Shown: positions 1 through 64,000 of the stretch, piece after piece
Layout: the number at the start of each line of letters is the position of its first letter
Position numbering within the stretch: the stretch's first letter is position 1
NCBI GenBank assembly: GCA_024207135.1
Contig: CP042428.1
Location: 3,472,001-3,536,000 of the forward strand
Length of the DNA: 64,000 nt
Source: Arthrobacter sp. C2
Lineage (GTDB): Bacteria > Actinomycetota > Actinomycetes > Actinomycetales > Micrococcaceae
Direction: 5' to 3'
The notes under the pieces: generated by a model
Told to the model about the DNA's origin: nothing
Database searches by the model: none
Seen by the model: only the letters and a program-made list of their open reading frames with translations
Translations under genes and position numbers: made by a program

Positions 1-1
1 G

Positions 2-1135
2 GCCCACCCGGCCGCCGTCGACGCCGCCACCGCCATCGCCGACCTCGCCCCCGGCGACCTGGACGTCGTGTTCTTCGTGAACTCCGGCTCCGAGGCCGTC
101 GAGTCGGCCATCAAGTTCGCCCGCCAGTACCACCGCAGCCAGGGGCAGCCCGAGCGCACCAAGATCATCGCCCGCGACATGGCCTACCACGGCACCACCC
201 TCGGCGCCCTGGCCGTCACCGGCATCCCGGCCTACAAGGAAGCCTTCGGCACGCTGATGCCCGGGGTCTTCCACGTCCCGAACACCCTGGGCGAGGTCGT
301 CCCGGAAGGCGGCAGCGCAGCGGACCTGCCCTCCGTGCAGGCCATCCGCGAGGTCATTGCCCGCGAAGGAGCCCACACCATCGCCGCGCTCTTCGCCGAG
401 CCGGTGCAGAACTCCCGCGGCGCCCTGGTCCCGCCGGCGGGCTACTGGCAGGAACTGCGCTCCATCTGCGACGAGCACGGCATCCTGCTGGTCGCCGACG
501 AGGTCATCACCGGCTTCGGCCGCCTCGGCGAGTGGTTCGGCAGCATCAAGTACGGCGTCGTCCCTGACATGATCACCTTCGCCAAGGGCTCGACCTCCGG
601 CTACGCACCGCTGGGCGGGGTCATCATCCGCAAGCCGCTGGCCGATTCCATGCTCGCCTCCCCGCTGGCCGGGGTCTTCACCCACGGCGCCACCTGGGGC
701 GGGCACCCGGTGGCCACTGCCACCGCCGTCGCCAACCTGACCGCGCTGAAGGAAGAAAACGTCGTGGGCAACGTGCGCAGCCTCGAACCGTACTTCCAGA
801 ACGGGCTGGACCGGATCCTCTCGGCGCACGACGGCATCAAGGAATACCGCGGCACCGGATTCTTCTACTCCATCGAGCTCATGGGCAGCCGCAGCGAGGG
901 CCGCGAACTGACCGCGGACGAGTCCAAGGCGCTGCTCACCCGGGTCATGCCGCAGGCCATGCGCGAGGTCAACCTCATCACCCGCCCGGACAACCGCGGC
1001 GCGACGATGCTGGTGCTCTCCCCGCCGCTGGTCGCCGACCAGGACGTGCTCGACGACCTGCTGAACAAGGTCGACCACGTCATGGGCGCGGTGGACAACT
1101 ACCTCAAGGCCCCCGCCGCACTGGCCTCGGTCTAG
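2..1135 (+). CDS. tpa: Class III aminotransferase, probably taurine-pyruvate aminotransferase (5' truncated by window edge)
   Basis: PLP-dependent fold-type I class III transaminase; the frame is open to the window edge, so the N-terminus is missing. Visible hallmarks are the NSGSEAVESA cofactor-phosphate segment, the VADEVITGFGR Asp motif, and ITFAKG with the Schiff-base lysine followed by SGYAPLGG. Class III enzymes include taurine-, beta-alanine- and GABA-aminotransferases, and sequence alone does not separate them by eye. The pta gene begins 26 bp downstream, and xsc lies 10 kb away. In known taurine pathways Tpa moves the amino group to pyruvate and yields sulfoacetaldehyde plus alanine, so Tpa is the contextual choice. 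The family assignment is secure; the substrate is inferred. A beta-alanine or other omega-amino acid transaminase is the main alternative. Confidence 0.8.
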   Translation, partial: AHPAAVDAATAIADLAPGDLDVVFFVNSGSEAVESAIKFARQYHRSQGQPERTKIIARDMAYHGTTLGALAVTGIPAYKEAFGTLMPGVFHVPNTLGEVVPEGGSAADLPSVQAIREVIAREGAHTIAALFAEPVQNSRGALVPPAGYWQELRSICDEHGILLVADEVITGFGRLGEWFGSIKYGVVPDMITFAKGSTSGYAPLGGVIIRKPLADSMLASPLAGVFTHGATWGGHPVATATAVANLTALKEENVVGNVRSLEPYFQNGLDRILSAHDGIKEYRGTGFFYSIELMGSRSEGRELTADESKALLTRVMPQAMREVNLITRPDNRGATMLVLSPPLVADQDVLDDLLNKVDHVMGAVDNYLKAPAALASV

Positions 1136-1161
1136 GAACCCGGAAACAGGAAGCACGGCAG

Positions 1162-2175
1162 ATGACCATTGCACCGGTGCGGCCCCAGGGGGTCGACGAA
1201 AACATGCTGGCCCGCTTCACCGCGGGCCACTGGGCCGGCCCTGCGGGCCGCATCATCCTGGCCGACGGGCACGACGCGCGGGCCGTCACCGCCGCCGGCG
1301 TGCTCAACGAGATCGGCCTGGAGGTCATCCTGGTCGGCGGGCGCGAGGGCATCAACGCCCGCGCGCTCACCGAGGGCGTCACACTCACCGATGCCACCAC
1401 CGTCATGGACATCGCCGAGCTGAGGAACAGCGCCGCCGGCGACCACCTCGCCGGCATCGTCGCCAGGCTCGGGCCGGAGAAGACCGCCGGATGGATGGAT
1501 GACCCGCTGTTCCTGGCCGTCGCGGCGGTCCCGGCGGGTATGGCGGCGGCAGCCGTCGCCGGTGCCACCCGGCCCACCTCCGAGGTCTTGCGTGCGGCCC
1601 TTCGGGTCGTGGGAACCCGCGAGGCCGGCGGCACCGTCTCCTCCTCGTTCCTGATGCGGCTGAACGACGGACGCTACGTGGGCTACGGAGACTGCGCGGT
1701 GATCCCCACCCCGGATTCCACCCAATTGGCGCACATCGCCACCGCCACCGCGCGCACCTTCGCCACGCTCACCGGGCAGGAACCGGCGGTCGCGATGCTC
1801 TCCTTCTCCACCGCCGGATCCGCCGAGCACGAGACCATCTCCACGGTCCGCACTGCCACGGCGCTGGCGCGGGAAGCCGAGCCGGCGCTGCAGATCGACG
1901 GGGAACTGCAATTCGATGCGGCGCTGCTCGAATCGGTGGCCGTCTCCAAGGCCCCGGGATCCACGGTGGCCGGGCACGCCAACGTCTTCATCTTCCCCAA
2001 CCTGGCCGCCGGAAACATCGGGTACAAGATCACCCAACGCCTCGCCGGCGCCCAGGCCTACGGGCCGATCCTGCAGGGACTGGCCGCACCGATCAACGAT
2101 TTGTCCCGCGGCGCAACCGTGGCGGACATCGTGAACGTTTCACTGATCAGCATGATGCAATCCCAGAAATCTTGA
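1162..2175 (+). CDS. pta: Phosphate acetyltransferase (phosphotransacetylase)
   Basis: A 337-residue protein of the PTA_PTB family, matching the short single-domain Pta form. It interconverts acetyl phosphate plus CoA with acetyl-CoA plus phosphate in the cytoplasm. Family segments visible include RIILADGHDARAV near residues 24-36, the TVSSSFLM Ser-rich stretch near 150 and FPNLAAGNIGYKITQR near 280, which is the classic Pta C-terminal signature. It starts 26 bp after the aminotransferase, with a purine-rich site (AGGAAG) just upstream of the ATG, so the two are probably one transcript. In sulfonate degradation Xsc releases acetyl phosphate and Pta feeds it into central metabolism, which fits the surrounding genes. 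Confidence 0.92.
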   Translation: MTIAPVRPQGVDENMLARFTAGHWAGPAGRIILADGHDARAVTAAGVLNEIGLEVILVGGREGINARALTEGVTLTDATTVMDIAELRNSAAGDHLAGIVARLGPEKTAGWMDDPLFLAVAAVPAGMAAAAVAGATRPTSEVLRAALRVVGTREAGGTVSSSFLMRLNDGRYVGYGDCAVIPTPDSTQLAHIATATARTFATLTGQEPAVAMLSFSTAGSAEHETISTVRTATALAREAEPALQIDGELQFDAALLESVAVSKAPGSTVAGHANVFIFPNLAAGNIGYKITQRLAGAQAYGPILQGLAAPINDLSRGATVADIVNVSLISMMQSQKS

Positions 2176-2259
2176 CCCCGACAGGTCCGCCCGCCAGGGC
2201 GAACCGACAAACCCCCATCCATGGTGACGCAAGCGTCGCCGTGCAAGAACGAGGTTCAA

Positions 2260-3819
2260 ATGAAAGCCACAACAGATAAGACGGTGACTAGTCCCATGGC
2301 ATCGGCTTCGCCAGGTTTCGACGGCGGCCAGCCCGAGCGCATGGAAAAGACGCTCAAGGCCCACTGGGTCTGGGCCATTGCCCTGGGCTCCGCGGTGGGA
2401 TGGGGAGCCTTCATCCTGCCCACCGACTGGCTGGCCATGGGTGGACCGCTCGGGGCGGTCTCCGGCTTCCTGATCGGTGGCGCATTGATGGTGCTCATCG
2501 CCGTCAGCTACGGGTTCCTGATCAAGTCGTTCCCCGTCTCCGGCGGCGAACTGGCCTTCGCGCTGGTCGGCTTCGGCCGCACCCATGCCTTCTTCTGCGG
2601 CTGGTTCCTGACCCTGGGGTACACCTGCATCGTGGCGCTGAACGCCTCGGCGCTGGCCCTGCTCTTCCGCAAGCTCATGCCAGACGTGGTGCAGCAGGGC
2701 TACCTCTACACCGTGGCCGGATGGGACGTCTACCTGGTGGAAGTCATCATCTCGATGGTGGCCCTGGCGGTCTTCGCCTACCTGAACATCCGCGGCACCG
2801 CACTGTCGGGCCGCATCCAGTTCATTGCCTGCGTGATCATGCTCGTCGCGGTCGCCTGCATCCTGGTGGCCGTCATCGCCAGCCCGCAGGTCGTCTTTTC
2901 CAACGCGCTTCCGGCATTCCCGGAGAATGTTAATCCTATCGCCGCGATAGCTGCGATCGTTGCGATTGCGCCCTGGGCCTTCATCGGATTCGACAACGTC
3001 CCGCAGGCCGCGGAGGAGTTCGACTTTCCTCCGGCCAAGGCCATGAAGTTGATTGTGCTGGCCCTGCTGGCAGCCGCCTTGCTCTACGCGGCCATGATTG
3101 CCGCGGTGGCGATGGCCGCACCCTGGGAGGCCCTGGTTGCCGGGGATTCGGCGTGGGGCACCGCGGATGCGTTGACCGGGGTGCTGGGCGGCTCGGGCCT
3201 GCTGCTGCTGACCATCGGAATCACCATGGGCGTGAGCACCGGCCTGAACGGCTTCTACGTCTCGGCCAGCCGCATCCTGTTGGGCATGGGCCGGGCCCAG
3301 ATGGTCCCGAAGGTGTTCGCCCGGCTGCACCCCAAGTACAAGACCCCGTACGTCGGAGTCATCTTTGTTGGCGCCGTATGCCTGGTCAGCCCCTGGTTCG
3401 GCCGCGCAGCACTGACCTGGGTGGTGGACATGTCCGCGGTCGGAGTCACCGTCGCCTACCTCTACACCTGCCTGTGCGCGTTCAAGATCTTCCGTCCGAC
3501 CAACTCCGTCGAGCGGGCGGGCGAGCTGGAAGGCACCCGCTCGACCTCCAAGAAGGTGCTCAGCGCGCTGGGCGCGGTCACGGCGCTGGTGTTCATGGCC
3601 CTGCTGCTGGTCCCGGGCTCGCCGGGCGTGCTGGGCAAGGAGTCCATGTCCGCACTGGCCGTCTGGACCCTGCTGGGCGTGGCGTTCTTCATGATGCGCC
3701 GCAAGCACAACAAGACCCTGTCCGACGAACAGGTCGACATCCTGGTCCTCGGCGCCCCGCGGCCGGAGGGTACCAAACTCAAGGCCCAGTCCGCCAGCGG
3801 TGCCTCGGCGGCAAACTGA
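2260..3819 (+). CDS. APC-superfamily permease, candidate aminosulfonate/amino acid importer
   Basis: A 519-residue integral membrane protein with about 12 hydrophobic segments. The first helix carries the APC glycine-rich unwound motif (WAIALGSAVGWGAFILP), and the substrate-binding helix-6 region reads APWAFIGFDNVPQAAEEF. The ATG at 2260 is preferred over 2221 because GAGG lies 6 bp upstream. The gene follows pta by 84 bp and precedes the YeiH/SuyZ-type exporter. No ABC or TRAP sulfonate uptake genes are visible in the window, so this permease is the best candidate for bringing in taurine or a related amino compound. That role is inferred from position only. Ethanolamine or other amine permeases of the same superfamily are alternatives. 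The C-terminal ~60 residues look hydrophilic and cytoplasmic. Confidence 0.8.
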   Translation: MKATTDKTVTSPMASASPGFDGGQPERMEKTLKAHWVWAIALGSAVGWGAFILPTDWLAMGGPLGAVSGFLIGGALMVLIAVSYGFLIKSFPVSGGELAFALVGFGRTHAFFCGWFLTLGYTCIVALNASALALLFRKLMPDVVQQGYLYTVAGWDVYLVEVIISMVALAVFAYLNIRGTALSGRIQFIACVIMLVAVACILVAVIASPQVVFSNALPAFPENVNPIAAIAAIVAIAPWAFIGFDNVPQAAEEFDFPPAKAMKLIVLALLAAALLYAAMIAAVAMAAPWEALVAGDSAWGTADALTGVLGGSGLLLLTIGITMGVSTGLNGFYVSASRILLGMGRAQMVPKVFARLHPKYKTPYVGVIFVGAVCLVSPWFGRAALTWVVDMSAVGVTVAYLYTCLCAFKIFRPTNSVERAGELEGTRSTSKKVLSALGAVTALVFMALLLVPGSPGVLGKESMSALAVWTLLGVAFFMMRRKHNKTLSDEQVDILVLGAPRPEGTKLKAQSASGASAAN

Positions 3820-3866
3820 CGCCCGGAGCGAGACGGGGCACAATAGTAAACATATCCAGCGCGTGG

Positions 3867-3896
3867 TTCGTGGTGCGGCCGCAGGCCGCACCACGA
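3867..3896 (+). terminator. Hairpin between permease and exporter, attenuator or terminator
   Basis: A 12-bp perfect G/C-rich stem (3869-3880 with 3884-3895) closes a 3-nt loop, and a few more pairs extend it outward. It lies 50-80 bp after the permease stop and just upstream of the AAGGAG of the exporter. The short T-rich stretch that follows (CTCTTTTCC) suits partial termination. It could lower expression of the exporter relative to the enzymes upstream. Confidence 0.5.
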
Positions 3897-3927
3897 GCGC
3901 GACTCTTTTCCAAGGAGCTTTCCCCTC

Positions 3928-5004
3928 ATGGCCAACCAAACACACGAACCGGTGGTGCAGTCCAAGGGCCCGGGGTCCCCTCCCTCGGGCAAGACCCGCT
4001 CCTGGGTCGTGGCGCACTGGGCCGGACTGGCCGCCTGTGCCGTGGCCGTTCCGCTGTCCTTCGCGGTGCACCTGCTGTTCCCCTCCATCCCCGTGATGAC
4101 CACCGCGGTGGTGCTCGGCGTGCTGTCGGCCAACATCCCGGGCCTGTCCACCCTGGTGGCCGGCCCGCTGCAGAAGGGCCTGGGATTCGCCGGGAAGAAG
4201 CTCATGCGCGTCGGCATCGTGCTGCTGGGCCTGAAACTGAGCATCGTGGATGTGCTGGACCTGGGGTGGTTGACCTTCGTGGTGGTCGTGGCGATCGTGC
4301 TGCTGGCGTTTGCCGGGACCTACCTGCTGGGCAAGGCGTTCAAGCTGCCCGGGGACCAGCCGTTGCTGGTCGCCACGGGCTTTTCCATCTGCGGTGCCTC
4401 GGCCATCGGCGCGATGAGCGCGGTGCGCCGCTCCAAGGACGAGGACACCGTGATCCCGGTGGCGCTGGTGACCCTGTGCGGCACCCTTGCCATTGCCGTG
4501 CTGCCGCTGCTGATGGTTCCGCTGGGGCTGGGCCCGGAGGCCTTCGGGCAGTGGGTCGGCGCCTCGGTCCATGACGTGGGCCAGGTCGTGGCCACCGCGC
4601 AGACCGCCGGCGCCTCCGCGCTGGCCATCGCCATCGTCATCAAGCTCACCCGCGTGCTGACCCTGGCCCCGATGGTTGCCGCCGCGGGCATCATCAGCCG
4701 CCGCTCCCAGGGGACCGGCTCCGCGCACGAGGGGTTGAAGCTGCCCCCGATCATTCCCGGGTTCATCATCGGGTTCGTGGCCCTGGTTGCAGTGCGCTCG
4801 ATCTTCGACGTTCCGGCCGAGCTGCTGGACGCCGCCACGATCGTGCAGGACATCGTGCTGGCCGCGGCGCTCTTCGGTCTGGGTTCCGCGGTGCGGGTCC
4901 GCCAGCTCTTCGCCTCCAAGGGTGCCTCGATCCTCATGGCGCTGTGCGCCTGGGCGCTGATCGCCGGCCTGGGCTACGCGGGGGTCCTGCTGCTGCAGCT
5001 GTAG
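3928..5004 (+). CDS. YeiH/SuyZ-family putative sulfate (sulfite) exporter
   Basis: A 358-residue membrane protein of the COG2855 (YeiH, UPF0324) family. About ten hydrophobic helices are visible, together with the family segments KKLMRVGIVLLGLKLS (near residue 90) and FSICGASAIGAMSAV (near 150), and HDVGQVVATAQ in the second half. Start supported by AAGGAG 11 bp upstream of the ATG. In sulfonate-degrading gene clusters this family is called SuyZ/TauZ and is proposed to export the sulfite or sulfate left after C-S cleavage. Its place behind pta and the permease agrees with that. The transported anion has not been shown for this protein. Confidence 0.85.
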   Translation: MANQTHEPVVQSKGPGSPPSGKTRSWVVAHWAGLAACAVAVPLSFAVHLLFPSIPVMTTAVVLGVLSANIPGLSTLVAGPLQKGLGFAGKKLMRVGIVLLGLKLSIVDVLDLGWLTFVVVVAIVLLAFAGTYLLGKAFKLPGDQPLLVATGFSICGASAIGAMSAVRRSKDEDTVIPVALVTLCGTLAIAVLPLLMVPLGLGPEAFGQWVGASVHDVGQVVATAQTAGASALAIAIVIKLTRVLTLAPMVAAAGIISRRSQGTGSAHEGLKLPPIIPGFIIGFVALVAVRSIFDVPAELLDAATIVQDIVLAAALFGLGSAVRVRQLFASKGASILMALCAWALIAGLGYAGVLLLQL

Positions 5005-5025
5005 GGCAGGGGCCGCAAGAACAGT

Positions 5026-5076
5026 AGGGCTCCTCTGCCGGCACGGTCACCGGCGGACGAGCCCTTCCCTGTTTTT
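5026..5076 (+). terminator. Rho-independent terminator after the exporter gene
   Basis: Stem of roughly 16 bp (5026-5041 with 5050-5065), perfect except for one mismatch and one G-U pair, followed by TCCCTG and a run of five T at 5072-5076. It closes the tpa-pta-permease-exporter transcript ahead of selO. Confidence 0.7.
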
Positions 5077-5182
5077 CGGTGTGGTGATGCGCCGGAGGCC
5101 AGGGGGCGTCTTCGGTGCCGTGGCAGTTGCCTGCTTCCGTCTTTCCCCGCGGACCGCACCATATCGAAGGTACGCTTGAAAG

Positions 5183-6646
5183 ATGAGTGTCGACGCACAA
5201 TCCACCGTTTTCCTGGACGGCCAATTTGCCCGTGAGTTTCCCGAACTGGCCGTTCCCTGGCAGGCGGAACAAGCTCCGGATCCGCAATTGGTCGTGCTCA
5301 ACGAGCCGCTGGCCGCCGAGCTGGGCCTCGACCCCGAGTCCCTGGGCAATGCCGAAGGACTGGGGCTGCTGATCGGCACCGCGCTGCCCCATGGCGCCAC
5401 TCCGGTGGCGCAGGGCTATGCCGGCCACCAGTTCGGCTCCTACTCGCCGCGCCTGGGCGATGGCCGGGCGCTGCTGCTCGGCGAGATCGCCGATGCCGAG
5501 GGCCGCCTGCGGGACCTCCACCTCAAGGGCTCGGGGCGCACGCCGTTTGCCCGCCGTGGTGACGGCCTGGCCACCCTCGGCCCGATGCTCCGTGAATACG
5601 TCATCAGCGAGGCGATGCACGCCCTGGGCATTCCCACCACGCGCTCCCTGGCCGTGGTGGCGACGGGACGGCCGGTGAGCCGCGAGACCATGCTGCCCGG
5701 AGCGGTGCTGACCAGGGTGGCAAGCAGCCACTTGCGGGTGGGAAGCTTCCAATATGCCCGGGCCATGGACGACGAGGACCTGCTGCGCCGACTGGCCGAC
5801 CATGCGATGACACGCCACCATCCCGGGGCGGCGCAGGCGCAGAACCCCTATCTCGCCCTGTTCGAAGCGGTGGTCGCGGCCCAGGCGTCGCTGGTGGCCC
5901 AATGGATGCTGGCGGGTTTCATCCACGGGGTCATGAACACCGACAACATGACCATTTCGGGGGAGGGCATCGACTACGGGCCGTGCGCCTTCATGGACGT
6001 TTTCGATCCGGCCACGGTCTACAGCTCGATCGACGAAGCCGGGCGCTATGCCTACGGCAACCAGCCCCTCGTGGCCCAGTGGAACCTCGCCCGGCTCGCG
6101 GAGGCCCTCCTGCCGCTCTTCCACGAGGACCAGGACCACGCCGTTGCCATGGCCCAGGAATCCCTGGGCGCCTTCCACACCCGGTACAGCGCCGCGTGGC
6201 TGGCCGGAATGAAAACCAAGCTCGGCCTGGCCGAGGGCCTGGACGACGACTCGGCCACGTCACTCACCGGGGAATTGTTCACCCTCCTGCAGGAGACCCG
6301 CGTGGACTACACGTCCTTCTTCCGGAACCTGGGCACGGCCGCGCGGGGTGAGGCAGAGTTCGCGCGCTCCATGTTCCCCGATCCGGCCGCGCTCGACGCC
6401 TGGACGGAGCGCTGGCGGGCCCTGGAACCGGACGCTGACCTGATGGACCGGACCAACCCCATCTACATCCCGCGGAACCACCTCGTCGAGGAGGCGCTCG
6501 CCGCCGCCGTCGACGGCGACCAGGAGCCGCTCTCGCAGCTCTTGGTTGCGCTGACCGCACCCTTCCAGGAGCGCCCCGGCCTCGAGCGGTTCGCCGTCGC
6601 GGCCCCGGAAGGCTTCGGCCCCTACCGGACCTTCTGCGGAACCTGA
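5183..6646 (+). CDS. selO: SelO family protein adenylyltransferase (YdiU/UPF0061)
   Basis: A 487-residue pseudokinase-fold protein that, in studied members, transfers AMP to Ser/Thr/Tyr of client proteins in redox homeostasis. The signature stretches are [16 protein letters not shown] (near residue 77), [17 protein letters not shown] (near 113, nucleotide-binding loop) and [25 protein letters not shown] (near 246-270, metal-binding Asn and Asp). It ends in FCGT, so it keeps the conserved C-terminal Cys of the non-selenocysteine form. Length matches the roughly 480-residue bacterial proteins. It sits alone between the sulfonate genes with its own start (ATG 5183). Family call is firm; targets are unknown. 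Confidence 0.95.
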
Positions 6647-7153
6647 GCCCGAAGGCGGGCCATGCAGATCCTGCCCCCCCGCCACGACTCAATGCCGTGG
6701 CGTCAGGCATTCCGCGGCGGATCCTGTTCTACGCCGGTTCCACCAGCGAGACCGGCGCGGACGCGCCGTGGCCGCACCGCGCGTCCGCGCCTGTGTGCAC
6801 GCCAAAGCCCAATCGCGCCGGCGGCACGCCGTCGAGCCGGGCGCTTGCAAACCTGGCGGTTTCCCGGGTGTCGAAGCGGACCAAGGCAATGTGCAGCGGC
6901 CAGCCGGACGGGGTAGGCCACACCGGCTTGGACGGGAACAACTAAGGCAACGAGGACGCATGCACCCGCGGTTGAGGATGGGTCCACGCTCATGGCAGGA
7001 CCACGCACCGGCGGCCCGTGAACAGTTCCGGTACCGAACGACGCGGCCAACATGGCGTTCCCCTTAACGACGTCCGAATGTCCCGGGCCAAGCTGCCGTC
7101 CCCGTGTTGTTTCGATCGTGCCACCATCGCGGCCGTTCGAGAACGTGCGGTGT
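6647..7153. other. 507-bp gap between convergent selO and DUF1801 gene, no recognisable gene
   Basis: Several overlapping frames are open on both strands because of the high GC. The best is a minus-strand TTG-initiated frame of 70 codons (6941 to 6729). None has a good ribosome site, a family motif or consistent codon use. It may be a decayed gene or plain spacer. A weak 5-bp inverted repeat follows selO near 6648-6662. Confidence 0.4.
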
Positions 7154-7576
7154 TCAGGACCCCGGCGACATCGTCTCGGCGAGCGAGTGCTCCAGCAATT
7201 CGCGCAGCGCGCTGCGGTCCACCCCGCTCAAGCGGGTGAGGTACAGGCAGGCCTTGGACGAGCGGTGCGGCCCGAGCCTGTCCAGCAGCTCCGGCCAGCG
7301 TTGGGAGAAGTCGTCGACGAGGTAGATCGTGTGCTTCGTCGGTCCCGGCGCGAAGGCGAGCAGGGGGGAGCGTCCCGAGTGCCCGCTCGCGTAGCGGTAC
7401 TCGTACTCTCCGAAGCCGATGATGCGACCGGCCCACACGACCGGCGTCTCGCCGCTGATCCCGCCGAGCATCGCGAGCAGTTCCTCGGCTTCGGCGCGCC
7501 GCGGCCCCGTGGCCCGGTCCAGCACCTGGGCGACCGGCAGGTCGGACGGCGACATTGCGGGCGGTTTCGCGGCCAT
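7154..7576 (-). CDS. DUF1801 domain protein (YdhG-like)
   Basis: A 140-residue cytoplasmic protein. The start is the ATG at 7576, which has AAGGAG 5 bp upstream; the longer open frame to 7663 has no such site. The central segment IGFGEYEYRYASGHSG followed by LLAFAPGPTKHTIYLVDD is typical of DUF1801, a small alpha/beta family of unproven function related to SufE/iron-sulfur-like folds in some annotations. The motif SSKACLYLTRLSGVD near residue 110 is also family-like. It is followed on the same strand by nothing obvious. Its upstream neighbour is the CobT-like gene with a 111-bp gap, so co-transcription is possible but unproven. Confidence 0.8.
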   Translation of the reverse strand: MAAKPPAMSPSDLPVAQVLDRATGPRRAEAEELLAMLGGISGETPVVWAGRIIGFGEYEYRYASGHSGRSPLLAFAPGPTKHTIYLVDDFSQRWPELLDRLGPHRSSKACLYLTRLSGVDRSALRELLEHSLAETMSPGS

Positions 7577-7687
7577 GGTTCTCCTTGCGATGGTGCTGGG
7601 GAACCCAGCGTACCCCCGGTCAGGTGAAGCCCCCGCGGGGCACCGTGCGGCAGGGACAGGCAATCACACGTTGCAGCGCAGCCCGGA

Positions 7688-9400
7688 TCAGCGCCCGGGA
7701 CGCAGCGAGCGCTCGAGCAGGCCCAGCAGGTCGCGCACGGACTCGGAGCCGCCGAGCCGCCCGGCATCCAGGATGGTGCTGCGGCGGAAGTACTCGCTCA
7801 TGTCCAGCCCCAGGCCCAGGCCCAGGATGGTCGTGGAGCCGGCGGCCTCGGCCCCGCGAAGCACTGCGGCCAAATCGTGCTGCAGGTAGTTTTCGTCGTT
7901 GGCGTTTGCCGTGGCGCCGTCCGCCGGGCTGCCGTCGGAAATGACCACCAGGATCCGGCGTTCCTGGCCTTGGGTTTCGAGCCGGCTCAGTGCCCAGCGC
8001 ACAGCTTCCCCGTCGATGCCCTCGCGATACAGCGTGGACTTGAGCATCGCCGCCAGGCCCGGGCGCCCGGTGCGCCACGGGGTCGCGGCGTCCTTGAAGA
8101 CCAGGTGGCTGAGCTCGTTGAGCCGCCCGGGATTTTCCGGGGTGCCGGAGCGGCGCCAGTCCTTCAACGCCCGCCCGCCGTTCCACGCGCCGGTGGTGTA
8201 GCCCAGGACCTCGCAGGGCACCTCGATGCGTTCCAGCGCCCGGACCAGCACGTCCAGGAAGGCGGCAAGCCCCTCGGCGTGCTGCTTCATCGACCCGGAG
8301 CAGTCAACCAGGAAGGTGATGGTTGCGGCGGCCACCGGCTCGAAGCGTTCGGTCTTGAACAGCCTGGACTCGGTGGGGGATGCAATCAACTGGCCCAGCC
8401 GGGAAGCATCGAGCAGGCCTTCCTCCGCGCCGGAATCGTGCCCGGAGCGCTCCGGGACGCAGAGCAGCCCCTGGAGCTTCTTGGCCAGCAGTGCCGTGTT
8501 CACCGCCTCCGTGTGCACCCGGGCGGCAATGCGTTCGCGGTAGCCGCGCAACAGGTCCTCCCGGACCAGATCCCGGGCCGCCGATTCCTTGTCATAGGCA
8601 CGGGTGAAGACCGTGTAGCCGCCGGCCGCGGCCTCCAGCGTGCCGCTGGTTCCGGTGCCGGTTCTCCCGATCAGCGCGGCCTCCCGCTCGACGTCCACGA
8701 GCAGCGAAAACGCCGCCGCCTTGGACTCCTTCGGCGCCTTGCGGGTAGGTGCACGGGATTCCAGGGCCTGGACGGCGTCGGCGACAAGACGTGCAATCTC
8801 CAGCGCCGGCGGGGCGAAATCGGCCTGGCTGAGCTTGTTCCGGCGCAGGGCGGGAAGCAGCGGGCCCAGCACCGGGGACAGGTTCGCGCGGGTCGCCTCG
8901 ATCATGTCCTCGGATTCCTCGACGACCGGCTCGGCGGTGATCCGCGAGCGGGTGACCTGCAGGATCGTGTACAGCAGCATGCCCAGCGACGTTTCGGCCA
9001 GGCCCGAGGCCAGGTATTCCTTGGACCATGCCTCGTGCCGGGCCCGCAGGTTGGAAACCACCCCGGGCAGGGTGGCCAGGGATTCGCAGCGGAATTGCTC
9101 GAGCACCTCGAAGACCAGTCGGGCGCTGGGATTCTCGGGCAGCAGGGCCAGATGCGCGGCGGTGTCCGAATGCAGGGTGCGCAGCGCCATCCCGTCGCTG
9201 GCGCCGCGGAAGGACTCGAACGCCGCGCCGGGGGAGGGCGGGTAGAGGTGCGGCGCGTTGAACGGCAGCACCGCGGTGCCGCGGTAGGGCCGGGAGCCAA
9301 GCAGCTCCAGATGCCGGTCGGCGCCCAGCGCGCGCAGGGACGCGGCGCACAGCTGGCGGATTTCCTGGGCGCGGCGTTCGGCGATTCCCGTGCTGTCCAT
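7688..9400 (-). CDS. CobT-like VWA-domain protein
   Basis: A 570-residue protein resembling the CobT subunit of aerobic cobaltochelatase. The C-terminal von Willebrand A domain carries a complete MIDAS start, FLVDCSGSM near residues 363-372, then GYTTGAW and VISDGSPADG. The acidic low-complexity middle that classical CobT has is short here. Start is the ATG at 9400, 20 bp after the stop of the CobS-like gene and with GGAG upstream, giving an operon iclR-cobS-like-cobT-like. CobS/CobT pairs form AAA+/MIDAS machines that drive metal insertion by a chelatase subunit (CobN). No cobN or corrin gene is present in this window. So the pair may serve a different client, possibly an enzyme of the neighbouring sulfonate pathway; that is inference. 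Confidence 0.82.
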   Translation of the reverse strand: MDSTGIAERRAQEIRQLCAASLRALGADRHLELLGSRPYRGTAVLPFNAPHLYPPSPGAAFESFRGASDGMALRTLHSDTAAHLALLPENPSARLVFEVLEQFRCESLATLPGVVSNLRARHEAWSKEYLASGLAETSLGMLLYTILQVTRSRITAEPVVEESEDMIEATRANLSPVLGPLLPALRRNKLSQADFAPPALEIARLVADAVQALESRAPTRKAPKESKAAAFSLLVDVEREAALIGRTGTGTSGTLEAAAGGYTVFTRAYDKESAARDLVREDLLRGYRERIAARVHTEAVNTALLAKKLQGLLCVPERSGHDSGAEEGLLDASRLGQLIASPTESRLFKTERFEPVAAATITFLVDCSGSMKQHAEGLAAFLDVLVRALERIEVPCEVLGYTTGAWNGGRALKDWRRSGTPENPGRLNELSHLVFKDAATPWRTGRPGLAAMLKSTLYREGIDGEAVRWALSRLETQGQERRILVVISDGSPADGATANANDENYLQHDLAAVLRGAEAAGSTTILGLGLGLDMSEYFRRSTILDAGRLGGSESVRDLLGLLERSLRPGR

Positions 9401-9420
9401 GGCGTTGCGGCCGGCCTCCG

Positions 9421-10407
9421 CTAGGCCCCGGCCGGAACGAGCGCGTAGGACTCGTCGAGCTCGGTGGCCATGACGCGCTGGTAGTACTCGGAGATGATGA
9501 AGCGCTCGGCCTCGTCGCACTTGTTGATGAAGGAGAGCCGGAAGGCCAGCGCGGGATCGCGGAAGATGGAGATGTTCTCCGCCCAGGTGATCACGGTGCG
9601 CGGGGACATCAGGGTGGAGATGTCCCCGGCGGCAAAGCCGTCGCGGGTGAGGTTGGCGACCTGCACCATGGAGCGGATCAGGTCCGTTCCGGAGGGCTGC
9701 TGTGCCAGGTCCGGGACGCGGGCGGCAACGATGTCCACCTCGTCGGCCACCGGCAGGTAGTCCAGGGCCGCAACGATGTTCCAGCGGTCCAGTTGGGCGT
9801 GGTTCAACCGCTGCACCCCGTGGTACAGCCCGTTGAGGTTGCCCAGCCCGACGGTGTTGGCGGTGGCGAAGAGCCGGAAATGCGGGTGCGGGCGGATGAC
9901 GCGGTTTTGGTCCGGCAGCGTGAAGCCGCCGTCGCGCTCCAGCAGCCGCTGGATGACGAACATGACATCGGGGCGCCCGGCATCGTATTCGTCGAAGACC
10001 AGGGCCATCGGCTGGACCATCGCCCAGGGCACCACTCCCTCCTGGAACCGGGTGGCCGGTGCCCCGTCCCGGACCACGACGGTGTCCTTGCCGACCAAAT
10101 CCAGGCGGCTGATGTGGCCATCCAGGTTCACGCGCATCAGCGGCCAGTTCAGCCGGGCGGCGACCTGCTCGATGTGGGTGGATTTTCCGGTGCCGTGCAA
10201 CCCCTGGACCATCACCCGGCTGTTGTGGGTGAACCCGGCCAGGATCGCCAGGGTGACGTCGGCGTTGAACCTGTAGGCCGGGTCGATGGGCGGGACGTGC
10301 TCGGTGGCCTCGAGGAACCGCGGCACGCGCAGCTCGCTGTCGATGCCGAATATCTCACGGACCGAAACCAGCTCCTGGGCCGCGAGCTCGGGTGTTTGGT
10401 GGTTCAT
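9421..10407 (-). CDS. CobS-like AAA+ ATPase (MoxR-type)
   Basis: A 328-residue AAA+ ATPase closely resembling CobS. Visible are Walker A GLHGTGKST (residues ~69-77), the family segment MRVNLDGHISRLDLVGKD just after it, Walker B ALVFDEYDAG (~132), and sensor-1 LFATANTVG (~175). The ATG at 10407 lies 6 bp beyond the iclR stop; a GTG 9 bp further upstream would overlap iclR. The frame runs open further upstream, but that part is the shadow of iclR. AAA+ proteins of this group act with a VWA partner, here the next gene. In cobalamin synthesis the pair powers CobN, which is absent here. Confidence 0.85.
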   Translation of the reverse strand: MNHQTPELAAQELVSVREIFGIDSELRVPRFLEATEHVPPIDPAYRFNADVTLAILAGFTHNSRVMVQGLHGTGKSTHIEQVAARLNWPLMRVNLDGHISRLDLVGKDTVVVRDGAPATRFQEGVVPWAMVQPMALVFDEYDAGRPDVMFVIQRLLERDGGFTLPDQNRVIRPHPHFRLFATANTVGLGNLNGLYHGVQRLNHAQLDRWNIVAALDYLPVADEVDIVAARVPDLAQQPSGTDLIRSMVQVANLTRDGFAAGDISTLMSPRTVITWAENISIFRDPALAFRLSFINKCDEAERFIISEYYQRVMATELDESYALVPAGA

Positions 10408-10412
10408 CCGGG

Positions 10413-11267
10413 TCACCACCCTGCCGCGAGCGGCTCGGACTCGGGGGAGCCCAGATCCGCGTGGTCCTCGATGCGGGCGATGCTCTCGGCGGCCTGGCGC
10501 AGGGCCGGCAGCAAGGTGAGCAGGTCCGCGGAGCTCTTGCGCATCATCGGTGCCTGCACCGCGACGCAGAGGTTGGAACGGCCGGCGGGGTTGGGAACCA
10601 GCACGGCCAGGCAGACCAGCCCGTCCAGGAATTCCTGGCGGTCCTCGGCGTAGCCGTTGCGCCGGATCTGGGTCAGTTCGGCCTCGATCTGGGCCTTGTC
10701 GGTGAGCGTGTGCGCGGTGAAGCGCTGCAGCTTCCCGGTGGCCAGCACGCGTTCGCGCTGCGTGGGACCGAACTGGGAAAGGATCAGCTTTCCACTGGCG
10801 GAGCAGTGCACCGGCACCCGGGAGCCGGGCCCCAGGTGCACGCGCAGGGGCTCGTTGGTCTCGACGCGGTCCAGGTAGATGACCTCGTTGCCGGACAGTG
10901 CCGTGATGTTGCAGCTTTCGCCGATCTCGTCGACCAGTCCGCGCAGGATGGCGTGCCGGGTGCCGTGCCGGGTGTCGTTGAGCAGCACGTCCTCGGCCAT
11001 GCGGCGCATGCGCGAACCGGTGCCGTAATGCCGGCCGTCGGACTGGCGGGTCAGCAGGTTGGCGCCCTCGAGCTGTTGCAGCATGCGGTGCAGGGTCGGT
11101 TTGGGAAGCCCCGTCTGGTCCACCAGGGATTGCAGGGTGAAGAGCTGGTCGCGGGTGGTGATCAGCTCCAGCAGTGCGAAGAGGCGCAGGGCCGGTGTTT
11201 CGCCCTGGACGGCACCCGCGGGCCCGAGATCCGGTTCCGTGAGATTTTCCATGATCGATCCAATCAT
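10413..11267 (-). CDS. IclR-family transcriptional regulator of the sulfonate genes
   Basis: A 284-residue regulator with an N-terminal winged helix-turn-helix (residues ~25-85, including LFTLQSLVDQTGLPKPTLHRMLQQLEGA, read here as separate helices) and a C-terminal IclR effector domain (~95-265) with the ISGCNITALSG-like and VPVHCSASGKLILS segments. It is transcribed divergently from xsc across 176 bp and co-directionally with the cobS/cobT-like genes it abuts. Divergent placement strongly suggests it controls xsc and itself. ATG 11267 is used; ATG 11252 is an equally possible start. Ligand unknown; taurine, sulfoacetaldehyde or a related acid is a reasonable guess. Confidence 0.88.
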   Translation of the reverse strand: MIGSIMENLTEPDLGPAGAVQGETPALRLFALLELITTRDQLFTLQSLVDQTGLPKPTLHRMLQQLEGANLLTRQSDGRHYGTGSRMRRMAEDVLLNDTRHGTRHAILRGLVDEIGESCNITALSGNEVIYLDRVETNEPLRVHLGPGSRVPVHCSASGKLILSQFGPTQRERVLATGKLQRFTAHTLTDKAQIEAELTQIRRNGYAEDRQEFLDGLVCLAVLVPNPAGRSNLCVAVQAPMMRKSSADLLTLLPALRQAAESIARIEDHADLGSPESEPLAAGW

Positions 11268-11290
11268 CCGTTGTGCGAAGTTTCATTAAA

Positions 11291-11304
11291 TCGTATCAGT
11301 ACGA
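11291..11304. promoter_or_regulatory. Candidate IclR operator
   Basis: Inverted repeat TCGTA-N4-TACGA in an AT-richer stretch, 20 bp upstream of the proposed xsc -35 box and just upstream of the iclR start. Its size and place suit an IclR-family dimer site, but the arms are only 5 bp. Confidence 0.3.
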
Positions 11305-11324
11305 AGAATAAATGGAATAGGGGC

Positions 11325-11353
11325 TTGACGGATGTGAGCTGGATCGCATAGCT
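11325..11353 (+). promoter_or_regulatory. Probable promoter of xsc
   Basis: TTGACG (11325-11330), a 17-bp spacer and ATAGCT (11348-11353) form a sigma-70-like promoter about 90 bp upstream of the xsc start codon. The roughly 80-nt leader that follows contains a short run of T but no riboswitch I recognise. Confidence 0.5.
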
Positions 11354-11443
11354 TTGTGAGCAATCCCGTTTATGGGAGCAGTTCGAATCATTTTTTGAGA
11401 CTTTGCGTGATTGCGACGTCTTGATCCACGAAGGAGACTTGTA

Positions 11444-13249
11444 ATGACTGAAAAGGCCACATCCCGCGAGGTCGTCAAGGGCGCGCAGAAGATGACGTCG
11501 TCGGAAGCCTTCGTTGAGACGCTGGTGTCCAACGACGTCACCGATATCTTCGGCATCATGGGCTCTGCCTTCATGGACGCCATGGACATCTTCGCCCCGG
11601 CCGGCATCCGCCTGGTTCCGGTCGTCCACGAACAGGGCGCCGCCCACATGGCCGACGGCTATGCACGTGCCTCCGGCCGCCACGGCGTGGTCATCGGCCA
11701 GAACGGCCCGGGCATCTCCAACTGCGTCACCGGCATCGCCGCCGCCTACTGGGCCCACAGCCCGGTCGTGATCATCACCCCGGAAGCCGGAACCAACACC
11801 ATCGGCCTGGGCGGATTCCAGGAAGCCAACCAGCTGCCGATGTTCCAGGAGTTCACCAAGTACCAGGGCCACGTGACCCACCCGAACCGCATGGCCGAAT
11901 TCACCGCCCGCTGCTTCGACCGCGCGATGAGCGAAAACGGCCCGACCCAGCTGAACATCCCGCGCGACTACTTCTACGGCGAATCCATCACCGAGATCCC
12001 GGCCCCGCGCCGCGTGGACCGCGGCGCCGGCGGCACCAAGTCCCTCGACGAGGCCATCGAGCTGCTCAAGATCGCCAAGAACCCGGTCATCGTTTCCGGC
12101 GGCGGCGTGGTCATGGCCGATGGCGTCGAGGAAGCCAAGGCCCTGGCCGAGCGCCTCGGCGCACCGGTGGTCAACAGCTACCAGCACAACGACTCCTTCC
12201 CCGCCAGCCACCCGCTCTGGGCCGGCCCGCTGGGCTACCAGGGCTCCAAGGCCGGCATGAAGCTGATCTCCGAGGCCGACGTCGTCATCGCCCTGGGCAC
12301 CCGGCTTGGCCCGTTCGGCACCCTGCCGCAGTACGGCCAGGCCTACTGGCCCACCGAGGCCAAGATCATCCAGATCGACGCGGACCACACCAAGCTCGGA
12401 CTGGTCAAGAAGATCTCCGTGGGCATCACCGGCGACGCCAAGGCCGTGGCCATCGAACTGGTCAAGCGACTCGAGGGCACCGAGCTCGCCTCGGACGCCA
12501 CCAAGGCCGAGCGCGCCGCGAACATCAAGGCCGAGAAGGACGCCTGGGAGCAGGAGCTCTCCGGGTGGACCCACGAGAAGGACGAGTACTCCCTCGACGT
12601 CATCGAGGAGGCCAAGGGCGAGGAAGGCAACTGGCTGCACCCGCGCCAGGTGCTGCGCGAACTGGAAAACGCCATGCCGGAAGACGTCATGATCTCCACC
12701 GACATCGGCAACATCAACTCCGTGGCCCACAGCTACCTGCGCTTCGAAAAGCCGCGCAGCTTCTTCGCCCCCATGTCCTTCGGCAACTGCGGCTACGCGC
12801 TGCCGACCATCATCGGCGCCAAGGCCGCGGCCCCGCACCGCCCGGCCATCGCCTACGCCGGCGACGGCGCCTGGGCCATGAGCATGGGCGAGGTCCTCAC
12901 CGCTGTGCGCCACGACCTGCCGGTCACCGCGGTCGTCTTCCGCAACCGCCAATGGGGCGCCGAGAAGAAGAACCAGGTCGAGTTCTACAACCGCCGCTTC
13001 ATCGCCGGCGAGCTGGACAACGGCGAGTCCTTCGCCGAGATGGCCCGTTCCATGGGTGCCGAGGGCATCGTCGTGGACAAGCTGGAGAACGTCGGTGCCG
13101 CCCTCAAGGAAGCCCTGAACGCCCAGATGGTCGACGGCAAGACCACCGTCATCGAGGTCATGTGCACCCGCGAGCTGGGCGACCCGTTCCGCCGCGACGC
13201 CCTGTCCACCCCGGTCCGCCACCTGGAGAAGTACAAGGACTACGTCTAA
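11444..13249 (+). CDS. xsc: Sulfoacetaldehyde acetyltransferase
   Basis: A 601-residue thiamine-diphosphate enzyme, the usual Xsc length. It cleaves the C-S bond: sulfoacetaldehyde plus phosphate gives acetyl phosphate plus sulfite. Three ThDP-enzyme domains are visible: N-terminal PYR with the catalytic Glu in VVHEQGAAHMADGYARASG (~residue 62), a central domain (~200-340), and the PP domain with GDGAWAMSMGE near 471 ending in FRN, the Mg/ThDP-binding motif. Xsc-specific text includes FGIMGSAFMDAMDIF, NRQWGAEKKNQVEF and ELGDPFRRDAL. Start is fixed by AAGGAG 7 bp upstream of ATG 11444. It is the best diagnostic gene of the island and links the tpa/pta end with the DadA-like gene behind it. Confidence 0.96.
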   Translation: MTEKATSREVVKGAQKMTSSEAFVETLVSNDVTDIFGIMGSAFMDAMDIFAPAGIRLVPVVHEQGAAHMADGYARASGRHGVVIGQNGPGISNCVTGIAAAYWAHSPVVIITPEAGTNTIGLGGFQEANQLPMFQEFTKYQGHVTHPNRMAEFTARCFDRAMSENGPTQLNIPRDYFYGESITEIPAPRRVDRGAGGTKSLDEAIELLKIAKNPVIVSGGGVVMADGVEEAKALAERLGAPVVNSYQHNDSFPASHPLWAGPLGYQGSKAGMKLISEADVVIALGTRLGPFGTLPQYGQAYWPTEAKIIQIDADHTKLGLVKKISVGITGDAKAVAIELVKRLEGTELASDATKAERAANIKAEKDAWEQELSGWTHEKDEYSLDVIEEAKGEEGNWLHPRQVLRELENAMPEDVMISTDIGNINSVAHSYLRFEKPRSFFAPMSFGNCGYALPTIIGAKAAAPHRPAIAYAGDGAWAMSMGEVLTAVRHDLPVTAVVFRNRQWGAEKKNQVEFYNRRFIAGELDNGESFAEMARSMGAEGIVVDKLENVGAALKEALNAQMVDGKTTVIEVMCTRELGDPFRRDALSTPVRHLEKYKDYV

Positions 13250-13278
13250 ACCCGGAACGCATCCCCGGGCAGCAATGA

Positions 13279-13335
13279 GTGGGGGGAGGGCAAGGCAGGC
13301 GGCACCGCGGTGCCCGCTGGCCCGGCCTTCCCCCC
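13279..13335 (+). other. Structured spacer between xsc and the DadA-like gene
   Basis: A G-run (GGGGGGAGGG, 13281-13290) can pair with GGCCTTCCCCCC near 13324-13335 around an inner palindrome GGCACCGCGGTGCC (13301-13314). It has no T tract. It could be an attenuator or an mRNA-stabilising hairpin within an xsc-DadA-like transcript. Confidence 0.35.
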
Positions 13336-13419
13336 ATTGCATCCCACAAACATCTACTTCCGCCGCCGCACCACGAGGTGCCGCAGCGACGCGAGAGTGC
13401 ACAAGGATTGGAGCGAACA

Positions 13420-14760
13420 ATGAGCAATACGCAGACGCCGGAAAACGTGGTCGTCATCGGTGCGGGCATGGTGGGACTCGCCACCGCCTGGTACCTCCAG
13501 GAACGCGGTGTCAACGTCACCGTGGTGGACCGCGACGGCGTCGCCGCCGGGTCCTCATGGGGCAACGCCGGCTGGCTGACCCCCGCCCTCACGCTGCCGC
13601 TGAGCGAACCCTCGGTGCTCACCTACGGGCTCAAGACCATGTTCGATCCCGCCTCCCCGCTGTACATCCCGCTCTCGGCCAAGCCCTCGCTGATCCGCTT
13701 CCTGCTCGGCTTCGCCCGGCACTGCACCCCGGGGAAATGGCGCGAGGCCATGGCCGTGTTCAGCGAGATCGGCGCCACCGGCCTGGACGCCTTCGACGAG
13801 ATCTCCGAGGCCAACGCCGTCACCCGGATCGGCCGGGACCAGGCCGCCGTCGGCGGCGGAGCCTCCGGAAGCGGCGGCGGAACCACGACCCTGGGCACCG
13901 GCGTTTCCGAACCCACCAAGCCGGCCGAACCCTTCCTGACCGGCTTCAAGAGCCTCAAGGACCGCGACGGGCTGCTGCACGAGTTCGAGGGCATCCGCGC
14001 CTCCGGCGGCCAGGTCGAATTCGACCTGCTGGACGCCGCGGACATCCGTGCCATGGAACCCACCCTCGGCGACGGCGTCAAGGCCGGTGTCGCGATCCAC
14101 CACCAGCGCTTCATCAACCCGCCCAAGTTCATGGACTCCCTTGCCGACTCGGTCATCGCCCGCGGCGGACGGATCACCACCGACTTCGAGGTCGCCGACA
14201 TCCGCGAACACGCCCACGGCGTGGAGGTCGTCGACGTCCACGGACGCACCCAGGGAGCCGATGCGGTGGTCATCGCCACCGGCGCCTGGCTGGGCAAGCT
14301 CGCGCGGAAATTCGGCGTCAAGCGCGTGGTCCAGGCCGGACGCGGCTACTCCTTCACCGTGGTTCCCGAGGTCATGCCGACCCACCCGATCTATTTCCCC
14401 GCCCAGCGCGTGGCCTGCACCCCGCTGGGCGACAGGTTCCGGGTGGCAGGCACCATGGAGTTCCGCGATGCCGACCACCCGCTGGAGCCCAAGCGCATCG
14501 AGGCCATCGTCGCCGCGGCCTCCCCGCTGTTCACCGGCATCAATTGGGAGGACCGCCAGGAGGAATGGGTCGGCTCCCGGCCCTGCACCACCGACGGGCT
14601 GCCGCTGATCGGGGCCACCCGCTCGAACCGCGTGCATGTGGCCGGCGGCCACGGCATGTGGGGCGTGGCGCTGGGCCCGCTGACCGGCAAGATGCTCGCC
14701 GCCTCGATCACCGGGGAGTCGACCCCGGCGATCATGCGGCACTTCAACCCGTTGCGCTGA
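13420..14760 (+). CDS. DadA-like FAD-dependent amine/amino acid dehydrogenase (sulfonate island copy)
   Basis: A 446-residue DAO-family flavoprotein. The Rossmann motif VVVIGAGMVGLATAWYL lies at residues ~10-26, and the C-terminal FAD-contact region reads HGMWGVALGPLTGK (~410). D-amino acid dehydrogenase and sarcosine-oxidase relatives oxidise a C-N bond. After xsc, a reasonable role is oxidative deamination or demethylation of taurine, N-methyltaurine or a similar amine to feed Xsc; that is inference. A very close paralogue is at 41137. Against it, this copy carries an extra Gly/Ser-rich stretch of about 28 residues near 133-165 (GGGASGSGGGTTT), probably a surface loop. ATG 13420 is chosen over the upstream in-frame ATG because the FAD motif then starts at the normal distance. 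Confidence 0.85.
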   Translation: MSNTQTPENVVVIGAGMVGLATAWYLQERGVNVTVVDRDGVAAGSSWGNAGWLTPALTLPLSEPSVLTYGLKTMFDPASPLYIPLSAKPSLIRFLLGFARHCTPGKWREAMAVFSEIGATGLDAFDEISEANAVTRIGRDQAAVGGGASGSGGGTTTLGTGVSEPTKPAEPFLTGFKSLKDRDGLLHEFEGIRASGGQVEFDLLDAADIRAMEPTLGDGVKAGVAIHHQRFINPPKFMDSLADSVIARGGRITTDFEVADIREHAHGVEVVDVHGRTQGADAVVIATGAWLGKLARKFGVKRVVQAGRGYSFTVVPEVMPTHPIYFPAQRVACTPLGDRFRVAGTMEFRDADHPLEPKRIEAIVAAASPLFTGINWEDRQEEWVGSRPCTTDGLPLIGATRSNRVHVAGGHGMWGVALGPLTGKMLAASITGESTPAIMRHFNPLR

Positions 14761-14785
14761 GTCGCCGCCCGGCGCAACGACACCG

Positions 14786-14826
14786 GGGGCGTGGTGCGGA
14801 ACCCGGAAAGGTCCGCGCCACGCCCC
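14786..14826 (+). terminator. Terminator hairpin after the DadA-like gene
   Basis: A 15-bp stem (14786-14800 with 14812-14826) with one G-U pair and an 11-nt loop, 25 bp after the stop codon. No long T tract follows, so termination may be imperfect. Confidence 0.6.
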
Positions 14827-14899
14827 GGCTCATGTTCTGCCCCGTAACGCAGCATGCGCCGACTTGGTGCGGACGGCGGGACGGCGGTAGAGATGGGGG

Positions 14900-16498
14900 A
14901 TGCCCCATGACGATTCCCCGTTCTCCCACCAGGTCCTGGCAGCCCGCGGCGCCGGCGGCCACCGCCAATACCGGATCCCCGCGCTGGCGGTGTCCACGCG
15001 CGGAACGGTGCTGGCCGCCTACGACGGGCGCCCCAACCTCGATGACCTGCCCAACACCATCGACCTGCTGCTGCGCCGCAGCTTCGACAACGGGACGAGC
15101 TGGGAGGCCCAGCGCGAAATCCGCACCGGCAGCGGGCTGCAGGGCTTCGGGGATCCCAGCCTGCTGGTGGACAAGGCCACCGGGAGGATCTTCTGCTTCC
15201 ACGCCGCCGGCACCCATGCCGGGTTCTTTGAGGCCGTTGAGGGCCTGGAGCCCGAGGACGCGGTGCAGCACGTGGATGTGTCCTTCTCGGATGACGACGG
15301 GGAATCCTGGAGCCACCGGCGGCTGACCGGGGCGCTCAAGCGCGAGGGCATCACCGGGATCTTCGCCGCGGCCGGGGCCGGGATCCAGCTCGAACACGGG
15401 CCGTGGGCCGGGCGCCTGGTCCAGCAAATGGTCATCCTGCTGCACGGGAACATCCGCGCCGCCTCCGCCTACTCGGATGACCACGGCGAGACCTGGACTC
15501 TCGGGCAGGCCACCGCCACCGAGGCCAACGAGAACAAGGTCGTCGAGCTGCCCGGCGGGCGGGTGCTGCTGAATTCCCGGGCCCGCGGCGCCCGGATGCA
15601 GGCCATCTCCACCGACGGCGGGCACAGCTACGGGCCGCTGGAGGAAGTGCCAAGCCTGCCGGATCCCAGCGACAACGGCAGCATCCTGCGGCTTCCGGAA
15701 CCGGGAGCGGGCCCGGGGCTGCTGCTGGCCACCAACAACCGGGACGCAGACCTGCGCCGCAACACCGTGCTGAGCATGTCCCGGGACGAGGGCGCCAGCT
15801 GGCGCCCGGTCGCTGCGATCCGCCGCGGATCCAGTGCCTACTCCACCGCGGCGCTGCTGCCCGACGGGTCGCTCGGGGTTCTCTACGAGGACAACGGGTA
15901 CAGCGAGATCGTCTTTGCCCGGCTGGCCGCGGAGCACCTGGCTCCTGCCGCCCTGGACGCGGCAGCCGAGGCGTACCTCGATGACGACGGCGGGGACTTC
16001 TGCCTGGTGCTGCGCTCGATCACCCCGGGACGCCCCGCCTCCTGGCGCAGCGTCGGGGAATCCCACACCATCTCCGCGGCGCCCGCGCAGTGGGGCGTGC
16101 ACACCTGGAAGGAGATCGGGCAGGGCTACGGGGACGGGGACCAGGTCCTGGGCACCCGCGAGGCCCAGGACGTGAACTACGGGCCCGGCGCACCTGGGTT
16201 GCGGGCCGGGGACATCCTGGCTTTCACCGGGCGCTTCCGTAACCCGTCCGGCCACACCGTCGAAGCGGTGCTGGAGGGAAACTTCGACGGGGACGTGGCC
16301 GCAGCCTTCCCGGCCGCGGCGGTGGGGCCCGGGGAATCGGCCCTGTATTTCACCCCCGCCTACACCGTCACCGATGCCGACGTGGCCCGCGGGCACGCAA
16401 CGGTGCGCTGCGCCGTGCATGCCGGCGGGCAAACCTGGGAACGTGGTTTCCGGGCTGACACCGCCACCGGCGCCGTCAGGGAGCTGGACGCGGGGTAG
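14900..16498 (+). CDS. Exo-alpha-sialidase (BNR/Asp-box glycoside hydrolase)
   Basis: A 532-residue sialidase-fold protein. The YRIP motif giving the first catalytic arginine is at residues ~23-26, and five Asp boxes are readable: SFDNGTSW, SDDDGESW, SDDHGETW, STDGGHSY and SRDEGASW. The FVYEDNGY-like segment near 330 (LYEDNGYSEIVFARL) fits the Tyr/Glu pair of family 33. After ~residue 420 there is an extra beta-rich Ig-like region. No signal peptide or LPXTG anchor is visible from the chosen start, so it seems cytoplasmic unless the true start lies elsewhere. Its 3' end overlaps the convergent helicase gene by 23 bp. Substrate is terminal sialic acid or a look-alike. Confidence 0.88.
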   Translation: MPHDDSPFSHQVLAARGAGGHRQYRIPALAVSTRGTVLAAYDGRPNLDDLPNTIDLLLRRSFDNGTSWEAQREIRTGSGLQGFGDPSLLVDKATGRIFCFHAAGTHAGFFEAVEGLEPEDAVQHVDVSFSDDDGESWSHRRLTGALKREGITGIFAAAGAGIQLEHGPWAGRLVQQMVILLHGNIRAASAYSDDHGETWTLGQATATEANENKVVELPGGRVLLNSRARGARMQAISTDGGHSYGPLEEVPSLPDPSDNGSILRLPEPGAGPGLLLATNNRDADLRRNTVLSMSRDEGASWRPVAAIRRGSSAYSTAALLPDGSLGVLYEDNGYSEIVFARLAAEHLAPAALDAAAEAYLDDDGGDFCLVLRSITPGRPASWRSVGESHTISAAPAQWGVHTWKEIGQGYGDGDQVLGTREAQDVNYGPGAPGLRAGDILAFTGRFRNPSGHTVEAVLEGNFDGDVAAAFPAAAVGPGESALYFTPAYTVTDADVARGHATVRCAVHAGGQTWERGFRADTATGAVRELDAG

Positions 16499-18953
16499 CG
16501 GCCGTCACCGGCTCGAACCCCAGCTCCCGGTACCCGGCCGAACGCTTGTCGTAGGCCCTGGCGATCACCGGGGTGCGGACATCGACATAGTCGTGCACCA
16601 CGGCATCGGCCTTGCCCGGGTACGGGCGGGTGACGCGTCCGGCGTACTGCAGGAGCCTGCCGCGGAAGGAAATCGGGGCCGCCAGAAAGAGCGTGTCCAG
16701 GCGCGGGCAGTCGAAGCCCTCGCCGATCAGCGACCCGGTGCCCAGCACCAGCAGCGGTTCGTCCGCCGGCGCGGAATTGATCCGCTCCATGGCTGCGCGG
16801 CGTGCCCCGGCCTTGAGCGAGCCGGTGAGCTCGACCGGATCCAGGCCAGCGGCGCGCAGCGATTCGGAAATCAGCTGCAGGTGCCGTTTCCAGGTCGAAA
16901 GCACCAGGACCTGCCTGCCCTGTGCGTGCGCCTCGATGATGTCGCCGGCGACCTGGGCCACGCGGGCCGGATCCTCGATGAGGATCTTGTGGATTTGCGT
17001 GATGCCGCCCGGCGAGCTCGGATCGATGTCCCCGTCGTACTCGAAGGCGGTCTCGTGCAGCCGTAGTTGCAGTGCCGGGGCCGGATACTCGGCGGCGCTT
17101 TGCGGCAATTCCCCGTGGCGTGGTGCGGTGAACTCGTGGGTGAAGCTGCCGAGCTGGTGGAAGATCAGCTCTTCCAGCCCGTCGCGCCGGTACGGGGTGG
17201 CGGTGAGCCCGAGCCAGCAGCGGGCAGGGATCTGGTTCATGACCTGGCTGAACGCGGCGGCGGGGACGTGGTGGCACTCGTCGACGACCACGAACCCATA
17301 CCCGGCGGCCAGCTCGGCGACGTTCTTGCGCCGCGCCAGCGTGGGCAGCAGCGCCACGTCGATCCGCCCGGTGGTCTTGGATTTCCCGCCGCCGATCTGC
17401 CCGGACTTCTCGCCCAGGAACCTCAGGATCTCCCCGCGCCACTGGTCCGCCAGCGTCTTGCGGTCCACCAGCACCAGCGTGGAGACGGACTTGGCCGCGA
17501 TCAGGGCGCAGGCCATGACGGTCTTGCCGCTGCCGGGGGCCGCCACCAGCACGCCGTGGGTGCGATTCGCCAGCGCCTTGAAGGCCCGCTCCTGCTCGGG
17601 GTGCAGGGTTGCGGTGAACGCGAAGTCCTGGGGCTGGCCGCCCACGCGCTCGTCGGTGAGCGCCAGGCGGCTGCCGGCGGTTTCCACCAGCTTCTCGAGC
17701 ATCGGCAGCAGCCCGCGTGGCAGGATGAGGTCGCCCTCGAGGCTCTCGTCGTAGCTGGCCAGGAAGCGCGGGATGCCCCAGGTGGAGCGGCGCTGGCGCT
17801 GGCGCTCGTAGAAGTCGGGGTTGGGCAGGGCCGCGGCGTGCTTCAGTGCGGTGACCATGGCCGGGCCCAGGTCGGTGGAGCGCAGGGTGATGCGTGCACC
17901 GATGACCGCTTGGACAATGGGCGCCGGGCGCGGGGAGATCTTGGAGGAGGCCGGGACCTCCAAACGGGTCTTGCGCCCGGTGGCCGGCGGCGGCAGGGAG
18001 CGCAGCAGTTTCTTCAGTTCCCCGGGGCTCACCCGGCCCAGCCCCGAGAGGTAGGCCCACTGGTCTCCGAAGGGTTCGAGGGTCGCGGGATCCAGGAAGA
18101 GCGTGGTGCCGTGCATCCGGCGCCGCCCCGAAAGCGGGGCGGCGATCAGGTTTCCCATGCCCTTGCCGGTGTGCCGGTCCTGGGAGGGGAAGAGCCGGTC
18201 GTAGCTGCGCAGCGACATCGAGCCGCGGATGCCCATGGCCTCGTGCAGCAGCGACGTGGCCAGGGCCCGGGCCGCCTCGGCCGGGACGAAGTGGGTGAAG
18301 AAGATCCACACGTGGGCCCCGCGCCCGGATTGCGAGACTTCCAGTGCGGCGGGGATGCCCCGGAAGCGGGCGGCCTTGAGATAGGCCAGGGCATCGAGCA
18401 TCGCGGCCGCACCGTCGAAGTCGGCGGCCACGAAGGCGCAGCTGTCGGCCTCGGTGAGTGGGTAGAGCCCGATGTGCTGCCGGCCCCGGAGGTGGGCCTC
18501 GACCTCGGCGGGGGTGAGCCGGGTGTAGTTCGTGTTGTCCCGGTCCATCCACTTGCGCCAGCCGCCGGGAACCGCCGGCACCCAGCCGGCCTTTCCCTCC
18601 GCGGCATTCTCCCAGCGCAGCGCAAAGACGTCGGTCCGGGTGCGGAACAGGTCCATATAGAAGGCGATCTTCTCGGCCTCCGGGGAGGCGGCGGTCACCG
18701 GGCCGGGCGCCGCCAGCGCAAGCTGCCCCTGGTCCGGGGCGGCGGCCCGGGCCTCGGAGGCGCCCAAGTCAAGCAGCTTGCGCAGCCGTTTGTTGTCGAT
18801 GCGCAGCGCCTCGAGCTCGCGCTGCACGGCGCTGGCAACCGCCTCGGCGCTGGCCACGTCTTCGACCTCCGGGTGGGCGGGCGCCATCGCGGCGATCGCT
18901 TCGTCATCCAGGGGAAGCTGCGTCTGGGCAGGATCGTGGCGTGCGGGACTCAC
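16476..18953 (-). CDS. TOTE-type archaeo-eukaryotic primase fused to SF2 helicase
   Basis: An 825-residue three-part protein. Residues ~35-70 form a charged coiled coil. Residues ~95-320 form an archaeo-eukaryotic primase (AEP) domain with FVAADFDG (catalytic acidic pair, ~174-180), SGRGAHVWIFF (~208-218) and SYDRLFPSQD...GMGNLIAAPL. The rest is a superfamily 2 helicase with APGSGKT (~471-477), DECHH (~556-560), GLTATPYRRDG and QYAGRVTRPYPGK (~765-777). This AEP family is the one databases label the TOTE conflict system primase. Start GTG 18953 has only a weak ribosome site. No partner nuclease or TPR gene is next to it; it overlaps the sialidase tail and stands 60 bp after the FMO stop on the same strand. 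Role in defence or repair is inferred from family only. Confidence 0.88.
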   Translation of the reverse strand: MSPARHDPAQTQLPLDDEAIAAMAPAHPEVEDVASAEAVASAVQRELEALRIDNKRLRKLLDLGASEARAAAPDQGQLALAAPGPVTAASPEAEKIAFYMDLFRTRTDVFALRWENAAEGKAGWVPAVPGGWRKWMDRDNTNYTRLTPAEVEAHLRGRQHIGLYPLTEADSCAFVAADFDGAAAMLDALAYLKAARFRGIPAALEVSQSGRGAHVWIFFTHFVPAEAARALATSLLHEAMGIRGSMSLRSYDRLFPSQDRHTGKGMGNLIAAPLSGRRRMHGTTLFLDPATLEPFGDQWAYLSGLGRVSPGELKKLLRSLPPPATGRKTRLEVPASSKISPRPAPIVQAVIGARITLRSTDLGPAMVTALKHAAALPNPDFYERQRQRRSTWGIPRFLASYDESLEGDLILPRGLLPMLEKLVETAGSRLALTDERVGGQPQDFAFTATLHPEQERAFKALANRTHGVLVAAPGSGKTVMACALIAAKSVSTLVLVDRKTLADQWRGEILRFLGEKSGQIGGGKSKTTGRIDVALLPTLARRKNVAELAAGYGFVVVDECHHVPAAAFSQVMNQIPARCWLGLTATPYRRDGLEELIFHQLGSFTHEFTAPRHGELPQSAAEYPAPALQLRLHETAFEYDGDIDPSSPGGITQIHKILIEDPARVAQVAGDIIEAHAQGRQVLVLSTWKRHLQLISESLRAAGLDPVELTGSLKAGARRAAMERINSAPADEPLLVLGTGSLIGEGFDCPRLDTLFLAAPISFRGRLLQYAGRVTRPYPGKADAVVHDYVDVRTPVIARAYDKRSAGYRELGFEPVTAATPRPAP

Positions 18954-19013
18954 ACCACCATTGTGCCCCGAAGCCCCGACAATACGCCGGAATTCGGGGC
19001 ACGGCGGCCGCCG

Positions 19014-20804
19014 TCAGGAGGCGTGGTGGGTTTCGGCCAGCGCGTAGACCGGGGTGTCGATGCCCTCGAAGCGGGCCTTGAGCTGCAGCGCCAGGTACTT
19101 GGAATAGTGCCGGGACTGGTGCAGGTTCCCTCCGTGGAACCACAGGTTCTCCTGCTGGGTCGGCTTCCACATGTTCCGCAGCTCGCCCTGCCACGGACCG
19201 GGGTCCTTGGTGGTGTCAGAGCCCAGGCCCCAGCACTTGCCCACGGCGTCGGCGACGTCCTGGGAGATGAGCTTGGCGGCCCAGCCGTTCATGGACCCGT
19301 AGCCGGTCGCGTAGATGACCGCGTCCGCAGGGAGCACCGTGCCGTCGTCGAGCACCACCGAGTCCTCGGTCAGCTGCGCCACGTCGCCGTGTGCCAGGGC
19401 GATGGACCCGTCGGCGACCAGCTCCGAGGCGCCGATGTTGATGTAGTAGCCCGAGCCGCGGCGCAGGTATTTGAGGAACAACCCGGAGTCGTCGTCGCCG
19501 AAGTCCAGGTCGAACCCGGCGTCGGCGAGCCCCTGGTAGAAGTCCGCGTCGTCGGCGCGGATCTTCTCGAAGGCCGGGCGGTGGAATTCGGGCAGCACCT
19601 TGTACGGGATGGAGGCGAAGATCAGGTCCGCGGTCTCGTGGTCGATGCCGTTGGCCAGCGCCTCCTCCGAGTACAGCGGGCCGAGCACGGTGTTCATCAG
19701 GGACTCGGAGCGCACGATGTGGGTGCTGGAGCGTTGCACCATCACGGGCCTGGCACCGTTCTGCACCAGGTCCGCACAGATGTCGTGGGCGGAGTTGTTG
19801 GCGCCGATGACCACCACGTCCTTGCCGCGGTACGCCTCGCCGCCCAGGTGGGTCGAGGAATGATTCTGTTCCCCGGCGAAGACATCCCGGCCCTCGAAGG
19901 AGGGGATGTTGGGGATCCCGGACATGCCGGTGGCGATGACCACGTGCGCGGGGTGGAGCGTGTGCGCCTTCCCCTCGCGGGTCAGCTGCACCGTCCAGCT
20001 GCCGGTGTCCGGGTCGTGGGTGGCGGAGGTGGCCTCGGTGTTGGACCAATAGTCCAGTTCCATCAGCCGGGTGTAGTGCTCCAGCCAGTCGCCCATCTTG
20101 TCCTTGGGGGTGAACACCGGCCAGTGGTCGGGGAACGGGATGTAGGGCATGTGGTCATACCAGACGGGGTCGTGCAGGCACAGCGAGTGGTAGCGCGAGC
20201 GCCACTGGTCGCCCGGGCGCGGGTGCTTGTCGATGACCAGCGCCGGGACGCCCAGGCGCTTGAGGCGCGCCGCCAGCCCGATGCCTCCCTGCCCGCCGCC
20301 GATGACCAGCACGTAGGGCTGTTCGGTGATGCCGAATTCGGCCTCGCGGCGGGTGCGCTTGTCCAGCCAGTTCTCCGAGGACATTTCGCTGCCGTGCTCG
20401 GCCCCGCGTTCGCGCAGCGCCCCCGCGGGTTCCGGGAAGTCGCGCAGTCCCTGGGCGGTGGAGAGCAGCGTCCAGCATTTTCCCTCGCGCAGCCGCAACA
20501 GCCCCTTGCCGTCGATGGACTTGTTGGTGAAGGTGTACCAGGCCTCGACCACGCCGTCGCCCTCGGTGGCGGAGGCCAGGGCGAGGTTCCGCGGCCAGGC
20601 GTCGGGCCCGACCCCGTCCAGCATGTCCTTGATTTCCCCGCGGCCCTCGGAGGTGTGCAGGTTCCAGGTCAGCGCGGACAGGTCCCGCCAGTAGGATTCC
20701 TCGCCGAAGAGGGCCGCGGCCGCTTCGGTGTTGCCCGCTCCCAGGGCGCGTTCCAGTTCCCCGAGCCATTGTTCCGCCGCGGCGCCGGCGTTCACTTCAG
20801 TCAT
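19014..20804 (-). CDS. Flavin-containing (Baeyer-Villiger/FMO-type) monooxygenase with NTF2-like N-terminus
   Basis: A 596-residue protein. Residues ~1-130 resemble an NTF2/SnoaL-like domain. From ~165 come an FAD-binding motif VLVIGGGQGGIGLAARL, an FMO-type fingerprint FAGEQNHSSTH near 290, and a second NADPH-binding dinucleotide motif VVVIGANNSAHD near 313. An ATGYG motif (IYATGYGSM) near 505 is the conserved FMO tail. It would oxygenate a heteroatom or carbonyl substrate with NADPH and O2. ATG 20804 has AAGGAG 6 bp upstream. The GAF-type activator lies directly upstream on the same strand, so this enzyme is its likely target. Substrate unknown. Confidence 0.88.
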   Translation of the reverse strand: MTEVNAGAAAEQWLGELERALGAGNTEAAAALFGEESYWRDLSALTWNLHTSEGRGEIKDMLDGVGPDAWPRNLALASATEGDGVVEAWYTFTNKSIDGKGLLRLREGKCWTLLSTAQGLRDFPEPAGALRERGAEHGSEMSSENWLDKRTRREAEFGITEQPYVLVIGGGQGGIGLAARLKRLGVPALVIDKHPRPGDQWRSRYHSLCLHDPVWYDHMPYIPFPDHWPVFTPKDKMGDWLEHYTRLMELDYWSNTEATSATHDPDTGSWTVQLTREGKAHTLHPAHVVIATGMSGIPNIPSFEGRDVFAGEQNHSSTHLGGEAYRGKDVVVIGANNSAHDICADLVQNGARPVMVQRSSTHIVRSESLMNTVLGPLYSEEALANGIDHETADLIFASIPYKVLPEFHRPAFEKIRADDADFYQGLADAGFDLDFGDDDSGLFLKYLRRGSGYYINIGASELVADGSIALAHGDVAQLTEDSVVLDDGTVLPADAVIYATGYGSMNGWAAKLISQDVADAVGKCWGLGSDTTKDPGPWQGELRNMWKPTQQENLWFHGGNLHQSRHYSKYLALQLKARFEGIDTPVYALAETHHAS

Positions 20805-20901
20805 GTCCTTCTCCTTCGAAAGCGTGTTGCGATGGAGACGATGCTATGAGCTGGGTCACAGTGCCGCGAGGGTTGCAGAAGGTTGCAATGCCCGCCGCGG
20901 T

Positions 20902-22062
20902 TCAGGGGCGGAAGTCCGCCGGCAGGCCCAGGCGGTAGGGCCGGGACTCGACCAGCCCGCCGAGCCGGGCGCGCAGCCTCGACAGCTCGGCGCGCACCGT
21001 GACGGTGGTGGTGGTCCCGGGCAGCCGTTCCATGAGTGCGTGGGCGTCAAGTCCCTCGGGGTTGGCCACCAGCAGCGCCAGGATCTGCCCGTGCCGCTCG
21101 CTGAGCCGGATCTCGGTCCGCTGCCCGTCCTGGATGATGGCGGCCACCGGCACGGGGGCCGGGGAGAATTCCAGCCGGGCGTCGGACGCACGGTCGCCAC
21201 CGTGCAGCAGCCAGCCCCCGGGGACCTCTTCGGCCACCACCGCACCGAGCTCGGGCACCCACGCCCCGCCGGCGCACAGGCCGCCCGGAAGCCGCAGGCG
21301 GTTCCCCACCCCGAAGCCCGCCGCATGCGCCACCCAGCCCTGCGCATCGACCAGCACGTGCCGGCCGGAAGGGACGGGAACCGAGCCGGCCAGCAGGTGC
21401 AGCGCGCCCTCGTGCCGCGCCGCCAGCAGGCCGGTGGCCTCCCGCGCCGTCGCGCTGACCAGCGCCAGGGTGTGCGGGTGGGCGGTGCGGTAGGAGCCGG
21501 AGAGCGTGATGGCGCCAAGCACCTGGCCGGAGCGTTCCTCGATGATCGGGGCGCTGGTGCACACCCAGGTGTGCTGTTCCTCGCGGGCGTGCTCCGGGCC
21601 AAAGATCTGCACCGGGGTGCGTTCGGCCATGGCGGCGCCCAGCCCGTTGGTGCCGACGTCGGTTTCCCGCCAGCGCGCGCCGGCGACGAATCCGATGTCC
21701 TCGCTGCGCCGGCGGATGGGGGAGGGCCCGGCAACCCACAGGACGTAGCCCTCGTCGTCGCTGATGACCAGCTCGTTGCCGGCATCCGCCGCCAGGGGCA
21801 GCAGGCGGTCCTCGAGCATCGGCACCAGGCCGGAAAGCACCGCCGCGCGTTCCCTGCGGTCCCCGATCCCCGCCGAACCCAGCGGCCGGACGGCAGGGTT
21901 CTTCAGCGACTGCCGCTGCCAGGACCTGGCCACCACGGGGCGCACCGGTGCGGGGATGGCCTCGGTGCTGGCCCACGCCCGGTACAGGGGCACCAGCGAG
22001 CGTGCCTTGGCCGCCGGGTCCTCGAATGCGGCCAGTGCGGCTTCCAGCCGTTGCACCTTCAT
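20902..22062 (-). CDS. GAF-domain transcriptional regulator (AcoR-like, lacking the AAA+ domain)
   Basis: A 386-residue regulator. Residues ~70-210 look like the GAF sensor of AcoR-type activators (DVGTNGLGAAM and HTWVCTSAPI are typical). The C-terminus (~320-386) is a small winged-helix-like DNA-binding region (LSERHGQILALLVANPEG...VRAELSRLR). The sigma-54 AAA+ module of classical AcoR is missing, as in many actinobacterial relatives. ATG 22062 is chosen because GGGAG sits 5 bp upstream; the open frame extends to 22095. It precedes the monooxygenase gene by 97 bp on the same strand and probably responds to its substrate. Confidence 0.85.
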   Translation of the reverse strand: MKVQRLEAALAAFEDPAAKARSLVPLYRAWASTEAIPAPVRPVVARSWQRQSLKNPAVRPLGSAGIGDRRERAAVLSGLVPMLEDRLLPLAADAGNELVISDDEGYVLWVAGPSPIRRRSEDIGFVAGARWRETDVGTNGLGAAMAERTPVQIFGPEHAREEQHTWVCTSAPIIEERSGQVLGAITLSGSYRTAHPHTLALVSATAREATGLLAARHEGALHLLAGSVPVPSGRHVLVDAQGWVAHAAGFGVGNRLRLPGGLCAGGAWVPELGAVVAEEVPGGWLLHGGDRASDARLEFSPAPVPVAAIIQDGQRTEIRLSERHGQILALLVANPEGLDAHALMERLPGTTTTVTVRAELSRLRARLGGLVESRPYRLGLPADFRP

Positions 22063-22217
22063 GTCTCCCGCCTCTCGCCCATTAGAGGATCGCACGGAAG
22101 CTCAATCCGCGGAAGGGGCGGGTGCATGCCCCTGCCCTCCGTGTCGCACCCGGGGGACGGCTGCCCTGCTTCGTCACAAGGTGGGCGGCGGAGAGCGGGA
22201 ACCGGGAGAATGAAAGC

Positions 22218-22787
22218 ATGAAACTTGGATTCATTCGCCATGGACAGACCAACTGGAACGCCGAAGGCCGCCTGCAGGGCTCCAGCGACATCCCGCTCAA
22301 CGACGTCGGACGCCAGCAGGCCCGTGACGCCGTGGCGGTGCTTGGCGCCGGAACGTGGGACGCCATCGTCAGCTCCCCGCTCTCCCGGGCGCGTGAAACG
22401 GCCGAAATCATCGCCGCCGGCCTGGGCATCGAACTTGGCCGCAGCTATGACGAACTCATCGAGCGCGACTACAGCCAGGCCGAGGGCATGACGGACGAGG
22501 AATGGGAAAAGCTCTGGCCCAACAAGGTCGGCGGCGGCATCGAGGCCCTGGACTCAGTGGTCGCCCGCGGAAGAGCGGCGATCGAGAAGATCGCCGCGGA
22601 CCTCCCGGGCAGGAACGTCGCGGTGGTGTGCCACGGGACGATCATCCGCTACACGCTCTCCGCGCTCGCCGGATGCACGTTCGACAGCATCCTCAACGGC
22701 TCGGTCTCGCTGCTGGACAACGACGAGGGACCCTGGAAGGTGCGCAGCGTCAACGGGCAGGCCGTGGACACCCCGCTCATCCGGTAG
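22218..22787 (+). CDS. Histidine phosphatase family protein (phosphoglycerate mutase-like)
   Basis: A 189-residue cytoplasmic enzyme with the RHG signature FIRHGQTNWN at residues 4-13, where His is the phospho-acceptor. The second arm SSPLSRARETAEII is near 55, the Glu region ELIERDYSQAEG near 80 and the second catalytic His VVCHGTIIR near 143. Such proteins remove phosphate from small metabolites or act as mutases; the substrate cannot be told. ATG 22218 has GGGAGAA upstream. It reads divergently from the GAF regulator across 155 bp. Confidence 0.92.
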   Translation: MKLGFIRHGQTNWNAEGRLQGSSDIPLNDVGRQQARDAVAVLGAGTWDAIVSSPLSRARETAEIIAAGLGIELGRSYDELIERDYSQAEGMTDEEWEKLWPNKVGGGIEALDSVVARGRAAIEKIAADLPGRNVAVVCHGTIIRYTLSALAGCTFDSILNGSVSLLDNDEGPWKVRSVNGQAVDTPLIR

Positions 22788-22908
22788 CCGGGTGGATGGC
22801 GTCGTCCCCGAGGAGCCATACCCATCCCGGCGGTGTCGTGAGACGATGCGAAGGTCCCCTGGGGTTTTTGGGGACACCACCATTTGTGCGCAGGGAGGGC
22901 GGAAAATC

Positions 22909-24108
22909 ATGGTCGAACGCATCGGGATCGTTGGCGCCGGGATCGTGGGCCTGGCCATCGCCCAGGCGCTGTCCCGCACGGGGGACTTCGACGTGACGGT
23001 GCTGGAGAAGGAATCCCGTGTGGCCATGCACCAAACCGGCCACAACTCCGGGGTCGTGCACGCCGGGCTGTACTACCAACCCGGCTCGCTCAAGGCCGAA
23101 CTCTGCGCCAAGGGGCGGGCGATGACCCGCGAATACTGCCAGGAGCATTCCCTTCCGTACCGCGAGGCCGGGAAACTCGTGGTGGCCCTGAATGCCGAAG
23201 AGGTCCCGCGGCTCGAGGAGATCCAGCGGCGCTCCGCCCTGAACGCGGTCCCCGGTCTGGCTCGCGTTTCCATGGCGCGGCTGCGCGAGATCGAGCCGCA
23301 TGCGGCGGGGGTCGCCGCGTTGCATTCCCCGCATACCGCGGTCGTCGACTATGCGGTGATTGCCGAAACCATGGCCCACCAGGTGCGGCGGGCCGGCGGC
23401 AGGGTGCTGCTTAACCAAAAGGTCCAGGCCGTTGAATCCTCGCCCGGCAGCTGCCGCGTTTCAACCTCCGGCACCACCCACGTCTTCGACCGGATGGTGG
23501 TCTGCGCCGGCCTGCATTCGGATGTCGTCGCCAAGCTGGTCGGGGCCTCGGACTCGCCACGGATACTGCCGTTCCGCGGCGAGTACTGGTCCCTGGCCCC
23601 CGAGCGCAACGACCTGGTCAAGGGCATGATCTACCCGGTTCCGGACCCCGCATTCCCGTTCCTCGGGGTCCACTTCACCCGCGGGGTCTATGGCGAAACG
23701 CATGTGGGGCCCAACGCCGTACCGGCACTGGCCCGGGAGGGGTATTCGTGGGGCAGGATCTCGGTCCGCGACACCGTCGAATCCCTGCGGTGGCCCGGGG
23801 CCGGAGCCCTGGCCAAGGCCCACTGGAAAATGGGTGGAAAGGAAATTGCCGCGTCGCTCTTCAAGCCGCTGTATTTCAAGGCTGCCCAGGCCTTCATCCC
23901 GGAGCTGCTGCCCTCTGACCTGCGGCACAAGACCACCGCGGGAGTTCGCGCCCAGGCATGGTCCAGGGACGGTTCCCTGCTTGATGACTTTGCCGTGGAC
24001 CAGGTCGGGCCGGTCACGCTGCTGCGCAACGCGCCCTCGCCGGCGGCAACCTCGGCCATGGCCATTGCCGAACACATCCTGGCGAACCACCTGGGAATCC
24101 GGACCTAG
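22909..24108 (+). CDS. lhgO: L-2-hydroxyglutarate oxidase
   Basis: A 399-residue DAO-fold flavoenzyme that oxidises L-2-hydroxyglutarate to 2-oxoglutarate. The FAD Rossmann motif IGIVGAGIVGLAIAQAL is at residues 5-21, and LhgO-specific text follows: HQTGHNSGVVHAGLYYQPGSLKA near 42-64, PFRGEYW near 225 and HTTAGVRAQA-like KTTAGVRAQA near 344. Start ATG 22909 follows AGGGAGGGCGG. It lies 121 bp after the phosphatase gene and converges on the next gene with a 21-bp gap. Function is well supported by the family motifs. Confidence 0.9.
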   Translation: MVERIGIVGAGIVGLAIAQALSRTGDFDVTVLEKESRVAMHQTGHNSGVVHAGLYYQPGSLKAELCAKGRAMTREYCQEHSLPYREAGKLVVALNAEEVPRLEEIQRRSALNAVPGLARVSMARLREIEPHAAGVAALHSPHTAVVDYAVIAETMAHQVRRAGGRVLLNQKVQAVESSPGSCRVSTSGTTHVFDRMVVCAGLHSDVVAKLVGASDSPRILPFRGEYWSLAPERNDLVKGMIYPVPDPAFPFLGVHFTRGVYGETHVGPNAVPALAREGYSWGRISVRDTVESLRWPGAGALAKAHWKMGGKEIAASLFKPLYFKAAQAFIPELLPSDLRHKTTAGVRAQAWSRDGSLLDDFAVDQVGPVTLLRNAPSPAATSAMAIAEHILANHLGIRT

Positions 24109-24129
24109 CTCCGCCGCGGTTCGCCGGGT

Positions 24130-25380
24130 TCAAGCCGGAGGGTATCCGTCGACGGCCGGGGCCTCGTCGGCCGGGTCCTTGAAACGGACCGCAACCTCGG
24201 AGGCCTTCGCGAGTTCAAGGACCAAGGGCTTGAGCAAGGCGGGCGGGATGGAAAGGGTTGAACCAATCTCGACCAGCCCCTCGTCGCACAGTCGTTCCAG
24301 CCGTCGCCAGGCAATCGCAATGATGTCGGCGTCTCCCCGCGGATCAAGGTCGGGTAGGCCGCGGACCGGGTGCTTGAGCACCTCGGTGTTGATCGGTTCC
24401 ACGGCCGCCTCCAACAGGAAATACCGGGTCAGGTACCCCATTTCCATCTCCTGGTAGCGGTCGCTGACCTCCTTGGAGAACGCCCCATACATGTTCCGGG
24501 CGACGGTGCGAACGACCTCGACAAGGTTCGCGGAGGGATCCTCGAGGAAGCCGATTGCCTCGGGGCTCGGGTAGGCCCGGCTGGCACTGAGCTCGATCAA
24601 TCCGGCACCGACCAGCGCGCCCCAATAAAGTTCAAGCCGGCCGACGCCTGTAGCGCTCTTGAACAAGACCGGACCGTTCGTGGGTTGCCCTCCGACCGGA
24701 AGGGCGCCGGAGACGGGCACGGCGTCGACGTCCAGGGCCGCGGCGGCCTCTTGGACGTGCTTCTTGTTGAGCACCTTCAAGCTGGTGATCTCGCGCCTTG
24801 GCCCGAGCCATTGCAGGAACGAGAGCACCCGCCTGGCCACCGGCAGCCTTCCGATGGCTTCGGCGAGCTCGTCCTCGGAGAGCTTGGGGACGGTGATGAT
24901 GGCGGCTTGAAGCTCGGGGATCGGGGAGTAGGACGGCTCGAAGCCGGGAAAGCTGAAGCACTTGAAGTAGGTGTCGAGCTGCACGAATTGCTCGTGGGTT
25001 CCGCCCCAGGTGCCGGTGGCGTGCAGGAACTCGAGGTAGGCGCCAAAGACGTGGGTCATGTCCAGGAAATCGTTGGTTTTCCCGAAGAACATCAGCTCAT
25101 CCAGTGTTGCCGCGAAGGCCTGGACATTCAGGAAGGTGATGTCGCTGTCCCTGTTGAGGCGTGCGTAGTGTCCGAGAAAGGCGGTGATTCGTGCCTTGAG
25201 CGCGTCTCCGCGGACGTCAAAATTCTTCTCGCGGCACCAAGCTTCGAACGCCGGGAGCACACGTGGAATCTCGCGCCGTATGCGATATTCACCGATGCTG
25301 ACGATGGCCGGCCCGCGGGATTCCCGTGGCGCCGGTTCGGCGTTCTTGGCTGTTTCCGGGTCCTTGTGAGACATCTTCAT
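24130..25380 (-). CDS. Unrecognised protein, member A of a two-copy family (downstream of DnaQ-BRCT exonuclease)
   Basis: A 416-residue soluble, mainly helical protein that I do not recognise. It is clearly homologous to the product of 35609-36775. Shared blocks in the same order include HYARL/HARL, LEFLHATGTWGG versus LFLAETGRWSG, LPVARRVLSFLQWLG versus LPMVATARALLAWVG, LYWGALVGAGLIEL versus TYWDALLRAGVLSF, and a C-terminal GLVEIG versus GLVRIG winged-helix-like piece. No catalytic motif or signal peptide is visible. It follows the exonuclease gene by 117 bp on the same strand, and member B likewise follows a SNF2 helicase. A nucleic-acid-linked role is suggested only by that parallel. ATG 25380 or 25374 could be the start. 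Confidence 0.75.
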   Translation of the reverse strand: MKMSHKDPETAKNAEPAPRESRGPAIVSIGEYRIRREIPRVLPAFEAWCREKNFDVRGDALKARITAFLGHYARLNRDSDITFLNVQAFAATLDELMFFGKTNDFLDMTHVFGAYLEFLHATGTWGGTHEQFVQLDTYFKCFSFPGFEPSYSPIPELQAAIITVPKLSEDELAEAIGRLPVARRVLSFLQWLGPRREITSLKVLNKKHVQEAAAALDVDAVPVSGALPVGGQPTNGPVLFKSATGVGRLELYWGALVGAGLIELSASRAYPSPEAIGFLEDPSANLVEVVRTVARNMYGAFSKEVSDRYQEMEMGYLTRYFLLEAAVEPINTEVLKHPVRGLPDLDPRGDADIIAIAWRRLERLCDEGLVEIGSTLSIPPALLKPLVLELAKASEVAVRFKDPADEAPAVDGYPPA

Positions 25381-25497
25381 TCCACACGTGTCGGGATTCG
25401 TGGCAATGCCTCATGATGACGGCAGGGCCGCTTTCGATTTGAGCATACTAGCGAGCCGGGGCCGTTAGTACTGCGAACGAAGGTTTTCTCGGCCGCC

Positions 25498-26745
25498 TCA
25501 GCGCCCGGCCGGGTGGAGGACCTGGTTCCACAGGTAATCTTCGCCAACGACCGGGATGCCGTATGACCTGGCCTTGCGGGCCTTGCCCGAGAGGCTGTCC
25601 GGGTCGGCGGCCACCAACAGCTTCACCTTTTTCGTCACCGCCGGGTGCGACTTGAACCCGGCGGATGCCAGTTCGGCCTCGATGGCGCTCCGGGGCCGGG
25701 TCATGTCCCCGGTGAGCACGACGAGGTCCCCGGGTTCCAGGAACGAGGATGCCGTCCGCTGCGGCAAGGGGGCCTGCGGCGGGCCGGCCGGCCTGGCCAG
25801 CGTGGCGGCATCGAGTTGTGCGGAAGGGATGCCAAGCAGCTGGGCGATGGTTGCCAGGTCGTGCAGCTCGTCGTGGGTGAGGACACCGTCGGCCCAAGCG
25901 GTGTCGGCGATCGAGGAGAAATATTGGCGGTGCAGTTCGATGACGGTGGCCCTGCTCAATTCGAGCTCGTCGGCCATCGCCACCAGGGCGGATTGCTCGT
26001 GGGCCGAGAGATACCTGTCAAGCAGTGCGCGGTCGAGCAACGCCAGGTATTCCTGGTGCTGGGCGGGCCCGGTGATTTCGGGCAGGCGAACCACGATCCG
26101 GTCGACGAAGTGGGTTTCCCTGGTTCCCTCCGTGGAGCGGTGCACGGGTGCAAACAGCGCGGGAGGAGTATCTACGTTCCAGCTGGTGGCCGCTGCCTGC
26201 TCCAGCAGGTAGTCCCAGTCGTCCAGGTCCGGGTCAAGCTCCATGTACCGGGACAAGAGCACGGCGGTGGCCTCCGCGTCGTCCCCGGCGCTGTGCGCAT
26301 GGCGCAGCTCGATGCTGAACGAATCGCAGCAGTCCTGCAGGGAACGCCCGGCGCCGGGCAGGTATTCGTGGGCCATTTGCATGGTGCACAGGCCTCGGGG
26401 CAGGTAGAAGTCCGGCAGGGCCAGCCCCGCGCGCTGGAATTCGGCGCCGAGGAAGCGGGCGTCGAAGCCGAGGTTGTGCGCGACGACGATGGTTCCGGAC
26501 AGCCGCCAGTCAAGCTCCTGGGCGATGTCGACGAAGCGCGGTGCCTCGAGGATGTCCTTGGCACGGATCCCGTGGATCGATTGCTTGCCCAGGTCCCGTT
26601 CGGGGTTGACCAGCGTTTCCCACCGATCCAGGACGGTGCCCGAGCGGTCGAGTGTGATGACGGCAATTTCCGCAATGCGGTCGTGGTTTCCCGGGAAAAG
26701 TCCCGTGGTTTCCGTGTCAATCACGGCAAAATATCCTTGTGCCAT
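25498..26745 (-). CDS. DnaQ-family 3'-5' exonuclease with C-terminal BRCT domain
   Basis: A 415-residue protein. Residues 1-165 form a DEDD exonuclease: Exo I FAVIDTETTGLF (~6-17), Exo II VVAHNLGFDARFL (~95-107) and Exo III HSAGDDAEAT (~150-159, DEDDh type). A tellurite-resistance TerB-like helical middle (~225-320, with SSIADTAWADGVLTHDE) follows. Residues ~335-410 form a BRCT domain with GDLVVLTGDMTRPRS. The arrangement is common in actinobacterial exonuclease/BRCT proteins. ATG 26745 fits the Exo I position; the frame runs open further upstream without homology. Likely role is DNA proofreading or repair; no polymerase partner is adjacent. Confidence 0.9.
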   Translation of the reverse strand: MAQGYFAVIDTETTGLFPGNHDRIAEIAVITLDRSGTVLDRWETLVNPERDLGKQSIHGIRAKDILEAPRFVDIAQELDWRLSGTIVVAHNLGFDARFLGAEFQRAGLALPDFYLPRGLCTMQMAHEYLPGAGRSLQDCCDSFSIELRHAHSAGDDAEATAVLLSRYMELDPDLDDWDYLLEQAAATSWNVDTPPALFAPVHRSTEGTRETHFVDRIVVRLPEITGPAQHQEYLALLDRALLDRYLSAHEQSALVAMADELELSRATVIELHRQYFSSIADTAWADGVLTHDELHDLATIAQLLGIPSAQLDAATLARPAGPPQAPLPQRTASSFLEPGDLVVLTGDMTRPRSAIEAELASAGFKSHPAVTKKVKLLVAADPDSLSGKARKARSYGIPVVGEDYLWNQVLHPAGR

Positions 26746-26872
26746 GGAGGCCCCGCTCCCTGCCCGTATCCGACGATGTGTTTTGATCCTAGGCCAACCG
26801 GCAGGGCCGTGGGACTCGGGTCCGGTGTTTGGGGCCCACCGGGTGTTAACTTTCGTGTAGTAGATCTTGTGC

Positions 26873-28126
26873 ATGCGAACTCAGGATGGGGAAAAAGTGG
26901 TACCAGGTCTTCAGCGACGGTTGGGCACCTTTGACGCGGTCATGATCGGGCTGGGGGCGATGATCGGGGCGGGCCTGTTTTCGGCCTTCACGCCCGCGGC
27001 CTCCGCGGCCGGCTCCGCGCTCTTGGTCTCCCTCGTTCTTGCCTCCGCGATTGCCTATGCCAATGCTCGTTCCAGCGCGCAGCTCGCGGCACGCTACCCG
27101 ACTTCCGGCGGCACCTACGCCTATGGGCGGGAGGTGCTGGGGCCGTGGCCCGGTTTCATTGCCGGGTGGGGGTTCGTGGTCGGCAAGACTGCATCCGCGG
27201 CAGCCATGGCATTGACCTTTGCCACCTACACGGTCCCCGGACCCTGGGTGAAACCGGTGGCCGCTGTGGCTGTGGCGGTGCTCGTGGGCGTCAACTGCCT
27301 GGGCGTTACCCGCACGGCGGCCGCGGCCAGAATCATCGTCACCGCGGTCCTGGCGCTTCTGGCCGTGGTCCTGATGGTGATCCTGGCGGGAGGACATGCT
27401 CCGCCGGAATACGTTGCCGGTACCGACCACGGGGTTTTTGGCGTCTTGCAGGGAGCGGGGTTGTTGTTCTTCGCGTTTGCCGGTTATGCGCGCATCGCGA
27501 CCCTGGGGGAAGAAGTGCGGAACCCGTCCAAGAGCATTCCGAGGGCCATCGGAATCGGGCTCGGCATCGTGGTGGTCCTCTATGCCGCGGTGGCTCTGGT
27601 GCTGATCAATGTCCTGGGGACGGCCGGCATTGCCCAAAGCCCCAAGCCGCTGGCGACCGCGGTGGGGGACTCCTGGGCGCTTCCGCTGGTCCAGGTTGCG
27701 GCGGCGCTGGCCTCCCTGGGTGCCTTGCTGGCCCTGGTGGCAGGGATCGGACGCACCGCCATGGCCATGGCCAGGGAGAACGACCTGCCTCGGGCCCTTT
27801 CAGCCGTGCACCCGCGGTTTTCCACACCCCTGAGGGCCGAACTCGTCGTCGGTGCCGCGATCCTGGCGCTCATCGCGTTCTTCGACCTGGGCACGGCCAT
27901 TGGCTTCTCGTCGTTCGGGGTCCTGGTCTACTACCTGATCGCCAACATCTCGGCCGCGAAGCAACCAAAGAACGAGCGGTTGGCGCCCGTGTGGCTGGGT
28001 GTCGCCGGGACCGCGGGCTGCGCGGTGCTCGTCGCCACGCTTCCGGCCTCCGCCGTCATCGGCGGACTGGTCATGTTCGCCGTGGGACTGGGATACCGCG
28101 CGACAAGGCTTCGGTTCGGCGGCTGA
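26873..28126 (+). CDS. APC-family amino acid permease
   Basis: A 417-residue membrane protein with 12 hydrophobic segments. The helix-1 motif is IGLGAMIGAGLFSAFTPAA (~residues 22-40) and the helix-6 motif is LFFAFAGYARIATLGEEVRNPSKSIPRA, read across ~197-224, both classic APC features. Compared with 450-500 residues for many APC proteins it is on the short side, but both ends look complete. ATG 26873 is chosen over the TTG two codons earlier. It is transcribed divergently from the exonuclease across 127 bp. Substrate unknown; a cationic or neutral amino acid is typical of this branch. Confidence 0.87.
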   Translation: MRTQDGEKVVPGLQRRLGTFDAVMIGLGAMIGAGLFSAFTPAASAAGSALLVSLVLASAIAYANARSSAQLAARYPTSGGTYAYGREVLGPWPGFIAGWGFVVGKTASAAAMALTFATYTVPGPWVKPVAAVAVAVLVGVNCLGVTRTAAAARIIVTAVLALLAVVLMVILAGGHAPPEYVAGTDHGVFGVLQGAGLLFFAFAGYARIATLGEEVRNPSKSIPRAIGIGLGIVVVLYAAVALVLINVLGTAGIAQSPKPLATAVGDSWALPLVQVAAALASLGALLALVAGIGRTAMAMARENDLPRALSAVHPRFSTPLRAELVVGAAILALIAFFDLGTAIGFSSFGVLVYYLIANISAAKQPKNERLAPVWLGVAGTAGCAVLVATLPASAVIGGLVMFAVGLGYRATRLRFGG

Positions 28127-28312
28127 GTCCTGCCCCGGACGTGGCTGCCGGCACCGGTGCCAGCCGTCGGCCAGCCCTAGCAACTTGGCCCAAAGAAGAG
28201 CATGCTGGGGAAGAACCACACATTTCGAACCACAGAAACTTCGTGGATCGGATGCCCGGCCGGGGAACGTCGGGTGCCTGCCGCGTCGTTTGGGGAAACC
28301 GTGAGATGAAAA

Positions 28313-30043
28313 ATGGCAACCTATGAATACGCAACGGATGAACTGACCCGCGACCAGCCACGGGCAGTCCCGCTGAGCAAGGGGCGGATGATCGTCGGCT
28401 GGCTCACGACCACCGACCACAAGAAGATCGGGTACATGTACCTGATTGCCTCGTTCACCTTCTTCTGCCTGGCCGGCGTGATGGCAATGCTGATGAGGGC
28501 CGAATTGTTCGACCCCGGCCTGCAGATCGTGCAGACCAAGGAACAATACAACCAGCTGTTCACCATGCATGGCACGTTGATGTTGCTGATGTTCGCGACG
28601 CCGCTTTTTGCCGGTTTCGCCAACGTGATGATGCCGCTGCAGATCGGGGCGCCCGACGTCGCGTTTCCCAGGCTCAACGCGCTGGCCTTCTGGTTCTTCC
28701 TCTTTGGCTCGACCATCGCGATCTCGGGCTTCCTGGCCCCGCAGGGCGCGGCGGCGTTTGGCTGGACCGGGTATGCACCGTTGTCGAACACCACCTTCAG
28801 CCCCGGCATCGGCGGTGACCTCTGGGTCTTCGGCCTGGCGCTGTCGGGCTTCGGCACCATCCTGGGCGCGGTCAACTTCATCACCACGATCATCTGCCTA
28901 CGTGCACCTGGCATGACCATGTGGCGCATGCCCATTTTCACGTGGAACACGCTGATCACCGCGATCATGATCCTGATGGCGTTCCCGCCGCTGGCGGCGG
29001 CGCTGTTCGCCCTGGGTGCGGACAGGCGGTTCGGTGCGCATGTGTATGATCCGGAAGCGGGCGGCCCGATGCTGTGGCAGCACCTATTCTGGTTCTTCGG
29101 GCACCCCGAGGTCTACATCATTGCGTTGCCGTTCTTTGGCATCGTCACGGAGATCTTCCCGGTGTTCTCCCGCAAGCCGATCTTCGGCTACAAGGGCCTG
29201 ATCTTTGCCACCATCTCGATCGCTGCGCTTTCGATTTCCGTCTGGGCCCACCACATGTACGCCACCGGCCAGGTCATGCTGCCGTTCTTCGCCTTCATGA
29301 CCATGCTGATCGCGGTGCCCACGGGCGTGAAGTTCTTCAACTGGATCGGCACCCTCTGGCGAGGCTCTGTCACCTTCGAAACCCCGATGCTCTGGAGCAT
29401 CGGATTCCTGGTGACCTTCCTCTTCGGCGGCCTGACCGGCATCGTCCTGTCGGCACCGGGCCTGGACTTCCATGTGACAGACACCTACTTCGTCGTCGCC
29501 CATTTCCACTACGTCGTCTTCGGAACCGTGGTGTTCGCGATGTTCGCGGGCTTCTACTTCTGGTGGGCGAAGTGGACCGGCAAGATGCTCAACGAGCGAT
29601 TGGGCAAGATCCACTTCTGGATGCTGTTCGTGGGCTTCCACGGAACGTTCCTGATCCAGCATTGGCTGGGCGTCATGGGGATGCCGCGTCGCTATGCGGA
29701 TTACCTTCCGGAAGACGGGTTCACAACGATGAACCAATTCTCCTCGGTGTTCTCCTTCATCCTGGGAGCCTCGATGATCCCGTTCTTCTGGAACGTGTGG
29801 ACCACGCACCGGAACGGGAAGAAAGTGGTCGTGGACGATCCGTGGGGCTTCGGCGGGTCGCTGGAATGGGCAACCTCCTGCCCGCCGCCGCGCCACAACT
29901 TCAGCTCGATCCCGCGCATCCGTTCCGAGCGCCCGGCCCTTGACCTCCACCATCCGGAGCTCGGCGCACGGACAACCCCGCGGGGCCCCGTGGCCAAGGT
30001 CTTTGGCCCGGCGCAGCAGAAGGACACCGACGAATCGGGCTGA
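28313..30043 (+). CDS. ctaD: Cytochrome c oxidase subunit I (aa3 type), stand-alone copy
   Basis: A 576-residue haem-copper oxidase core subunit with 12 membrane helices. The low-spin haem ligand is in [12 protein letters not shown] (~residue 84). The Cu-B/Tyr motif is [14 protein letters not shown] (~262-275), followed by the His pair in [10 protein letters not shown] (~312) and the haem ligands in [10 protein letters not shown] (~398-407). It reduces O2 at the membrane and pumps protons. No ctaC, ctaE/F or qcr genes are nearby, so the other subunits must be encoded elsewhere, and this may be a second ctaD. ATG 28313 is preceded by GAGATGAAAA. It is followed by a very long hairpin. Confidence 0.95.
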
Positions 30044-30077
30044 TTCCGGTTTCCCGCAGCGACAGGAATGCGGGTCT

Positions 30078-30137
30078 AAACGAACGTGGGGTGGTGGTTC
30101 CCGTCCTTGGACGGGAACCACCACCCCACGTTCGTTT
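30078..30137. terminator. Perfect 29-bp-arm palindrome between convergent ctaD and BCCT genes
   Basis: Positions 30078-30106 are an exact reverse complement of 30109-30137, with only TT at the centre. Each strand ends its stem with CGTTCGTTT, so it can terminate transcription from both sides. It lies 34 bp after ctaD and 10 bp before the BCCT stop. The length and perfection are unusual for a plain terminator. Confidence 0.8.
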
Positions 30138-30147
30138 GCCGTGCGTG

Positions 30148-31929
30148 TTAGTCGGTGGACTTGGGTTGCACTCCGGGCTGTCCGCCATCGGTCTTGGGTG
30201 CGTCTGCGCCATGGACAGCTGCCGCGCCAACCGAGAGAGCCGGAACCGTGGCATCGGCTCGACGACCCTGGGGAACGGCCCGGCGCAGCCTTGCCGTTAG
30301 GTTCTGGAGATTGAGCAGCTGCGAATCCCGGTTAGGGCCTTCAACTTCCAACCCGTAGAAGTCACCGATGTGGTCCACGAACGCCATCCGACGGGCCTTC
30401 TCGTAGACCTTCACTTCGCGGGAGAATGCCCGGTACGTCGCCCAGCAGATCATGATCAAGACAATGCTGAAGGGCAACGCGATAACGATGGCTGCGGTCT
30501 TGAGCGCTTCGAGGCCTCCGGACAGGAGCAGCGAAGCGGCCAGCAGGGAGGTGGCCAGTGTGAAGAAGATGCGGATCCAGTTCTTTGGTTCCACGTCTCC
30601 GCCGGTGGCGATCATGCCCATGACCAGTGCCCCCGAGTCGGCAGAGGTGACGAAGAAGATGACAATCATGATGATTGCCCCGATCGTCAGCACGGAACCG
30701 GCCGGCAAGGTGTCCAGCATGGCGAACAAGGCGCCTTCGGTGTCGATCGAACGGTCCTCAGCCACGAGGTTCCCGGTGCCTTGCAGCTGGCCGTAGATCG
30801 CGGTTCCGCCCAGGACGGCGAACCACAGCATGGTGACAACCGTCGGGACCAAAATGACTCCGCCAACGAACTGGCGCACCGTGCGGCCGCGGGAGATCCT
30901 GGCGATGAAGATGCCCACGAACGGGGCCCAGGAAATCCACCAGCCCCAGTAGAACGTGGTCCACATGCCCTGCCAGGCTTCGCCTTCGGCACCGGTGAAG
31001 GCACTGACGTTGAAGGACATGGCAAGGAAGTTTTGCAGGTAGTTGCCGATCGACTGCACGAAGTTGCGCAGAAGGAATTGCGTGGGACCAACAATCAGCA
31101 GGAAGGCGACGAACACCCCGGCCAAGATCAGGTTGGTGTTCGAGAGCCACTTCATGCCCTTGCCAACGCCCGAAAGCACGGAGAAGAGCACCATGCAGGT
31201 GACGACGGCAATGATGACGAGGTCGACGAACTGGGAGGCCTTGAACATGCCGGCGCTTTCCAGCCCGGCACTGATCTGCAGGACGCCCAAGCCCAGCGAG
31301 GTGGCCACACCGAAGATCGTGCCAACCAGGGCTACAACGTCAATGAGGTTGCCGAGGCCGCCATGGACCTTGCGACCCAGCAATGGTTCGAGGGTCCAGC
31401 GGATCGAAATGGGTCGGCCTCGCCTGTGGATCGCATAGGCCAAGGCCAGCCCGATGACAACGTAGATCGACCACGCATGGACGCCCCAGTGCAGGAACGT
31501 TTGGGCCTGGGCCTGTTGGGCAAGATCTGCCGGGGACCCCGAAGCACCGGGTTTGGGCGAGGCAAAATGGCTCAGCGGCTCGGAGACGCCGTAGAAAACC
31601 AGGCCGATGCCCATCCCAGCGGCAAAGAGAAGCGAGAACCAGGAACCGAGGGAGAACTCCGGTTCGTCATCGTCCTTGCCGAGCTTGATCTCGCCGAATT
31701 TCCCGAATCCCAGCCAGAGGCTGAACACCACAAAGCCCGTTGCTATCAGGACGTAGTACCAGTTGAAGTATCCGATGATTTTCGTCTGGATGGATGAGAA
31801 GAAGGACTCTGCCGTACCGGGCATGGTCATGGCGAACGTGGCAAAAACAATGGTGATGATGGCCGCGGGCCAGAAGACCCACCGGTGTACACGCGGCGAT
31901 GTACTCGTCTTTGTCTGTTCGGTTGTCAT
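30148..31929 (-). CDS. BCCT-family betaine/choline/carnitine transporter
   Basis: A 593-residue secondary transporter, sodium- or proton-driven, for compatible solutes such as glycine betaine. Twelve hydrophobic segments are visible. The family hallmark is the Trp-rich stretch WGWWISWAPFVGIFIARISR near residues 320-340, and GMGIGLVFYGVSEPLSH near 105 is the helix-3 glycine motif. The C-terminal ~100 residues are hydrophilic and rich in Arg and Gln, like osmosensory tails of BetP relatives, with an Ala/Pro-rich end. Choline versus betaine cannot be decided. It converges on ctaD around the long palindrome, and its upstream spacer to the response regulator stop is 227 bp. Confidence 0.93.
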   Translation of the reverse strand: MTTEQTKTSTSPRVHRWVFWPAAIITIVFATFAMTMPGTAESFFSSIQTKIIGYFNWYYVLIATGFVVFSLWLGFGKFGEIKLGKDDDEPEFSLGSWFSLLFAAGMGIGLVFYGVSEPLSHFASPKPGASGSPADLAQQAQAQTFLHWGVHAWSIYVVIGLALAYAIHRRGRPISIRWTLEPLLGRKVHGGLGNLIDVVALVGTIFGVATSLGLGVLQISAGLESAGMFKASQFVDLVIIAVVTCMVLFSVLSGVGKGMKWLSNTNLILAGVFVAFLLIVGPTQFLLRNFVQSIGNYLQNFLAMSFNVSAFTGAEGEAWQGMWTTFYWGWWISWAPFVGIFIARISRGRTVRQFVGGVILVPTVVTMLWFAVLGGTAIYGQLQGTGNLVAEDRSIDTEGALFAMLDTLPAGSVLTIGAIIMIVIFFVTSADSGALVMGMIATGGDVEPKNWIRIFFTLATSLLAASLLLSGGLEALKTAAIVIALPFSIVLIMICWATYRAFSREVKVYEKARRMAFVDHIGDFYGLEVEGPNRDSQLLNLQNLTARLRRAVPQGRRADATVPALSVGAAAVHGADAPKTDGGQPGVQPKSTD

Positions 31930-32156
31930 TTTCCGAGCCTAAGGGGTAGCAGGGGGCGACCAACAAGAAAGGTGGTATTCACCACCAAATTTGCGAAACT
32001 TTGAGAATCTATGGATTGGGGTTCACCTGAGGAAAAACTACAAGGTTTTCCAGATAAAGGTAAGCCCCCTGCGTACGGTTCAAGCGTCGGATTCGGAACC
32101 GCACAAGGCGTTGGTGGTGAAGCGCTCGGAGCACCCCAGGGCCGTTCGCCGAATGG

Positions 32157-32828
32157 TTAGTCCATATGAAGCTCGACCAGACCGTACTGCGCGGCCCGAA
32201 TCAGGGCCTGGACCCTGTCGCGGACACCGAATTTTGCCATGACCCGGCTCAGGTGGGCTTTCACGGTTGCCTCGGAAATGTGCAATTCTGCGGCCATCTC
32301 CGGATTGTTTCTGCCCCGTGCGAGTAGTTGGAGAACTTCCTGCTCCCGCTCGGACAATGCCATGGGGTTCGTCCCGATGGAACTACTGGGCTTCACATCG
32401 TGGGCCTCGCGAATTGCGCGAATAAGGTCCTGCGACACCGACGCGGAGATCGCCGCGCTTCCGTCTTGTACTGCCTGAATGGCTGCGAGAATTTCCGTGG
32501 GCTCGGCGTCCTTGACCAAGTAACCAGCGGCTCCTGCGCGAAGAGCCGGGACCAGGTATTCCTCCGAGGAAAAAGCGGTGATGGCAAGTACGCCAATGCC
32601 CGGGTAATTTGTGGTGATGATGCTGGTTGCTTCAACGCCGTCCATGCGGGGCATTTGCATGTCCATGAGGATTACATCTGGATTGTTGCCCACGCAGAAG
32701 TCGACGGCTTCAATGCCGTTAGTCGCTTCTCCAAGCCACTGAAATCCCGGGGCGGCTTCAAGGATGATCTTGAGGGCTTGGCGCATGAGTGGTTCATTAT
32801 CAACCACAAGAACTTGGATGTCGGTCAC
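32157..32828 (-). CDS. NarL/FixJ-type response regulator of the peptide cassette
   Basis: A 223-residue two-component regulator. The receiver domain (~3-120) has VVDNEP in place of the usual acidic pair DD/DE, the phospho-acceptor Asp56 in LMDMQMPRMDG, Thr in AITAFSSEEY and Lys in GYLVKDAEP. The LuxR-type HTH (~155-215) reads LSEREQEVLQLLARGRNNPEMA and ISEATVKAHLSRVMAKFGV. Start is GTG 32828. It is divergent from the small secreted peptide gene and the histidine kinase, a layout in which the kinase and regulator form a pair. Surrounding DNA is visibly less GC-rich than the rest of the window. Confidence 0.93.
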   Translation of the reverse strand: MTDIQVLVVDNEPLMRQALKIILEAAPGFQWLGEATNGIEAVDFCVGNNPDVILMDMQMPRMDGVEATSIITTNYPGIGVLAITAFSSEEYLVPALRAGAAGYLVKDAEPTEILAAIQAVQDGSAAISASVSQDLIRAIREAHDVKPSSSIGTNPMALSEREQEVLQLLARGRNNPEMAAELHISEATVKAHLSRVMAKFGVRDRVQALIRAAQYGLVELHMD

Positions 32829-32845
32829 AGTCTTGAGTCTAGTGA

Positions 32846-32916
32846 TCTTTTGGGTATTCAGCGTCTTTGATGGATAACAACATGAACTTTTGGGAAAACA
32901 CCTGTTGACTTATGGG
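32846..32916. promoter_or_regulatory. Three direct repeats in the divergent promoter region
   Basis: TCTTTTGGG at 32846-32854, ACTTTTGGG at 32886-32894 and ACTTATGGG at 32908-32916 share the pattern WCTTWTGGG, each followed by A/T-rich bases. The last two start 22 bp apart and the first two 40 bp apart, close to whole helical turns. They lie between the response regulator and peptide genes, so they are candidate sites for that regulator. A TTGACT at 32905-32910 overlaps the third repeat. Confidence 0.45.
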
Positions 32917-32929
32917 AATAAGTGCAACA

Positions 32930-33136
32930 ATGAGCAACATGACTCGTAAAACTCGTATCTTCGCTGCTGTAACCATGTCCGCGGCCCTCTTGCTGCCGGC
33001 CGCCATCCCTGCTCAGGCTGCCGTTGTCTCAGGGCCCATATCCAAAAGCATCTCATACCCGGTGGCATCGCCTGCCGGTGCAACCGACGCATTCAACGAT
33101 TGGATGTGCCGTAATCTCGGTGCGTTGTGTCGCTAA
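32930..33136 (+). CDS. Small secreted two-cysteine peptide, candidate signal of the adjacent two-component system
   Basis: A 68-residue precursor. The N-terminus is basic (MTRKTR), then comes a hydrophobic core and an AQA cleavage site at residue 30, giving a mature peptide of about 38 residues. The mature part is rich in Ser, Ala and Pro and ends in DWMCRNLGALCR, with Cys60 and Cys67 able to close a six-residue disulfide loop. I know no family for it. The stop is only 27 bp before the histidine kinase start, so they are probably co-transcribed. ATG 32930, 32912 and 32939 are all possible starts; none has a strong ribosome site, and a TTGACT just upstream could even allow a leaderless start at 32939. 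A signalling role is inference from layout. Confidence 0.65.
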   Translation: MSNMTRKTRIFAAVTMSAALLLPAAIPAQAAVVSGPISKSISYPVASPAGATDAFNDWMCRNLGALCR

Positions 33137-33163
33137 TTCCGTTGAAAAGCCGAGCTCACTGAT

Positions 33164-34453
33164 ATGAGCCCTGCTTTCGGCAAGAATGGGATGGTGAATC
33201 AAGAGAATCTTCCACCCGCCGCGAGTAAGCCATCGTCCGCCCCTTTGGGGCGGACGATTCTTCTCATTGCCAGCGGGATTGTCGCATTGTTGCTGGTTAC
33301 AGACATCATAAGTCTGCTCAGTGAAGCTGATCCTGCACGGTTTCGAGTTCGTGCAACGGAGTCCGTTGTAAGCGTTGCTTTCGCTCTAGCTCTCGGGATG
33401 ATGTGGGTCCGAGCGCAACTCTCCGTCGTTGTCTCCGTCCTAGCCATGGTTTTGGCCCTGATGGTGGGCACGTATCTTTTGTCTCTTCTTGTCGTGCCAC
33501 TGCTACTTGGGTTGGTCACGTTGACCCAGACACGCAGGTTTTCATTCCGTTATCTGTGTGTCACGCTCCTGTGGGCAATCTCGATCGTCGTCGTGCGGTC
33601 GTACGACGTAGGTTTCATCATCATCTTCGTACCACTGGTTGCAATCGCATACTTCGTGGCACTGTTTGCACGGAAGTACCAAGAACAGCGTGAATCGGAC
33701 AGGAAGCGCATAGAGGATCTGCGCCGCAAGCAGCAAGAAGCCGTGGAGGCCGAGCGCAAGGCCATCGCCAGGGACCTGCATGACATCGTCGCCCATGACA
33801 TCACCGTGATTTCCATGCAGGCCAAGGCCGCAGGTTTTTCGGGGGACCCCGCCGTCGCCCAGGCCGCACTCAAGGTCATCGGAAACACCTCGAAGGAAGC
33901 GCTGCAGGACCTCCGCGTCATGCTCAACGTCCTGCGATCGGACGGGCCAGCGACCCGCGTGGACGGATCGCTCGTTGACTCCGCGGGAAATGCAGCCAGC
34001 AGCCTGGAGATCCTCATCGGTGTCGAGGTGTTTGCCGAGAGGCTGATTGACCTCGGCCATCCGACGAAGACCATGGCCGATCCGAGGCTTGCCGGCTTGC
34101 CGCAGTCCGCGCAGGCCGCGCTGTATAGGGTTCTGCAGGAATCCACGACGAATATCGTCAAGCATGCGGAGCCGCATGCCGCATGCCGCATTGAGGCACT
34201 CGTGGTCGGGGACCGGGTATGGCTGGAAATCGCCAACTCGCTACCCCGCCACGTCATGGACCAAGGCTTCGACATTGGCGGGCACAGCTCCGGCATCGTC
34301 GGCATGTCCGACCGGATGGCGGCCTTCGGCGGCACCCTCTCCGCCAAGCGAGTCCGCGACGATTGGGTGGTGCGTGCCGAACTTCCGGCCACCACCATCG
34401 ACCAAGACCTCAAGGCTCCCGAGGACACCTCCGAAGCCTCGGACCAATTGTGA
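33164..34453 (+). CDS. Membrane sensor histidine kinase (HisKA_3 family)
   Basis: A 429-residue kinase. Residues ~30-170 contain five to six hydrophobic helices with little extracytoplasmic loop, so it may sense within or at the membrane. A coiled linker with KYQEQRESDRKRIEDLRRK (~171-189) leads to the H-box AIARDLHDIVAHD, with His206 the likely phospho-acceptor. The HATPase domain shows the N-box VLQESTTNIVKHA (~325) and the G-box SSGIVGMSDRM (~375-385). ATG 33164 is used; ATG 33191 is possible. The 5' part of the gene is clearly less GC-rich than the 3' part. It pairs with the response regulator across the intergenic region and follows the small peptide gene. Confidence 0.9.
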   Translation: MSPAFGKNGMVNQENLPPAASKPSSAPLGRTILLIASGIVALLLVTDIISLLSEADPARFRVRATESVVSVAFALALGMMWVRAQLSVVVSVLAMVLALMVGTYLLSLLVVPLLLGLVTLTQTRRFSFRYLCVTLLWAISIVVVRSYDVGFIIIFVPLVAIAYFVALFARKYQEQRESDRKRIEDLRRKQQEAVEAERKAIARDLHDIVAHDITVISMQAKAAGFSGDPAVAQAALKVIGNTSKEALQDLRVMLNVLRSDGPATRVDGSLVDSAGNAASSLEILIGVEVFAERLIDLGHPTKTMADPRLAGLPQSAQAALYRVLQESTTNIVKHAEPHAACRIEALVVGDRVWLEIANSLPRHVMDQGFDIGGHSSGIVGMSDRMAAFGGTLSAKRVRDDWVVRAELPATTIDQDLKAPEDTSEASDQL

Positions 34454-34897
34454 GGTTACCTCACCAAGTATGGTCAAAGGTCTAATGTGCAGCGCTCGCC
34501 CGAGTGGATAGAGTAGGTACTACATCGGCGGAATAGCCGATTGATGGGAACTAGGAACGTTTTGCGAGTGGCGTTTCCAGATCCCATTTCCAGCACGCCA
34601 GACGACGCCAGCCCCGCGAACCGAGCCCCCAAGTTGGTTCGCACCACAGGAATCGCGTCAAATGCTTTCCCCCAAGGAGCATTTGGCATTGTAGGTTCCT
34701 CGGTCGCTTCTACCCCAAGAGAAGCCACCATCGGCGTCGTCGGGCGTGCTGATGTTTAAGCGCTTGGTTGCCCCGATTTACCGGTGATTTGGCCCGGCGG
34801 GTGACGCGCTTCACAGGCCCCGGGGGAATGCTCCCCGTGGCCGTGGCGGTTCTCTCTGGTAGGAAACCGCCGAAGAACCGCAAGGAGAACACCCCAG
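34454..34897. other. 444-bp region between kinase and nitroreductase, no secure gene
   Basis: Two small frames overlap on opposite strands: plus strand from ATG 34544 to 34759 (about 71 codons) and minus strand 34731 to 34474 (85 codons). Neither matches a family I know, and neither has a convincing ribosome site. The last 80 bp form the structured leader of the nitroreductase gene, with two adjacent hairpins (34817-34843 and 34845-34871). Confidence 0.4.
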
Positions 34898-35521
34898 ATG
34901 AGCGTTGAAACCGCCGCAACCGTGTACGACCAGCTGTCGATCGATGCCGACACCGCAGACAAGCTTTTCCTTGAAGCCCGCACCGCCAACACCTTCTCCG
35001 AGGAAGCCGTCGCCGACGAGGCTCTCGATGCCATCTACGAGCTCACCAAAATGGGCCCGACGATGATGAACAACCAGCCGCTGCGCATCACCTGGGTCAA
35101 GAGCGCCGAGGCCCGCGAGGCAGTCGTCGCCAAGATGATGGAAGGGAACCGGGCCAAGTCCCTGGCCGCCCCGGCGCTTGCGGTGCTTAGCTACGACGCC
35201 GACTGGCACGAACAGTTCCCGGTGTTCTTCCCCCACGCTCCCGAGCGCAAGGCCATGTTCGACCAGGACGCCGCCTCGCGCGCCGAAATCGCCAAGAACA
35301 ACGCTTGGATGCAGGCCGGCTACTTCATCATGGCCGTTCGCGCCGCCGGGCTGCACGCCGGCCCGATGGGCGGCTTCGACGCTGCCGGAGTGGATTCGGT
35401 CATCAACGCGGATTCGTCCAACCACGCGTTCCTGATCGTCAACGTGGGCGCCCCGGGAGAGAACCCGTGGTTCGATCGCTTGCCGCGCCTCGACATCGAC
35501 GTGGCAACCACCAGCATCTAG
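34898..35521 (+). CDS. Nitroreductase-family protein, RutE/HadB-like (malonic semialdehyde reductase)
   Basis: A 207-residue flavoprotein of the nitroreductase fold, the size of RutE. FMN-contact regions visible are ELTKMGPTMMNNQPLRITWV (~47-66), and the C-terminal half has NNAWMQAGYFIMAVRAAGLHAGPMGGFD (~130-157), close to RutE and HadB/YdfN proteins. RutE reduces malonic semialdehyde from uracil breakdown; other members reduce nitro or quinone compounds. No rut genes are nearby, so the substrate stays open. ATG 34898 has AAGGAG upstream. Two tandem hairpins directly precede that site and could regulate translation or transcription. Confidence 0.87.
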   Translation: MSVETAATVYDQLSIDADTADKLFLEARTANTFSEEAVADEALDAIYELTKMGPTMMNNQPLRITWVKSAEAREAVVAKMMEGNRAKSLAAPALAVLSYDADWHEQFPVFFPHAPERKAMFDQDAASRAEIAKNNAWMQAGYFIMAVRAAGLHAGPMGGFDAAGVDSVINADSSNHAFLIVNVGAPGENPWFDRLPRLDIDVATTSI

Positions 35522-35549
35522 ACGTCCGGCCAAGCCCGAAGCAAGAACG

Positions 35550-35592
35550 CCGTGGGGCGGCGAAGATGCCTGGCATCTTCGCCGCCCCACGG
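35550..35592. terminator. Bidirectional terminator, perfect 21-bp stem
   Basis: Positions 35550-35570 are the exact reverse complement of 35572-35592 around a single central T. It lies between the convergent nitroreductase gene and the member-B gene, and on the minus strand is followed by a T-richer tail (GCGTTCTTGCTT). It most likely ends transcripts from both directions. Confidence 0.8.
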
Positions 35593-35608
35593 AGTTAAGC
35601 ATTGGAAC

Positions 35609-36775
35609 CTAGGACAAGACCTCTTCGGCCACCCGGGTCAGCGCACGTTCCAGCGGGGCACGAAGCACGCGCGGCACGCGGATGTGCTTGCCGATGCGCA
35701 CGAGTCCCTCGGCCTCGGCGGCACGCAGCAGGGCCTCGGCGGCCGGCACGGTCTTTGCGAAGAGCGGCTGCAGGTGGGCCTGTTCCGGCTCCAGCTCCCC
35801 GGGCGCGGGAATCGAAAAGGCTGCCTCGGTGCGCGGGGGATTCGCCGATCCGGCCTTGGCCAGCAACGCGGCGGTCATCTGCGTGACGGTGTGGTCCGCA
35901 TCCGGACCCACGGCATTGAGCAGGATGTGGGCGTAGATTCCCTCGGCCACCAGGTCCTTCGCCCCGCGGGCGCTGAATCCCGAATCGGCGTTCAAAGCCT
36001 CGGCCACCACGGGGTTGGGAAGTGCCCTTCCCTCTTGGAAGCTCAGCACCCCGGCACGCAACAGCGCATCCCAATAGGTGCCCAGTTTCGGAAGCTGAGC
36101 CAATGTGGCAATCGAGGATCCGGTCTCGGGCGCCCAACCCGGCCGTGCAACCTCGGATTCCGGGTCCAGGCGGACCTCGAGCCCGACGGCCGCGGCGGCC
36201 GAAACCAGGTCGGTGGGCAGCAGCAATCCGTCCTCTGCCACCTCGCGGCCTTCGCCCACCCAGGCCAGCAAGGCCCGGGCCGTGGCCACCATCGGCAGCT
36301 TGGCCCAGCGTTCGTCCGCGCTGGCCTCGTCAAGCTCGGGGACCACAACGGGGGATTGGCCACCCTGGGCCGACAGCAGGTCGAAGACGGCCTTGAATTC
36401 CTCCACCTCTCCGCTCCAACGGCCGGTTTCGGCCAAAAAGAGCATGAACTCGCGCAGCATGGCGGCGCACGCGACGGCGACCTCGTCGCCAAGCTCGCGC
36501 AGGTCCGTGAACTGGATGGCCAGCGCGTCATGGTCGAGCTCGGACACCGCCACCTTCCCGCGCAGCCGGGCATGGACCGTCAGCAGGGTCACCAGGCCCT
36601 CGATGCCGGCCTCCGAGTCGTCCGGGGTGTGGCGCTGGTTGAAGAAGGCCCGCAATTGCGCGGCGTAGGGCCGCATGGCCGTGCGGACCTGGTCCTCGAA
36701 CTTGGAGGCGCCGGCGCTTGGATTGCGTCCCGGGTGCCCGCTGCGTGGCTTGCCGGCGGATTTCGATTTCGACAT
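35609..36775 (-). CDS. Unrecognised protein, member B of the two-copy family (downstream of SWIM-SNF2 helicase)
   Basis: A 388-residue soluble, mostly helical protein with a basic, Ser/Gly-rich N-terminal tail (~1-25) that might touch nucleic acid. It shares ordered blocks with the product of 24130-25380, as listed there, and the two are of similar length. I do not recognise the family. The gene follows the SNF2 helicase stop by 69 bp on the same strand and probably shares its transcript. ATG 36775 is the only good start. The shared pattern (each paralogue placed after a DNA-acting enzyme) suggests a helper of DNA processing, but nothing in the sequence proves it. Confidence 0.78.
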   Translation of the reverse strand: MSKSKSAGKPRSGHPGRNPSAGASKFEDQVRTAMRPYAAQLRAFFNQRHTPDDSEAGIEGLVTLLTVHARLRGKVAVSELDHDALAIQFTDLRELGDEVAVACAAMLREFMLFLAETGRWSGEVEEFKAVFDLLSAQGGQSPVVVPELDEASADERWAKLPMVATARALLAWVGEGREVAEDGLLLPTDLVSAAAAVGLEVRLDPESEVARPGWAPETGSSIATLAQLPKLGTYWDALLRAGVLSFQEGRALPNPVVAEALNADSGFSARGAKDLVAEGIYAHILLNAVGPDADHTVTQMTAALLAKAGSANPPRTEAAFSIPAPGELEPEQAHLQPLFAKTVPAAEALLRAAEAEGLVRIGKHIRVPRVLRAPLERALTRVAEEVLS

Positions 36776-36844
36776 GTTGGTGTCGTCCCCCTCTGGGCTT
36801 GGAAAATCTTGGGTGCTGCTTGGGTGGTGCCTTCCGGCGCCGTG

Positions 36845-39800
36845 CTAATCCGCGAAGAGCGAGCGAACGTCGTCGGCGCTGATCGCCGAGGCAAAGGCCG
36901 CATCGTCATCGAGGACAGCGGTGAAGAGCTTGGCCTTCTTGTCCTTCAGCGCCATGACCTTTTCCTCGATGGTGTTCTTGGAAACCATCCGGTAGACCAT
37001 GACGTTGCGCTTCTGCCCGATGCGGTGCGCACGGTCGACGGCCTGGTTCTCCGAGGCCGGGTTCCACCATGGATCCATGAGGAAGCAGTAGTCGGCCTGG
37101 GTGAGGTTCAGGCCGAACCCGCCGGCCTTGAGCGAAATCAGGAACACCTTGACCTTGCCGGAGGTGAAGGATTCGATGACCTTGGCGCGCTTGGTGGTCG
37201 AGCCGTCCAGGTAGGCGTGCTCGATCCCGGCCTCGGTCAGCCGGTCGCTGGCCTTGGACAGGAACGAGGTGAACTGGCTGAAGACCAGGGCGTTGTGGCC
37301 CTCGGCGGTGAGGTCCTCGAGCTGTTCGAGCAGCGCGTCGAGCTTGCTGCTGGGCACCGAGGCGTACTCCTCGTCGATGAGCGAGGCGTCCAGGGCCAGC
37401 TGGCGCAGCTTGGTCAGTGAGGAGAACACCGCGAAGCGGTTCTTGTCCATGTCCTCGAGCATGCCCAGCACCTTCTGGCGTTCGCGCTGCAGGTGGCGCT
37501 GGTAGATGACCCGGTGCTTGGGCGCCAGGTCGAGTTCCAGGACCTGCTCCTGCTTCTCGGGCAGGTCCGTGGCCACCAGTTCCTTGGTGCGGCGCAGCAT
37601 CAGCGGGCGGATCCGGCGACGCAGGCGTCCCAGCGCCTCGTTGTCGCCGTCCTTCTCGATGGGCTTGCGGTAGGTCTCGTCAAAGCGCTTGAGTGCGGGG
37701 AAGAGCCCCGGGGCGGCAATGGCGAACATCGACCAGAGCTCGGAGAGGTTGTTCTCCATGGGGGTGCCGGTGATCGCGAGCTTGAAGGGCGTCGGGAAGT
37801 CGCGGGCCTGCTTGGAGGCCTGCGTGGCGGGATTCTTCACGAATTGCGCCTCGTCCAGGATCAGCCCGGAGAACCTGGTGGCTGCGTATTCGTCCTGGTC
37901 GATGCGGAACAGGCCGTAGGAGGTGATCATGATGTCGACCTCCGCGGCGATCTCGTGGGCGGGGACCCCGCCGCGGCGCACGGTCTCGGTCATGTAGACG
38001 CTGCGCAGGTTCGGGGCGAAGCGTGCCGCCTCGGCGGTCCAGTTGGAGACCACGGAGGTCGGGGCCACCACCAGGAACGGCGGCATCTTTCCGGTCGACT
38101 CGTCGTGGTTGTCCTTGGCGTGCTGGATCAGCGCCAGGGTCTGCAGCGTCTTGCCCAGTCCCATGTCGTCGGCGAGCACCCCGCCCAGCCCGTTGTCGTA
38201 GAGGAAGGAGAGCCACTCGAAGCCCTCGAGCTGGTAGGGGCGCAATGTCGCATCGATACCGGCCGGCAGCGGGGCGTGGTCGACCTCGAGGATGTTGCTC
38301 AGTCCCTCGGTGGAGTGTTTCCACGCGGCCGACGCCTCGACGTTGGTGGCGATGTCCTTGAGGTCTTCCCAGAGCGAGGCCTGGTGCTTGGAAATTCGGA
38401 TGGTGCCGTCGCTTGTGGCATCCGACAGTGCCCGGGCCTCCTCGATGAGCCGGCGCAGCTGCTCGTATTCCGGGCGGTCCAGGGCAAAGTACTTGCCGTC
38501 GGGCAGCATCAGGTATTCATCGCCGTGCGCCAGTGCCTGGAAGAGCTCGGTGAACGGGACCTTGTTGCCGTCGATCGCGACTTCGACGCCCAGGTCGAAC
38601 CAATCGTTCGTTTCGGTGTTCTCGGTCGAGATGGTGATCAGCGGGTTGGCGGTGAGTTCCTCGAACTCCGGCTGTTCGCCATCGATGTGCACCCGCAGGT
38701 TTTCCACGGCCTGCAATGCCGGCAGCGCATCGGTGATGAATCGTGCCGCCGCGACGCCATGCAGGCGCGGCGCGACCCTGGTGGCGGCAACGTTGCGTTG
38801 CGGATTGGCGAAGGCATCGGCATAGGCCTGGGGGAAGGATGCGATCGCCGCGGCGACTTCGCGTTGCATGGCCAGCTCGGCCTTGGGGTTGCGTTCGGTT
38901 CCCGCCACCAGTTCCAGGGGCACCTGGTGGTTGCCGTAGGAATAGCCCCAATGCAGGTTGATGCCCGGGACCGAGGTTTCGTCCTTTTTTTGCTTGCGGA
39001 CCGGGTTCTGCTGGCCGGCGAAGTGCTCGACGCGCAGCAGCATGACCGGTTCAAGCGAGGTCGGCACCTCGACGGAGTGGTCGACGGAGGAGAGCTCGAA
39101 GGCCTTGGCGAGCTTGGGCAGGTATTGCTGCTCAAAGCTTTCCCGCCCGTTGGCCGGGACGGTGACCTTCTTGTCGGTGGCCAGCAAGCCCGTGACCAAT
39201 GAGGGGAGCTTGGAGCGGGAAGGCGCCAGGTGCAGGTCCACGTTCTTCATGCCCTCGGTTGCGTCCCACCAGAAGACCCCGTGGTCGGCCACGGCGCCGA
39301 GGAAGTCGCTGTCGAAGCCCGGCGGCAGCACATCGACCGAGGGACGGATCCGCAGCTTCTTGCCCTCGGAGGCGATGTCGGTGCGGACCGCGACCGGATC
39401 GTGCACCCGGACCGAGGATTTTGCCGACTGGCCGCGCAGTTCGATGCCCAGCGCCGCGGCCCGGCTCAGGTGGTTCCACACCATAGGGGTCAGGAAATCG
39501 CTGGCCGACAGGTGGGTCCCGTTCCACGCGACAAAGGAGTTCAGCTGCAGCAGCGTGCAGAACCACTCGACCTGCTCCGGGTCGTAGGAGTAGTCGAAGG
39601 GCAGGGTCGGGATGCCGCCGGTGCGGGTGTAGCGGAAATGCTGCCAGGCCAGGTTGCCCGAGACCCAGCGGCCCTTGTCGTTGAGCTGGACCGGGCGCAG
39701 CAGCAGCTCCAGCTTGGAGGTGTGCGGGATGTTCCCGTCCTTGATCTTCGCCATGGCCGAGGCCTGGTAGCGCTGCAGGGTCTTCGGACGCAGCTCGAAC

Positions 39801-40216
39801 TGGATGCCCAGGGTGCGCTGCTCGGTTTCCTGCCCGGCGTCACCGCCGTCCCCGATAAGGGAGTCCAGCGTGCGCTCCCACGGGGCACGCGGATCGGGAT
39901 CCTCGTAGTTTGTCTCGTCCCACATATAGGCGAAAAGCGCGGCCGCCGCGTGCTTGCAGTTCGAGCCCACCGGGCAGGTGCAGATCCCCAGCTGGGGCAT
40001 GAGCAGCCCGTGGCGCACCTGGGAGTGGACAGCGGTGCGGTAGACCATGCCGCCGGAGCCCAACACCGAAGCGCGCACGATGCCCATGGGCTCGACCCAG
40101 TTGACGTCCAGCACCCTGCCCTGGCTTGCGTAGGCCGCCCCGCGATCCAGGCTGAGCGGGCCGACAAGCTCACGGATCAGTGTGGTGGAGTTGAGCAGTG
40201 GTGCAACGGAAGACAT
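36845..40216 (-). CDS. SWIM zinc-finger SNF2-family helicase
   Basis: A 1123-residue Swi2/Snf2 ATPase. A SWIM zinc finger (CTCPVGSNCKH, the CxCx5CxH form) is at residues ~77-88. The helicase core in the C-terminal half has DDMGLGKT (~683-690, Walker A), LDEAQFVKN (~785-793, DExx box; DEAQ here) and DRAHRIGQ (~1060-1067, motif VI). The middle (~130-600) is a long region typical of bacterial SNF2 proteins with unknown role. Such proteins translocate on DNA or remodel protein-DNA complexes; bacterial members such as RapA or HepA act on RNA polymerase, others in repair or defence. ATG 40216 lacks a clear ribosome site. It leads the two-gene unit with member B. Confidence 0.93.
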   Translation of the reverse strand: MSSVAPLLNSTTLIRELVGPLSLDRGAAYASQGRVLDVNWVEPMGIVRASVLGSGGMVYRTAVHSQVRHGLLMPQLGICTCPVGSNCKHAAAALFAYMWDETNYEDPDPRAPWERTLDSLIGDGGDAGQETEQRTLGIQFELRPKTLQRYQASAMAKIKDGNIPHTSKLELLLRPVQLNDKGRWVSGNLAWQHFRYTRTGGIPTLPFDYSYDPEQVEWFCTLLQLNSFVAWNGTHLSASDFLTPMVWNHLSRAAALGIELRGQSAKSSVRVHDPVAVRTDIASEGKKLRIRPSVDVLPPGFDSDFLGAVADHGVFWWDATEGMKNVDLHLAPSRSKLPSLVTGLLATDKKVTVPANGRESFEQQYLPKLAKAFELSSVDHSVEVPTSLEPVMLLRVEHFAGQQNPVRKQKKDETSVPGINLHWGYSYGNHQVPLELVAGTERNPKAELAMQREVAAAIASFPQAYADAFANPQRNVAATRVAPRLHGVAAARFITDALPALQAVENLRVHIDGEQPEFEELTANPLITISTENTETNDWFDLGVEVAIDGNKVPFTELFQALAHGDEYLMLPDGKYFALDRPEYEQLRRLIEEARALSDATSDGTIRISKHQASLWEDLKDIATNVEASAAWKHSTEGLSNILEVDHAPLPAGIDATLRPYQLEGFEWLSFLYDNGLGGVLADDMGLGKTLQTLALIQHAKDNHDESTGKMPPFLVVAPTSVVSNWTAEAARFAPNLRSVYMTETVRRGGVPAHEIAAEVDIMITSYGLFRIDQDEYAATRFSGLILDEAQFVKNPATQASKQARDFPTPFKLAITGTPMENNLSELWSMFAIAAPGLFPALKRFDETYRKPIEKDGDNEALGRLRRRIRPLMLRRTKELVATDLPEKQEQVLELDLAPKHRVIYQRHLQRERQKVLGMLEDMDKNRFAVFSSLTKLRQLALDASLIDEEYASVPSSKLDALLEQLEDLTAEGHNALVFSQFTSFLSKASDRLTEAGIEHAYLDGSTTKRAKVIESFTSGKVKVFLISLKAGGFGLNLTQADYCFLMDPWWNPASENQAVDRAHRIGQKRNVMVYRMVSKNTIEEKVMALKDKKAKLFTAVLDDDAAFASAISADDVRSLFAD

Positions 40217-40327
40217 GTCAATAGTCTAAAGGCGGGCACCCACGCCACGGAGCCAAAATGGCCGCAGTGGGCCTGCGGGCTGAAACCCGCCGGAAACGTC
40301 CGGGTGGCGGGGAAAGAGGCGGAAACA

Positions 40328-40942
40328 ATGGGAAGCACCTGGTTTACCTCGGATACCCACTTCGGACATGCCCGCATCATCGAGTCCTGCCACAGGCCCT
40401 TTGCCGACGCCGCCGAAATGGATGCCGAGATCATCCGGAGGTGGAACCAAGTGGTGGGCGCCGCGGACATCGTCTGGGTGCTGGGGGACTGGGCCCTGGG
40501 TGACAAGGCCCGCGGGCTCGAGATCGTCTCCGAGCTGCACGGCACCAAGCACCTGGTGGCAGGCAACCACGACGCCTGCTGGCCCGGGCGCATCGGAGCG
40601 CAGCGCCACCTCCGGCAGTTCCTCGATGCGGGCTTCGCCTCCGTGCAGGATTTTGCACGGGTCAAGCTGCCCGCCACGGTGAACAATGCTCCGGGGCGCA
40701 AGGTGTTGCTCAGCCATTTCCCGTACGCGGGGGACTCCCATGGTGGTGACCGCTATGCGCAGTTCCGGTTGCGTGACGAGGGGGCCTGGTTGCTGCACGG
40801 ACACGTCCACAATGCCTTCCTGGTCTCGGGCCGCGGCATCAACGTCGGGGTCGATGTGCACGGCTTCGCCCCGGTCGGTGCCCAGGCGCTGGCGCAAGTG
40901 ATCGATTCGATCGAGGATGAAGGGAGGCCAGACACCGCATGA
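40328..40942 (+). CDS. Calcineurin-like metallophosphoesterase
   Basis: A 204-residue cytoplasmic phosphoesterase. Metal ligands are visible in order: TSDTHFGH (residues ~7-14), LGDWALGDK (~52), LVAGNHDACWPG (~75-86), LLSHFPYAGD (~123) and LLHGHVHN (~153-160). This is the small YfcE-like branch often found in actinobacteria and phages; substrates may be 2',3'-cyclic nucleotides or other phosphodiesters. ATG 40328 follows AAAGAGGCGGAAACA. It is divergent from the SNF2 gene across 111 bp. A 7-bp stem (40941-40947 with 40953-40959) overlaps the stop codon and could end its transcript. Confidence 0.9.
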   Translation: MGSTWFTSDTHFGHARIIESCHRPFADAAEMDAEIIRRWNQVVGAADIVWVLGDWALGDKARGLEIVSELHGTKHLVAGNHDACWPGRIGAQRHLRQFLDAGFASVQDFARVKLPATVNNAPGRKVLLSHFPYAGDSHGGDRYAQFRLRDEGAWLLHGHVHNAFLVSGRGINVGVDVHGFAPVGAQALAQVIDSIEDEGRPDTA

Positions 40943-41136
40943 CGGGTCAGAAACCCGTCCTCCGAACGACTCGACGCAGAAAAAATGAATAATGATCGCC
41001 TTTACCGCATTTAATGCAAGCAAGAAGGTGTTGTGGTCTGCGTCACCGATGAAAAACGAAGTCCCGTTGCTTCGCGCCGCATTCCGCGCCAAAGTTGAGC
41101 CCAAGTGTTGGAAAAATCTTGAATGGAGTGTGAACC

Positions 41137-42414
41137 ATGGCCAGCGTAACGACGCCTGAGCATGTTGTCATCGTCGGCGCCGGGTTCGTCGGCCTGTCCA
41201 CCGCCTGGTACCTGCAGGAAGAAGGTGTCAAGGTCACGGTCGTTGACCGCGGCGGCGTGGCCTCCGGCGCTTCGTGGGGCAATGCCGGCTGGCTGACCCC
41301 CGCGCTCACCCTGCCGATCGCAGAACCCTCCATCTTCTCCAACGGCCTGAAGATGATGATGGACCCGGCATCGCCGCTGTACATTCCACTCAAGGCCAAC
41401 GCCAAGCTGCTTCGCTTCCTGATCGGGTTCACCTGGCACAGCACTCCGAAGAAGTGGCAGGAGGCCATGCGCATCTACTCCGAGCTCGGCACCACCGGGC
41501 TCGACGCCTTCGACGAGATCGCCGAGGGCACCAACGCGGGCCCGGGCGTGATCGAGAAGACCAAGCCGGCCAACCCGTTCCTGACCGGCTTCAAGTCGCT
41601 CAAGGACCGAGACGGACTGCTCCACGAGTTCGACATGATCCGCAAGACCGGGGGAAACGTCGAGTTCGACCTGCTCACCGGAGACGAGCTGCGCGCTATC
41701 GAGCCGACCCTCTCCGATTCCGTGGCTGCCGGCGTGGCCATCAAGAACCAGCGCTTCCTGAACCCGCCGAAGTACATGGAGTCCCTTGCCGAGTCCGTCA
41801 TCGCCCGCGGCGGCGACATCGTGGGTTCCTACAACGTCACCGACATCCGGGACAACGGCAGCTCGGTCACCGTCATCGGCTCCGAGGGGCGTTCGATCAC
41901 CGCCGACCACGTGGTCATGGCCACCGGCGCCTGGCTCAACGACATGACCAAGAAGTTCGGCGTGAACGTCGTCGTCCAGGCGGGCCGCGGCTACTCCTTC
42001 ACCGTCCAGCCCGAGGTCATGCCGACCCACCCGATCTACTTCCCGTCCCAGCGCGTGGCCTGCACCCCGCTCGGGGACCGCTTCCGCATCGCCGGAACCA
42101 TGGAGTTCCGCGACGCCAACCACCCGTTGGAGCCCAAGCGCATCGAGGCCATCGTCGCCGCAGCGGCCCCGGTCTACAAGGGCATCAACTGGGAGAATCG
42201 CAAGGAGGAATGGGTCGGCGGACGCCCTTGCACCGCCGACGGCATGCCGCTGGTCGGCGCCACCCGTTCCCCGCGCGTGCACGTTGGCGGCGGACACGGC
42301 ATGTGGGGCGTGGCCCTTGGCCCGCTGACCGGCAAGATGATCGCCGCCGGCATCCTCGGCAAGGAAAAGCCGTCCGTGGCGCGCCACTTCGATCCGCTGC
42401 GCAAGGGCTTCTAG
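41137..42414 (+). CDS. DadA-like FAD-dependent dehydrogenase (second copy)
   Basis: A 425-residue DAO-family flavoprotein very similar to that of 13420-14760. The FAD motif VVIVGAGFVGLSTAWYL is at residues ~9-25. Long shared tracts include VMPTHPIYFP, RVACTPLGDRFR, HPLEPKRIEAIVAA and HGMWGVALGPLTGKM. It lacks the Gly/Ser-rich insert of the first copy: the corresponding stretch reads DEIAEGTNAGPGVIEKTKPANPFL. ATG 41137 has GGAG upstream. Unlike the first copy it is not next to xsc, and stands alone between a phosphoesterase gene and a strong terminator. It may use a different amine or amino acid. The 194-bp upstream region is AT-richer and may hold its promoter. Confidence 0.87.
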   Translation: MASVTTPEHVVIVGAGFVGLSTAWYLQEEGVKVTVVDRGGVASGASWGNAGWLTPALTLPIAEPSIFSNGLKMMMDPASPLYIPLKANAKLLRFLIGFTWHSTPKKWQEAMRIYSELGTTGLDAFDEIAEGTNAGPGVIEKTKPANPFLTGFKSLKDRDGLLHEFDMIRKTGGNVEFDLLTGDELRAIEPTLSDSVAAGVAIKNQRFLNPPKYMESLAESVIARGGDIVGSYNVTDIRDNGSSVTVIGSEGRSITADHVVMATGAWLNDMTKKFGVNVVVQAGRGYSFTVQPEVMPTHPIYFPSQRVACTPLGDRFRIAGTMEFRDANHPLEPKRIEAIVAAAAPVYKGINWENRKEEWVGGRPCTADGMPLVGATRSPRVHVGGGHGMWGVALGPLTGKMIAAGILGKEKPSVARHFDPLRKGF

Positions 42415-42445
42415 GCCCGCAACGGGCAAGCCGGCTTGCTTTCAG

Positions 42446-42498
42446 GCCCCGGGGGCCGGCACGGACCAGTGGTTCCGTGCCGGCCCCCGGGGCTTTTT
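42446..42498 (+). terminator. Strong rho-independent terminator
   Basis: A perfect 20-bp G/C-rich stem (42446-42465 with 42474-42493), an 8-nt loop and five T at 42494-42498. It ends the second DadA-like gene 32 bp after its stop. Confidence 0.92.
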
Positions 42499-42692
42499 CA
42501 CGGGAGGGAGGCCACTCCAATCGTGAAACCATGCGGGAATGGGTGACGATCGCGGCGAGATGACCGCCGCCCAGTGCAAGACGCTGAAATAGAGCGCTGC
42601 CGACTGCCGGGGGCTGCAACTCGGCGCCTGCATCGTGATGATGCTGGTCTTTGCCGTCGGGACACTGGGCCGAGGCAGGGCGGCGGTGACCC

Positions 42693-43547
42693 TCAGGGGT
42701 GCCTGGCACCCTCGCCGGACAGCACGCTTGCATAGCCCTCGCGGTAGGTCGGGAACGCGAAACGGAACCCCGTGGCCAGCAGCCGCGCATTGGACAGGCG
42801 CCTGTCGCCTCCGCGGTTCACCGGGGCGTCCCCGGGCCCGGGTGCCGGCACGTCCAGCGAGGCGGCAATGAAGCGCTGCACCTCGGCCAGGTCCACCGGT
42901 TCGAGATCGACACCCAGGTACAGCGGATCCGGTGCCGGCACCGCGCTGCACAGGTGCACGATGGCCGAGGCTGCATCATCGCGGTGGATCCGGTTGGTCC
43001 ACACGGTTTTTCCCGAGACACGGGCTGCCCCGTCGCGCACCTGGGTGATCAGGTGGTTGCGGCCGGGCCCGTAGATGCCGGCCAGGCGCAGGACGATGGG
43101 CGCTGAGGCGCGCTTGCACACCAGCGCCTCGGTGTCGGCCAGGATCCGCGCGGTTGCGGTGCGCGGGGTGATCGGGGTGTCCTCGTCGACCCAGCCGCCG
43201 GCCGCGTCGCCGTAGACCGCGGTGGAGGAGACCAGCAGGAAGCGTTGCGGGTCAACGCCGTCGCGTGCCAGCGCGTCGAACACGCGACGCGCGGCCGAAA
43301 GATAGGTGCGCCGGTAGGCGTCTTCGCTACGCTCGGGCGCGGCGGGAGTGAAAACCACGATGTCCGTGTCGGCATCGATGGTCGGCAACTCGGTGCCGGC
43401 ATCGCCGAGGTCGACCCGGCGGGTGCCGAAGGAGGCAGGCAGGAGCTCGGGGCGGCGGCGCCACGCGGTGACCCGGTGGCCGGCCGCAATGAAGCGGAGC
43501 CCCGCCTCGGTGCCGAGATCCCCGGCACCGATAACGAGGATCTTCAC
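42693..43547 (-). CDS. NAD(P)-dependent SDR/epimerase-family protein (YeeZ-like)
   Basis: A 284-residue extended SDR. The nucleotide-binding motif VIGAGDLGTEAGL lies at residues ~5-17, the SSTAVYGD segment (~106-113) supplies the Ser and Tyr expected at the active site, and RLAGIYGPGRN near 155 is the family continuation. The Lys of the YxxxK motif is not obvious, so it may bind but not turn over substrate in the usual way, as in YeeZ-like proteins. Start is GTG 43547, which overlaps the UDG-like stop by 4 bp, so the two genes are translationally coupled. Substrate unknown. Confidence 0.82.
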   Translation of the reverse strand: MKILVIGAGDLGTEAGLRFIAAGHRVTAWRRRPELLPASFGTRRVDLGDAGTELPTIDADTDIVVFTPAAPERSEDAYRRTYLSAARRVFDALARDGVDPQRFLLVSSTAVYGDAAGGWVDEDTPITPRTATARILADTEALVCKRASAPIVLRLAGIYGPGRNHLITQVRDGAARVSGKTVWTNRIHRDDAASAIVHLCSAVPAPDPLYLGVDLEPVDLAEVQRFIAASLDVPAPGPGDAPVNRGGDRRLSNARLLATGFRFAFPTYREGYASVLSGEGARHP

Positions 43548-44173
43548 TTGCCCGCTGGCCGCAATCCGGCCCGCGCCATGGCGTCGGTGTAGGCGGCAAC
43601 CATTTCATCGAACCAGGCCTGCTGCTTTTCGGCCGATCCCAGGAAGGCGCGGTCCGCGGTGGAACGCACCTCATAGATCTTGATGCCGCGCTGGTTGATG
43701 ACCTGCTGGCCGCCGGCCTTGATCCAGGCCTGCACCAGGCGCTTGGCCTCGGTTCCGTGGGCCACGATCGCCGAGGTGCGGTACGCGATGCGCATGAGCT
43801 CCTTCAGCGGGCGGATGCCGGCCTTGACCTGGTCCGGGGTCAGCTTGGTGCCGCCGTCGGGCAGCTCCCAGGGAAAGACGTTCCACGGGATGCCAAAACG
43901 CGGCTCCAGCCCGGCAGCCTCATAGACTGCAGCAAGCCGTGCCGCGGTGGGATCGTCGTTGCGCAAGGACAGGAAGCCCGAAGATGTTCCGGGGCCCGGC
44001 GCGATTTGCAAGGAAATGACCCGAGCCTCATCGACATCGTGCACCGGATCGATGAGCGGAACCCGGGAACCGGGCTGTTGGTCTTGCAGCTTGCGACATA
44101 ATGCCGTGAGCTCGGCGACGGAATCGTCCTCCACCTTGCTCAGCTGTTCTTCAAAGTACTCGGATTGGCTCAT
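43544..44173 (-). CDS. Uracil-DNA glycosylase-like protein
   Basis: A 209-residue protein of the UDG superfamily. The segment FGIPWNVFPW (~residues 91-100) resembles the motif that follows the catalytic loop in family members, and a His-containing second motif could be AIVAHGTEAK (~134-143). Similar actinobacterial proteins are annotated as uracil-DNA glycosylase, but the classic GQDPYH motif is absent, so catalytic activity is uncertain. ATG 44173 has AAAGGTG upstream. It overlaps the SDR gene by 4 bp and probably shares its transcript. Confidence 0.7.
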   Translation of the reverse strand: MSQSEYFEEQLSKVEDDSVAELTALCRKLQDQQPGSRVPLIDPVHDVDEARVISLQIAPGPGTSSGFLSLRNDDPTAARLAAVYEAAGLEPRFGIPWNVFPWELPDGGTKLTPDQVKAGIRPLKELMRIAYRTSAIVAHGTEAKRLVQAWIKAGGQQVINQRGIKIYEVRSTADRAFLGSAEKQQAWFDEMVAAYTDAMARAGLRPAGK

Positions 44174-44286
44174 TATTCACCTTTCGCCCTCCCGTTGAGC
44201 CTACGCCGAATATGGCTTTGGTGCATTCCGCGCCCACGCGGCATGCCCCTGTGGGCAAAACGACGCCCATGTCGCATGATGGGGCC

Positions 44287-44799
44287 ATGGAACTGACTCG
44301 CTTGGACATTGACCATTTGACCCGCTGTGTTGAACTGGCCGAAGAGGGCCTGGAAGCCGGCGACGAGCCTTTCGGCTCGATACTCGTCGATGCGGACGGG
44401 GTCGTTCTTTACGAGGGCCGCAACCACGTGGCCGGAGGGGATTCCACCGCGCATCCCGAGCTGGCCATTGCGCAGTGGGCGCTGGGCAACCTGGAGCCGG
44501 AGCGCCGGGCGGCGTCCACGGTGTACACCTCCGGGGAGCATTGCCCGATGTGCGCCGGCGCCCATGGTTGGGCCGGGCTGGGGCGCATCGTCTTTGCCGC
44601 CTCGGCGGCCATGCTGGATTCCTGGCGCCGGGAGTGGGGTGCCGCTCCCGGGGCGGTGGCAGCCCTGCCCATCAACCTGGTGGTGCCCGGCATCCGGGTG
44701 GACGGGCCGGCCGACGAACTGGTGCCGCGGTTGCGCTACCTGCATTTCCAGTCGTTCCAGGAATCCCAGCGCGGAACGGCTTCTGCCGCGGGGGCCTGA
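44287..44799 (+). CDS. Nucleoside/cytidine-type deaminase
   Basis: A 170-residue zinc deaminase. The catalytic motif reads STAHPELAIAQWA (~residues 56-68), HPE where most have HAE, and the zinc Cys pair is SGEHCPMCAGAH (~81-92). These belong to the guanine/tRNA-adenosine deaminase-like branch; the 'PMC' form is typical of guanine deaminase-like proteins. The HPE and EHCPMC variants are minor deviations, and zinc binding seems intact. ATG 44287 follows a GATGGGG sequence; ATG 44269 is possible. The gene reads divergently from the UDG-like gene. Confidence 0.85.
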   Translation: MELTRLDIDHLTRCVELAEEGLEAGDEPFGSILVDADGVVLYEGRNHVAGGDSTAHPELAIAQWALGNLEPERRAASTVYTSGEHCPMCAGAHGWAGLGRIVFAASAAMLDSWRREWGAAPGAVAALPINLVVPGIRVDGPADELVPRLRYLHFQSFQESQRGTASAAGA

Positions 44800-44946
44800 G
44801 TGCCAATACGGAAATTGGAACTCGATGCCGGATTGTGAAACTTGATTCCAAGGCCTTAGTCTGGTGCGGGGTAAAGGTAGCCCGCGTCACATGTCGCCTT
44901 GGCGACCGTGGCCGGACACATAGCTGACGACCGGAATGAGGAGCAC

Positions 44947-46536
44947 ATGGGTGCGCAACCACTGGCCAACCACTCGGAGCTGACACCACTGCGATTCCTG
45001 CAGCGCTCCGTGGAGGTGTATCCGACTAAGGAAGCCATCGTGCACGGGGCGCGAACCTACACCTATGCCCAGTTCGGGGCGGAGGTGCAGCAATTCGCCA
45101 AGGCCCTGGCCGCGCGCATCGAGCCCGGGGACCGGGTTGCGGTGCTGGCGCCGAACATCCCCGAAATGCTGATTGCCCACTATGCCGTCCCGCTGGCCGG
45201 GGGCGTGCTCGTGGCCCTGAACACCCGGCTTGCGGCCCGCGAGCTCGGCTACATCATGGAGCACTCGGCCACGAAGCTGCTCTTTGCCGACTCGGAGCTC
45301 CTCGGCGCCGCCGCGGCGCTGCGCGCCGAGGTCCCGACCCTCGAGGCGCTCATCGAGATCCAGGACGCCGAATTCACCGGAGAGAGGCCAGATATCCGGG
45401 TGGATGGCACCTACGCGGAGTTCATGGCCACCGGCGCCGGGGCGGATCTTGGCTTCGCGATCCCCGACGAACGGGCGCCGATTACGTTGAACTACACCTC
45501 GGGGACCACCGGCAAGCCCAAGGGCGTGCTGTATTCGCACCGCGGGAGCTACCTGAACTCGATGGGGGAGGCCTTCCACCAGGGCTTCGACGCGCACACC
45601 CGTTACCTGTGGACCCTGCCGATGTTCCATTGCAACGGCTGGTGCACGCCTTGGGCCGTCACCGCGGCCGGCGGCACGCACCTGTGCCTGCGGGCGGTCC
45701 GCGAGGAGCCGGTCTGGGACGCGATTGACAAACTCGGGGTCACCCACCTGTGCGGCGCCCCGACGGTCTGCTCGATCATCGCCGACTCGCCCCGGGCCCA
45801 CGAGCTGGAGCGCGGCATCAGGATCACCACCGCCGGGGCCCCTCCCTCGCCGGCGATCATCCGGAAACTGCAAAGGCTGGGCATCGAGGTCGTCCACGTC
45901 TACGGCCTCACCGAGGTCTACGGGCCATACACGATCTGCGAATACCAGGACGCCTGGGACGATCTGGACGACGAGGCCAAGGCCGAAAGGGTCTCGCGGC
46001 AGGGCGTGGGCATGGTCCAGGCGGAATCGGCGCGCATCGTGGATGCGGAGATGAACGACGTGCCCGCCGACGGGGAAACCATGGGCGAAATCGTGCTGCG
46101 CGGCAACAACGTGATGATCGGCTACTACCGGGACGAGGAAGCCACCGCCGCGGCGTTCGCCGGAGGCTGGTTCCACACCGGGGACCTGGGCGTGATGCAC
46201 CCCGACGGCTACATCCAGCTCAAGGACCGCGCCAAGGACATCATCATTTCCGGCGGGGAGAACATCTCGACCATCGAGGTCGAGCAGGCGTTCGCCAGCC
46301 ACCCGGAGGTCCTTGACGTGGCCGTGGTCGGCGTGCCGGACGAGAAGTGGGGCGAAACCCCGGTGGCCTACGTGATCCGGGCCAGCGGCTCGCAGGTCGA
46401 CGCGTTGGCGCTGCAGGCCCACGCCCGCACGCAACTGGCGGGCTTCAAGGTTCCCAAGACCATCCACTTCCCGCAGGACCTGCCCCGGACCTCCACCGGA
46501 AAGGTGCAAAAGAACGTGCTGCGGCAACAGGCCTAG
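44947..46536 (+). CDS. Long/medium-chain acyl-CoA synthetase (AMP-forming)
   Basis: A 529-residue ANL-superfamily ligase that activates a carboxylic acid to acyl-CoA through an acyl-adenylate. The P-loop YTSGTTGKPKG is at residues ~180-190, VYGLTEVYGPYT near 320 is the A5 motif, GWFHTGDLGVMHPDGYI (~408-424) is A7/A8, and ENISTIEVE plus STGKVQK near the end supply the catalytic lysine. The text resembles medium-chain and cinnamoyl/DMSP-type ligases more than FadD. ATG 44947 has GAGGAG 6 bp upstream. It stands alone; the acid is not identifiable. Confidence 0.92.
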   Translation: MGAQPLANHSELTPLRFLQRSVEVYPTKEAIVHGARTYTYAQFGAEVQQFAKALAARIEPGDRVAVLAPNIPEMLIAHYAVPLAGGVLVALNTRLAARELGYIMEHSATKLLFADSELLGAAAALRAEVPTLEALIEIQDAEFTGERPDIRVDGTYAEFMATGAGADLGFAIPDERAPITLNYTSGTTGKPKGVLYSHRGSYLNSMGEAFHQGFDAHTRYLWTLPMFHCNGWCTPWAVTAAGGTHLCLRAVREEPVWDAIDKLGVTHLCGAPTVCSIIADSPRAHELERGIRITTAGAPPSPAIIRKLQRLGIEVVHVYGLTEVYGPYTICEYQDAWDDLDDEAKAERVSRQGVGMVQAESARIVDAEMNDVPADGETMGEIVLRGNNVMIGYYRDEEATAAAFAGGWFHTGDLGVMHPDGYIQLKDRAKDIIISGGENISTIEVEQAFASHPEVLDVAVVGVPDEKWGETPVAYVIRASGSQVDALALQAHARTQLAGFKVPKTIHFPQDLPRTSTGKVQKNVLRQQA

Positions 46537-46563
46537 CGCCGCAGCGCCTTGGTGTGTTTCCAT

Positions 46564-46602
46564 GGTCGGTCTTCCCGGGAAATCGTCCCTGAAAGACCGT
46601 CC
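46564..46602 (+). terminator. Hairpin after the acyl-CoA synthetase gene
   Basis: Imperfect stem of about 16 pairs (46564-46580 with 46586-46602) with three mismatches and a 5-nt loop. No T run follows. It may end the synthetase transcript or structure the leader of the SH3 gene. Confidence 0.45.
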
Positions 46603-46628
46603 AACATGTATTCACTCGTGTCCCAACC

Positions 46629-46658
46629 GTGACAATTGCAACTCTGGCCACATAAGGT
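46629..46658 (+). promoter_or_regulatory. Candidate promoter of the SH3-repeat gene
   Basis: GTGACA (46629-46634), an 18-bp spacer and TAAGGT (46653-46658) lie 71 bp upstream of the ATG. I looked for a c-di-AMP riboswitch in this leader, as such genes often have one, and did not find its conserved blocks. Confidence 0.4.
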
Positions 46659-46729
46659 GTACCCAAGCGCGAACCGATCCACAGGGATTGATGCCTCACG
46701 GTCAATTCCCTTTTGAAGGAGTCTGCACC

Positions 46730-48337
46730 ATGGGCACACAACCACTTCTATCCCTGCGTCTTGCGGCTGCAACGTTCGGTGCCACGATGGCGGTCGGAGC
46801 ACTGGCCCCCGCGGTGATGGCAGCGCCGGCACCCGCGACGTCGCCCCAGATGCACCTGGTTGTCGCGAAGAAGCCGGTGGCGCCGCGTGCACAAACCACC
46901 ACGATCATTCGAACGACCGCGAACCTGAACCTGCGGCAAAACCCCGGCGCCCATTTCGACTCGCTGGCCGTGCTCAAAAAGGGCACCGCGGTGACCCGGA
47001 CGGGCAAGTCCAGCGGGGCCTGGTGGGAGGTGCGGGCCGGTTCGCGTACCGGGTGGGTAAGCTCGCACTACCTGGCCAAGAGCACCGTTGCCGCTCCCGC
47101 GCCCCAGGTCACAAGTGGCTATCGAACCAATGCGAACCTGAACCTGCGGCAGAATCCCGGCACCCACCACAAGTCGCTGGTGGTCCTGGCAAAGGGCACC
47201 GCCGTCGCTAGGACCGGAAAGGCCAGCGGCGTCTGGTGGGAAGTGAAGGCCGGGTCGCGGACCGGGTGGGTGAGCTCCAACTACCTGGTGAAGTCCGGTG
47301 GCACGGCACCCGCACCGGCGCCCGCGCCCACCGCAACCCATCGGACCAGTGCGAACCTGAACCTGCGCCAACACCCCGGCACCCACTTCAAGTCGCTGGT
47401 GGTGCTGGCGAAGGGCACCGCTGTCGCCCGCACGGGCAAGGCCAGTGGCGCCTGGTGGGAGGTGAAGGCCGGGTCCCGGACCGGCTGGGTGAGCTCCCAC
47501 TACCTGGTGAAGGCCTCCGGACAGGCACCCGATTCCAATCCGGTCGCCGGCGCCAACCGTTGGGTGGACGGCACGCAACCGATGTACGCGAAGGCCTCGC
47601 TGTCCTCCAGCCGCCTGGCCGTGCAAACAGACGGCACCAAGGTCCGGCTGGTCAAGACCGCAGGAAACTGGTCATATATCGATACGCCGGCCGGCCAAGG
47701 CTGGATCCCGAGCTCGTCGCTGGCCACCAGCGAACCGAACAACAACTCCACCTCGTATCGCTGGACCGCCTACGCCGCAAACGTCCGAACCGGCCCCTCG
47801 ACCTCCTTCAGCTCCCTGGGGATCCTGCCCGCAAACGAAAAGATGGCCTACCTGAAGACCTCCGACGGATGGTCGCGGGTCAAGACCACCAAGGGCACGG
47901 GCTGGATCAAGAACACCCTGCTGACCAGCGTCGAATACCGGGCGCCCAAGGCGCTGCAGCCCATGACCCGGGCCATGATCCAGGACGTGCAGGAGCGATT
48001 CGGTGCCGGCATCAGCAGCGTCGGCGGCTCGCGCGCCGGATCCATCGGGCACAGCTCGGGGCTGGCCGCGGACTTCATGATCAAGGACTATTCCTCGGCC
48101 GCCGGCATCAAGGCCGGGGACCGGATCGCCGAGTACCTGGTGGAAAACCACGAACGGCTGCGGATCAGCTACCTGATCTGGCGGGACAAGCTCTGGCTTG
48201 CCGAGGACGGCCAGTGGGGACCGTACTCGACCGGCGGCTGGGGAAAGCACCTGGAATCCTCGCGCGGATGGAACGCGACCACCTTGCACATGGACCACAT
48301 CCACGCGGAAATCTCGTCTGCCCGGGCCAACAAATAA
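46730..48337 (+). CDS. Secreted multi-SH3 cell-wall-associated protein
   Basis: A 535-residue protein with a signal peptide (hydrophobic ~8-31, cut after AMA-like VMAAPA). It then has three close SH3b repeats (~65-125, 135-190, 200-260) sharing ANLNLRQNPGTH...KGTAVARTGKASG..WWEVKAGSRTGWVSS, and two more diverged SH3-like units (~275-330, 335-395). The final ~130 residues match the ARB_07466/VldE-like C-terminal domain, with GHSSGLAADFM and HMDHIHAEI carrying His residues that suggest a D,D-peptidase-like metal site. Such proteins bind peptidoglycan. The three first repeats are near-identical in DNA too, so recent duplication is likely. ATG 46730 follows GAAGGAG. Confidence 0.9.
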   Translation: MGTQPLLSLRLAAATFGATMAVGALAPAVMAAPAPATSPQMHLVVAKKPVAPRAQTTTIIRTTANLNLRQNPGAHFDSLAVLKKGTAVTRTGKSSGAWWEVRAGSRTGWVSSHYLAKSTVAAPAPQVTSGYRTNANLNLRQNPGTHHKSLVVLAKGTAVARTGKASGVWWEVKAGSRTGWVSSNYLVKSGGTAPAPAPAPTATHRTSANLNLRQHPGTHFKSLVVLAKGTAVARTGKASGAWWEVKAGSRTGWVSSHYLVKASGQAPDSNPVAGANRWVDGTQPMYAKASLSSSRLAVQTDGTKVRLVKTAGNWSYIDTPAGQGWIPSSSLATSEPNNNSTSYRWTAYAANVRTGPSTSFSSLGILPANEKMAYLKTSDGWSRVKTTKGTGWIKNTLLTSVEYRAPKALQPMTRAMIQDVQERFGAGISSVGGSRAGSIGHSSGLAADFMIKDYSSAAGIKAGDRIAEYLVENHERLRISYLIWRDKLWLAEDGQWGPYSTGGWGKHLESSRGWNATTLHMDHIHAEISSARANK

Positions 48338-48390
48338 CCATGGCCCATGGCGGTTGACCTTGACCCAGGGCCAAGGAAAAGACTGAAGCC

Positions 48391-49212
48391 ATGAACCACG
48401 AAAAGCTCTTAGGCATCGGCGCCTTTGCCCAGGCGACCATGCTCTCACCCAAGGCCCTGCGGCTCTATGGCGACCGTGGGCTTTTGGTGCCGGTGTCCGT
48501 GGACCGATTCACCGGATACCGCTATTACGATCCGGACCAACGCAGCCGGGGCCGCATGATCGCGATGTTGCGCGCGGCGTCCATGCCGCTCGAGGGCATC
48601 TCGAGGTTGCTGAATCTTGGCTCGGCTGACCCTGAAGGCGCGTTGGAGCAGCTTGCCGCCTACGAATCCGCACTCCGGAACAACACCGAATCGACTTCCA
48701 CCCTGCTCGCCGCCGTGCGGGCGCACCTCAAAGGACAGGACATGGATAACGTCAATACCGTGTTGGAACCAGAGCGACACCTGGTCTCCATCATGCTGCA
48801 CACCTTCGTCGACGGCCTTGACACCGGGATGAAGCAAAGCCTGGAACAACTGCGGGCCTTCGCCGATGCCGAAGGGCTGGCCGTCACCGGCGACCCGTTT
48901 GGCATCTTCCACCAGGAAATCACCCCGGACTCCGACGGGCCGCTGGAAGTGTGCCTTCCGGTGGACAGGCTCGCCCCCGGCACCAACGACGCACCGGTGC
49001 GCAGCTACCGGCTGGCCGGAGGCCGCTACGCCAGCATCCGTGTCTCCGGTGCCGAGACGGCCTTCCCCGCAATCCTGGCGGCCTATGACCAGACCTGCAG
49101 CTGGGTCGAGGAGGCCGGTGCCACCGCGGTGGGACCACCGCACGAAATCTGGCATGTGCTGCCGTGGGCCGACGAACCGGCGGATATGACGGTGGCCTGG
49201 CCCTACGCGTAG
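48391..49212 (+). CDS. MerR-family regulator with GyrI-like effector domain
   Basis: A 273-residue regulator. The N-terminal MerR helix-turn-helix (residues ~5-75) shows MLSPKALRLYGDRGLLVPV and the wing RYYDPDQ. A helical linker follows, and residues ~120-273 resemble the GyrI/AraC effector-binding fold that recognises small drugs or cations. Multidrug-responsive regulators have this layout. No efflux pump is next to it. It is followed by a 239-bp gap before the dsbA-like gene, and transcription in the same direction does not tie them. ATG 48391 is the only start near the HTH. Confidence 0.85.
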   Translation: MNHEKLLGIGAFAQATMLSPKALRLYGDRGLLVPVSVDRFTGYRYYDPDQRSRGRMIAMLRAASMPLEGISRLLNLGSADPEGALEQLAAYESALRNNTESTSTLLAAVRAHLKGQDMDNVNTVLEPERHLVSIMLHTFVDGLDTGMKQSLEQLRAFADAEGLAVTGDPFGIFHQEITPDSDGPLEVCLPVDRLAPGTNDAPVRSYRLAGGRYASIRVSGAETAFPAILAAYDQTCSWVEEAGATAVGPPHEIWHVLPWADEPADMTVAWPYA

Positions 49213-49451
49213 GAGCAGGCCAAGGCCGCTCGATGCAGGGGGAGCCGCCGCGGCGGGGCGCATGCAGATATACCGGCCTCCGCGGCGGTGCCCCGACGCC
49301 AATTCGCCAACTGCACTTCACTTCGATACGTTCAAGGGAGGAAAACACCCCCGCCCAGCCTCAGCGCCAACCGGCCTTCCCCTCCCCGTGGGGACGCCGA
49401 AGCGCCACGGGGGCACGAGGGCCCAACCGGGAAGGAACCGGTGTCTCGGAC

Positions 49452-50195
49452 ATGACGGAATCCCCTGCAGCACCAACCAAGGCGAAACTGCCGTGGTTCT
49501 GGATTCTCCCGATTCCGGTGGCCCTCGGATTGGGCATCGTGATTGGCCTGCAGATTGCCGCACCCGGGGAGGCAGCCCCGTCCCCGGCGGCCGCGGCGAC
49601 GCAGGAAAGCCCGGGCCCGAGCCAGCCAGCACCCTCGGAATCCCAGCAGCGGATCAACGTGGAGCGGCGCGATGCCAACGACCCCACGGCGGTCGGCGAA
49701 CTCGACGCACCGGTTGTCATGGTCACCTATTCCGACTACCAATGCGGTTACTGCGCCAAGTGGGCCTCCGAATCGTTGCCGACCATCCTGGACAGCTATG
49801 TCGCCGGGGGACAGCTGCGCATCGAGTACCGCGACATCATGTTCTTCGGCGAAAACTCGCGGCAAAGCGCCGAGCTGGCCGTTGCGGCCGGCAAGCAGGG
49901 CAAGTACCAGGAATTCCACGACGCGATCTTCGCCAAGGGTGCCACCGCCAAGGATGCCGACTACTCCGCCAAGGGCATCGCGGCACTGGCCGAACGCATC
50001 GGGGTCGACGCCAAGCAGTTCACCGCGGACGCGGCGCACGCCGACACCGCGGCCCTGGTGCAGAAGAACCACGACGAGGCCGGCGCCCTGGGAGTCACCG
50101 GAACCCCGACCTTCATCGTCAACGGACGCCCGCTGATCGGCGCCCAGCCGCTGGAAGTCTTCGTGCAAACCATTGACGAGGAACTGGCCCGCTAG
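49452..50195 (+). CDS. DsbA-family thiol-disulfide oxidoreductase, membrane-anchored
   Basis: A 247-residue protein with one N-terminal membrane anchor (~residues 14-36), a Pro/Ser/Ala-rich linker and an extracytoplasmic thioredoxin fold. The catalytic motif is SDYQCGYCAKW (CGYC, ~residues 98-101), and the cis-Pro loop is GTPTFIVNGRP near 217. It would form or isomerise disulfides in exported proteins. ATG 49452 lacks a close ribosome site. The ccdA gene begins 17 bp downstream, so the two form a thiol-redox operon. Which partner keeps it oxidised or reduced (VKOR or CcdA) is not visible from sequence. Confidence 0.9.
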   Translation: MTESPAAPTKAKLPWFWILPIPVALGLGIVIGLQIAAPGEAAPSPAAAATQESPGPSQPAPSESQQRINVERRDANDPTAVGELDAPVVMVTYSDYQCGYCAKWASESLPTILDSYVAGGQLRIEYRDIMFFGENSRQSAELAVAAGKQGKYQEFHDAIFAKGATAKDADYSAKGIAALAERIGVDAKQFTADAAHADTAALVQKNHDEAGALGVTGTPTFIVNGRPLIGAQPLEVFVQTIDEELAR

Positions 50196-50212
50196 GGCCG
50201 GAGGGGAAACCG

Positions 50213-51106
50213 GTGGACATCGGGCTCGGATACGCACTGGTCGGCGGAATGCTGGGGGTCTTCAGCCCCTGCAACGCCTTGCTGCTGCCTGCGCTCTTTG
50301 CCACCATCTCCACCTCCCGTGCCAGGTTGCTGAGCCTGGGCTCCGTCTTCCTGGCCGGGTTGCTCCTCACCCTGGTCCCGCTCGGCCTGGGACTGGGGTG
50401 GCTGGGTGGAACCAACGTCCTGGACCGCGGGCTCCTGCTCAGCAGTGCCGGGTGGGTGCTCATTGCCCTGGGCGTGTTGACGGCACTTGGCGGCGGCATC
50501 GATTTCGCCCGGTTCCTCCCGGGCAAGCCCCGGCCCGTGGCCGGCTCGCTGGCCGGCACCTTTGCCCTCGGCGCGGTATCAGGGGTGGCGGGCTTCTGCA
50601 CCGGCCCGGTGTTGGGCGCGATCCTCACGCTGGCGCTGACCTCCGCGAGCCCGGCCCGCGGCGGGGCGCTGCTGGGGCTCTACGGGGTGGGGATGGTCCT
50701 GCCGATCATGCTCATCGCGATGGCGATCCGCAGGCTTGGCCACCGCTCGGTGCGCTGGCTGCGCGGACGGCAGTTGACGCTCGGCAGGTTGCGCCTGCAC
50801 ACGACCTCGCTGCTGATGGGAGCGATCACCGCGGCCGTTGGGTGGCTGATGATCTTCACCAACGGCATGGCGGCCGTCCCCGAGCTGTTGCCCCCGCGTG
50901 TGGTTGCTGCGGTCGAAAACCTGGGACGGCAACTGGAGGCGGTGGTTCCATCATGGGCCTGGACCGCCCTGTTCGGCACCTTGCTTCTGGCCTGGTGGCT
51001 CCGCGCGGCCGTGCGCCGCACCGGCGGCAACGCGCCTTCGGAAACGTCGAGAACCCCCGCGGCCGGCGAGGCTCCGCGGGAAGCGAACGTCTCCGAAAAA
51101 CGGTAG
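50213..51106 (+). CDS. ccdA: CcdA-like thiol-transport membrane protein
   Basis: A 297-residue protein of the CcdA/DsbD transmembrane family, moving reducing equivalents from the cytoplasm outward. Six to eight hydrophobic helices are visible. The paired cysteines are in LGVFSPCNALLLPAL (~residue 20) and VAGFCTGPVLGA (~128), as expected. Start GTG 50213 has GGAGGGG upstream. The C-terminal ~35 residues are hydrophilic and charged. Placed 17 bp after the dsbA-like gene, it probably reduces that protein, which would make the latter a reductase rather than an oxidase. Confidence 0.9.
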   Translation: MDIGLGYALVGGMLGVFSPCNALLLPALFATISTSRARLLSLGSVFLAGLLLTLVPLGLGLGWLGGTNVLDRGLLLSSAGWVLIALGVLTALGGGIDFARFLPGKPRPVAGSLAGTFALGAVSGVAGFCTGPVLGAILTLALTSASPARGGALLGLYGVGMVLPIMLIAMAIRRLGHRSVRWLRGRQLTLGRLRLHTTSLLMGAITAAVGWLMIFTNGMAAVPELLPPRVVAAVENLGRQLEAVVPSWAWTALFGTLLLAWWLRAAVRRTGGNAPSETSRTPAAGEAPREANVSEKR

Positions 51107-51146
51107 CCGGACCCCGCACCCGCGGTCTCCGCTGGTAGGCTTGGCA

Positions 51147-51162
51147 TCGAATCTATGTTCTA
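51147..51162. promoter_or_regulatory. Candidate SOS (LexA) box before umuD
   Basis: TCGAAT-CTAT-GTTCTA resembles the actinobacterial/Gram-positive box CGAAC-N4-GTTCG with one mismatch in each arm. It lies 17 bp upstream of ATG 51179 and overlaps ATG 51155, which argues that 51179 is the true start. Confidence 0.55.
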
Positions 51163-51178
51163 TGAAAGTCGGGGGCTC

Positions 51179-51601
51179 ATGTTTGGTATGGACCTGCCGC
51201 AGCCACCCGCCCCGATGCCGGAATCCCAGGGGCCGGTCGGCGCGGTGGAAGCCATGGGCTTCCCTTCCCCGGCGCGGGACTACTACGGCGGCGGAATCGA
51301 CTTGAACCGCCTGCTGATCAGGGACCGGACCTCGACCTTCCTCATGCGGGTTTCGGGCAACTCGATGGCATCATCCGGGATCAGCCACGGCGACGAGGTC
51401 ATCGTGGACCGCGCAGTGGCCCCGCGCGACGGGTCGGTGGTTATCGCCGTTCAGGACGGGGAACTGGTCATCCGACGGCTTGTGTCCCGCCGGGGCGCCA
51501 TGGTCCTGTCCAGCGACGAGCAACCGGTGGAGCGGGCCGAGGCGATCACCGAGGAAACCACCATCTGGGGCGTCGTCACCCGCTGCCTGCACCATGTGTA
51601 A
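51179..51601 (+). CDS. umuD: UmuD-like S24 peptidase, catalytic lysine replaced by arginine
   Basis: A 140-residue protein, almost the length of E. coli UmuD (139). Counting from ATG 51179, Ser62 in MRVSGNSMASSG matches UmuD Ser60, and the usual Lys97 site falls on Arg99 in LVIRRL. The cleavage region reads AMGFPSPARDY, so the scissile bond would be Met26-Gly27 in place of Cys-Gly. With the same two-residue offset throughout, the alignment is secure. Missing the lysine, self-cleavage should be weak or absent by the textbook mechanism. It lies upstream of umuC with a 95-residue ORF between. A sequencing error is unlikely, as two Arg codons (CGA CGG) are involved. Confidence 0.85.
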   Translation: MFGMDLPQPPAPMPESQGPVGAVEAMGFPSPARDYYGGGIDLNRLLIRDRTSTFLMRVSGNSMASSGISHGDEVIVDRAVAPRDGSVVIAVQDGELVIRRLVSRRGAMVLSSDEQPVERAEAITEETTIWGVVTRCLHHV

Positions 51602-51708
51602 ACTCCGGAACAGCATCTTTATGCAGGAACCGCCGGTGCTGCGGCAAGCCCGGGAACGAAAAGCGCCGCACCTGGTAACACCGGCCATCGACACGAGGAC
51701 CTCCCCGC

Positions 51709-51996
51709 ATGAAACCACAGCAGGAACGGGATGAAAACGCCGAGCTGCCCGTCGCCGTTCGAGCCAGTGCCACCTGGAAGCGCCGGCGCCACTGGCCCAG
51801 GACCCGGTACAGGAGCATCCAGTACGATGCACGATTCGCCGATGGCCGGAAAGAACAAGACGTCAAGATCGACGCCGCGCTTCAAGGGTGGCGCTACCCC
51901 GCCGACGCATGGTGCGTGCGCCACGGTGCCGAGCAGCAATGCCCAGAGGAGGGGACCGGGCAATGGGTGGACTATCCCTACGGGCGGCCGCTCTGA
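51709..51996 (+). CDS. Small ORF between umuD and umuC
   Basis: A 95-residue soluble, basic and aromatic-rich protein with WKRRRHWPRTRYRSIQYDARF in its first half and WRYPADAWCVRHGAEQQC in its second. I know no family. Codon use looks like the neighbouring genes, and a GAGGAC sequence sits upstream of the ATG. It fills most of the 479-bp gap between umuD and umuC on the same strand. If real, it is a candidate third member of this mutagenesis operon. It might also be an open frame kept by high GC, so confidence is moderate. Confidence 0.5.
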   Translation: MKPQQERDENAELPVAVRASATWKRRRHWPRTRYRSIQYDARFADGRKEQDVKIDAALQGWRYPADAWCVRHGAEQQCPEEGTGQWVDYPYGRPL

Positions 51997-52080
51997 ACCA
52001 GGGAACTTGAGCCTCCTGCTTGCGGAACCGCGCACGTCCCCGGCCGCCGGTTTGCGGCTGCACCACCCGGAGGAGACGCC

Positions 52081-53355
52081 ATGACGGAGCGGATTGCGCT
52101 GGTGGACGTGAACAACTTCTACGTGTCCTGCGAGCGGGTCTTCGACCCGAAGCTCATCGGCAGGCCCGTGGTCGTCCTGTCCAACAACGACGGATGCGTG
52201 GTGGCGCGCTCGCAGGAGGCCAAGGACCTGGGGATCACCACCGGCGCACCCTTCTTCAAGGTCAAGCAGTTCATCCAAAGCCACGGCATGGCCGTGCGCT
52301 CGAGCAACTACGAACTTTACGGGGACATGAGCGCCCGGGTCATGGAGGTGCTCTCGCGCTTTGGCACCTGGCAGGAGGTCTACTCCATCGACGAGTCCTT
52401 CATCGGCGTCCAGGGGAACCCCGGACAACTCGGTGAATTGGCCACTCGCATCCGTTCCGCGGTCGGCCGCAGCGTCGGGGTCCCGGTCTGCGTGGGCGTG
52501 GCACCGACCAAGACCCTGGCCAAGTTCGCCAACCATGTCGCCAAGCGCAATGCGCACCTGGACGGTGTGTGCTCCTTGGATTCCATGGACCCGCATGTGG
52601 TTGGGGACATCCAGTCCAGGGTTCCCGTCACCGACCTGTGGGGTGTCGGGGCCCGCACCGGAGCAAGGCTGTCGGGCATGGGCATCTCCACCATCGCCGA
52701 CCTCAAGGCGGCCGACGTGACCGACATCCGCAAGAAGTTCTCCGTGGTGCTCCAGCGCACAGTCCTTGAGCTGAACGGGACCCCGTGCATTCCCCACAAC
52801 GAGGAACGCGCCGACAAGCAACAGATCATGTACTCGCGGTCCTTCTCCAACCCGGTGACAACCATTGAGGACATGGTCGAGGTCATGTCCATCTATGCGC
52901 AGCGCGGGGCCGCCAGGCTGATGTCCGACGGACTGTGGGCCACCCTGCTGACCGTCACCGCGGGAACCAGCCGCTTCGCCTCCGGGGAGGCCTCGTTTCC
53001 CTCGATCACGCTCAAATTGCCCTCGCCCACCCAGGACCCGATCCTGCTCACCCGCCTCGCGGTCGGGGCCATGCGTGAAATCATGCACCCCGGGGCCTCG
53101 TACGTCCGCGGAGGGGTCGTGCTTTCCGGCTTGCAGCCCGAACCCGGGCAGGCAGCCTTCGGGATCTTTGAAGAGGAAATGGCCGAAACGCACGTCGGGG
53201 ACGTGCTGGGCGCGGTCAAGGCCAAATTCGGGAACAAGTCCATTGGGCTGGGCTCGGGCGGACTGGCCGTGGAACCGGGATGGTCGATGAAGCGGGACTA
53301 CTCCTCGCCCAAGTTCACCACCGATTGGGCCGACATCCCGGTGGTGAAGGCCTAG
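52081..53355 (+). CDS. umuC: DNA polymerase V catalytic subunit UmuC (Y family)
   Basis: A 424-residue translesion polymerase. Metal ligands are Asp9 in [13 protein letters not shown] and the acidic pair in YSIDESF (~100-106; many have DE followed by V/A/L). [11 protein letters not shown] near 34-44 is the family's incoming-nucleotide region, [18 protein letters not shown] near 140 is a hallmark, and the helix-hairpin-helix is around 190-215. The little-finger/C-terminal region is present. ATG 52081 has CGGAGGAGACGCC upstream. It ends in a CTAG shared with the convergent gene's stop. Works with UmuD' in SOS mutagenesis. Confidence 0.93.
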
Positions 53356-53732
53356 TCCTCGCGGTCGCGCGACGGGGAACAGATTTCCTCCGGGCACCCC
53401 TGCCAGGTCTTGGAAAAATACGCCACGATTTCCAGGCCAAGCTCAAAGCGGTACCTGGGTGCCGGCCCGCCGTTCACGGCGCTCGCCGAGCGCCGGATGG
53501 CCAACAGGAAGAACTCGCAAACCGACACGTAGTTCCACAGGTCCATGGCGGTGTCGATGACCTCGTCGTGCGTCATCCAGTCCGGGTCTTCAACCAGGTC
53601 CTGGGCAAAACCGAGCACGATGCCCCGGTCCAGCACATGGTGGCGCCCGCAGTCGCACCACTCGATGCCGCGGGACGGCATGGTCCAGACCTCGGGAACC
53701 AACTCGGTGTCACAAGGACCTTCCGATGCCAT
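53352..53732 (-). CDS. Hypothetical protein convergent with umuC
   Basis: A 126-residue acidic soluble protein. The start is firm: ATG 53732 is preceded by AAGGAGGATCCC. Notable text is [13 protein letters not shown] (~34-46, two Cys and two His close enough to bind a metal) and a helical [14 protein letters not shown] (~75-88). No family is recognised. Its stop overlaps that of umuC in a shared CTAG, so both 3' ends meet with no spacer. Whether it is damage-regulated is unknown; no SOS box was seen upstream. Confidence 0.7.
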
Positions 53733-53928
53733 GGGATCCTCCTTCAATAGTCCTGTGCCCAGCTTAGGTGCGCCCACCGACAGGTTCCGCAGTTCCTGCG
53801 ACCGCGCGGGCCCATGTGCCACGCAACGATGGACAACTGATACACAGGTCACGATTTCGGTCCCATTGGCTTCCGGGCGCCGGAATCTCTGGCACGCTGG
53901 ATGTGGTGGAGAAAAGAGGCTGTGGACC

Positions 53929-55230
53929 ATGAACAATTCGCGAGCAAGGAATTTTGGGCATCGGGTGGTCCTTCCCCTGCTGGTTCTGCCCATTATGGTC
54001 CTGGCCGGTTGCGCCCCGACCCCGGCGCCCCCGCCGCCAAGCGCAACGACCTCGAGCGCCCCCGCACCGTCGGTTACCTCGGCACCGTCCTCGAGCCCGT
54101 CGTCCGCAAGCCAGTTGCCGTCGGTGGCCCCGAGCCACAAACCCGGCGCAACGCCGACGCACAGCACCAAGCCCGGCCCGACCGCGCCGCCCAGCCCGGC
54201 CGAAAAAACGCTGGCCGCCATGAGCCTGAAGGAACGAATCGGGCAGGTCCTGATGGTGGGCGTCCCGGCAACTGGCAGCAGCGCTGCCGACAGGTCCACC
54301 ATTTCCACCCACGAGCTGGGGAACTTCTTCCTGAAGGGCCGCAGCAGCGCCGGGACTGCCGGCACGGCCAGCGCGGTCCAGCGGGTCGAGTCAACCATCT
54401 CGAAGTCGTTGTCGGTGGACGTCGACGCGTTTGTGGCCACGGACCAGGAGGGCGGCTACGTCCAGGTCCTGAAGGGCAGCGGCTTCTCCACCCTGCCCAC
54501 GGCGCTGGTCCAGGGCAGCTGGGGCACCGCGACGCTGCGTGGGCGTGCCGAGGCCTGGGGCAGGCAACTGGCCGGGGCCGGGATCAACGTCAACCTCGCC
54601 CCGGTGGCCGACACCGTCCCCTCGGCGTCCTTCGCCCCGTCGAATGCGCCCATCGGCTACTGGAAGCGCGAATACGGGTACGACCCGGCAACGGTCTCGG
54701 CCGCAACGCGGGCCTTCTCCTCCGGCATGCTGGCCGCGGGCGTGGACCCGGTCATCAAGCACTTCCCGGGGCTCGGACGCGTCACCAAGAACACCGACAT
54801 CTCCCGGAACGTCACCGACACCAAGACCACCCGGCATGATGCCTACCTCAAGCCCTTCAGCGACGGCGTTGCCGCGGGCGACGACTGGGTCATGGTTTCC
54901 AACGCCTACTACTCCAGGATCGACGCGAAGAACATCGCCCCGTTCTCCTCGACCATCATGCGTTCGATGCTCCGTGAGGACCTGGGGTTCAACGGCATCA
55001 TCGTCTCGGACGACATGTGCGACGCCGAGCAGCTGGCGCCCTGGGGCCTGGGCACCCGGGCCCTGCGCTTCTTCGAGGCCGGCGGGACCATGATGCTCTG
55101 CGTGGACGCGCCGAAGATGCCGGCGATCGCCAACGCCCTGCATGCCAAGGCCAGCAAGGACCCCGCCTTCGCCCGCCTCATCGACGCCGCGGCGCTGCAC
55201 GTGCTGCGGGTCAAGGACGAACGGCGCTGA
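53929..55230 (+). CDS. Beta-N-acetylhexosaminidase-like lipoprotein (GH3)
   Basis: A 433-residue lipoprotein. The lipobox VLAGC sits at ~25-29, followed by a ~70-residue Pro/Ser/Thr/Ala linker. The GH3 catalytic domain starts near residue 90 (MSLKERIGQVLMVGVP). The substrate motif KHFPGLGRVTKNTD (~288-301) is the usual actinobacterial variant of the NagZ KHFPGHG loop, and the nucleophile Asp lies in IIVSDDM (~362-368). It would trim N-acetylglucosamine from wall fragments. ATG 53929 is used. The following convergent gene starts its stop codon 6 bp away. Confidence 0.88.
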   Translation: MNNSRARNFGHRVVLPLLVLPIMVLAGCAPTPAPPPPSATTSSAPAPSVTSAPSSSPSSASQLPSVAPSHKPGATPTHSTKPGPTAPPSPAEKTLAAMSLKERIGQVLMVGVPATGSSAADRSTISTHELGNFFLKGRSSAGTAGTASAVQRVESTISKSLSVDVDAFVATDQEGGYVQVLKGSGFSTLPTALVQGSWGTATLRGRAEAWGRQLAGAGINVNLAPVADTVPSASFAPSNAPIGYWKREYGYDPATVSAATRAFSSGMLAAGVDPVIKHFPGLGRVTKNTDISRNVTDTKTTRHDAYLKPFSDGVAAGDDWVMVSNAYYSRIDAKNIAPFSSTIMRSMLREDLGFNGIIVSDDMCDAEQLAPWGLGTRALRFFEAGGTMMLCVDAPKMPAIANALHAKASKDPAFARLIDAAALHVLRVKDERR

Positions 55231-55236
55231 GCGGAG

Positions 55237-56145
55237 TCAGCCCCGGGGCCCCAGCAGCGACACCAAGGCCTCCTCCGGGCTGAAACCGCTGGATTCCGGG
55301 GCAATCGCCGCGGCCGAGATCCCGGTCGCCCGGGAGGTGAAGACCGCGGCGCGGTACCCGGGCCCCGCGCCGCCGTGCCCCCACAGTTGCAGGTCCGTGT
55401 CGATCATGACCCCGGCCCCATAGCGCGGTGCACGCCACGGGGCCGGCGCAGCCACGGGAACCGAGTCCATGAACGCGGCACGCATGGCGGGGGACAGGGA
55501 CGAGGGGAAGAGCGGGTTGCGCTCCGTCACCAGGTCGCCGAAGCGCAGCAGGTCGGCCGGCGTGGAGAACGCGGCCCCGGCGGGCCCGGCCCACAGCGTC
55601 GAGTAGCCCGAATCCGTCACTGCGGTTTCCGGATCCGGGTAGCGGGTCGAGGCCATGTCCGCCGGTTCGAAGATTTCCCGATGCAGGTACTGGCCCAGCG
55701 ACATCCCGGAGACCTCCTCGAGCAGCGCACCCAGGTACCAGTAGCCGGTGTTGCTGTAGGCGAAGGGCCCGGGCCCGGTCAGGTCGCCGGCGGCGGCAAT
55801 GTCCTGAAGCGACCACGGGTCCGCTGGCCGGTCCCGGACGGCAGCCAGGTAGCCGGGGTTTGAGGCGTAATTGCCCATCCCCGCGGTGTGCGTGAGCACC
55901 TGGGAAATCGTGCGGCCGGCCGGGGCGCCGGGCAGCCGGGAAGCCAGCGGATCCGCGAGCGTGAAGCGGTCCGCATCGACGGCACGCAGGACGCCTGCGG
56001 CTATGAACATCTTGGTTACGCTGAAGACTGGCAGGGGCTCCGACGTACCGAAAACCTGCATGGCTCCCTCGCCTCCGCGACAGGCGGCGGCGGCACCCGG
56101 GGGCAGCATCCGGCCCAGGGAAGCGGGGAGTGGCATTCCATCCAT
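55237..56145 (-). CDS. Serine hydrolase of the beta-lactamase/PBP4* family
   Basis: A 302-residue enzyme of the class C-like beta-lactamase fold. The SxxK motif is SVTK near residue 41, where Ser is the nucleophile, YSNTGYW near 130 is the YxN motif, and WGHGGAGPGYR near 260 is the third (HxG) motif. No signal peptide is visible from ATG 56145, so it seems cytoplasmic; in its longer open frame the upstream part does not read as a signal. Esterase, D-aminopeptidase or carboxypeptidase activity are the alternatives. It converges on the NagZ-like gene. ATG 56136 is also possible. Confidence 0.87.
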   Translation of the reverse strand: MDGMPLPASLGRMLPPGAAAACRGGEGAMQVFGTSEPLPVFSVTKMFIAAGVLRAVDADRFTLADPLASRLPGAPAGRTISQVLTHTAGMGNYASNPGYLAAVRDRPADPWSLQDIAAAGDLTGPGPFAYSNTGYWYLGALLEEVSGMSLGQYLHREIFEPADMASTRYPDPETAVTDSGYSTLWAGPAGAAFSTPADLLRFGDLVTERNPLFPSSLSPAMRAAFMDSVPVAAPAPWRAPRYGAGVMIDTDLQLWGHGGAGPGYRAAVFTSRATGISAAAIAPESSGFSPEEALVSLLGPRG

Positions 56146-56277
56146 GGTTTCGAGCTTAAGCCCGCCGGTTGCCGGCATGCGGAAACGGCGCGGCCCGCCG
56201 GATGCGCGGTGGAAACCACTCCACCGCCATCCGACGGGCCGCGCCGCCGGTGCCTGTTGCTGCACCAGGCCGCAGTG

Positions 56278-59200
56278 CTACTTGCGCACCTCCACATCCA
56301 CTACCTGGGCGCGGTTGCCCGAGGCGTTGTGCAGGTGCAGGAACAGCGCCTTGGCATCGGTGCCGTCCGAGGCGACGGCCGCGGTCAGCTTGGCCTTGTC
56401 CAGGTCCGCGAACGCGGTTCCGCCGCCAACGAAGGACAATTCCGGGGCGATCGCATTGAAGGCGATCCAATCGGTTTCATCCACCGGGGCCAGGGCACCG
56501 GATTCATCGGCGTTGTACACGGAGTACGTGCTCACGCGGTAGCTGATCGGTGCACTGGAACCGCTCAGGCCCAGCGCCGCGAGCGACACCGGGAGGGATG
56601 CCACGTTGGTGTCGAAGGTGTTGGTGTCGACATCGCCGCCCAGCCCGTTGAGGAACTGCAGGTCGACCTGCGAACCGGTGCGCAGATCGAAGGTCGCGGC
56701 CAGGTCGGCATCCAACTCGTCGAAGTAGCTGTTGAAGGTGACGAAGTCCGCCGCGCCGTCGCCGTTGGTGTCGATTTCGACGTCGATCTCCGTGGCTCCG
56801 GCCAGGTGGGCCCAATTGCCCCAGGTGCTCACACCGAAGTTCAGCAGACCGTCGGCCGCGCCCGTGGTGGGGGCGGTGGAGGAGGCACCGACGAGCTGCA
56901 GGTCCATGGAGCGTGCGCCCGGGATCGCGTCGGCGCTGCCGGGCAGCTTGCCCGAGGAGGCCCCGAGCTCGAACGCGGAGAGCAGCGATACCACCTGGGT
57001 GTCGGCGGAACCGGCCCGGATGTCGTCGCCGGCCAGGTCGACGGTGCCGGAGGTGGCGCCGGCGTCGAGCTTGATCTTCTTGGCGCCCATGTCGGCAACC
57101 AGCTTCGGTGCCGCCTGGACCGGGACGCGCAGCGTCGGTGCGGTGGAGCTGGAAAGCTCCACGCGGCCGGAGACATCGGCGACCCAGGCGCGCGGCAGGC
57201 CAAGCTGTGTGCGGTCCATGGTCGGATCGATGGTCTTGGCGTACTTGCGTGCATCCACGTCAAGGGTGACCTTGACCTGGGTGCTTGCCCCGGCCGCGAG
57301 CGTCACGGTCTTCTTGTCCAGGGAGTAGCCCGCACCCGGGATCTGCGTGGCTGGCAGGTACTTCACCTTGTAGGTCTGGGTCTTGTCGGACTTGTTGACC
57401 ACGGTGATGGACCTGGCGGCCTTGTACTTGGTCTTGTCGACCTCGATGACGCCGAAGGTCACGGAGACCAGCTCCGGGTCCGCGGTGGCGAAGGCGTAGG
57501 CGGGGGAATTAATCGCCGCATCGGCAATGACGCGCCCGGAACCCACGCGGTTTGGCCCGTAGGCCTCGCCGTTGGCGGCCAGGATGTCCACCGTGGCGGT
57601 GTTCATCACCAGGGACTTGACCTGCAATGCGGTGTATTTTCCGCTGCCTGCCACCAGTGCGGCAATGCCCGCGGTGTGCGGGGTTGCCATGGAGGTGCCG
57701 GACATGACGGCCGGGCCGTTGCCCGTGCCCACGCCCACCGAACCGATGAGCGTGCCCGGTGCGGCCACGTCCGGCTTGACGATGCCCTCCGAGCCATGCA
57801 CACCGCGCGAGGACGAGGAGTTCAGGGTGTCCCCGATTCCCGACTCGACCGAGGCGGTGCCGACCAGCTTCGGATCCAGGGTGACGTTCAGCGTGCCGTC
57901 TTGGGCCGCGGGGCGCAACTGGTCCGAGAAGGCCTTGGTGAACTGGGCGCCGGGGATCGTGGCGTTGCCGGCGATGCCGGCCTCGAAGACCGCCACCTCG
58001 GAGTCCAGGATGACACCGGTGGCTCCGGCGGCTTCGGCGTTGTTGAAGCGCGTGCCAGAGCCGCAGGGGAACTGGAGGTTCTCGCTCCACTGCAGCCAGA
58101 CCCACTTGCCGGCCAGCGAGCCGGGCTCAAACGGGGCGCAACCGAAGGCGTTGGCTGCCGGTGCCATGACGACATCCCCGGTCAGCGTGGCCGGGTCGGC
58201 GGTGGTGTAGTTGAAGTTGGCCGAGTACTGGCCTGCCGCGGTTCCCGCGACGTCGGCCGGTGCGTTGACCTTGATGCCGTCGAGGGTGACCTTGGTGCCC
58301 ACGGAGTTGGCCACGGTCAAGGAGGAGCGGGCGTTGCCCGGCGAGCCGCCGACGTCGGTGACGTCCCCGGCGTTGCCGGAGGCGACCACCGAGAGGATTC
58401 CCAGGCCGGTGAGGGTGTTGACGATGTCGTTCTCGGGGTCTTCGACCGGCGAGTGGTCCGAGCCCAGGGACATGTTCACGATCTGGGCGCGGTCGGAGAA
58501 GTCGCCGTCGTTGTTCGGGTCCAGGACGTAGTCCAGTGCCTGTCCGACCACGGAGGAGGAACCCTCGCAGCCAAAGACGCGGATGCCGACCAGCGATGCC
58601 TCCGGGGCGGAGCCCGGGCCGATGAGCATGGAGCCCACCTCGTCTGCGGTCAGCTTGGTGTAGTCGCCGGTGAAGGTGGTGCCGTCGGCCTTCACTCCGT
58701 ATCCGGCAGCGGTGCCCGAGACGTGGGAGCCGTGTCCGGCCGAGGCGCAGTCAAGCGGGTTCGAGTCCGGCTTGGGAACCGGCTGGTAGCTCGGCGCGCT
58801 GGGGTCCGCGTTGTAGTCGTCGCCCACCAGGTCCCAGCCGCCGATGAACTTCTCGGGGTCGTACAGCCCCGAGGTCTTGGACGGCAGGTCCTTGGAGGCC
58901 TGTGCGGTTGCGTAGGCCTCGAGGGTGCCCGGGCCGCCGAAGCCGGCGTGCGTGTAGTCGATGCCGGTGTCCAGCACGGCGATGGTGATGCCCTCGCCGG
59001 TCTCCTGCAGGGTGTTCCAGGCCTGGAGGGCGCGGGTGTCGATGTCCGAGCCCTTGTTGTCGGGGGTCTTGGGGACGATCGCGGTGATTTTCTTGACGTC
59101 GGGGCGCGAGGCCAGGGCGCGCAAGGCGTCGGCGTCTCCGCGCAGGGCCACGCCCGGCAGGGAGTTGGTGGTCGTGTAGATGACCTCGGCCTTGGCGGCC

Positions 59201-59565
59201 TTGGCGGCGGACTTGCCCTGGGCCTTGATGCCGTCGCGGATCTTCTTGACCTTGTCGGGGTTCTTGACCGACTTGCCGCGTGGCGACTTGGCGCTGTCCG
59301 GCTGGGTCGCTTCGAAGGCGCCTTCTCCATCGAACTGGACGAAAACGGAGACATCGCCCTGGGCCGCGGCCAGCGGGCCGGAGACCTTCAGGTTTTTCAG
59401 CGACTTGGGGACGGTTCCGCCGAGGGACGGCGAATCGGCACCCGGTGCCGGGTCGATCGTCGGCGGTGCCGCAAGGGATGGGACGGACATGGTGACGGCC
59501 AGGGCGAGCCCCGAAGCCGACGCCAAGATCGTCCGCGCAAGTCTGTGACGACGCGGGTTGGACAT
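56278..59565 (-). CDS. Large secreted subtilisin-like serine protease (S8)
   Basis: A 1095-residue secreted protease. Signal peptide ~1-32 (RRHRLARTILASASGLALAVTMS..LAA). A propeptide-like inhibitor I9 region spans ~50-165. The catalytic triad is Asp in IAVLDTGIDYTH (~195), His in GHGSHVSGTAAG (~279) and Ser in MSGTSMATPH (~624). A protease-associated (PA) insert lies at ~430-560. After the protease core the ~440-residue C-terminus has Fn3/Ig-like beta text. ATG 59565 follows AAGGAGAACC. A strong promoter lies about 90-110 bp upstream. It probably degrades extracellular protein for nutrition. The opposite strand is open for 1229 codons, a GC artefact. Confidence 0.93.
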   Translation of the reverse strand: MSNPRRHRLARTILASASGLALAVTMSVPSLAAPPTIDPAPGADSPSLGGTVPKSLKNLKVSGPLAAAQGDVSVFVQFDGEGAFEATQPDSAKSPRGKSVKNPDKVKKIRDGIKAQGKSAAKAAKAEVIYTTTNSLPGVALRGDADALRALASRPDVKKITAIVPKTPDNKGSDIDTRALQAWNTLQETGEGITIAVLDTGIDYTHAGFGGPGTLEAYATAQASKDLPSKTSGLYDPEKFIGGWDLVGDDYNADPSAPSYQPVPKPDSNPLDCASAGHGSHVSGTAAGYGVKADGTTFTGDYTKLTADEVGSMLIGPGSAPEASLVGIRVFGCEGSSSVVGQALDYVLDPNNDGDFSDRAQIVNMSLGSDHSPVEDPENDIVNTLTGLGILSVVASGNAGDVTDVGGSPGNARSSLTVANSVGTKVTLDGIKVNAPADVAGTAAGQYSANFNYTTADPATLTGDVVMAPAANAFGCAPFEPGSLAGKWVWLQWSENLQFPCGSGTRFNNAEAAGATGVILDSEVAVFEAGIAGNATIPGAQFTKAFSDQLRPAAQDGTLNVTLDPKLVGTASVESGIGDTLNSSSSRGVHGSEGIVKPDVAAPGTLIGSVGVGTGNGPAVMSGTSMATPHTAGIAALVAGSGKYTALQVKSLVMNTATVDILAANGEAYGPNRVGSGRVIADAAINSPAYAFATADPELVSVTFGVIEVDKTKYKAARSITVVNKSDKTQTYKVKYLPATQIPGAGYSLDKKTVTLAAGASTQVKVTLDVDARKYAKTIDPTMDRTQLGLPRAWVADVSGRVELSSSTAPTLRVPVQAAPKLVADMGAKKIKLDAGATSGTVDLAGDDIRAGSADTQVVSLLSAFELGASSGKLPGSADAIPGARSMDLQLVGASSTAPTTGAADGLLNFGVSTWGNWAHLAGATEIDVEIDTNGDGAADFVTFNSYFDELDADLAATFDLRTGSQVDLQFLNGLGGDVDTNTFDTNVASLPVSLAALGLSGSSAPISYRVSTYSVYNADESGALAPVDETDWIAFNAIAPELSFVGGGTAFADLDKAKLTAAVASDGTDAKALFLHLHNASGNRAQVVDVEVRK

Positions 59566-59650
59566 GGTTCTCCTTGAATCCGGTGGGAGTGACTGGGAGT
59601 GATGAGGACGGATTCCCGCGAGCGGATTGATGGGCACCGTCCCACGCCAC

Positions 59651-59678
59651 ATCCTATGTGAGGCGCGGCACATATCAA
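59651..59678 (-). promoter_or_regulatory. Probable promoter of the subtilase gene
   Basis: On the minus strand, TTGATA (59678-59673), a 16-bp spacer and TAGGAT (59656-59651) lie 86-113 bp upstream of the ATG. Confidence 0.5.
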
Positions 59679-59996
59679 GGGGTTGTTTGAGATTCCTTGG
59701 AAAATGTCGCGGGGAATTGGCCGGATCCGGGGAGGGGGGATCCGGACCCGGGAAACCGTTTTGGTTCAGTGCCCGCAGACGCTGGAGGGAAGACCAGGAC
59801 CCGGGCCCGGCAAAGTGTCGGAGGTCGCCGATAGCCTTTGGGCAGTCGGTGGGCCTCTTGGGGAGGAACCACCGCCCGCACCGCGGGCGCGGGACGGACG
59901 GGGAAGCGACGGCTGGCATCGGGCAAGGACGCCGCTGCCGCGAACCTGTTTGTCCGCGCGCCGACGAGGCGGCGGCGTTTCTGGGGGGAAACGCAA
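59679..59996. other. 318 bp upstream of the subtilase promoter, no gene seen
   Basis: Only overlapping short frames without ribosome sites or known motifs are open here. It may hold operator sites for the protease gene; I see no clear repeat. Confidence 0.4.
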
Positions 59997-60030
59997 AAAC
60001 GCTGGTCCCATGCGTGCATGGGACCAGCGT
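59997..60030 (-). terminator. Terminator of the ThiD/PdxK gene
   Basis: A perfect 15-bp stem (59999-60013 with 60016-60030) around GT, lying 33 bp after the kinase stop. On the minus strand it is followed by TTTTTGCG, the usual U-tract. Confidence 0.85.
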
Positions 60031-60062
60031 TCTGCCTGGAAGGTCTTCGGGTTGCGGCGGCC

Positions 60063-60887
60063 TTACCGTGTTCCGCCTTGCCACAGGGCGTCGAACGGGG
60101 CGGCGGATGCCACGCGGTTCTTGATGCCCTCGGTGACAAAGATCTTGGCATTGCGTGCAGCCTGCAGCGGGCTCTCGCCCTTGGCCAGCTCGGCGGTGAT
60201 GGCGGCGGCCAGCGAGCAACCGGCACCCGACACGGCAACTTCCCCGACCTTCGGGGCCGAGAGGATCTCAAGGGTTTCGCCGTCGTAGAACACGTCCACG
60301 GCCTCGGAGCCGGCCAGGCGGACCCCGCCCTTGGCCAGCACGGCCGCGCCGGAAAGTGCGTGGATCTTCCTTGCGGCCTCGGCCAGGTCCTCGACGTTGT
60401 TGATGCTCATCCCGGACAGCGACTCGGCCTCGAAGTGGTTGGGGGTGACGAAGGTGGCCAGCGGCAGCAGGTTCGCCTTCAGTGCTTCGTCGGTGTCCAG
60501 GGCGTGGCCCGGTTCCTGGCCCTTGCAGATCAATACCGGGTCCAGGACGACGTTGTCCCATGCCTGGTTCTTCAGCGCGGCGGCAACGGTGTTGATGGTG
60601 GCCGGGGAGCCCATCATGCCGAGCTTGACGGTCTTCAGGTCCGCTGCATAGCAGGTCTGGACAGCTTCGAGCTGGTCGGCGATGACCTGCGGCTCAACCG
60701 GGACGAAACGGTGGTTCCAGTTGTCCTTCGGGTCGAAGGAAACGATGCAGGTCAGGGCAACGATGCCGTAGGTGCCCAGTTCCTGGAAGGTCTTCAGGTC
60801 GGCCTGGGCGCCGGCTCCGCCGGTTGCTTCGGAACCGGCGATGGTCAAGGTGATGGCGGGACGGGTCCCGGTGGTGGCAGAAGTCAT
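60063..60887 (-). CDS. ThiD/PdxK-type kinase (hydroxymethylpyrimidine or pyridoxine kinase)
   Basis: A 274-residue ribokinase-fold kinase. The substrate-binding N-terminus is AGSEATGGAGAQADLKTF (residues ~17-34). The LDPVLICKG segment near 120 and the anion-hole motif SGAGCSLAAAI (~225-235), with Cys replacing Thr after GAG, follow. Firmicute PdxK/ThiD proteins that act on pyridoxal and HMP share this look. No thiC, thiE or pdx genes are adjacent. Bifunctional thiamine use and vitamin B6 salvage are both possible. It is a single-gene unit with its own terminator. Confidence 0.87.
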   Translation of the reverse strand: MTSATTGTRPAITLTIAGSEATGGAGAQADLKTFQELGTYGIVALTCIVSFDPKDNWNHRFVPVEPQVIADQLEAVQTCYAADLKTVKLGMMGSPATINTVAAALKNQAWDNVVLDPVLICKGQEPGHALDTDEALKANLLPLATFVTPNHFEAESLSGMSINNVEDLAEAARKIHALSGAAVLAKGGVRLAGSEAVDVFYDGETLEILSAPKVGEVAVSGAGCSLAAAITAELAKGESPLQAARNAKIFVTEGIKNRVASAAPFDALWQGGTR

Positions 60888-60978
60888 GCATCCATTTTAG
60901 GGTGGTTTTCCTGCCCGCCGTTTCCACCCGGGCGGGCGCTGCCACTCCTCGGTGCCGGTCGGGGCACCGCAACCCGGA

Positions 60979-61635
60979 TCAGGCCCGGGTGAAGGTGGTC
61001 AGTTGGGTTGCGTTGGACCAGCCGGCGGCGCGTTCGGCGCGCAATCCGGTGGCTGTGTCGGCGCTGGTGACCATGAACAGCACCGACAGCCCCTGGCGTG
61101 CCGCAGCCGCGGCCAGGTTGGCCAGGATCGCGGCGCGGAACTGCTCGGTGTTCGAGGTTGCGGTGATGCTCGGGTCGCCGAGCAGTGCGAAGTCCTCGCC
61201 AAAGCGGATCCGGCCGCGGCCTGCGGTCGAGTCGAAATCGGCGATTTCAACCACGTCGTATTCGGCCATCGGGGCTTCGAACAGCGTGGCCGTTTCCGGC
61301 AGCGAGACCACTTGTTCCACATCGTTGGCCAGCGCGGCAAGCAGCACGCGCCGGTCGCTGAGGCTCCAGCCCCGGCCAACGAGCTCACGGCCGGCGGACT
61401 CGTCCGGGGTGCCCAGGAACGTGAGCCTTGTTTGGCCTTGGTGGGATGAACCATCGGCGTCGCCCAGCAGGGAGGCAAGGCCGCCGGGGCCAGGCCAGGC
61501 GCAGGTGATCTCGTAGTTGCTCCCGTCTTCGGCGACGCTGTGCAGCCGGCCGGAATCTTCACAGGTCACGGTGCGGTCCCGCAGCAGGGCAAAGGCGTGG
61601 ACCCAGCGCGGAAGGCTTGAAGGTTCGAATGGCAT
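60979..61635 (-). CDS. Hypothetical protein, possibly GNAT-fold
   Basis: A 218-residue soluble protein. ATG 61635 has CAGGAG 6 bp upstream. The C-terminal half, with FRAAILANLAAAAARQGLSVLFMVTSADTATGLRAERAAGW, resembles the end of an acetyltransferase fold (alpha3-beta-alpha4), but the R/QxxGxG/A acetyl-CoA loop is not clear. The N-terminal half (~1-115) is not recognised. It precedes the ThiD/PdxK gene by 91 bp on the same strand and could share its transcript. Confidence 0.65.
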   Translation of the reverse strand: MPFEPSSLPRWVHAFALLRDRTVTCEDSGRLHSVAEDGSNYEITCAWPGPGGLASLLGDADGSSHQGQTRLTFLGTPDESAGRELVGRGWSLSDRRVLLAALANDVEQVVSLPETATLFEAPMAEYDVVEIADFDSTAGRGRIRFGEDFALLGDPSITATSNTEQFRAAILANLAAAAARQGLSVLFMVTSADTATGLRAERAAGWSNATQLTTFTRA

Positions 61636-61819
61636 CTGGCGGCTCCTGTTCCAAGGACGGTCAATGAAGAACCTCTTCGGGGGCGCAAATGCATGACTGA
61701 TCACCGGTGACGGTGTGCCTTCGCGTCCCTTTGACGGTTCATTACCGACTCTACGCCTGCGGCGGCCGATTCCAAGTTGGGCGACAGCGCGATGCGCGGG
61801 ATCCGGGGACCTGCCCGGC

Positions 61820-62467
61820 TCAGGACGCGGTGCGAACCAGTGAAAGCACGTCGTCGAGAATGCTGCGGACCACCGGCATGCGGGAGAGCACGACGAGACG
61901 GGCCGTCACGGGGGCGACATTCTTGATGAGCCGGTGGCTGCGAGCGGCCCCGGGGGAGGAGTCGTAGGCCCAGAAGAGGAAGATCCCGCGCTGTATCAGC
62001 CACAGCAGTTCCGGCAGGTCGTTGCGGATGGCCAGCGGGGGTAGCGGCCTGCTGGCTGCCACGACCTGGCGCCACAGCCCGAATTCGAGGGCGCGGTGGA
62101 TGTCGCCGAGCTCGGTGTGGGCGCCGGCAAATGCGGTGCGGATAAATGCAGGTCCGAACTCGTGGAACGGCGCCATGATTTCCAGCGCCTGGTCAAGGGC
62201 AATGCGCAGGTTGGTCTCGAGGTTGTTTCCCGGCACCAGCAGCGGCCAGGTGGCGGTCCGGTGTCTTTCGAGCAGGTTGCGGAAAAGCTCGTGGACGATG
62301 GCGTCCTTGGACTCGAAATAGTAGTAGGCGTTGCCCAGCGAAAGCCCGGATTCCGCGGCAATCGCGCGCATCGTTGTCCCGGAGAAGCCCTTCGTGGCGA
62401 AAAGTTCCAGTGCCGTGTCCAGCAGCAGCTGGCGGGTCTGGGAACTCTTGGCGGTTGGTGTCCTCAT
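61820..62467 (-). CDS. TetR-family repressor
   Basis: A 215-residue regulator. The N-terminal HTH (residues ~10-60) shows LLLDTALELFATKGFSGTTMRAIAAESGLSLGNAYYYFESKDAI, read as the three TetR helices with the GNAYYYF signature at helix 3. The C-terminal ligand domain (~65-205) is divergent and no ligand is apparent. ATG 62467 is preceded by TGGAGG. A perfect 18-bp palindrome lies 43 bp upstream, so it likely represses itself. The divergent yhhQ gene starts nearly 300 bp away and may or may not be controlled by it. Confidence 0.9.
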   Translation of the reverse strand: MRTPTAKSSQTRQLLLDTALELFATKGFSGTTMRAIAAESGLSLGNAYYYFESKDAIVHELFRNLLERHRTATWPLLVPGNNLETNLRIALDQALEIMAPFHEFGPAFIRTAFAGAHTELGDIHRALEFGLWRQVVAASRPLPPLAIRNDLPELLWLIQRGIFLFWAYDSSPGAARSHRLIKNVAPVTARLVVLSRMPVVRSILDDVLSLVRTAS

Positions 62468-62509
62468 GGCACTTGCCTCCATTGTTGGCCTGGTCTCCAT
62501 GATAACCAA

Positions 62510-62527
62510 TTTTGAACATGTTCAAAA
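62510..62527. promoter_or_regulatory. TetR operator palindrome
   Basis: A perfect 18-bp palindrome, TTTTGAACATGTTCAAAA, in an AT-rich island, 43 bp upstream of the repressor start. Its TTGAAC also could serve as the -35 box on the minus strand, with TATCAT 15 bp on. This is a textbook self-repression site. Confidence 0.8.
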
Positions 62528-62759
62528 ATTGATAATTCCAAGCAGAAAGCGACGGTACGGCCATTGCCGCGGAGAGAAGCGGGCTTTGCGAGGGGGAAAC
62601 CGCAAAGTGGTTGGGAAGCCGTCGTGGGATACTTGAACCTCAAGTGCTAATACAGCGAGCGGTCCCACCCGCCTCGACCGCCCCGTCCCGTTTGCGCGGA
62701 GCCGGAATCGAGGCCCCCGGGACCGGCTTGGCGAACCACTTCTTCGATTGGGAACCACC

Positions 62760-63485
62760 ATGGGCGAAAAAACCGCCTCCATTTCATCACGTTCACAGGC
62801 CTCGCGCGCCGTTTTTGCGTCCGCAGGAAGCCCCTACTTCTCCACCGTGCTCGCACTGATGGCCGTCGTGGTCATCCTCTCCAACATCGGTGCCGCCAAG
62901 GGCGTCACCTTCGGTTCCATCGTCACCGACGGCGGATTCTTCCTCTTCCCGCTGGCCTACATCATCGGCGACGTCATTTCCGAGGTCTACGGATTCAAGG
63001 TCGCCCGCCGGGCCATCATCACCACCTTCGCGCTGGCGGCCTTCTCCACTGCCTGCTTCTGGATCATGATCCACCTGCCCGCGGCCGAATGGTACGACGG
63101 GCAGGAAGCCCTCGAACGCACCCTGGGTCCGGTCTGGCTCATCGTCCTGGCCTCGCTGCTCGGCTTCCTGGTCGGACAGACCCTGAACTCCTGGGTGCTG
63201 GTGAAGATGAAGGAACGCTTCGGCGAACGCGGCCTGGTGGGCCGCCTGATGGGCTCTACCGGGGTGGGCGAATTCGCCGACACCCTGATCTTCTGTTCCA
63301 TCGCCGCCACGGTCATCGGCATCACCGACATGCCCACGTTCATCAATTACGTGCTGGTCGGCTTCGTCTACAAGACGGCCGTGGAATTCCTCTTCGTGCC
63401 GGTGACCACGCTGGTCATCCGCTGGTTCAAGCGCCGCGAACCCAGCTACGCCTTCGGGCCGCAGGCTGAGGGCACCGCCGCATAG
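62760..63485 (+). CDS. yhhQ: Queuosine precursor transporter (YhhQ family)
   Basis: A 241-residue membrane protein of the VUT1/YhhQ family, which imports preQ0/preQ1 for tRNA queuosine. Six hydrophobic helices are visible. Diagnostic text is PLAYIIGDVISEVYGFKVARRAI (~70-92), GFLVGQTLNSWVLVKMKERF (~142-161) and GEFADTLIFCSIAA (~180-193). ATG 62760 is used, with the hydrophilic N-terminus typical of the family. A ~120-nt leader with a small hairpin (62628-62642) precedes it; I do not see a known preQ1 riboswitch. A clear terminator follows. Confidence 0.92.
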   Translation: MGEKTASISSRSQASRAVFASAGSPYFSTVLALMAVVVILSNIGAAKGVTFGSIVTDGGFFLFPLAYIIGDVISEVYGFKVARRAIITTFALAAFSTACFWIMIHLPAAEWYDGQEALERTLGPVWLIVLASLLGFLVGQTLNSWVLVKMKERFGERGLVGRLMGSTGVGEFADTLIFCSIAATVIGITDMPTFINYVLVGFVYKTAVEFLFVPVTTLVIRWFKRREPSYAFGPQAEGTAA

Positions 63486-63509
63486 GGGGCAGCCGCGAAA
63501 CATTCCGTG

Positions 63510-63554
63510 GGCGGTGGCCGGCTTCGTCTGCACTTGGCGAAGCCGGCCACCGCC
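63510..63554 (+). terminator. Terminator of yhhQ
   Basis: A perfect 17-bp stem (63510-63526 with 63538-63554) with an 11-nt loop followed by TTCTTGTTCC, starting 24 bp after the stop codon. Confidence 0.85.
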
Positions 63555-63648
63555 TTCTTGTTCCCGCACCCAGTCCATCCGCACGAGGGTGCGATGTCAT
63601 CCGCAATGCTGAGGTGCGCCGGCGGTGCCGGTTGGTAGCGTCAAAACC

Positions 63649-64000
63649 ATGGACACCATGAACCGCGAACTGCTCAGGGCCACGGGACTTGTCGCCGGCT
63701 ACGGCGGTCAGGACGTGTGCGGGCCGCTGGACCTGTTGCTGGAACCTGGCCAGGCGCTGGGGATCGTTGGCTTCAACGCCGCCGGCAAATCCACGCTGCT
63801 GCGCACCCTTGTCGGCTACCAGGAACCCGTGGCGGGGGAATCAGTGATCCTTGGATCCTTCACCGACGACTCGAGCTTCATCTACCGCAAGGCCGTATCC
63901 GTCGTCTTCGACGAGGACGCCTTCTTCCCCTCGCTGAGCGTCGAGGAACACCTCCAGCTCATCGCCGGCGGGCACGGGATGCCCGAACCGCAGGCTGCCG
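63649..64000 (+). CDS. ABC transporter ATP-binding protein, 3' truncated by window edge
   Basis: The first 117 codons from ATG 63649 are open to the window end. They encode an ABC ATPase N-terminus: LRATGLVAGYGGQDV, then Walker A IVGFNAAGKSTLLRTL (~residues 40-55; FNAAGKST rather than the usual PNGAGKST), and VVFDEDAFFPSLSVEEHLQLIAGG (~87-110), which contains the region just before the signature motif. The Q-loop glutamine expected after 'VVFDED' is not evident. The rest of the gene is outside the window. A multidrug or ABC-2 type exporter subunit is typical. Confidence 0.82.
   Translation, partial: MDTMNRELLRATGLVAGYGGQDVCGPLDLLLEPGQALGIVGFNAAGKSTLLRTLVGYQEPVAGESVILGSFTDDSSFIYRKAVSVVFDEDAFFPSLSVEEHLQLIAGGHGMPEPQAA

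Follow-up and report, generated by a model that had tools for sequence, protein, structure and literature searches.

A three-gene locus of the Micrococcaceae probably encodes a peptide-pheromone two-component system, in which a small exported peptide would be sensed by the histidine kinase encoded beside it. The locus lies within a 64,000-nucleotide stretch of DNA (the window) from a genome that belongs to the genus Paeniglutamicibacter. From sequence comparisons, the mature peptide and the kinase sensor appear to diversify, and to be exchanged between species, together. The features of the locus are as follows.

32157-32828, minus strand: NarL/LuxR-type response regulator (Response_reg 94 bits, GerE 70 bits), divergent from the peptide gene
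32829-32938, no strand: divergent intergenic region of 110 nt, aligned for 14 Paeniglutamicibacter and 18 Glutamicibacter regions
32939-33019, plus strand: predicted signal peptide, residues 1-27, with an AQA site (read by eye from the sequence)
33020-33136, plus strand, stop codon included: predicted mature peptide, 38 residues if cleaved after AQA, with a terminal W-x-C-x6-C loop
33164-34453, plus strand: histidine kinase with six transmembrane segments, HisKA_3 (DesK/ComP class; E 3e-17)
33242-33673, plus strand: kinase sensor domain, residues 27-170, proposed as the peptide receptor (residues 15-170 diverge from those of the sister species G006)
33020-33718, plus strand, edges approximate: hypervariable block from the mature peptide through the sensor, delimited by sliding identity, pS windows, AU tests and counts over the peptide tail

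A preliminary description of this DNA had reported a short peptide with two cysteines and a signal sequence, encoded between a polytopic kinase and a divergent NarL-type regulator, and this arrangement is present as described. The 68-residue precursor that it proposed, starting at ATG 32930, does have its cysteines at positions 60 and 67, and 27 bp do separate the peptide stop from the kinase ATG at 33164. However, the start codon is most likely ATG 32939, which gives 65 residues with the cysteines at 57 and 64; this codon occurs in all 14 aligned members of the genus, whereas ATG 32930 is absent from at least three (G001, G004 and G007). The kinase may likewise start at 33191 or 33194 instead of 33164: in G010, G009, G014 and G012 the first start codon is reached only at residue 11-14, and a start codon at residue 9-14 is common to all genus members. 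The regulator starts with GTG, and its phospho-acceptor is read from the sequence as Asp56. The kinase carries His206 (codon 33779-33781), and its AF2 model has helices at residues 27-52, 57-81, 84-101, 105-121, 124-144 and 146-225. The best Foldseek match for this protein was DesK, and among the matches listed it is the kinase core that aligned, not the sensor.

The intergenic region holds a TTGACT box at 32905-32910, 5' of the peptide start, and a TTGAC box approximately 29-34 nt before this start is kept in 13 of the 14 aligned genus members. No shared inverted repeat or operator for the regulator was recognised by eye in the aligned regions (14 from Paeniglutamicibacter, 18 from Glutamicibacter), and autoinduction is therefore unsupported. 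The low GC content noted in the preliminary description was borne out (58.4, 54.9 and 57.4% at 31-34 kb, compared with 62-71% in most of the window), with values of 57.5% for the regulator, 58.5% for the peptide gene and 54.6% for the membrane half of the kinase gene. In all 14 genus members examined, the GC content of this membrane half, the most affected part, is below that of the catalytic half. As low GC is common to the genus, it does not point to recent acquisition of the cassette, and that explanation was rejected.

Conservation of the locus was assessed within the genus, the family and the order. Close homologues of the peptide adjoin the orthologous kinase in 15 of 15 Paeniglutamicibacter genomes, which argues that the peptide open reading frame does not occur by chance, and the regulator is on the opposite strand in all 15. 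The peptide lies in the same position, with the divergent regulator, in 18 of 18 Glutamicibacter genomes and in some members of six other genus groups of the Micrococcaceae; one carrier genome is probably Micrococcus luteus. Regulator and kinase are opposed in all 28 loci of the cross-genus set. The Cys-x6-Cys spacing is conserved across genera, and a Trp is invariably present two positions ahead of the first Cys in the 14 Paeniglutamicibacter and 18 Glutamicibacter sequences. This conservation across genera shows that peptide, kinase and regulator form a unit, and supports the signalling cassette originally suggested. The preliminary description would have been refuted by a lack of conserved peptide reading frames upstream of orthologous kinases, and this refutation fails.

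A C-terminal Cys-x6-Cys peptide was found upstream of the kinase for all 50 matches to a sensor profile (E < 1e-40), including five peptides that a peptide profile missed at E <= 0.001 and that came to light only when the DNA upstream of the kinase was inspected. At 11 of 17 second-tier places examined (a count that leaves out G224, G193, G274 and G311), related kinases have no upstream peptide. A family-wide peptide search of 395 genomes gave 63 with E <= 0.001, among which 46 have the right layout and the other 17 are weak. The order-wide search (396 genomes) gave 21 at this threshold, and relatives in the right layout were found only in G000, G050 and G042, all of the same family; the remaining 18 genomes gave weak, mostly partial matches in other frames. 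The window peptide had no match in plasmids, and the peptides gave nothing above cut-off in Pfam or NCBIfam. Against PDB sequences, the peptide profile returned eight weak matches (E of at least 0.1), located for the most part in the signal peptide.

Four window neighbours were tested, namely a BCCT-family transporter, a nitroreductase, a protein without a Pfam match and a SNF2 helicase. None of these is a ComQ, an AgrB, an ABC exporter, a processing enzyme or an immunity-like gene, and any maturation of the peptide beyond Sec export is therefore assumed. A homologue of the gene at 35609 is kept downstream in 17 of 18 Glutamicibacter loci, and at seven loci of other genus groups none of the window's downstream neighbours was found within the 10 kb compared. 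These results bear on whether the peptide is instead a secreted, bacteriocin-like antimicrobial that the kinase and regulator sense or answer as an immunity or stress switch. The peptide is small, of secreted type, cysteine-containing and fast-evolving, one homologue weakly resembles lactococcin 972 (NCBIfam, E 0.011, 16 bits compared with a cut-off of 32), and the regulator resembles MadR below cut-off. However, neither a peptide exporter nor an immunity-like gene is among the tested neighbours, and the three genes stay together at loci that lack these neighbours. The sensor also diversifies along with the peptide, something that a killer peptide by itself would not call for. We consider an antimicrobial role quite unlikely.

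The pattern of variation points instead to a pheromone and its receptor. A sliding identity map was prepared for six pairs, with one genome per species in this and all other comparisons, such that the variation described is between species. In four close pairs (G006-G000, G010-G000, G207-G259 and G171-G283), DNA identity falls from ~88-99% to mostly 50-75% in one block, with single windows up to 89%, and then recovers; the block extends from inside the mature peptide to kinase residue ~180-190. The pair G251-G275 exhibits no such drop, and its 24-residue peptide cores differ by one residue. Compared with the sister species G006, the kinase of the window is 63% identical over residues 15-170 and 98% identical over residues 171-410.

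A pS scan of the 64-kb colinear comparison with G006, using 45 mechanically picked open reading frames, gave the sensor windows as the top eight of 886 overlapping windows (pS 0.58-0.77), whereas windows of other frames have a mean of 0.134 and a maximum of 0.493. The mature peptide is also variable between the sister species, although taken alone it is not unique: outside the kinase, eight of the 1761 windows of equal size reach its pN and pS values. In Paeniglutamicibacter, peptide and sensor distances correlate beyond what regulator and kinase core account for (partial Mantel r 0.56, p 0.00075); the same test in Glutamicibacter was not significant (r 0.14, p 0.12). Genome G014 was left out of the identity matrix and the Mantel tests as a near-duplicate of G009.

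Such a block could also be only a membrane region that evolves rapidly, as it might under phage pressure, with the peptide as an unrelated hitchhiker. Membrane sensors in general evolve faster, some other window proteins also diverge locally (such as the subtilase at 56281-60219), and in G000-G003 the signal and mature peptides are equally divergent in amino acids (89%). In contrast, synonymous sites in the G000-G006 block are near saturation, which suggests allele replacement and not selection on amino acids only, and in G000-G006 and G000-G010 the block has its start within the peptide gene, leaving the signal peptide largely untouched. Nor does such a block occur in four control HisKA_3 kinases, whose sensors are 84-99% identical with pS values of 0.06-0.36. 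For these controls, 11 of 12 comparisons were usable (K3 versus G010, a 36.6% match, was dropped as having no orthologue), and, as the His pattern did not match, residue 170 served as the sensor boundary in every control. On this evidence, an unrelated hitchhiker is very improbable.

The genome of G006 offers a natural chimaera, in which a sensor of the G007/G009 lineage is combined with a kinase core and a regulator like those of its sisters. AU tests gave p = 3.1e-5 and 2.5e-5 for the two conflicting trees (rounded, 3e-5 for the sensor); the group evaluated was named after the identity matrix had been seen, and G014 and G012 were left out of the trees. In the ten peptide codons that end with the second Cys, G006 matches G007 at 27 of 30 bases and its three sisters at 20-23 of 30. 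Over the 15 codons before the loop, it matches the sisters at 34-40 of 45 bases and G007 at 34 of 45. The whole mature peptide of G006 is 84% identical to that of its sister G010 and 82% identical to that of G007. The foreign type in the G006 peptide is the terminal part only, and not the whole mature peptide. This limit lowers our confidence both in the pheromone reading and in its interpretation as a new family, and it raises the probability given above for a hitchhiking peptide.

Joint hypervariability and apparent co-exchange of mature peptide and sensor favour the autoinducer among the roles offered in the preliminary description, with the peptide as cognate ligand of the kinase. An accessory subunit is still compatible with the data. 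In this case the peptide would be an extracytoplasmic co-sensor or inhibitor of the kinase, acting in cis and not travelling between cells; an obligate subunit would also be expected to be encoded always beside the kinase and to diverge jointly with its sensor, and a spare receptor would not be needed. However, there is no obvious reason for both parts of such a complex to be replaced species by species, and as read from its sequence the peptide has no recognisable anchor except the signal sequence. The pattern also fits the polymorphism reported for pheromone-receptor pairs in the parts of two papers used here (PMC5385187, PMC4008528). We therefore judge a subunit acting in cis to be unlikely.

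We propose that the pheromone system operates as follows. The 65-residue precursor would be exported by Sec and cut after AQA, and its C-terminal Cys57-x6-Cys64 segment would close as a disulfide outside the cell. Constant linkage and joint diversification support the view that the adjacent kinase, through its six-helix membrane domain, probably has the peptide as its cognate ligand; judging from its family, this kinase would phosphorylate the divergent regulator. Species would differ in the specificities of peptide and sensor (pherotypes), with the rest of the system conserved. New combinations would be acquired by recombination with one edge within the peptide gene and the other close to where the kinase core begins, a reading that the comparisons support. 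The likely use would be the sensing of kin density.

Most known peptide pherotype systems come from Firmicutes. The portions consulted of an actinobacterial quorum-sensing review describe signalling in general terms of cyclic or modified peptides and butyrolactones, place Arthrobacter among genera with bioinformatic, LuxR-type evidence only, and name no peptide system for Micrococcaceae (PMC4748050). A 2026 study of M. luteus competence states that its data speak against a density-only trigger and that its authors lack evidence for a two-component system or a dedicated peptide that induces competence there (PMC12849477). No earlier description of the present system was found in the literature searched. 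It seems reasonably likely that the locus represents a new Actinomycetota family of pherotype-forming peptide quorum sensing in Micrococcaceae. Such a family would use a Sec-exported peptide with a C-terminal disulfide loop, without an adjacent modifying enzyme or dedicated exporter, and a DesK/ComP-class kinase as reader, and the loop of the peptide would recombine between species together with the sensor as a single cassette. For Micrococcus, this system may be a population signal that has been missing for natural competence and comparable behaviours. The locus is a concrete candidate signal in the probable M. luteus genome, where control of competence is a possibility. Synthesis of such short peptides should be easy, and natural chimaeras such as G006 predict which swaps should change specificity.

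By membership, the locus is not of the Agr, Rgg or ComQXPA type; the preliminary description had likened its layout to these systems but named none with this peptide. In the Agr (AgrBDCA) systems of Firmicutes, a peptide is paired with its own polytopic kinase in specificity groups. The present locus shares this pairing, but there is no AgrB among the window neighbours tested, no thiolactone precursor was seen, and a HisKA_3 kinase and GerE regulator take the place of HPK10 and LytTR. Unlike in Rgg/RRNPP systems, the candidate receptor is a membrane kinase and not a cytoplasmic regulator. In ComCDE/Blp double-glycine systems, a secreted peptide activates a neighbouring kinase, and pherotypes exist. 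The secreted-type peptide beside a kinase and the pherotype pattern are similar here; in contrast with these systems (for Blp, PMC8545106), the leader is by eye of AxA Sec type and not double-glycine, with no ABC exporter among the tested window neighbours and no LytTR regulator. Membership in MadRS was rejected by the NCBIfam equivalogs (MadR, 148.6 bits compared with a cut-off of 300; MadS, 31.7 compared with 500). The architecture of kinase and regulator is that of the DesK/DesR and NarX/NarL class, from which the locus differs in its own peptide gene and hypervariable sensor.

The locus is most like ComX-ComP-ComA. ComQXPA combines a variable peptide C-terminus and kinase N-terminus with a conserved kinase core and regulator, according to two reports (PMC4008528, PMC5385187). 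A prenylated tryptophan is a further mark of ComQXPA; the peptides studied here have the invariant Trp ahead of the first Cys, which is at most a candidate for such a modification. The Paeniglutamicibacter locus differs in its Sec-type signal peptide, its two cysteines at fixed spacing, its divergent rather than co-directional regulator, its six predicted helices compared with 8-10 in the ComQXPA kinase, and, among the window neighbours tested, the lack of a ComQ isoprenyl transferase. As in Bacillus ComQXPA, a short peptide gene directly precedes a polytopic HisKA_3 kinase that is accompanied by a REC-GerE regulator, and a polymorphic peptide and kinase N-terminus, here between species only, are joined to a conserved kinase C-terminus and regulator.

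The cassette comprises a small gene for a secreted-type peptide with two Cys residues, a HisKA_3 kinase gene and a divergent gene for a NarL-type response regulator, with other genes on both flanks:

30148-31929, minus strand, BCCT transporter, flanking the cassette on one side
32157-32828, minus strand, NarL-type response regulator
32939-33136, plus strand, small peptide ORF
33164-34453, plus strand, HisKA_3 kinase
34898-35521, plus strand, nitroreductase, flanking the cassette on the other side

The peptide begins with MTRKTRI and ends in WMCRNLGALCR, with a hydrophobic stretch and an AQA site in between. Its likely start is ATG 32939, because this codon is found in all 14 aligned genus members and has a TTGAC box ~29-34 nucleotides upstream in 13 of them, and because ATG 32930 is missing from at least three genus members. 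Every genus member has a start codon around kinase residue 11, and the kinases of G009, G010, G012 and G014 have none before residue ~11. A conserved box, TAGACT on the regulator strand, lies just upstream of the regulator start (32829-32845) in most genus members, and its position suggests a leaderless or near-leaderless regulator transcript.

Peptide, kinase and regulator form a conserved unit. The preliminary description proposed a peptide-kinase-regulator signalling cassette, and this three-gene layout holds throughout the window's genus, Paeniglutamicibacter: in 15/15 genomes the peptide gene adjoins the kinase gene and the regulator is encoded on the opposite strand. A kinase orthologue (57-100% identity) was present in all 15 genus genomes searched. 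A peptide profile search of 395 Micrococcaceae genomes, combined with a genus search, located the cassette peptide in 18/18 genomes of genus group g37. The name Glutamicibacter is used here for this group, since G225, one of its genomes, contains the G. arilaitensis Re117 plasmid (100% identity over the 5,000 bases compared). In all 28 loci compared (18 from Glutamicibacter, four from g29, two from g48, one from g4 and three from the window's genus), the peptide gene lies ahead of the kinase gene and the regulator gene is transcribed divergently. Five further peptide-profile matches, from genomes outside the model's alignment (G069, G150, G042, G123 and G206), all show the same layout. In G155, which is probably M. 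luteus, frames recognised by eye as clpP, clpX and N-6 methylase genes fall on the M. luteus coordinates of these genes in PMC8467076; three of four single bases compared with that paper disagree, and the paper's strain is a different one. The C-terminal end of the G155 precursor is EWTCRHFGIWCD. Among genomes of the order outside the family, each set a sample of a larger group, no convincing match was found with the peptide profile (396 genomes, E <= 0.001) or the sensor profile (297 genomes, E <= 1e-25).

A profile of the sensor, the N-terminal six-helix membrane domain of the kinase, was built from 14 kinases with the start of the catalytic core included, and matched 71 places in 70/385 family genomes (E <= 1e-25); these 14 kinases were all known beforehand to have a peptide, a caveat to this kinase-side test. 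At all 50 places with E < 1e-40 (15 + 18 + 2 + 8 + 7 genomes of five genus groups), the DNA upstream encodes a peptide that ends in a Cys-x6-Cys loop; the peptide profile did not catch five of them (G094, G115, G134, G163 and G194). This bears out the earlier expectation of a peptide ORF upstream of orthologous kinases. The other 21 places are weaker matches, and of the 17 that were inspected six encode a Cys-loop peptide, with loops of five to seven residues (G174 of g52, one of two places in G297 of g27, and G189, G230, G247 and G295 of g6). None was found upstream at the other 11, all in g27 (L213, L220-L224, L226-L228, L230 and one of two places in L225); these kinases either lost the peptide or represent a state before its gain. 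G297 (L225) has two such kinases, and the one at C7:137680-138234 has an upstream Cys-loop peptide with the tail FFCQYVDPFYCD; a search of the adjoining sequence retrieved showed no regulator gene immediately next to it.

The mature peptide and the sensor diversify together. In a colinear 64-kb comparison of the window's genome (G000) with its relative G006, using 45 mechanically picked ORFs cut into 886 overlapping 145-codon windows, the eight windows richest in synonymous differences (pS 0.58-0.77) all belong to the kinase and start in its sensor half; windows of other ORFs have a mean pS of 0.134 and a maximum of 0.493. By nonsynonymous differences (pN), the sensor ranks second, after a stretch of the subtilase at 56281-60219. 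Kinase identity is 63% over residues 15-170 and 98% over residues 171-410, and that of the regulator is 99%. The signal peptide shows no amino-acid difference and the mature peptide is 78% identical over 37 aligned codons, with 8/1761 peptide-size windows outside the kinase jointly reaching the peptide's pN and pS. Between G000 and G003, signal peptide and mature peptide are both 89% identical.

Six pairs were run for sliding identity. Four pairs of close relatives, two of Paeniglutamicibacter and two of Glutamicibacter, exhibit a single divergent block, from the mature peptide to kinase residue ~180-190; in G171-G283 the catalytic half recovers only partly (76-91%), and G251-G275, with peptide cores a single residue apart, is without such a block. 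The sensors of four control kinases that share this type of catalytic domain are 84-99% identical in the 11 of 12 comparisons that were usable. The peptide scaffold P-A-G, W, C, Y, C is invariant in 18/18 Glutamicibacter genomes, and the positions between vary.

Two other genes of the region also diverge locally. Apart from the cassette, divergence between G000 and G006 peaks in the N-terminal region of the large subtilase (Peptidase_S8, minus strand), a peak to which poor alignment may contribute. Divergence is also locally raised at the N-terminus of a DsbA-like thioredoxin (49164-50192, plus strand), possibly a disulfide oxidase.

In G006, mature peptide and sensor appear to have been replaced together. 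A tree of kinase core, regulator and nitroreductase places G006 with G000, G003 and G010 (support 100/99), whereas the sensor tree places it with G007 and G009 (100/100). In AU tests, either data set rejects the grouping given by its counterpart (p = 3.1e-5 and 2.5e-5; 13 genomes, with the tested group picked after inspection of the identity matrix). The G006 loop, CRYLGAAC, resembles CRYFGAAC of G007, and its sisters carry CRNLGALC. Over the final ten codons up to and including the second Cys, the G006 peptide gene agrees with G007 at 27/30 bases, versus 20-23/30 for the sisters, and the 15 preceding codons match G003 at 40/45, G000 at 37/45 and G007 and G010 at 34/45 each. The change-over is therefore placed, by these base matches, inside the mature peptide; taken as a whole, the G006 mature peptide has an identity to G007 (82%) that does not exceed its identity to G010 (84%). 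Peptide and sensor distances correlate among 14 Paeniglutamicibacter (Mantel r 0.74, p 5e-5) and 18 Glutamicibacter (r 0.60, p 1e-4). Once regulator and kinase-core distances are corrected for, it persists in Paeniglutamicibacter (partial r 0.56, p 0.00075) and is not significant in Glutamicibacter (r 0.14, p 0.12).

We propose that the precursor would be exported by Sec and cut by signal peptidase, that its Cys pair would close as a disulfide loop, and that the peptide would bind the six-helix sensor. In a structure model of the kinase (mean pLDDT 75.5, pTM 0.48), the sensor helices span residues 27-170. Phosphotransfer would run from kinase His206 to regulator Asp56, residues assigned from sequence and family, and the role may be kin recognition. 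Neighbour genes point to no clear output: Glutamicibacter loci keep a homologue of 35609 in 17/18 and the nitroreductase in about half, and none of the window's neighbours was found, within the 10 kb retrieved, in the seven loci of g29, g48 and g4.

Among the matches listed, no earlier description of the peptide or cassette was found in titles or abstracts of open-licence PMC papers. Membership tests rejected the Agr, Rgg and double-glycine types. Membership of ComX-ComP-ComA is likewise ruled out, since the window cassette has a divergent regulator, a Sec leader, two fixed Cys residues and no ComQ among the neighbours tested. ComX-ComP-ComA is nevertheless the closest likeness, with kinase class and regulator class in common. 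ComX and the ComP N-terminus are polymorphic, according to PMC4008528 and PMC5385187, and the cassette of the window shows the same pattern.
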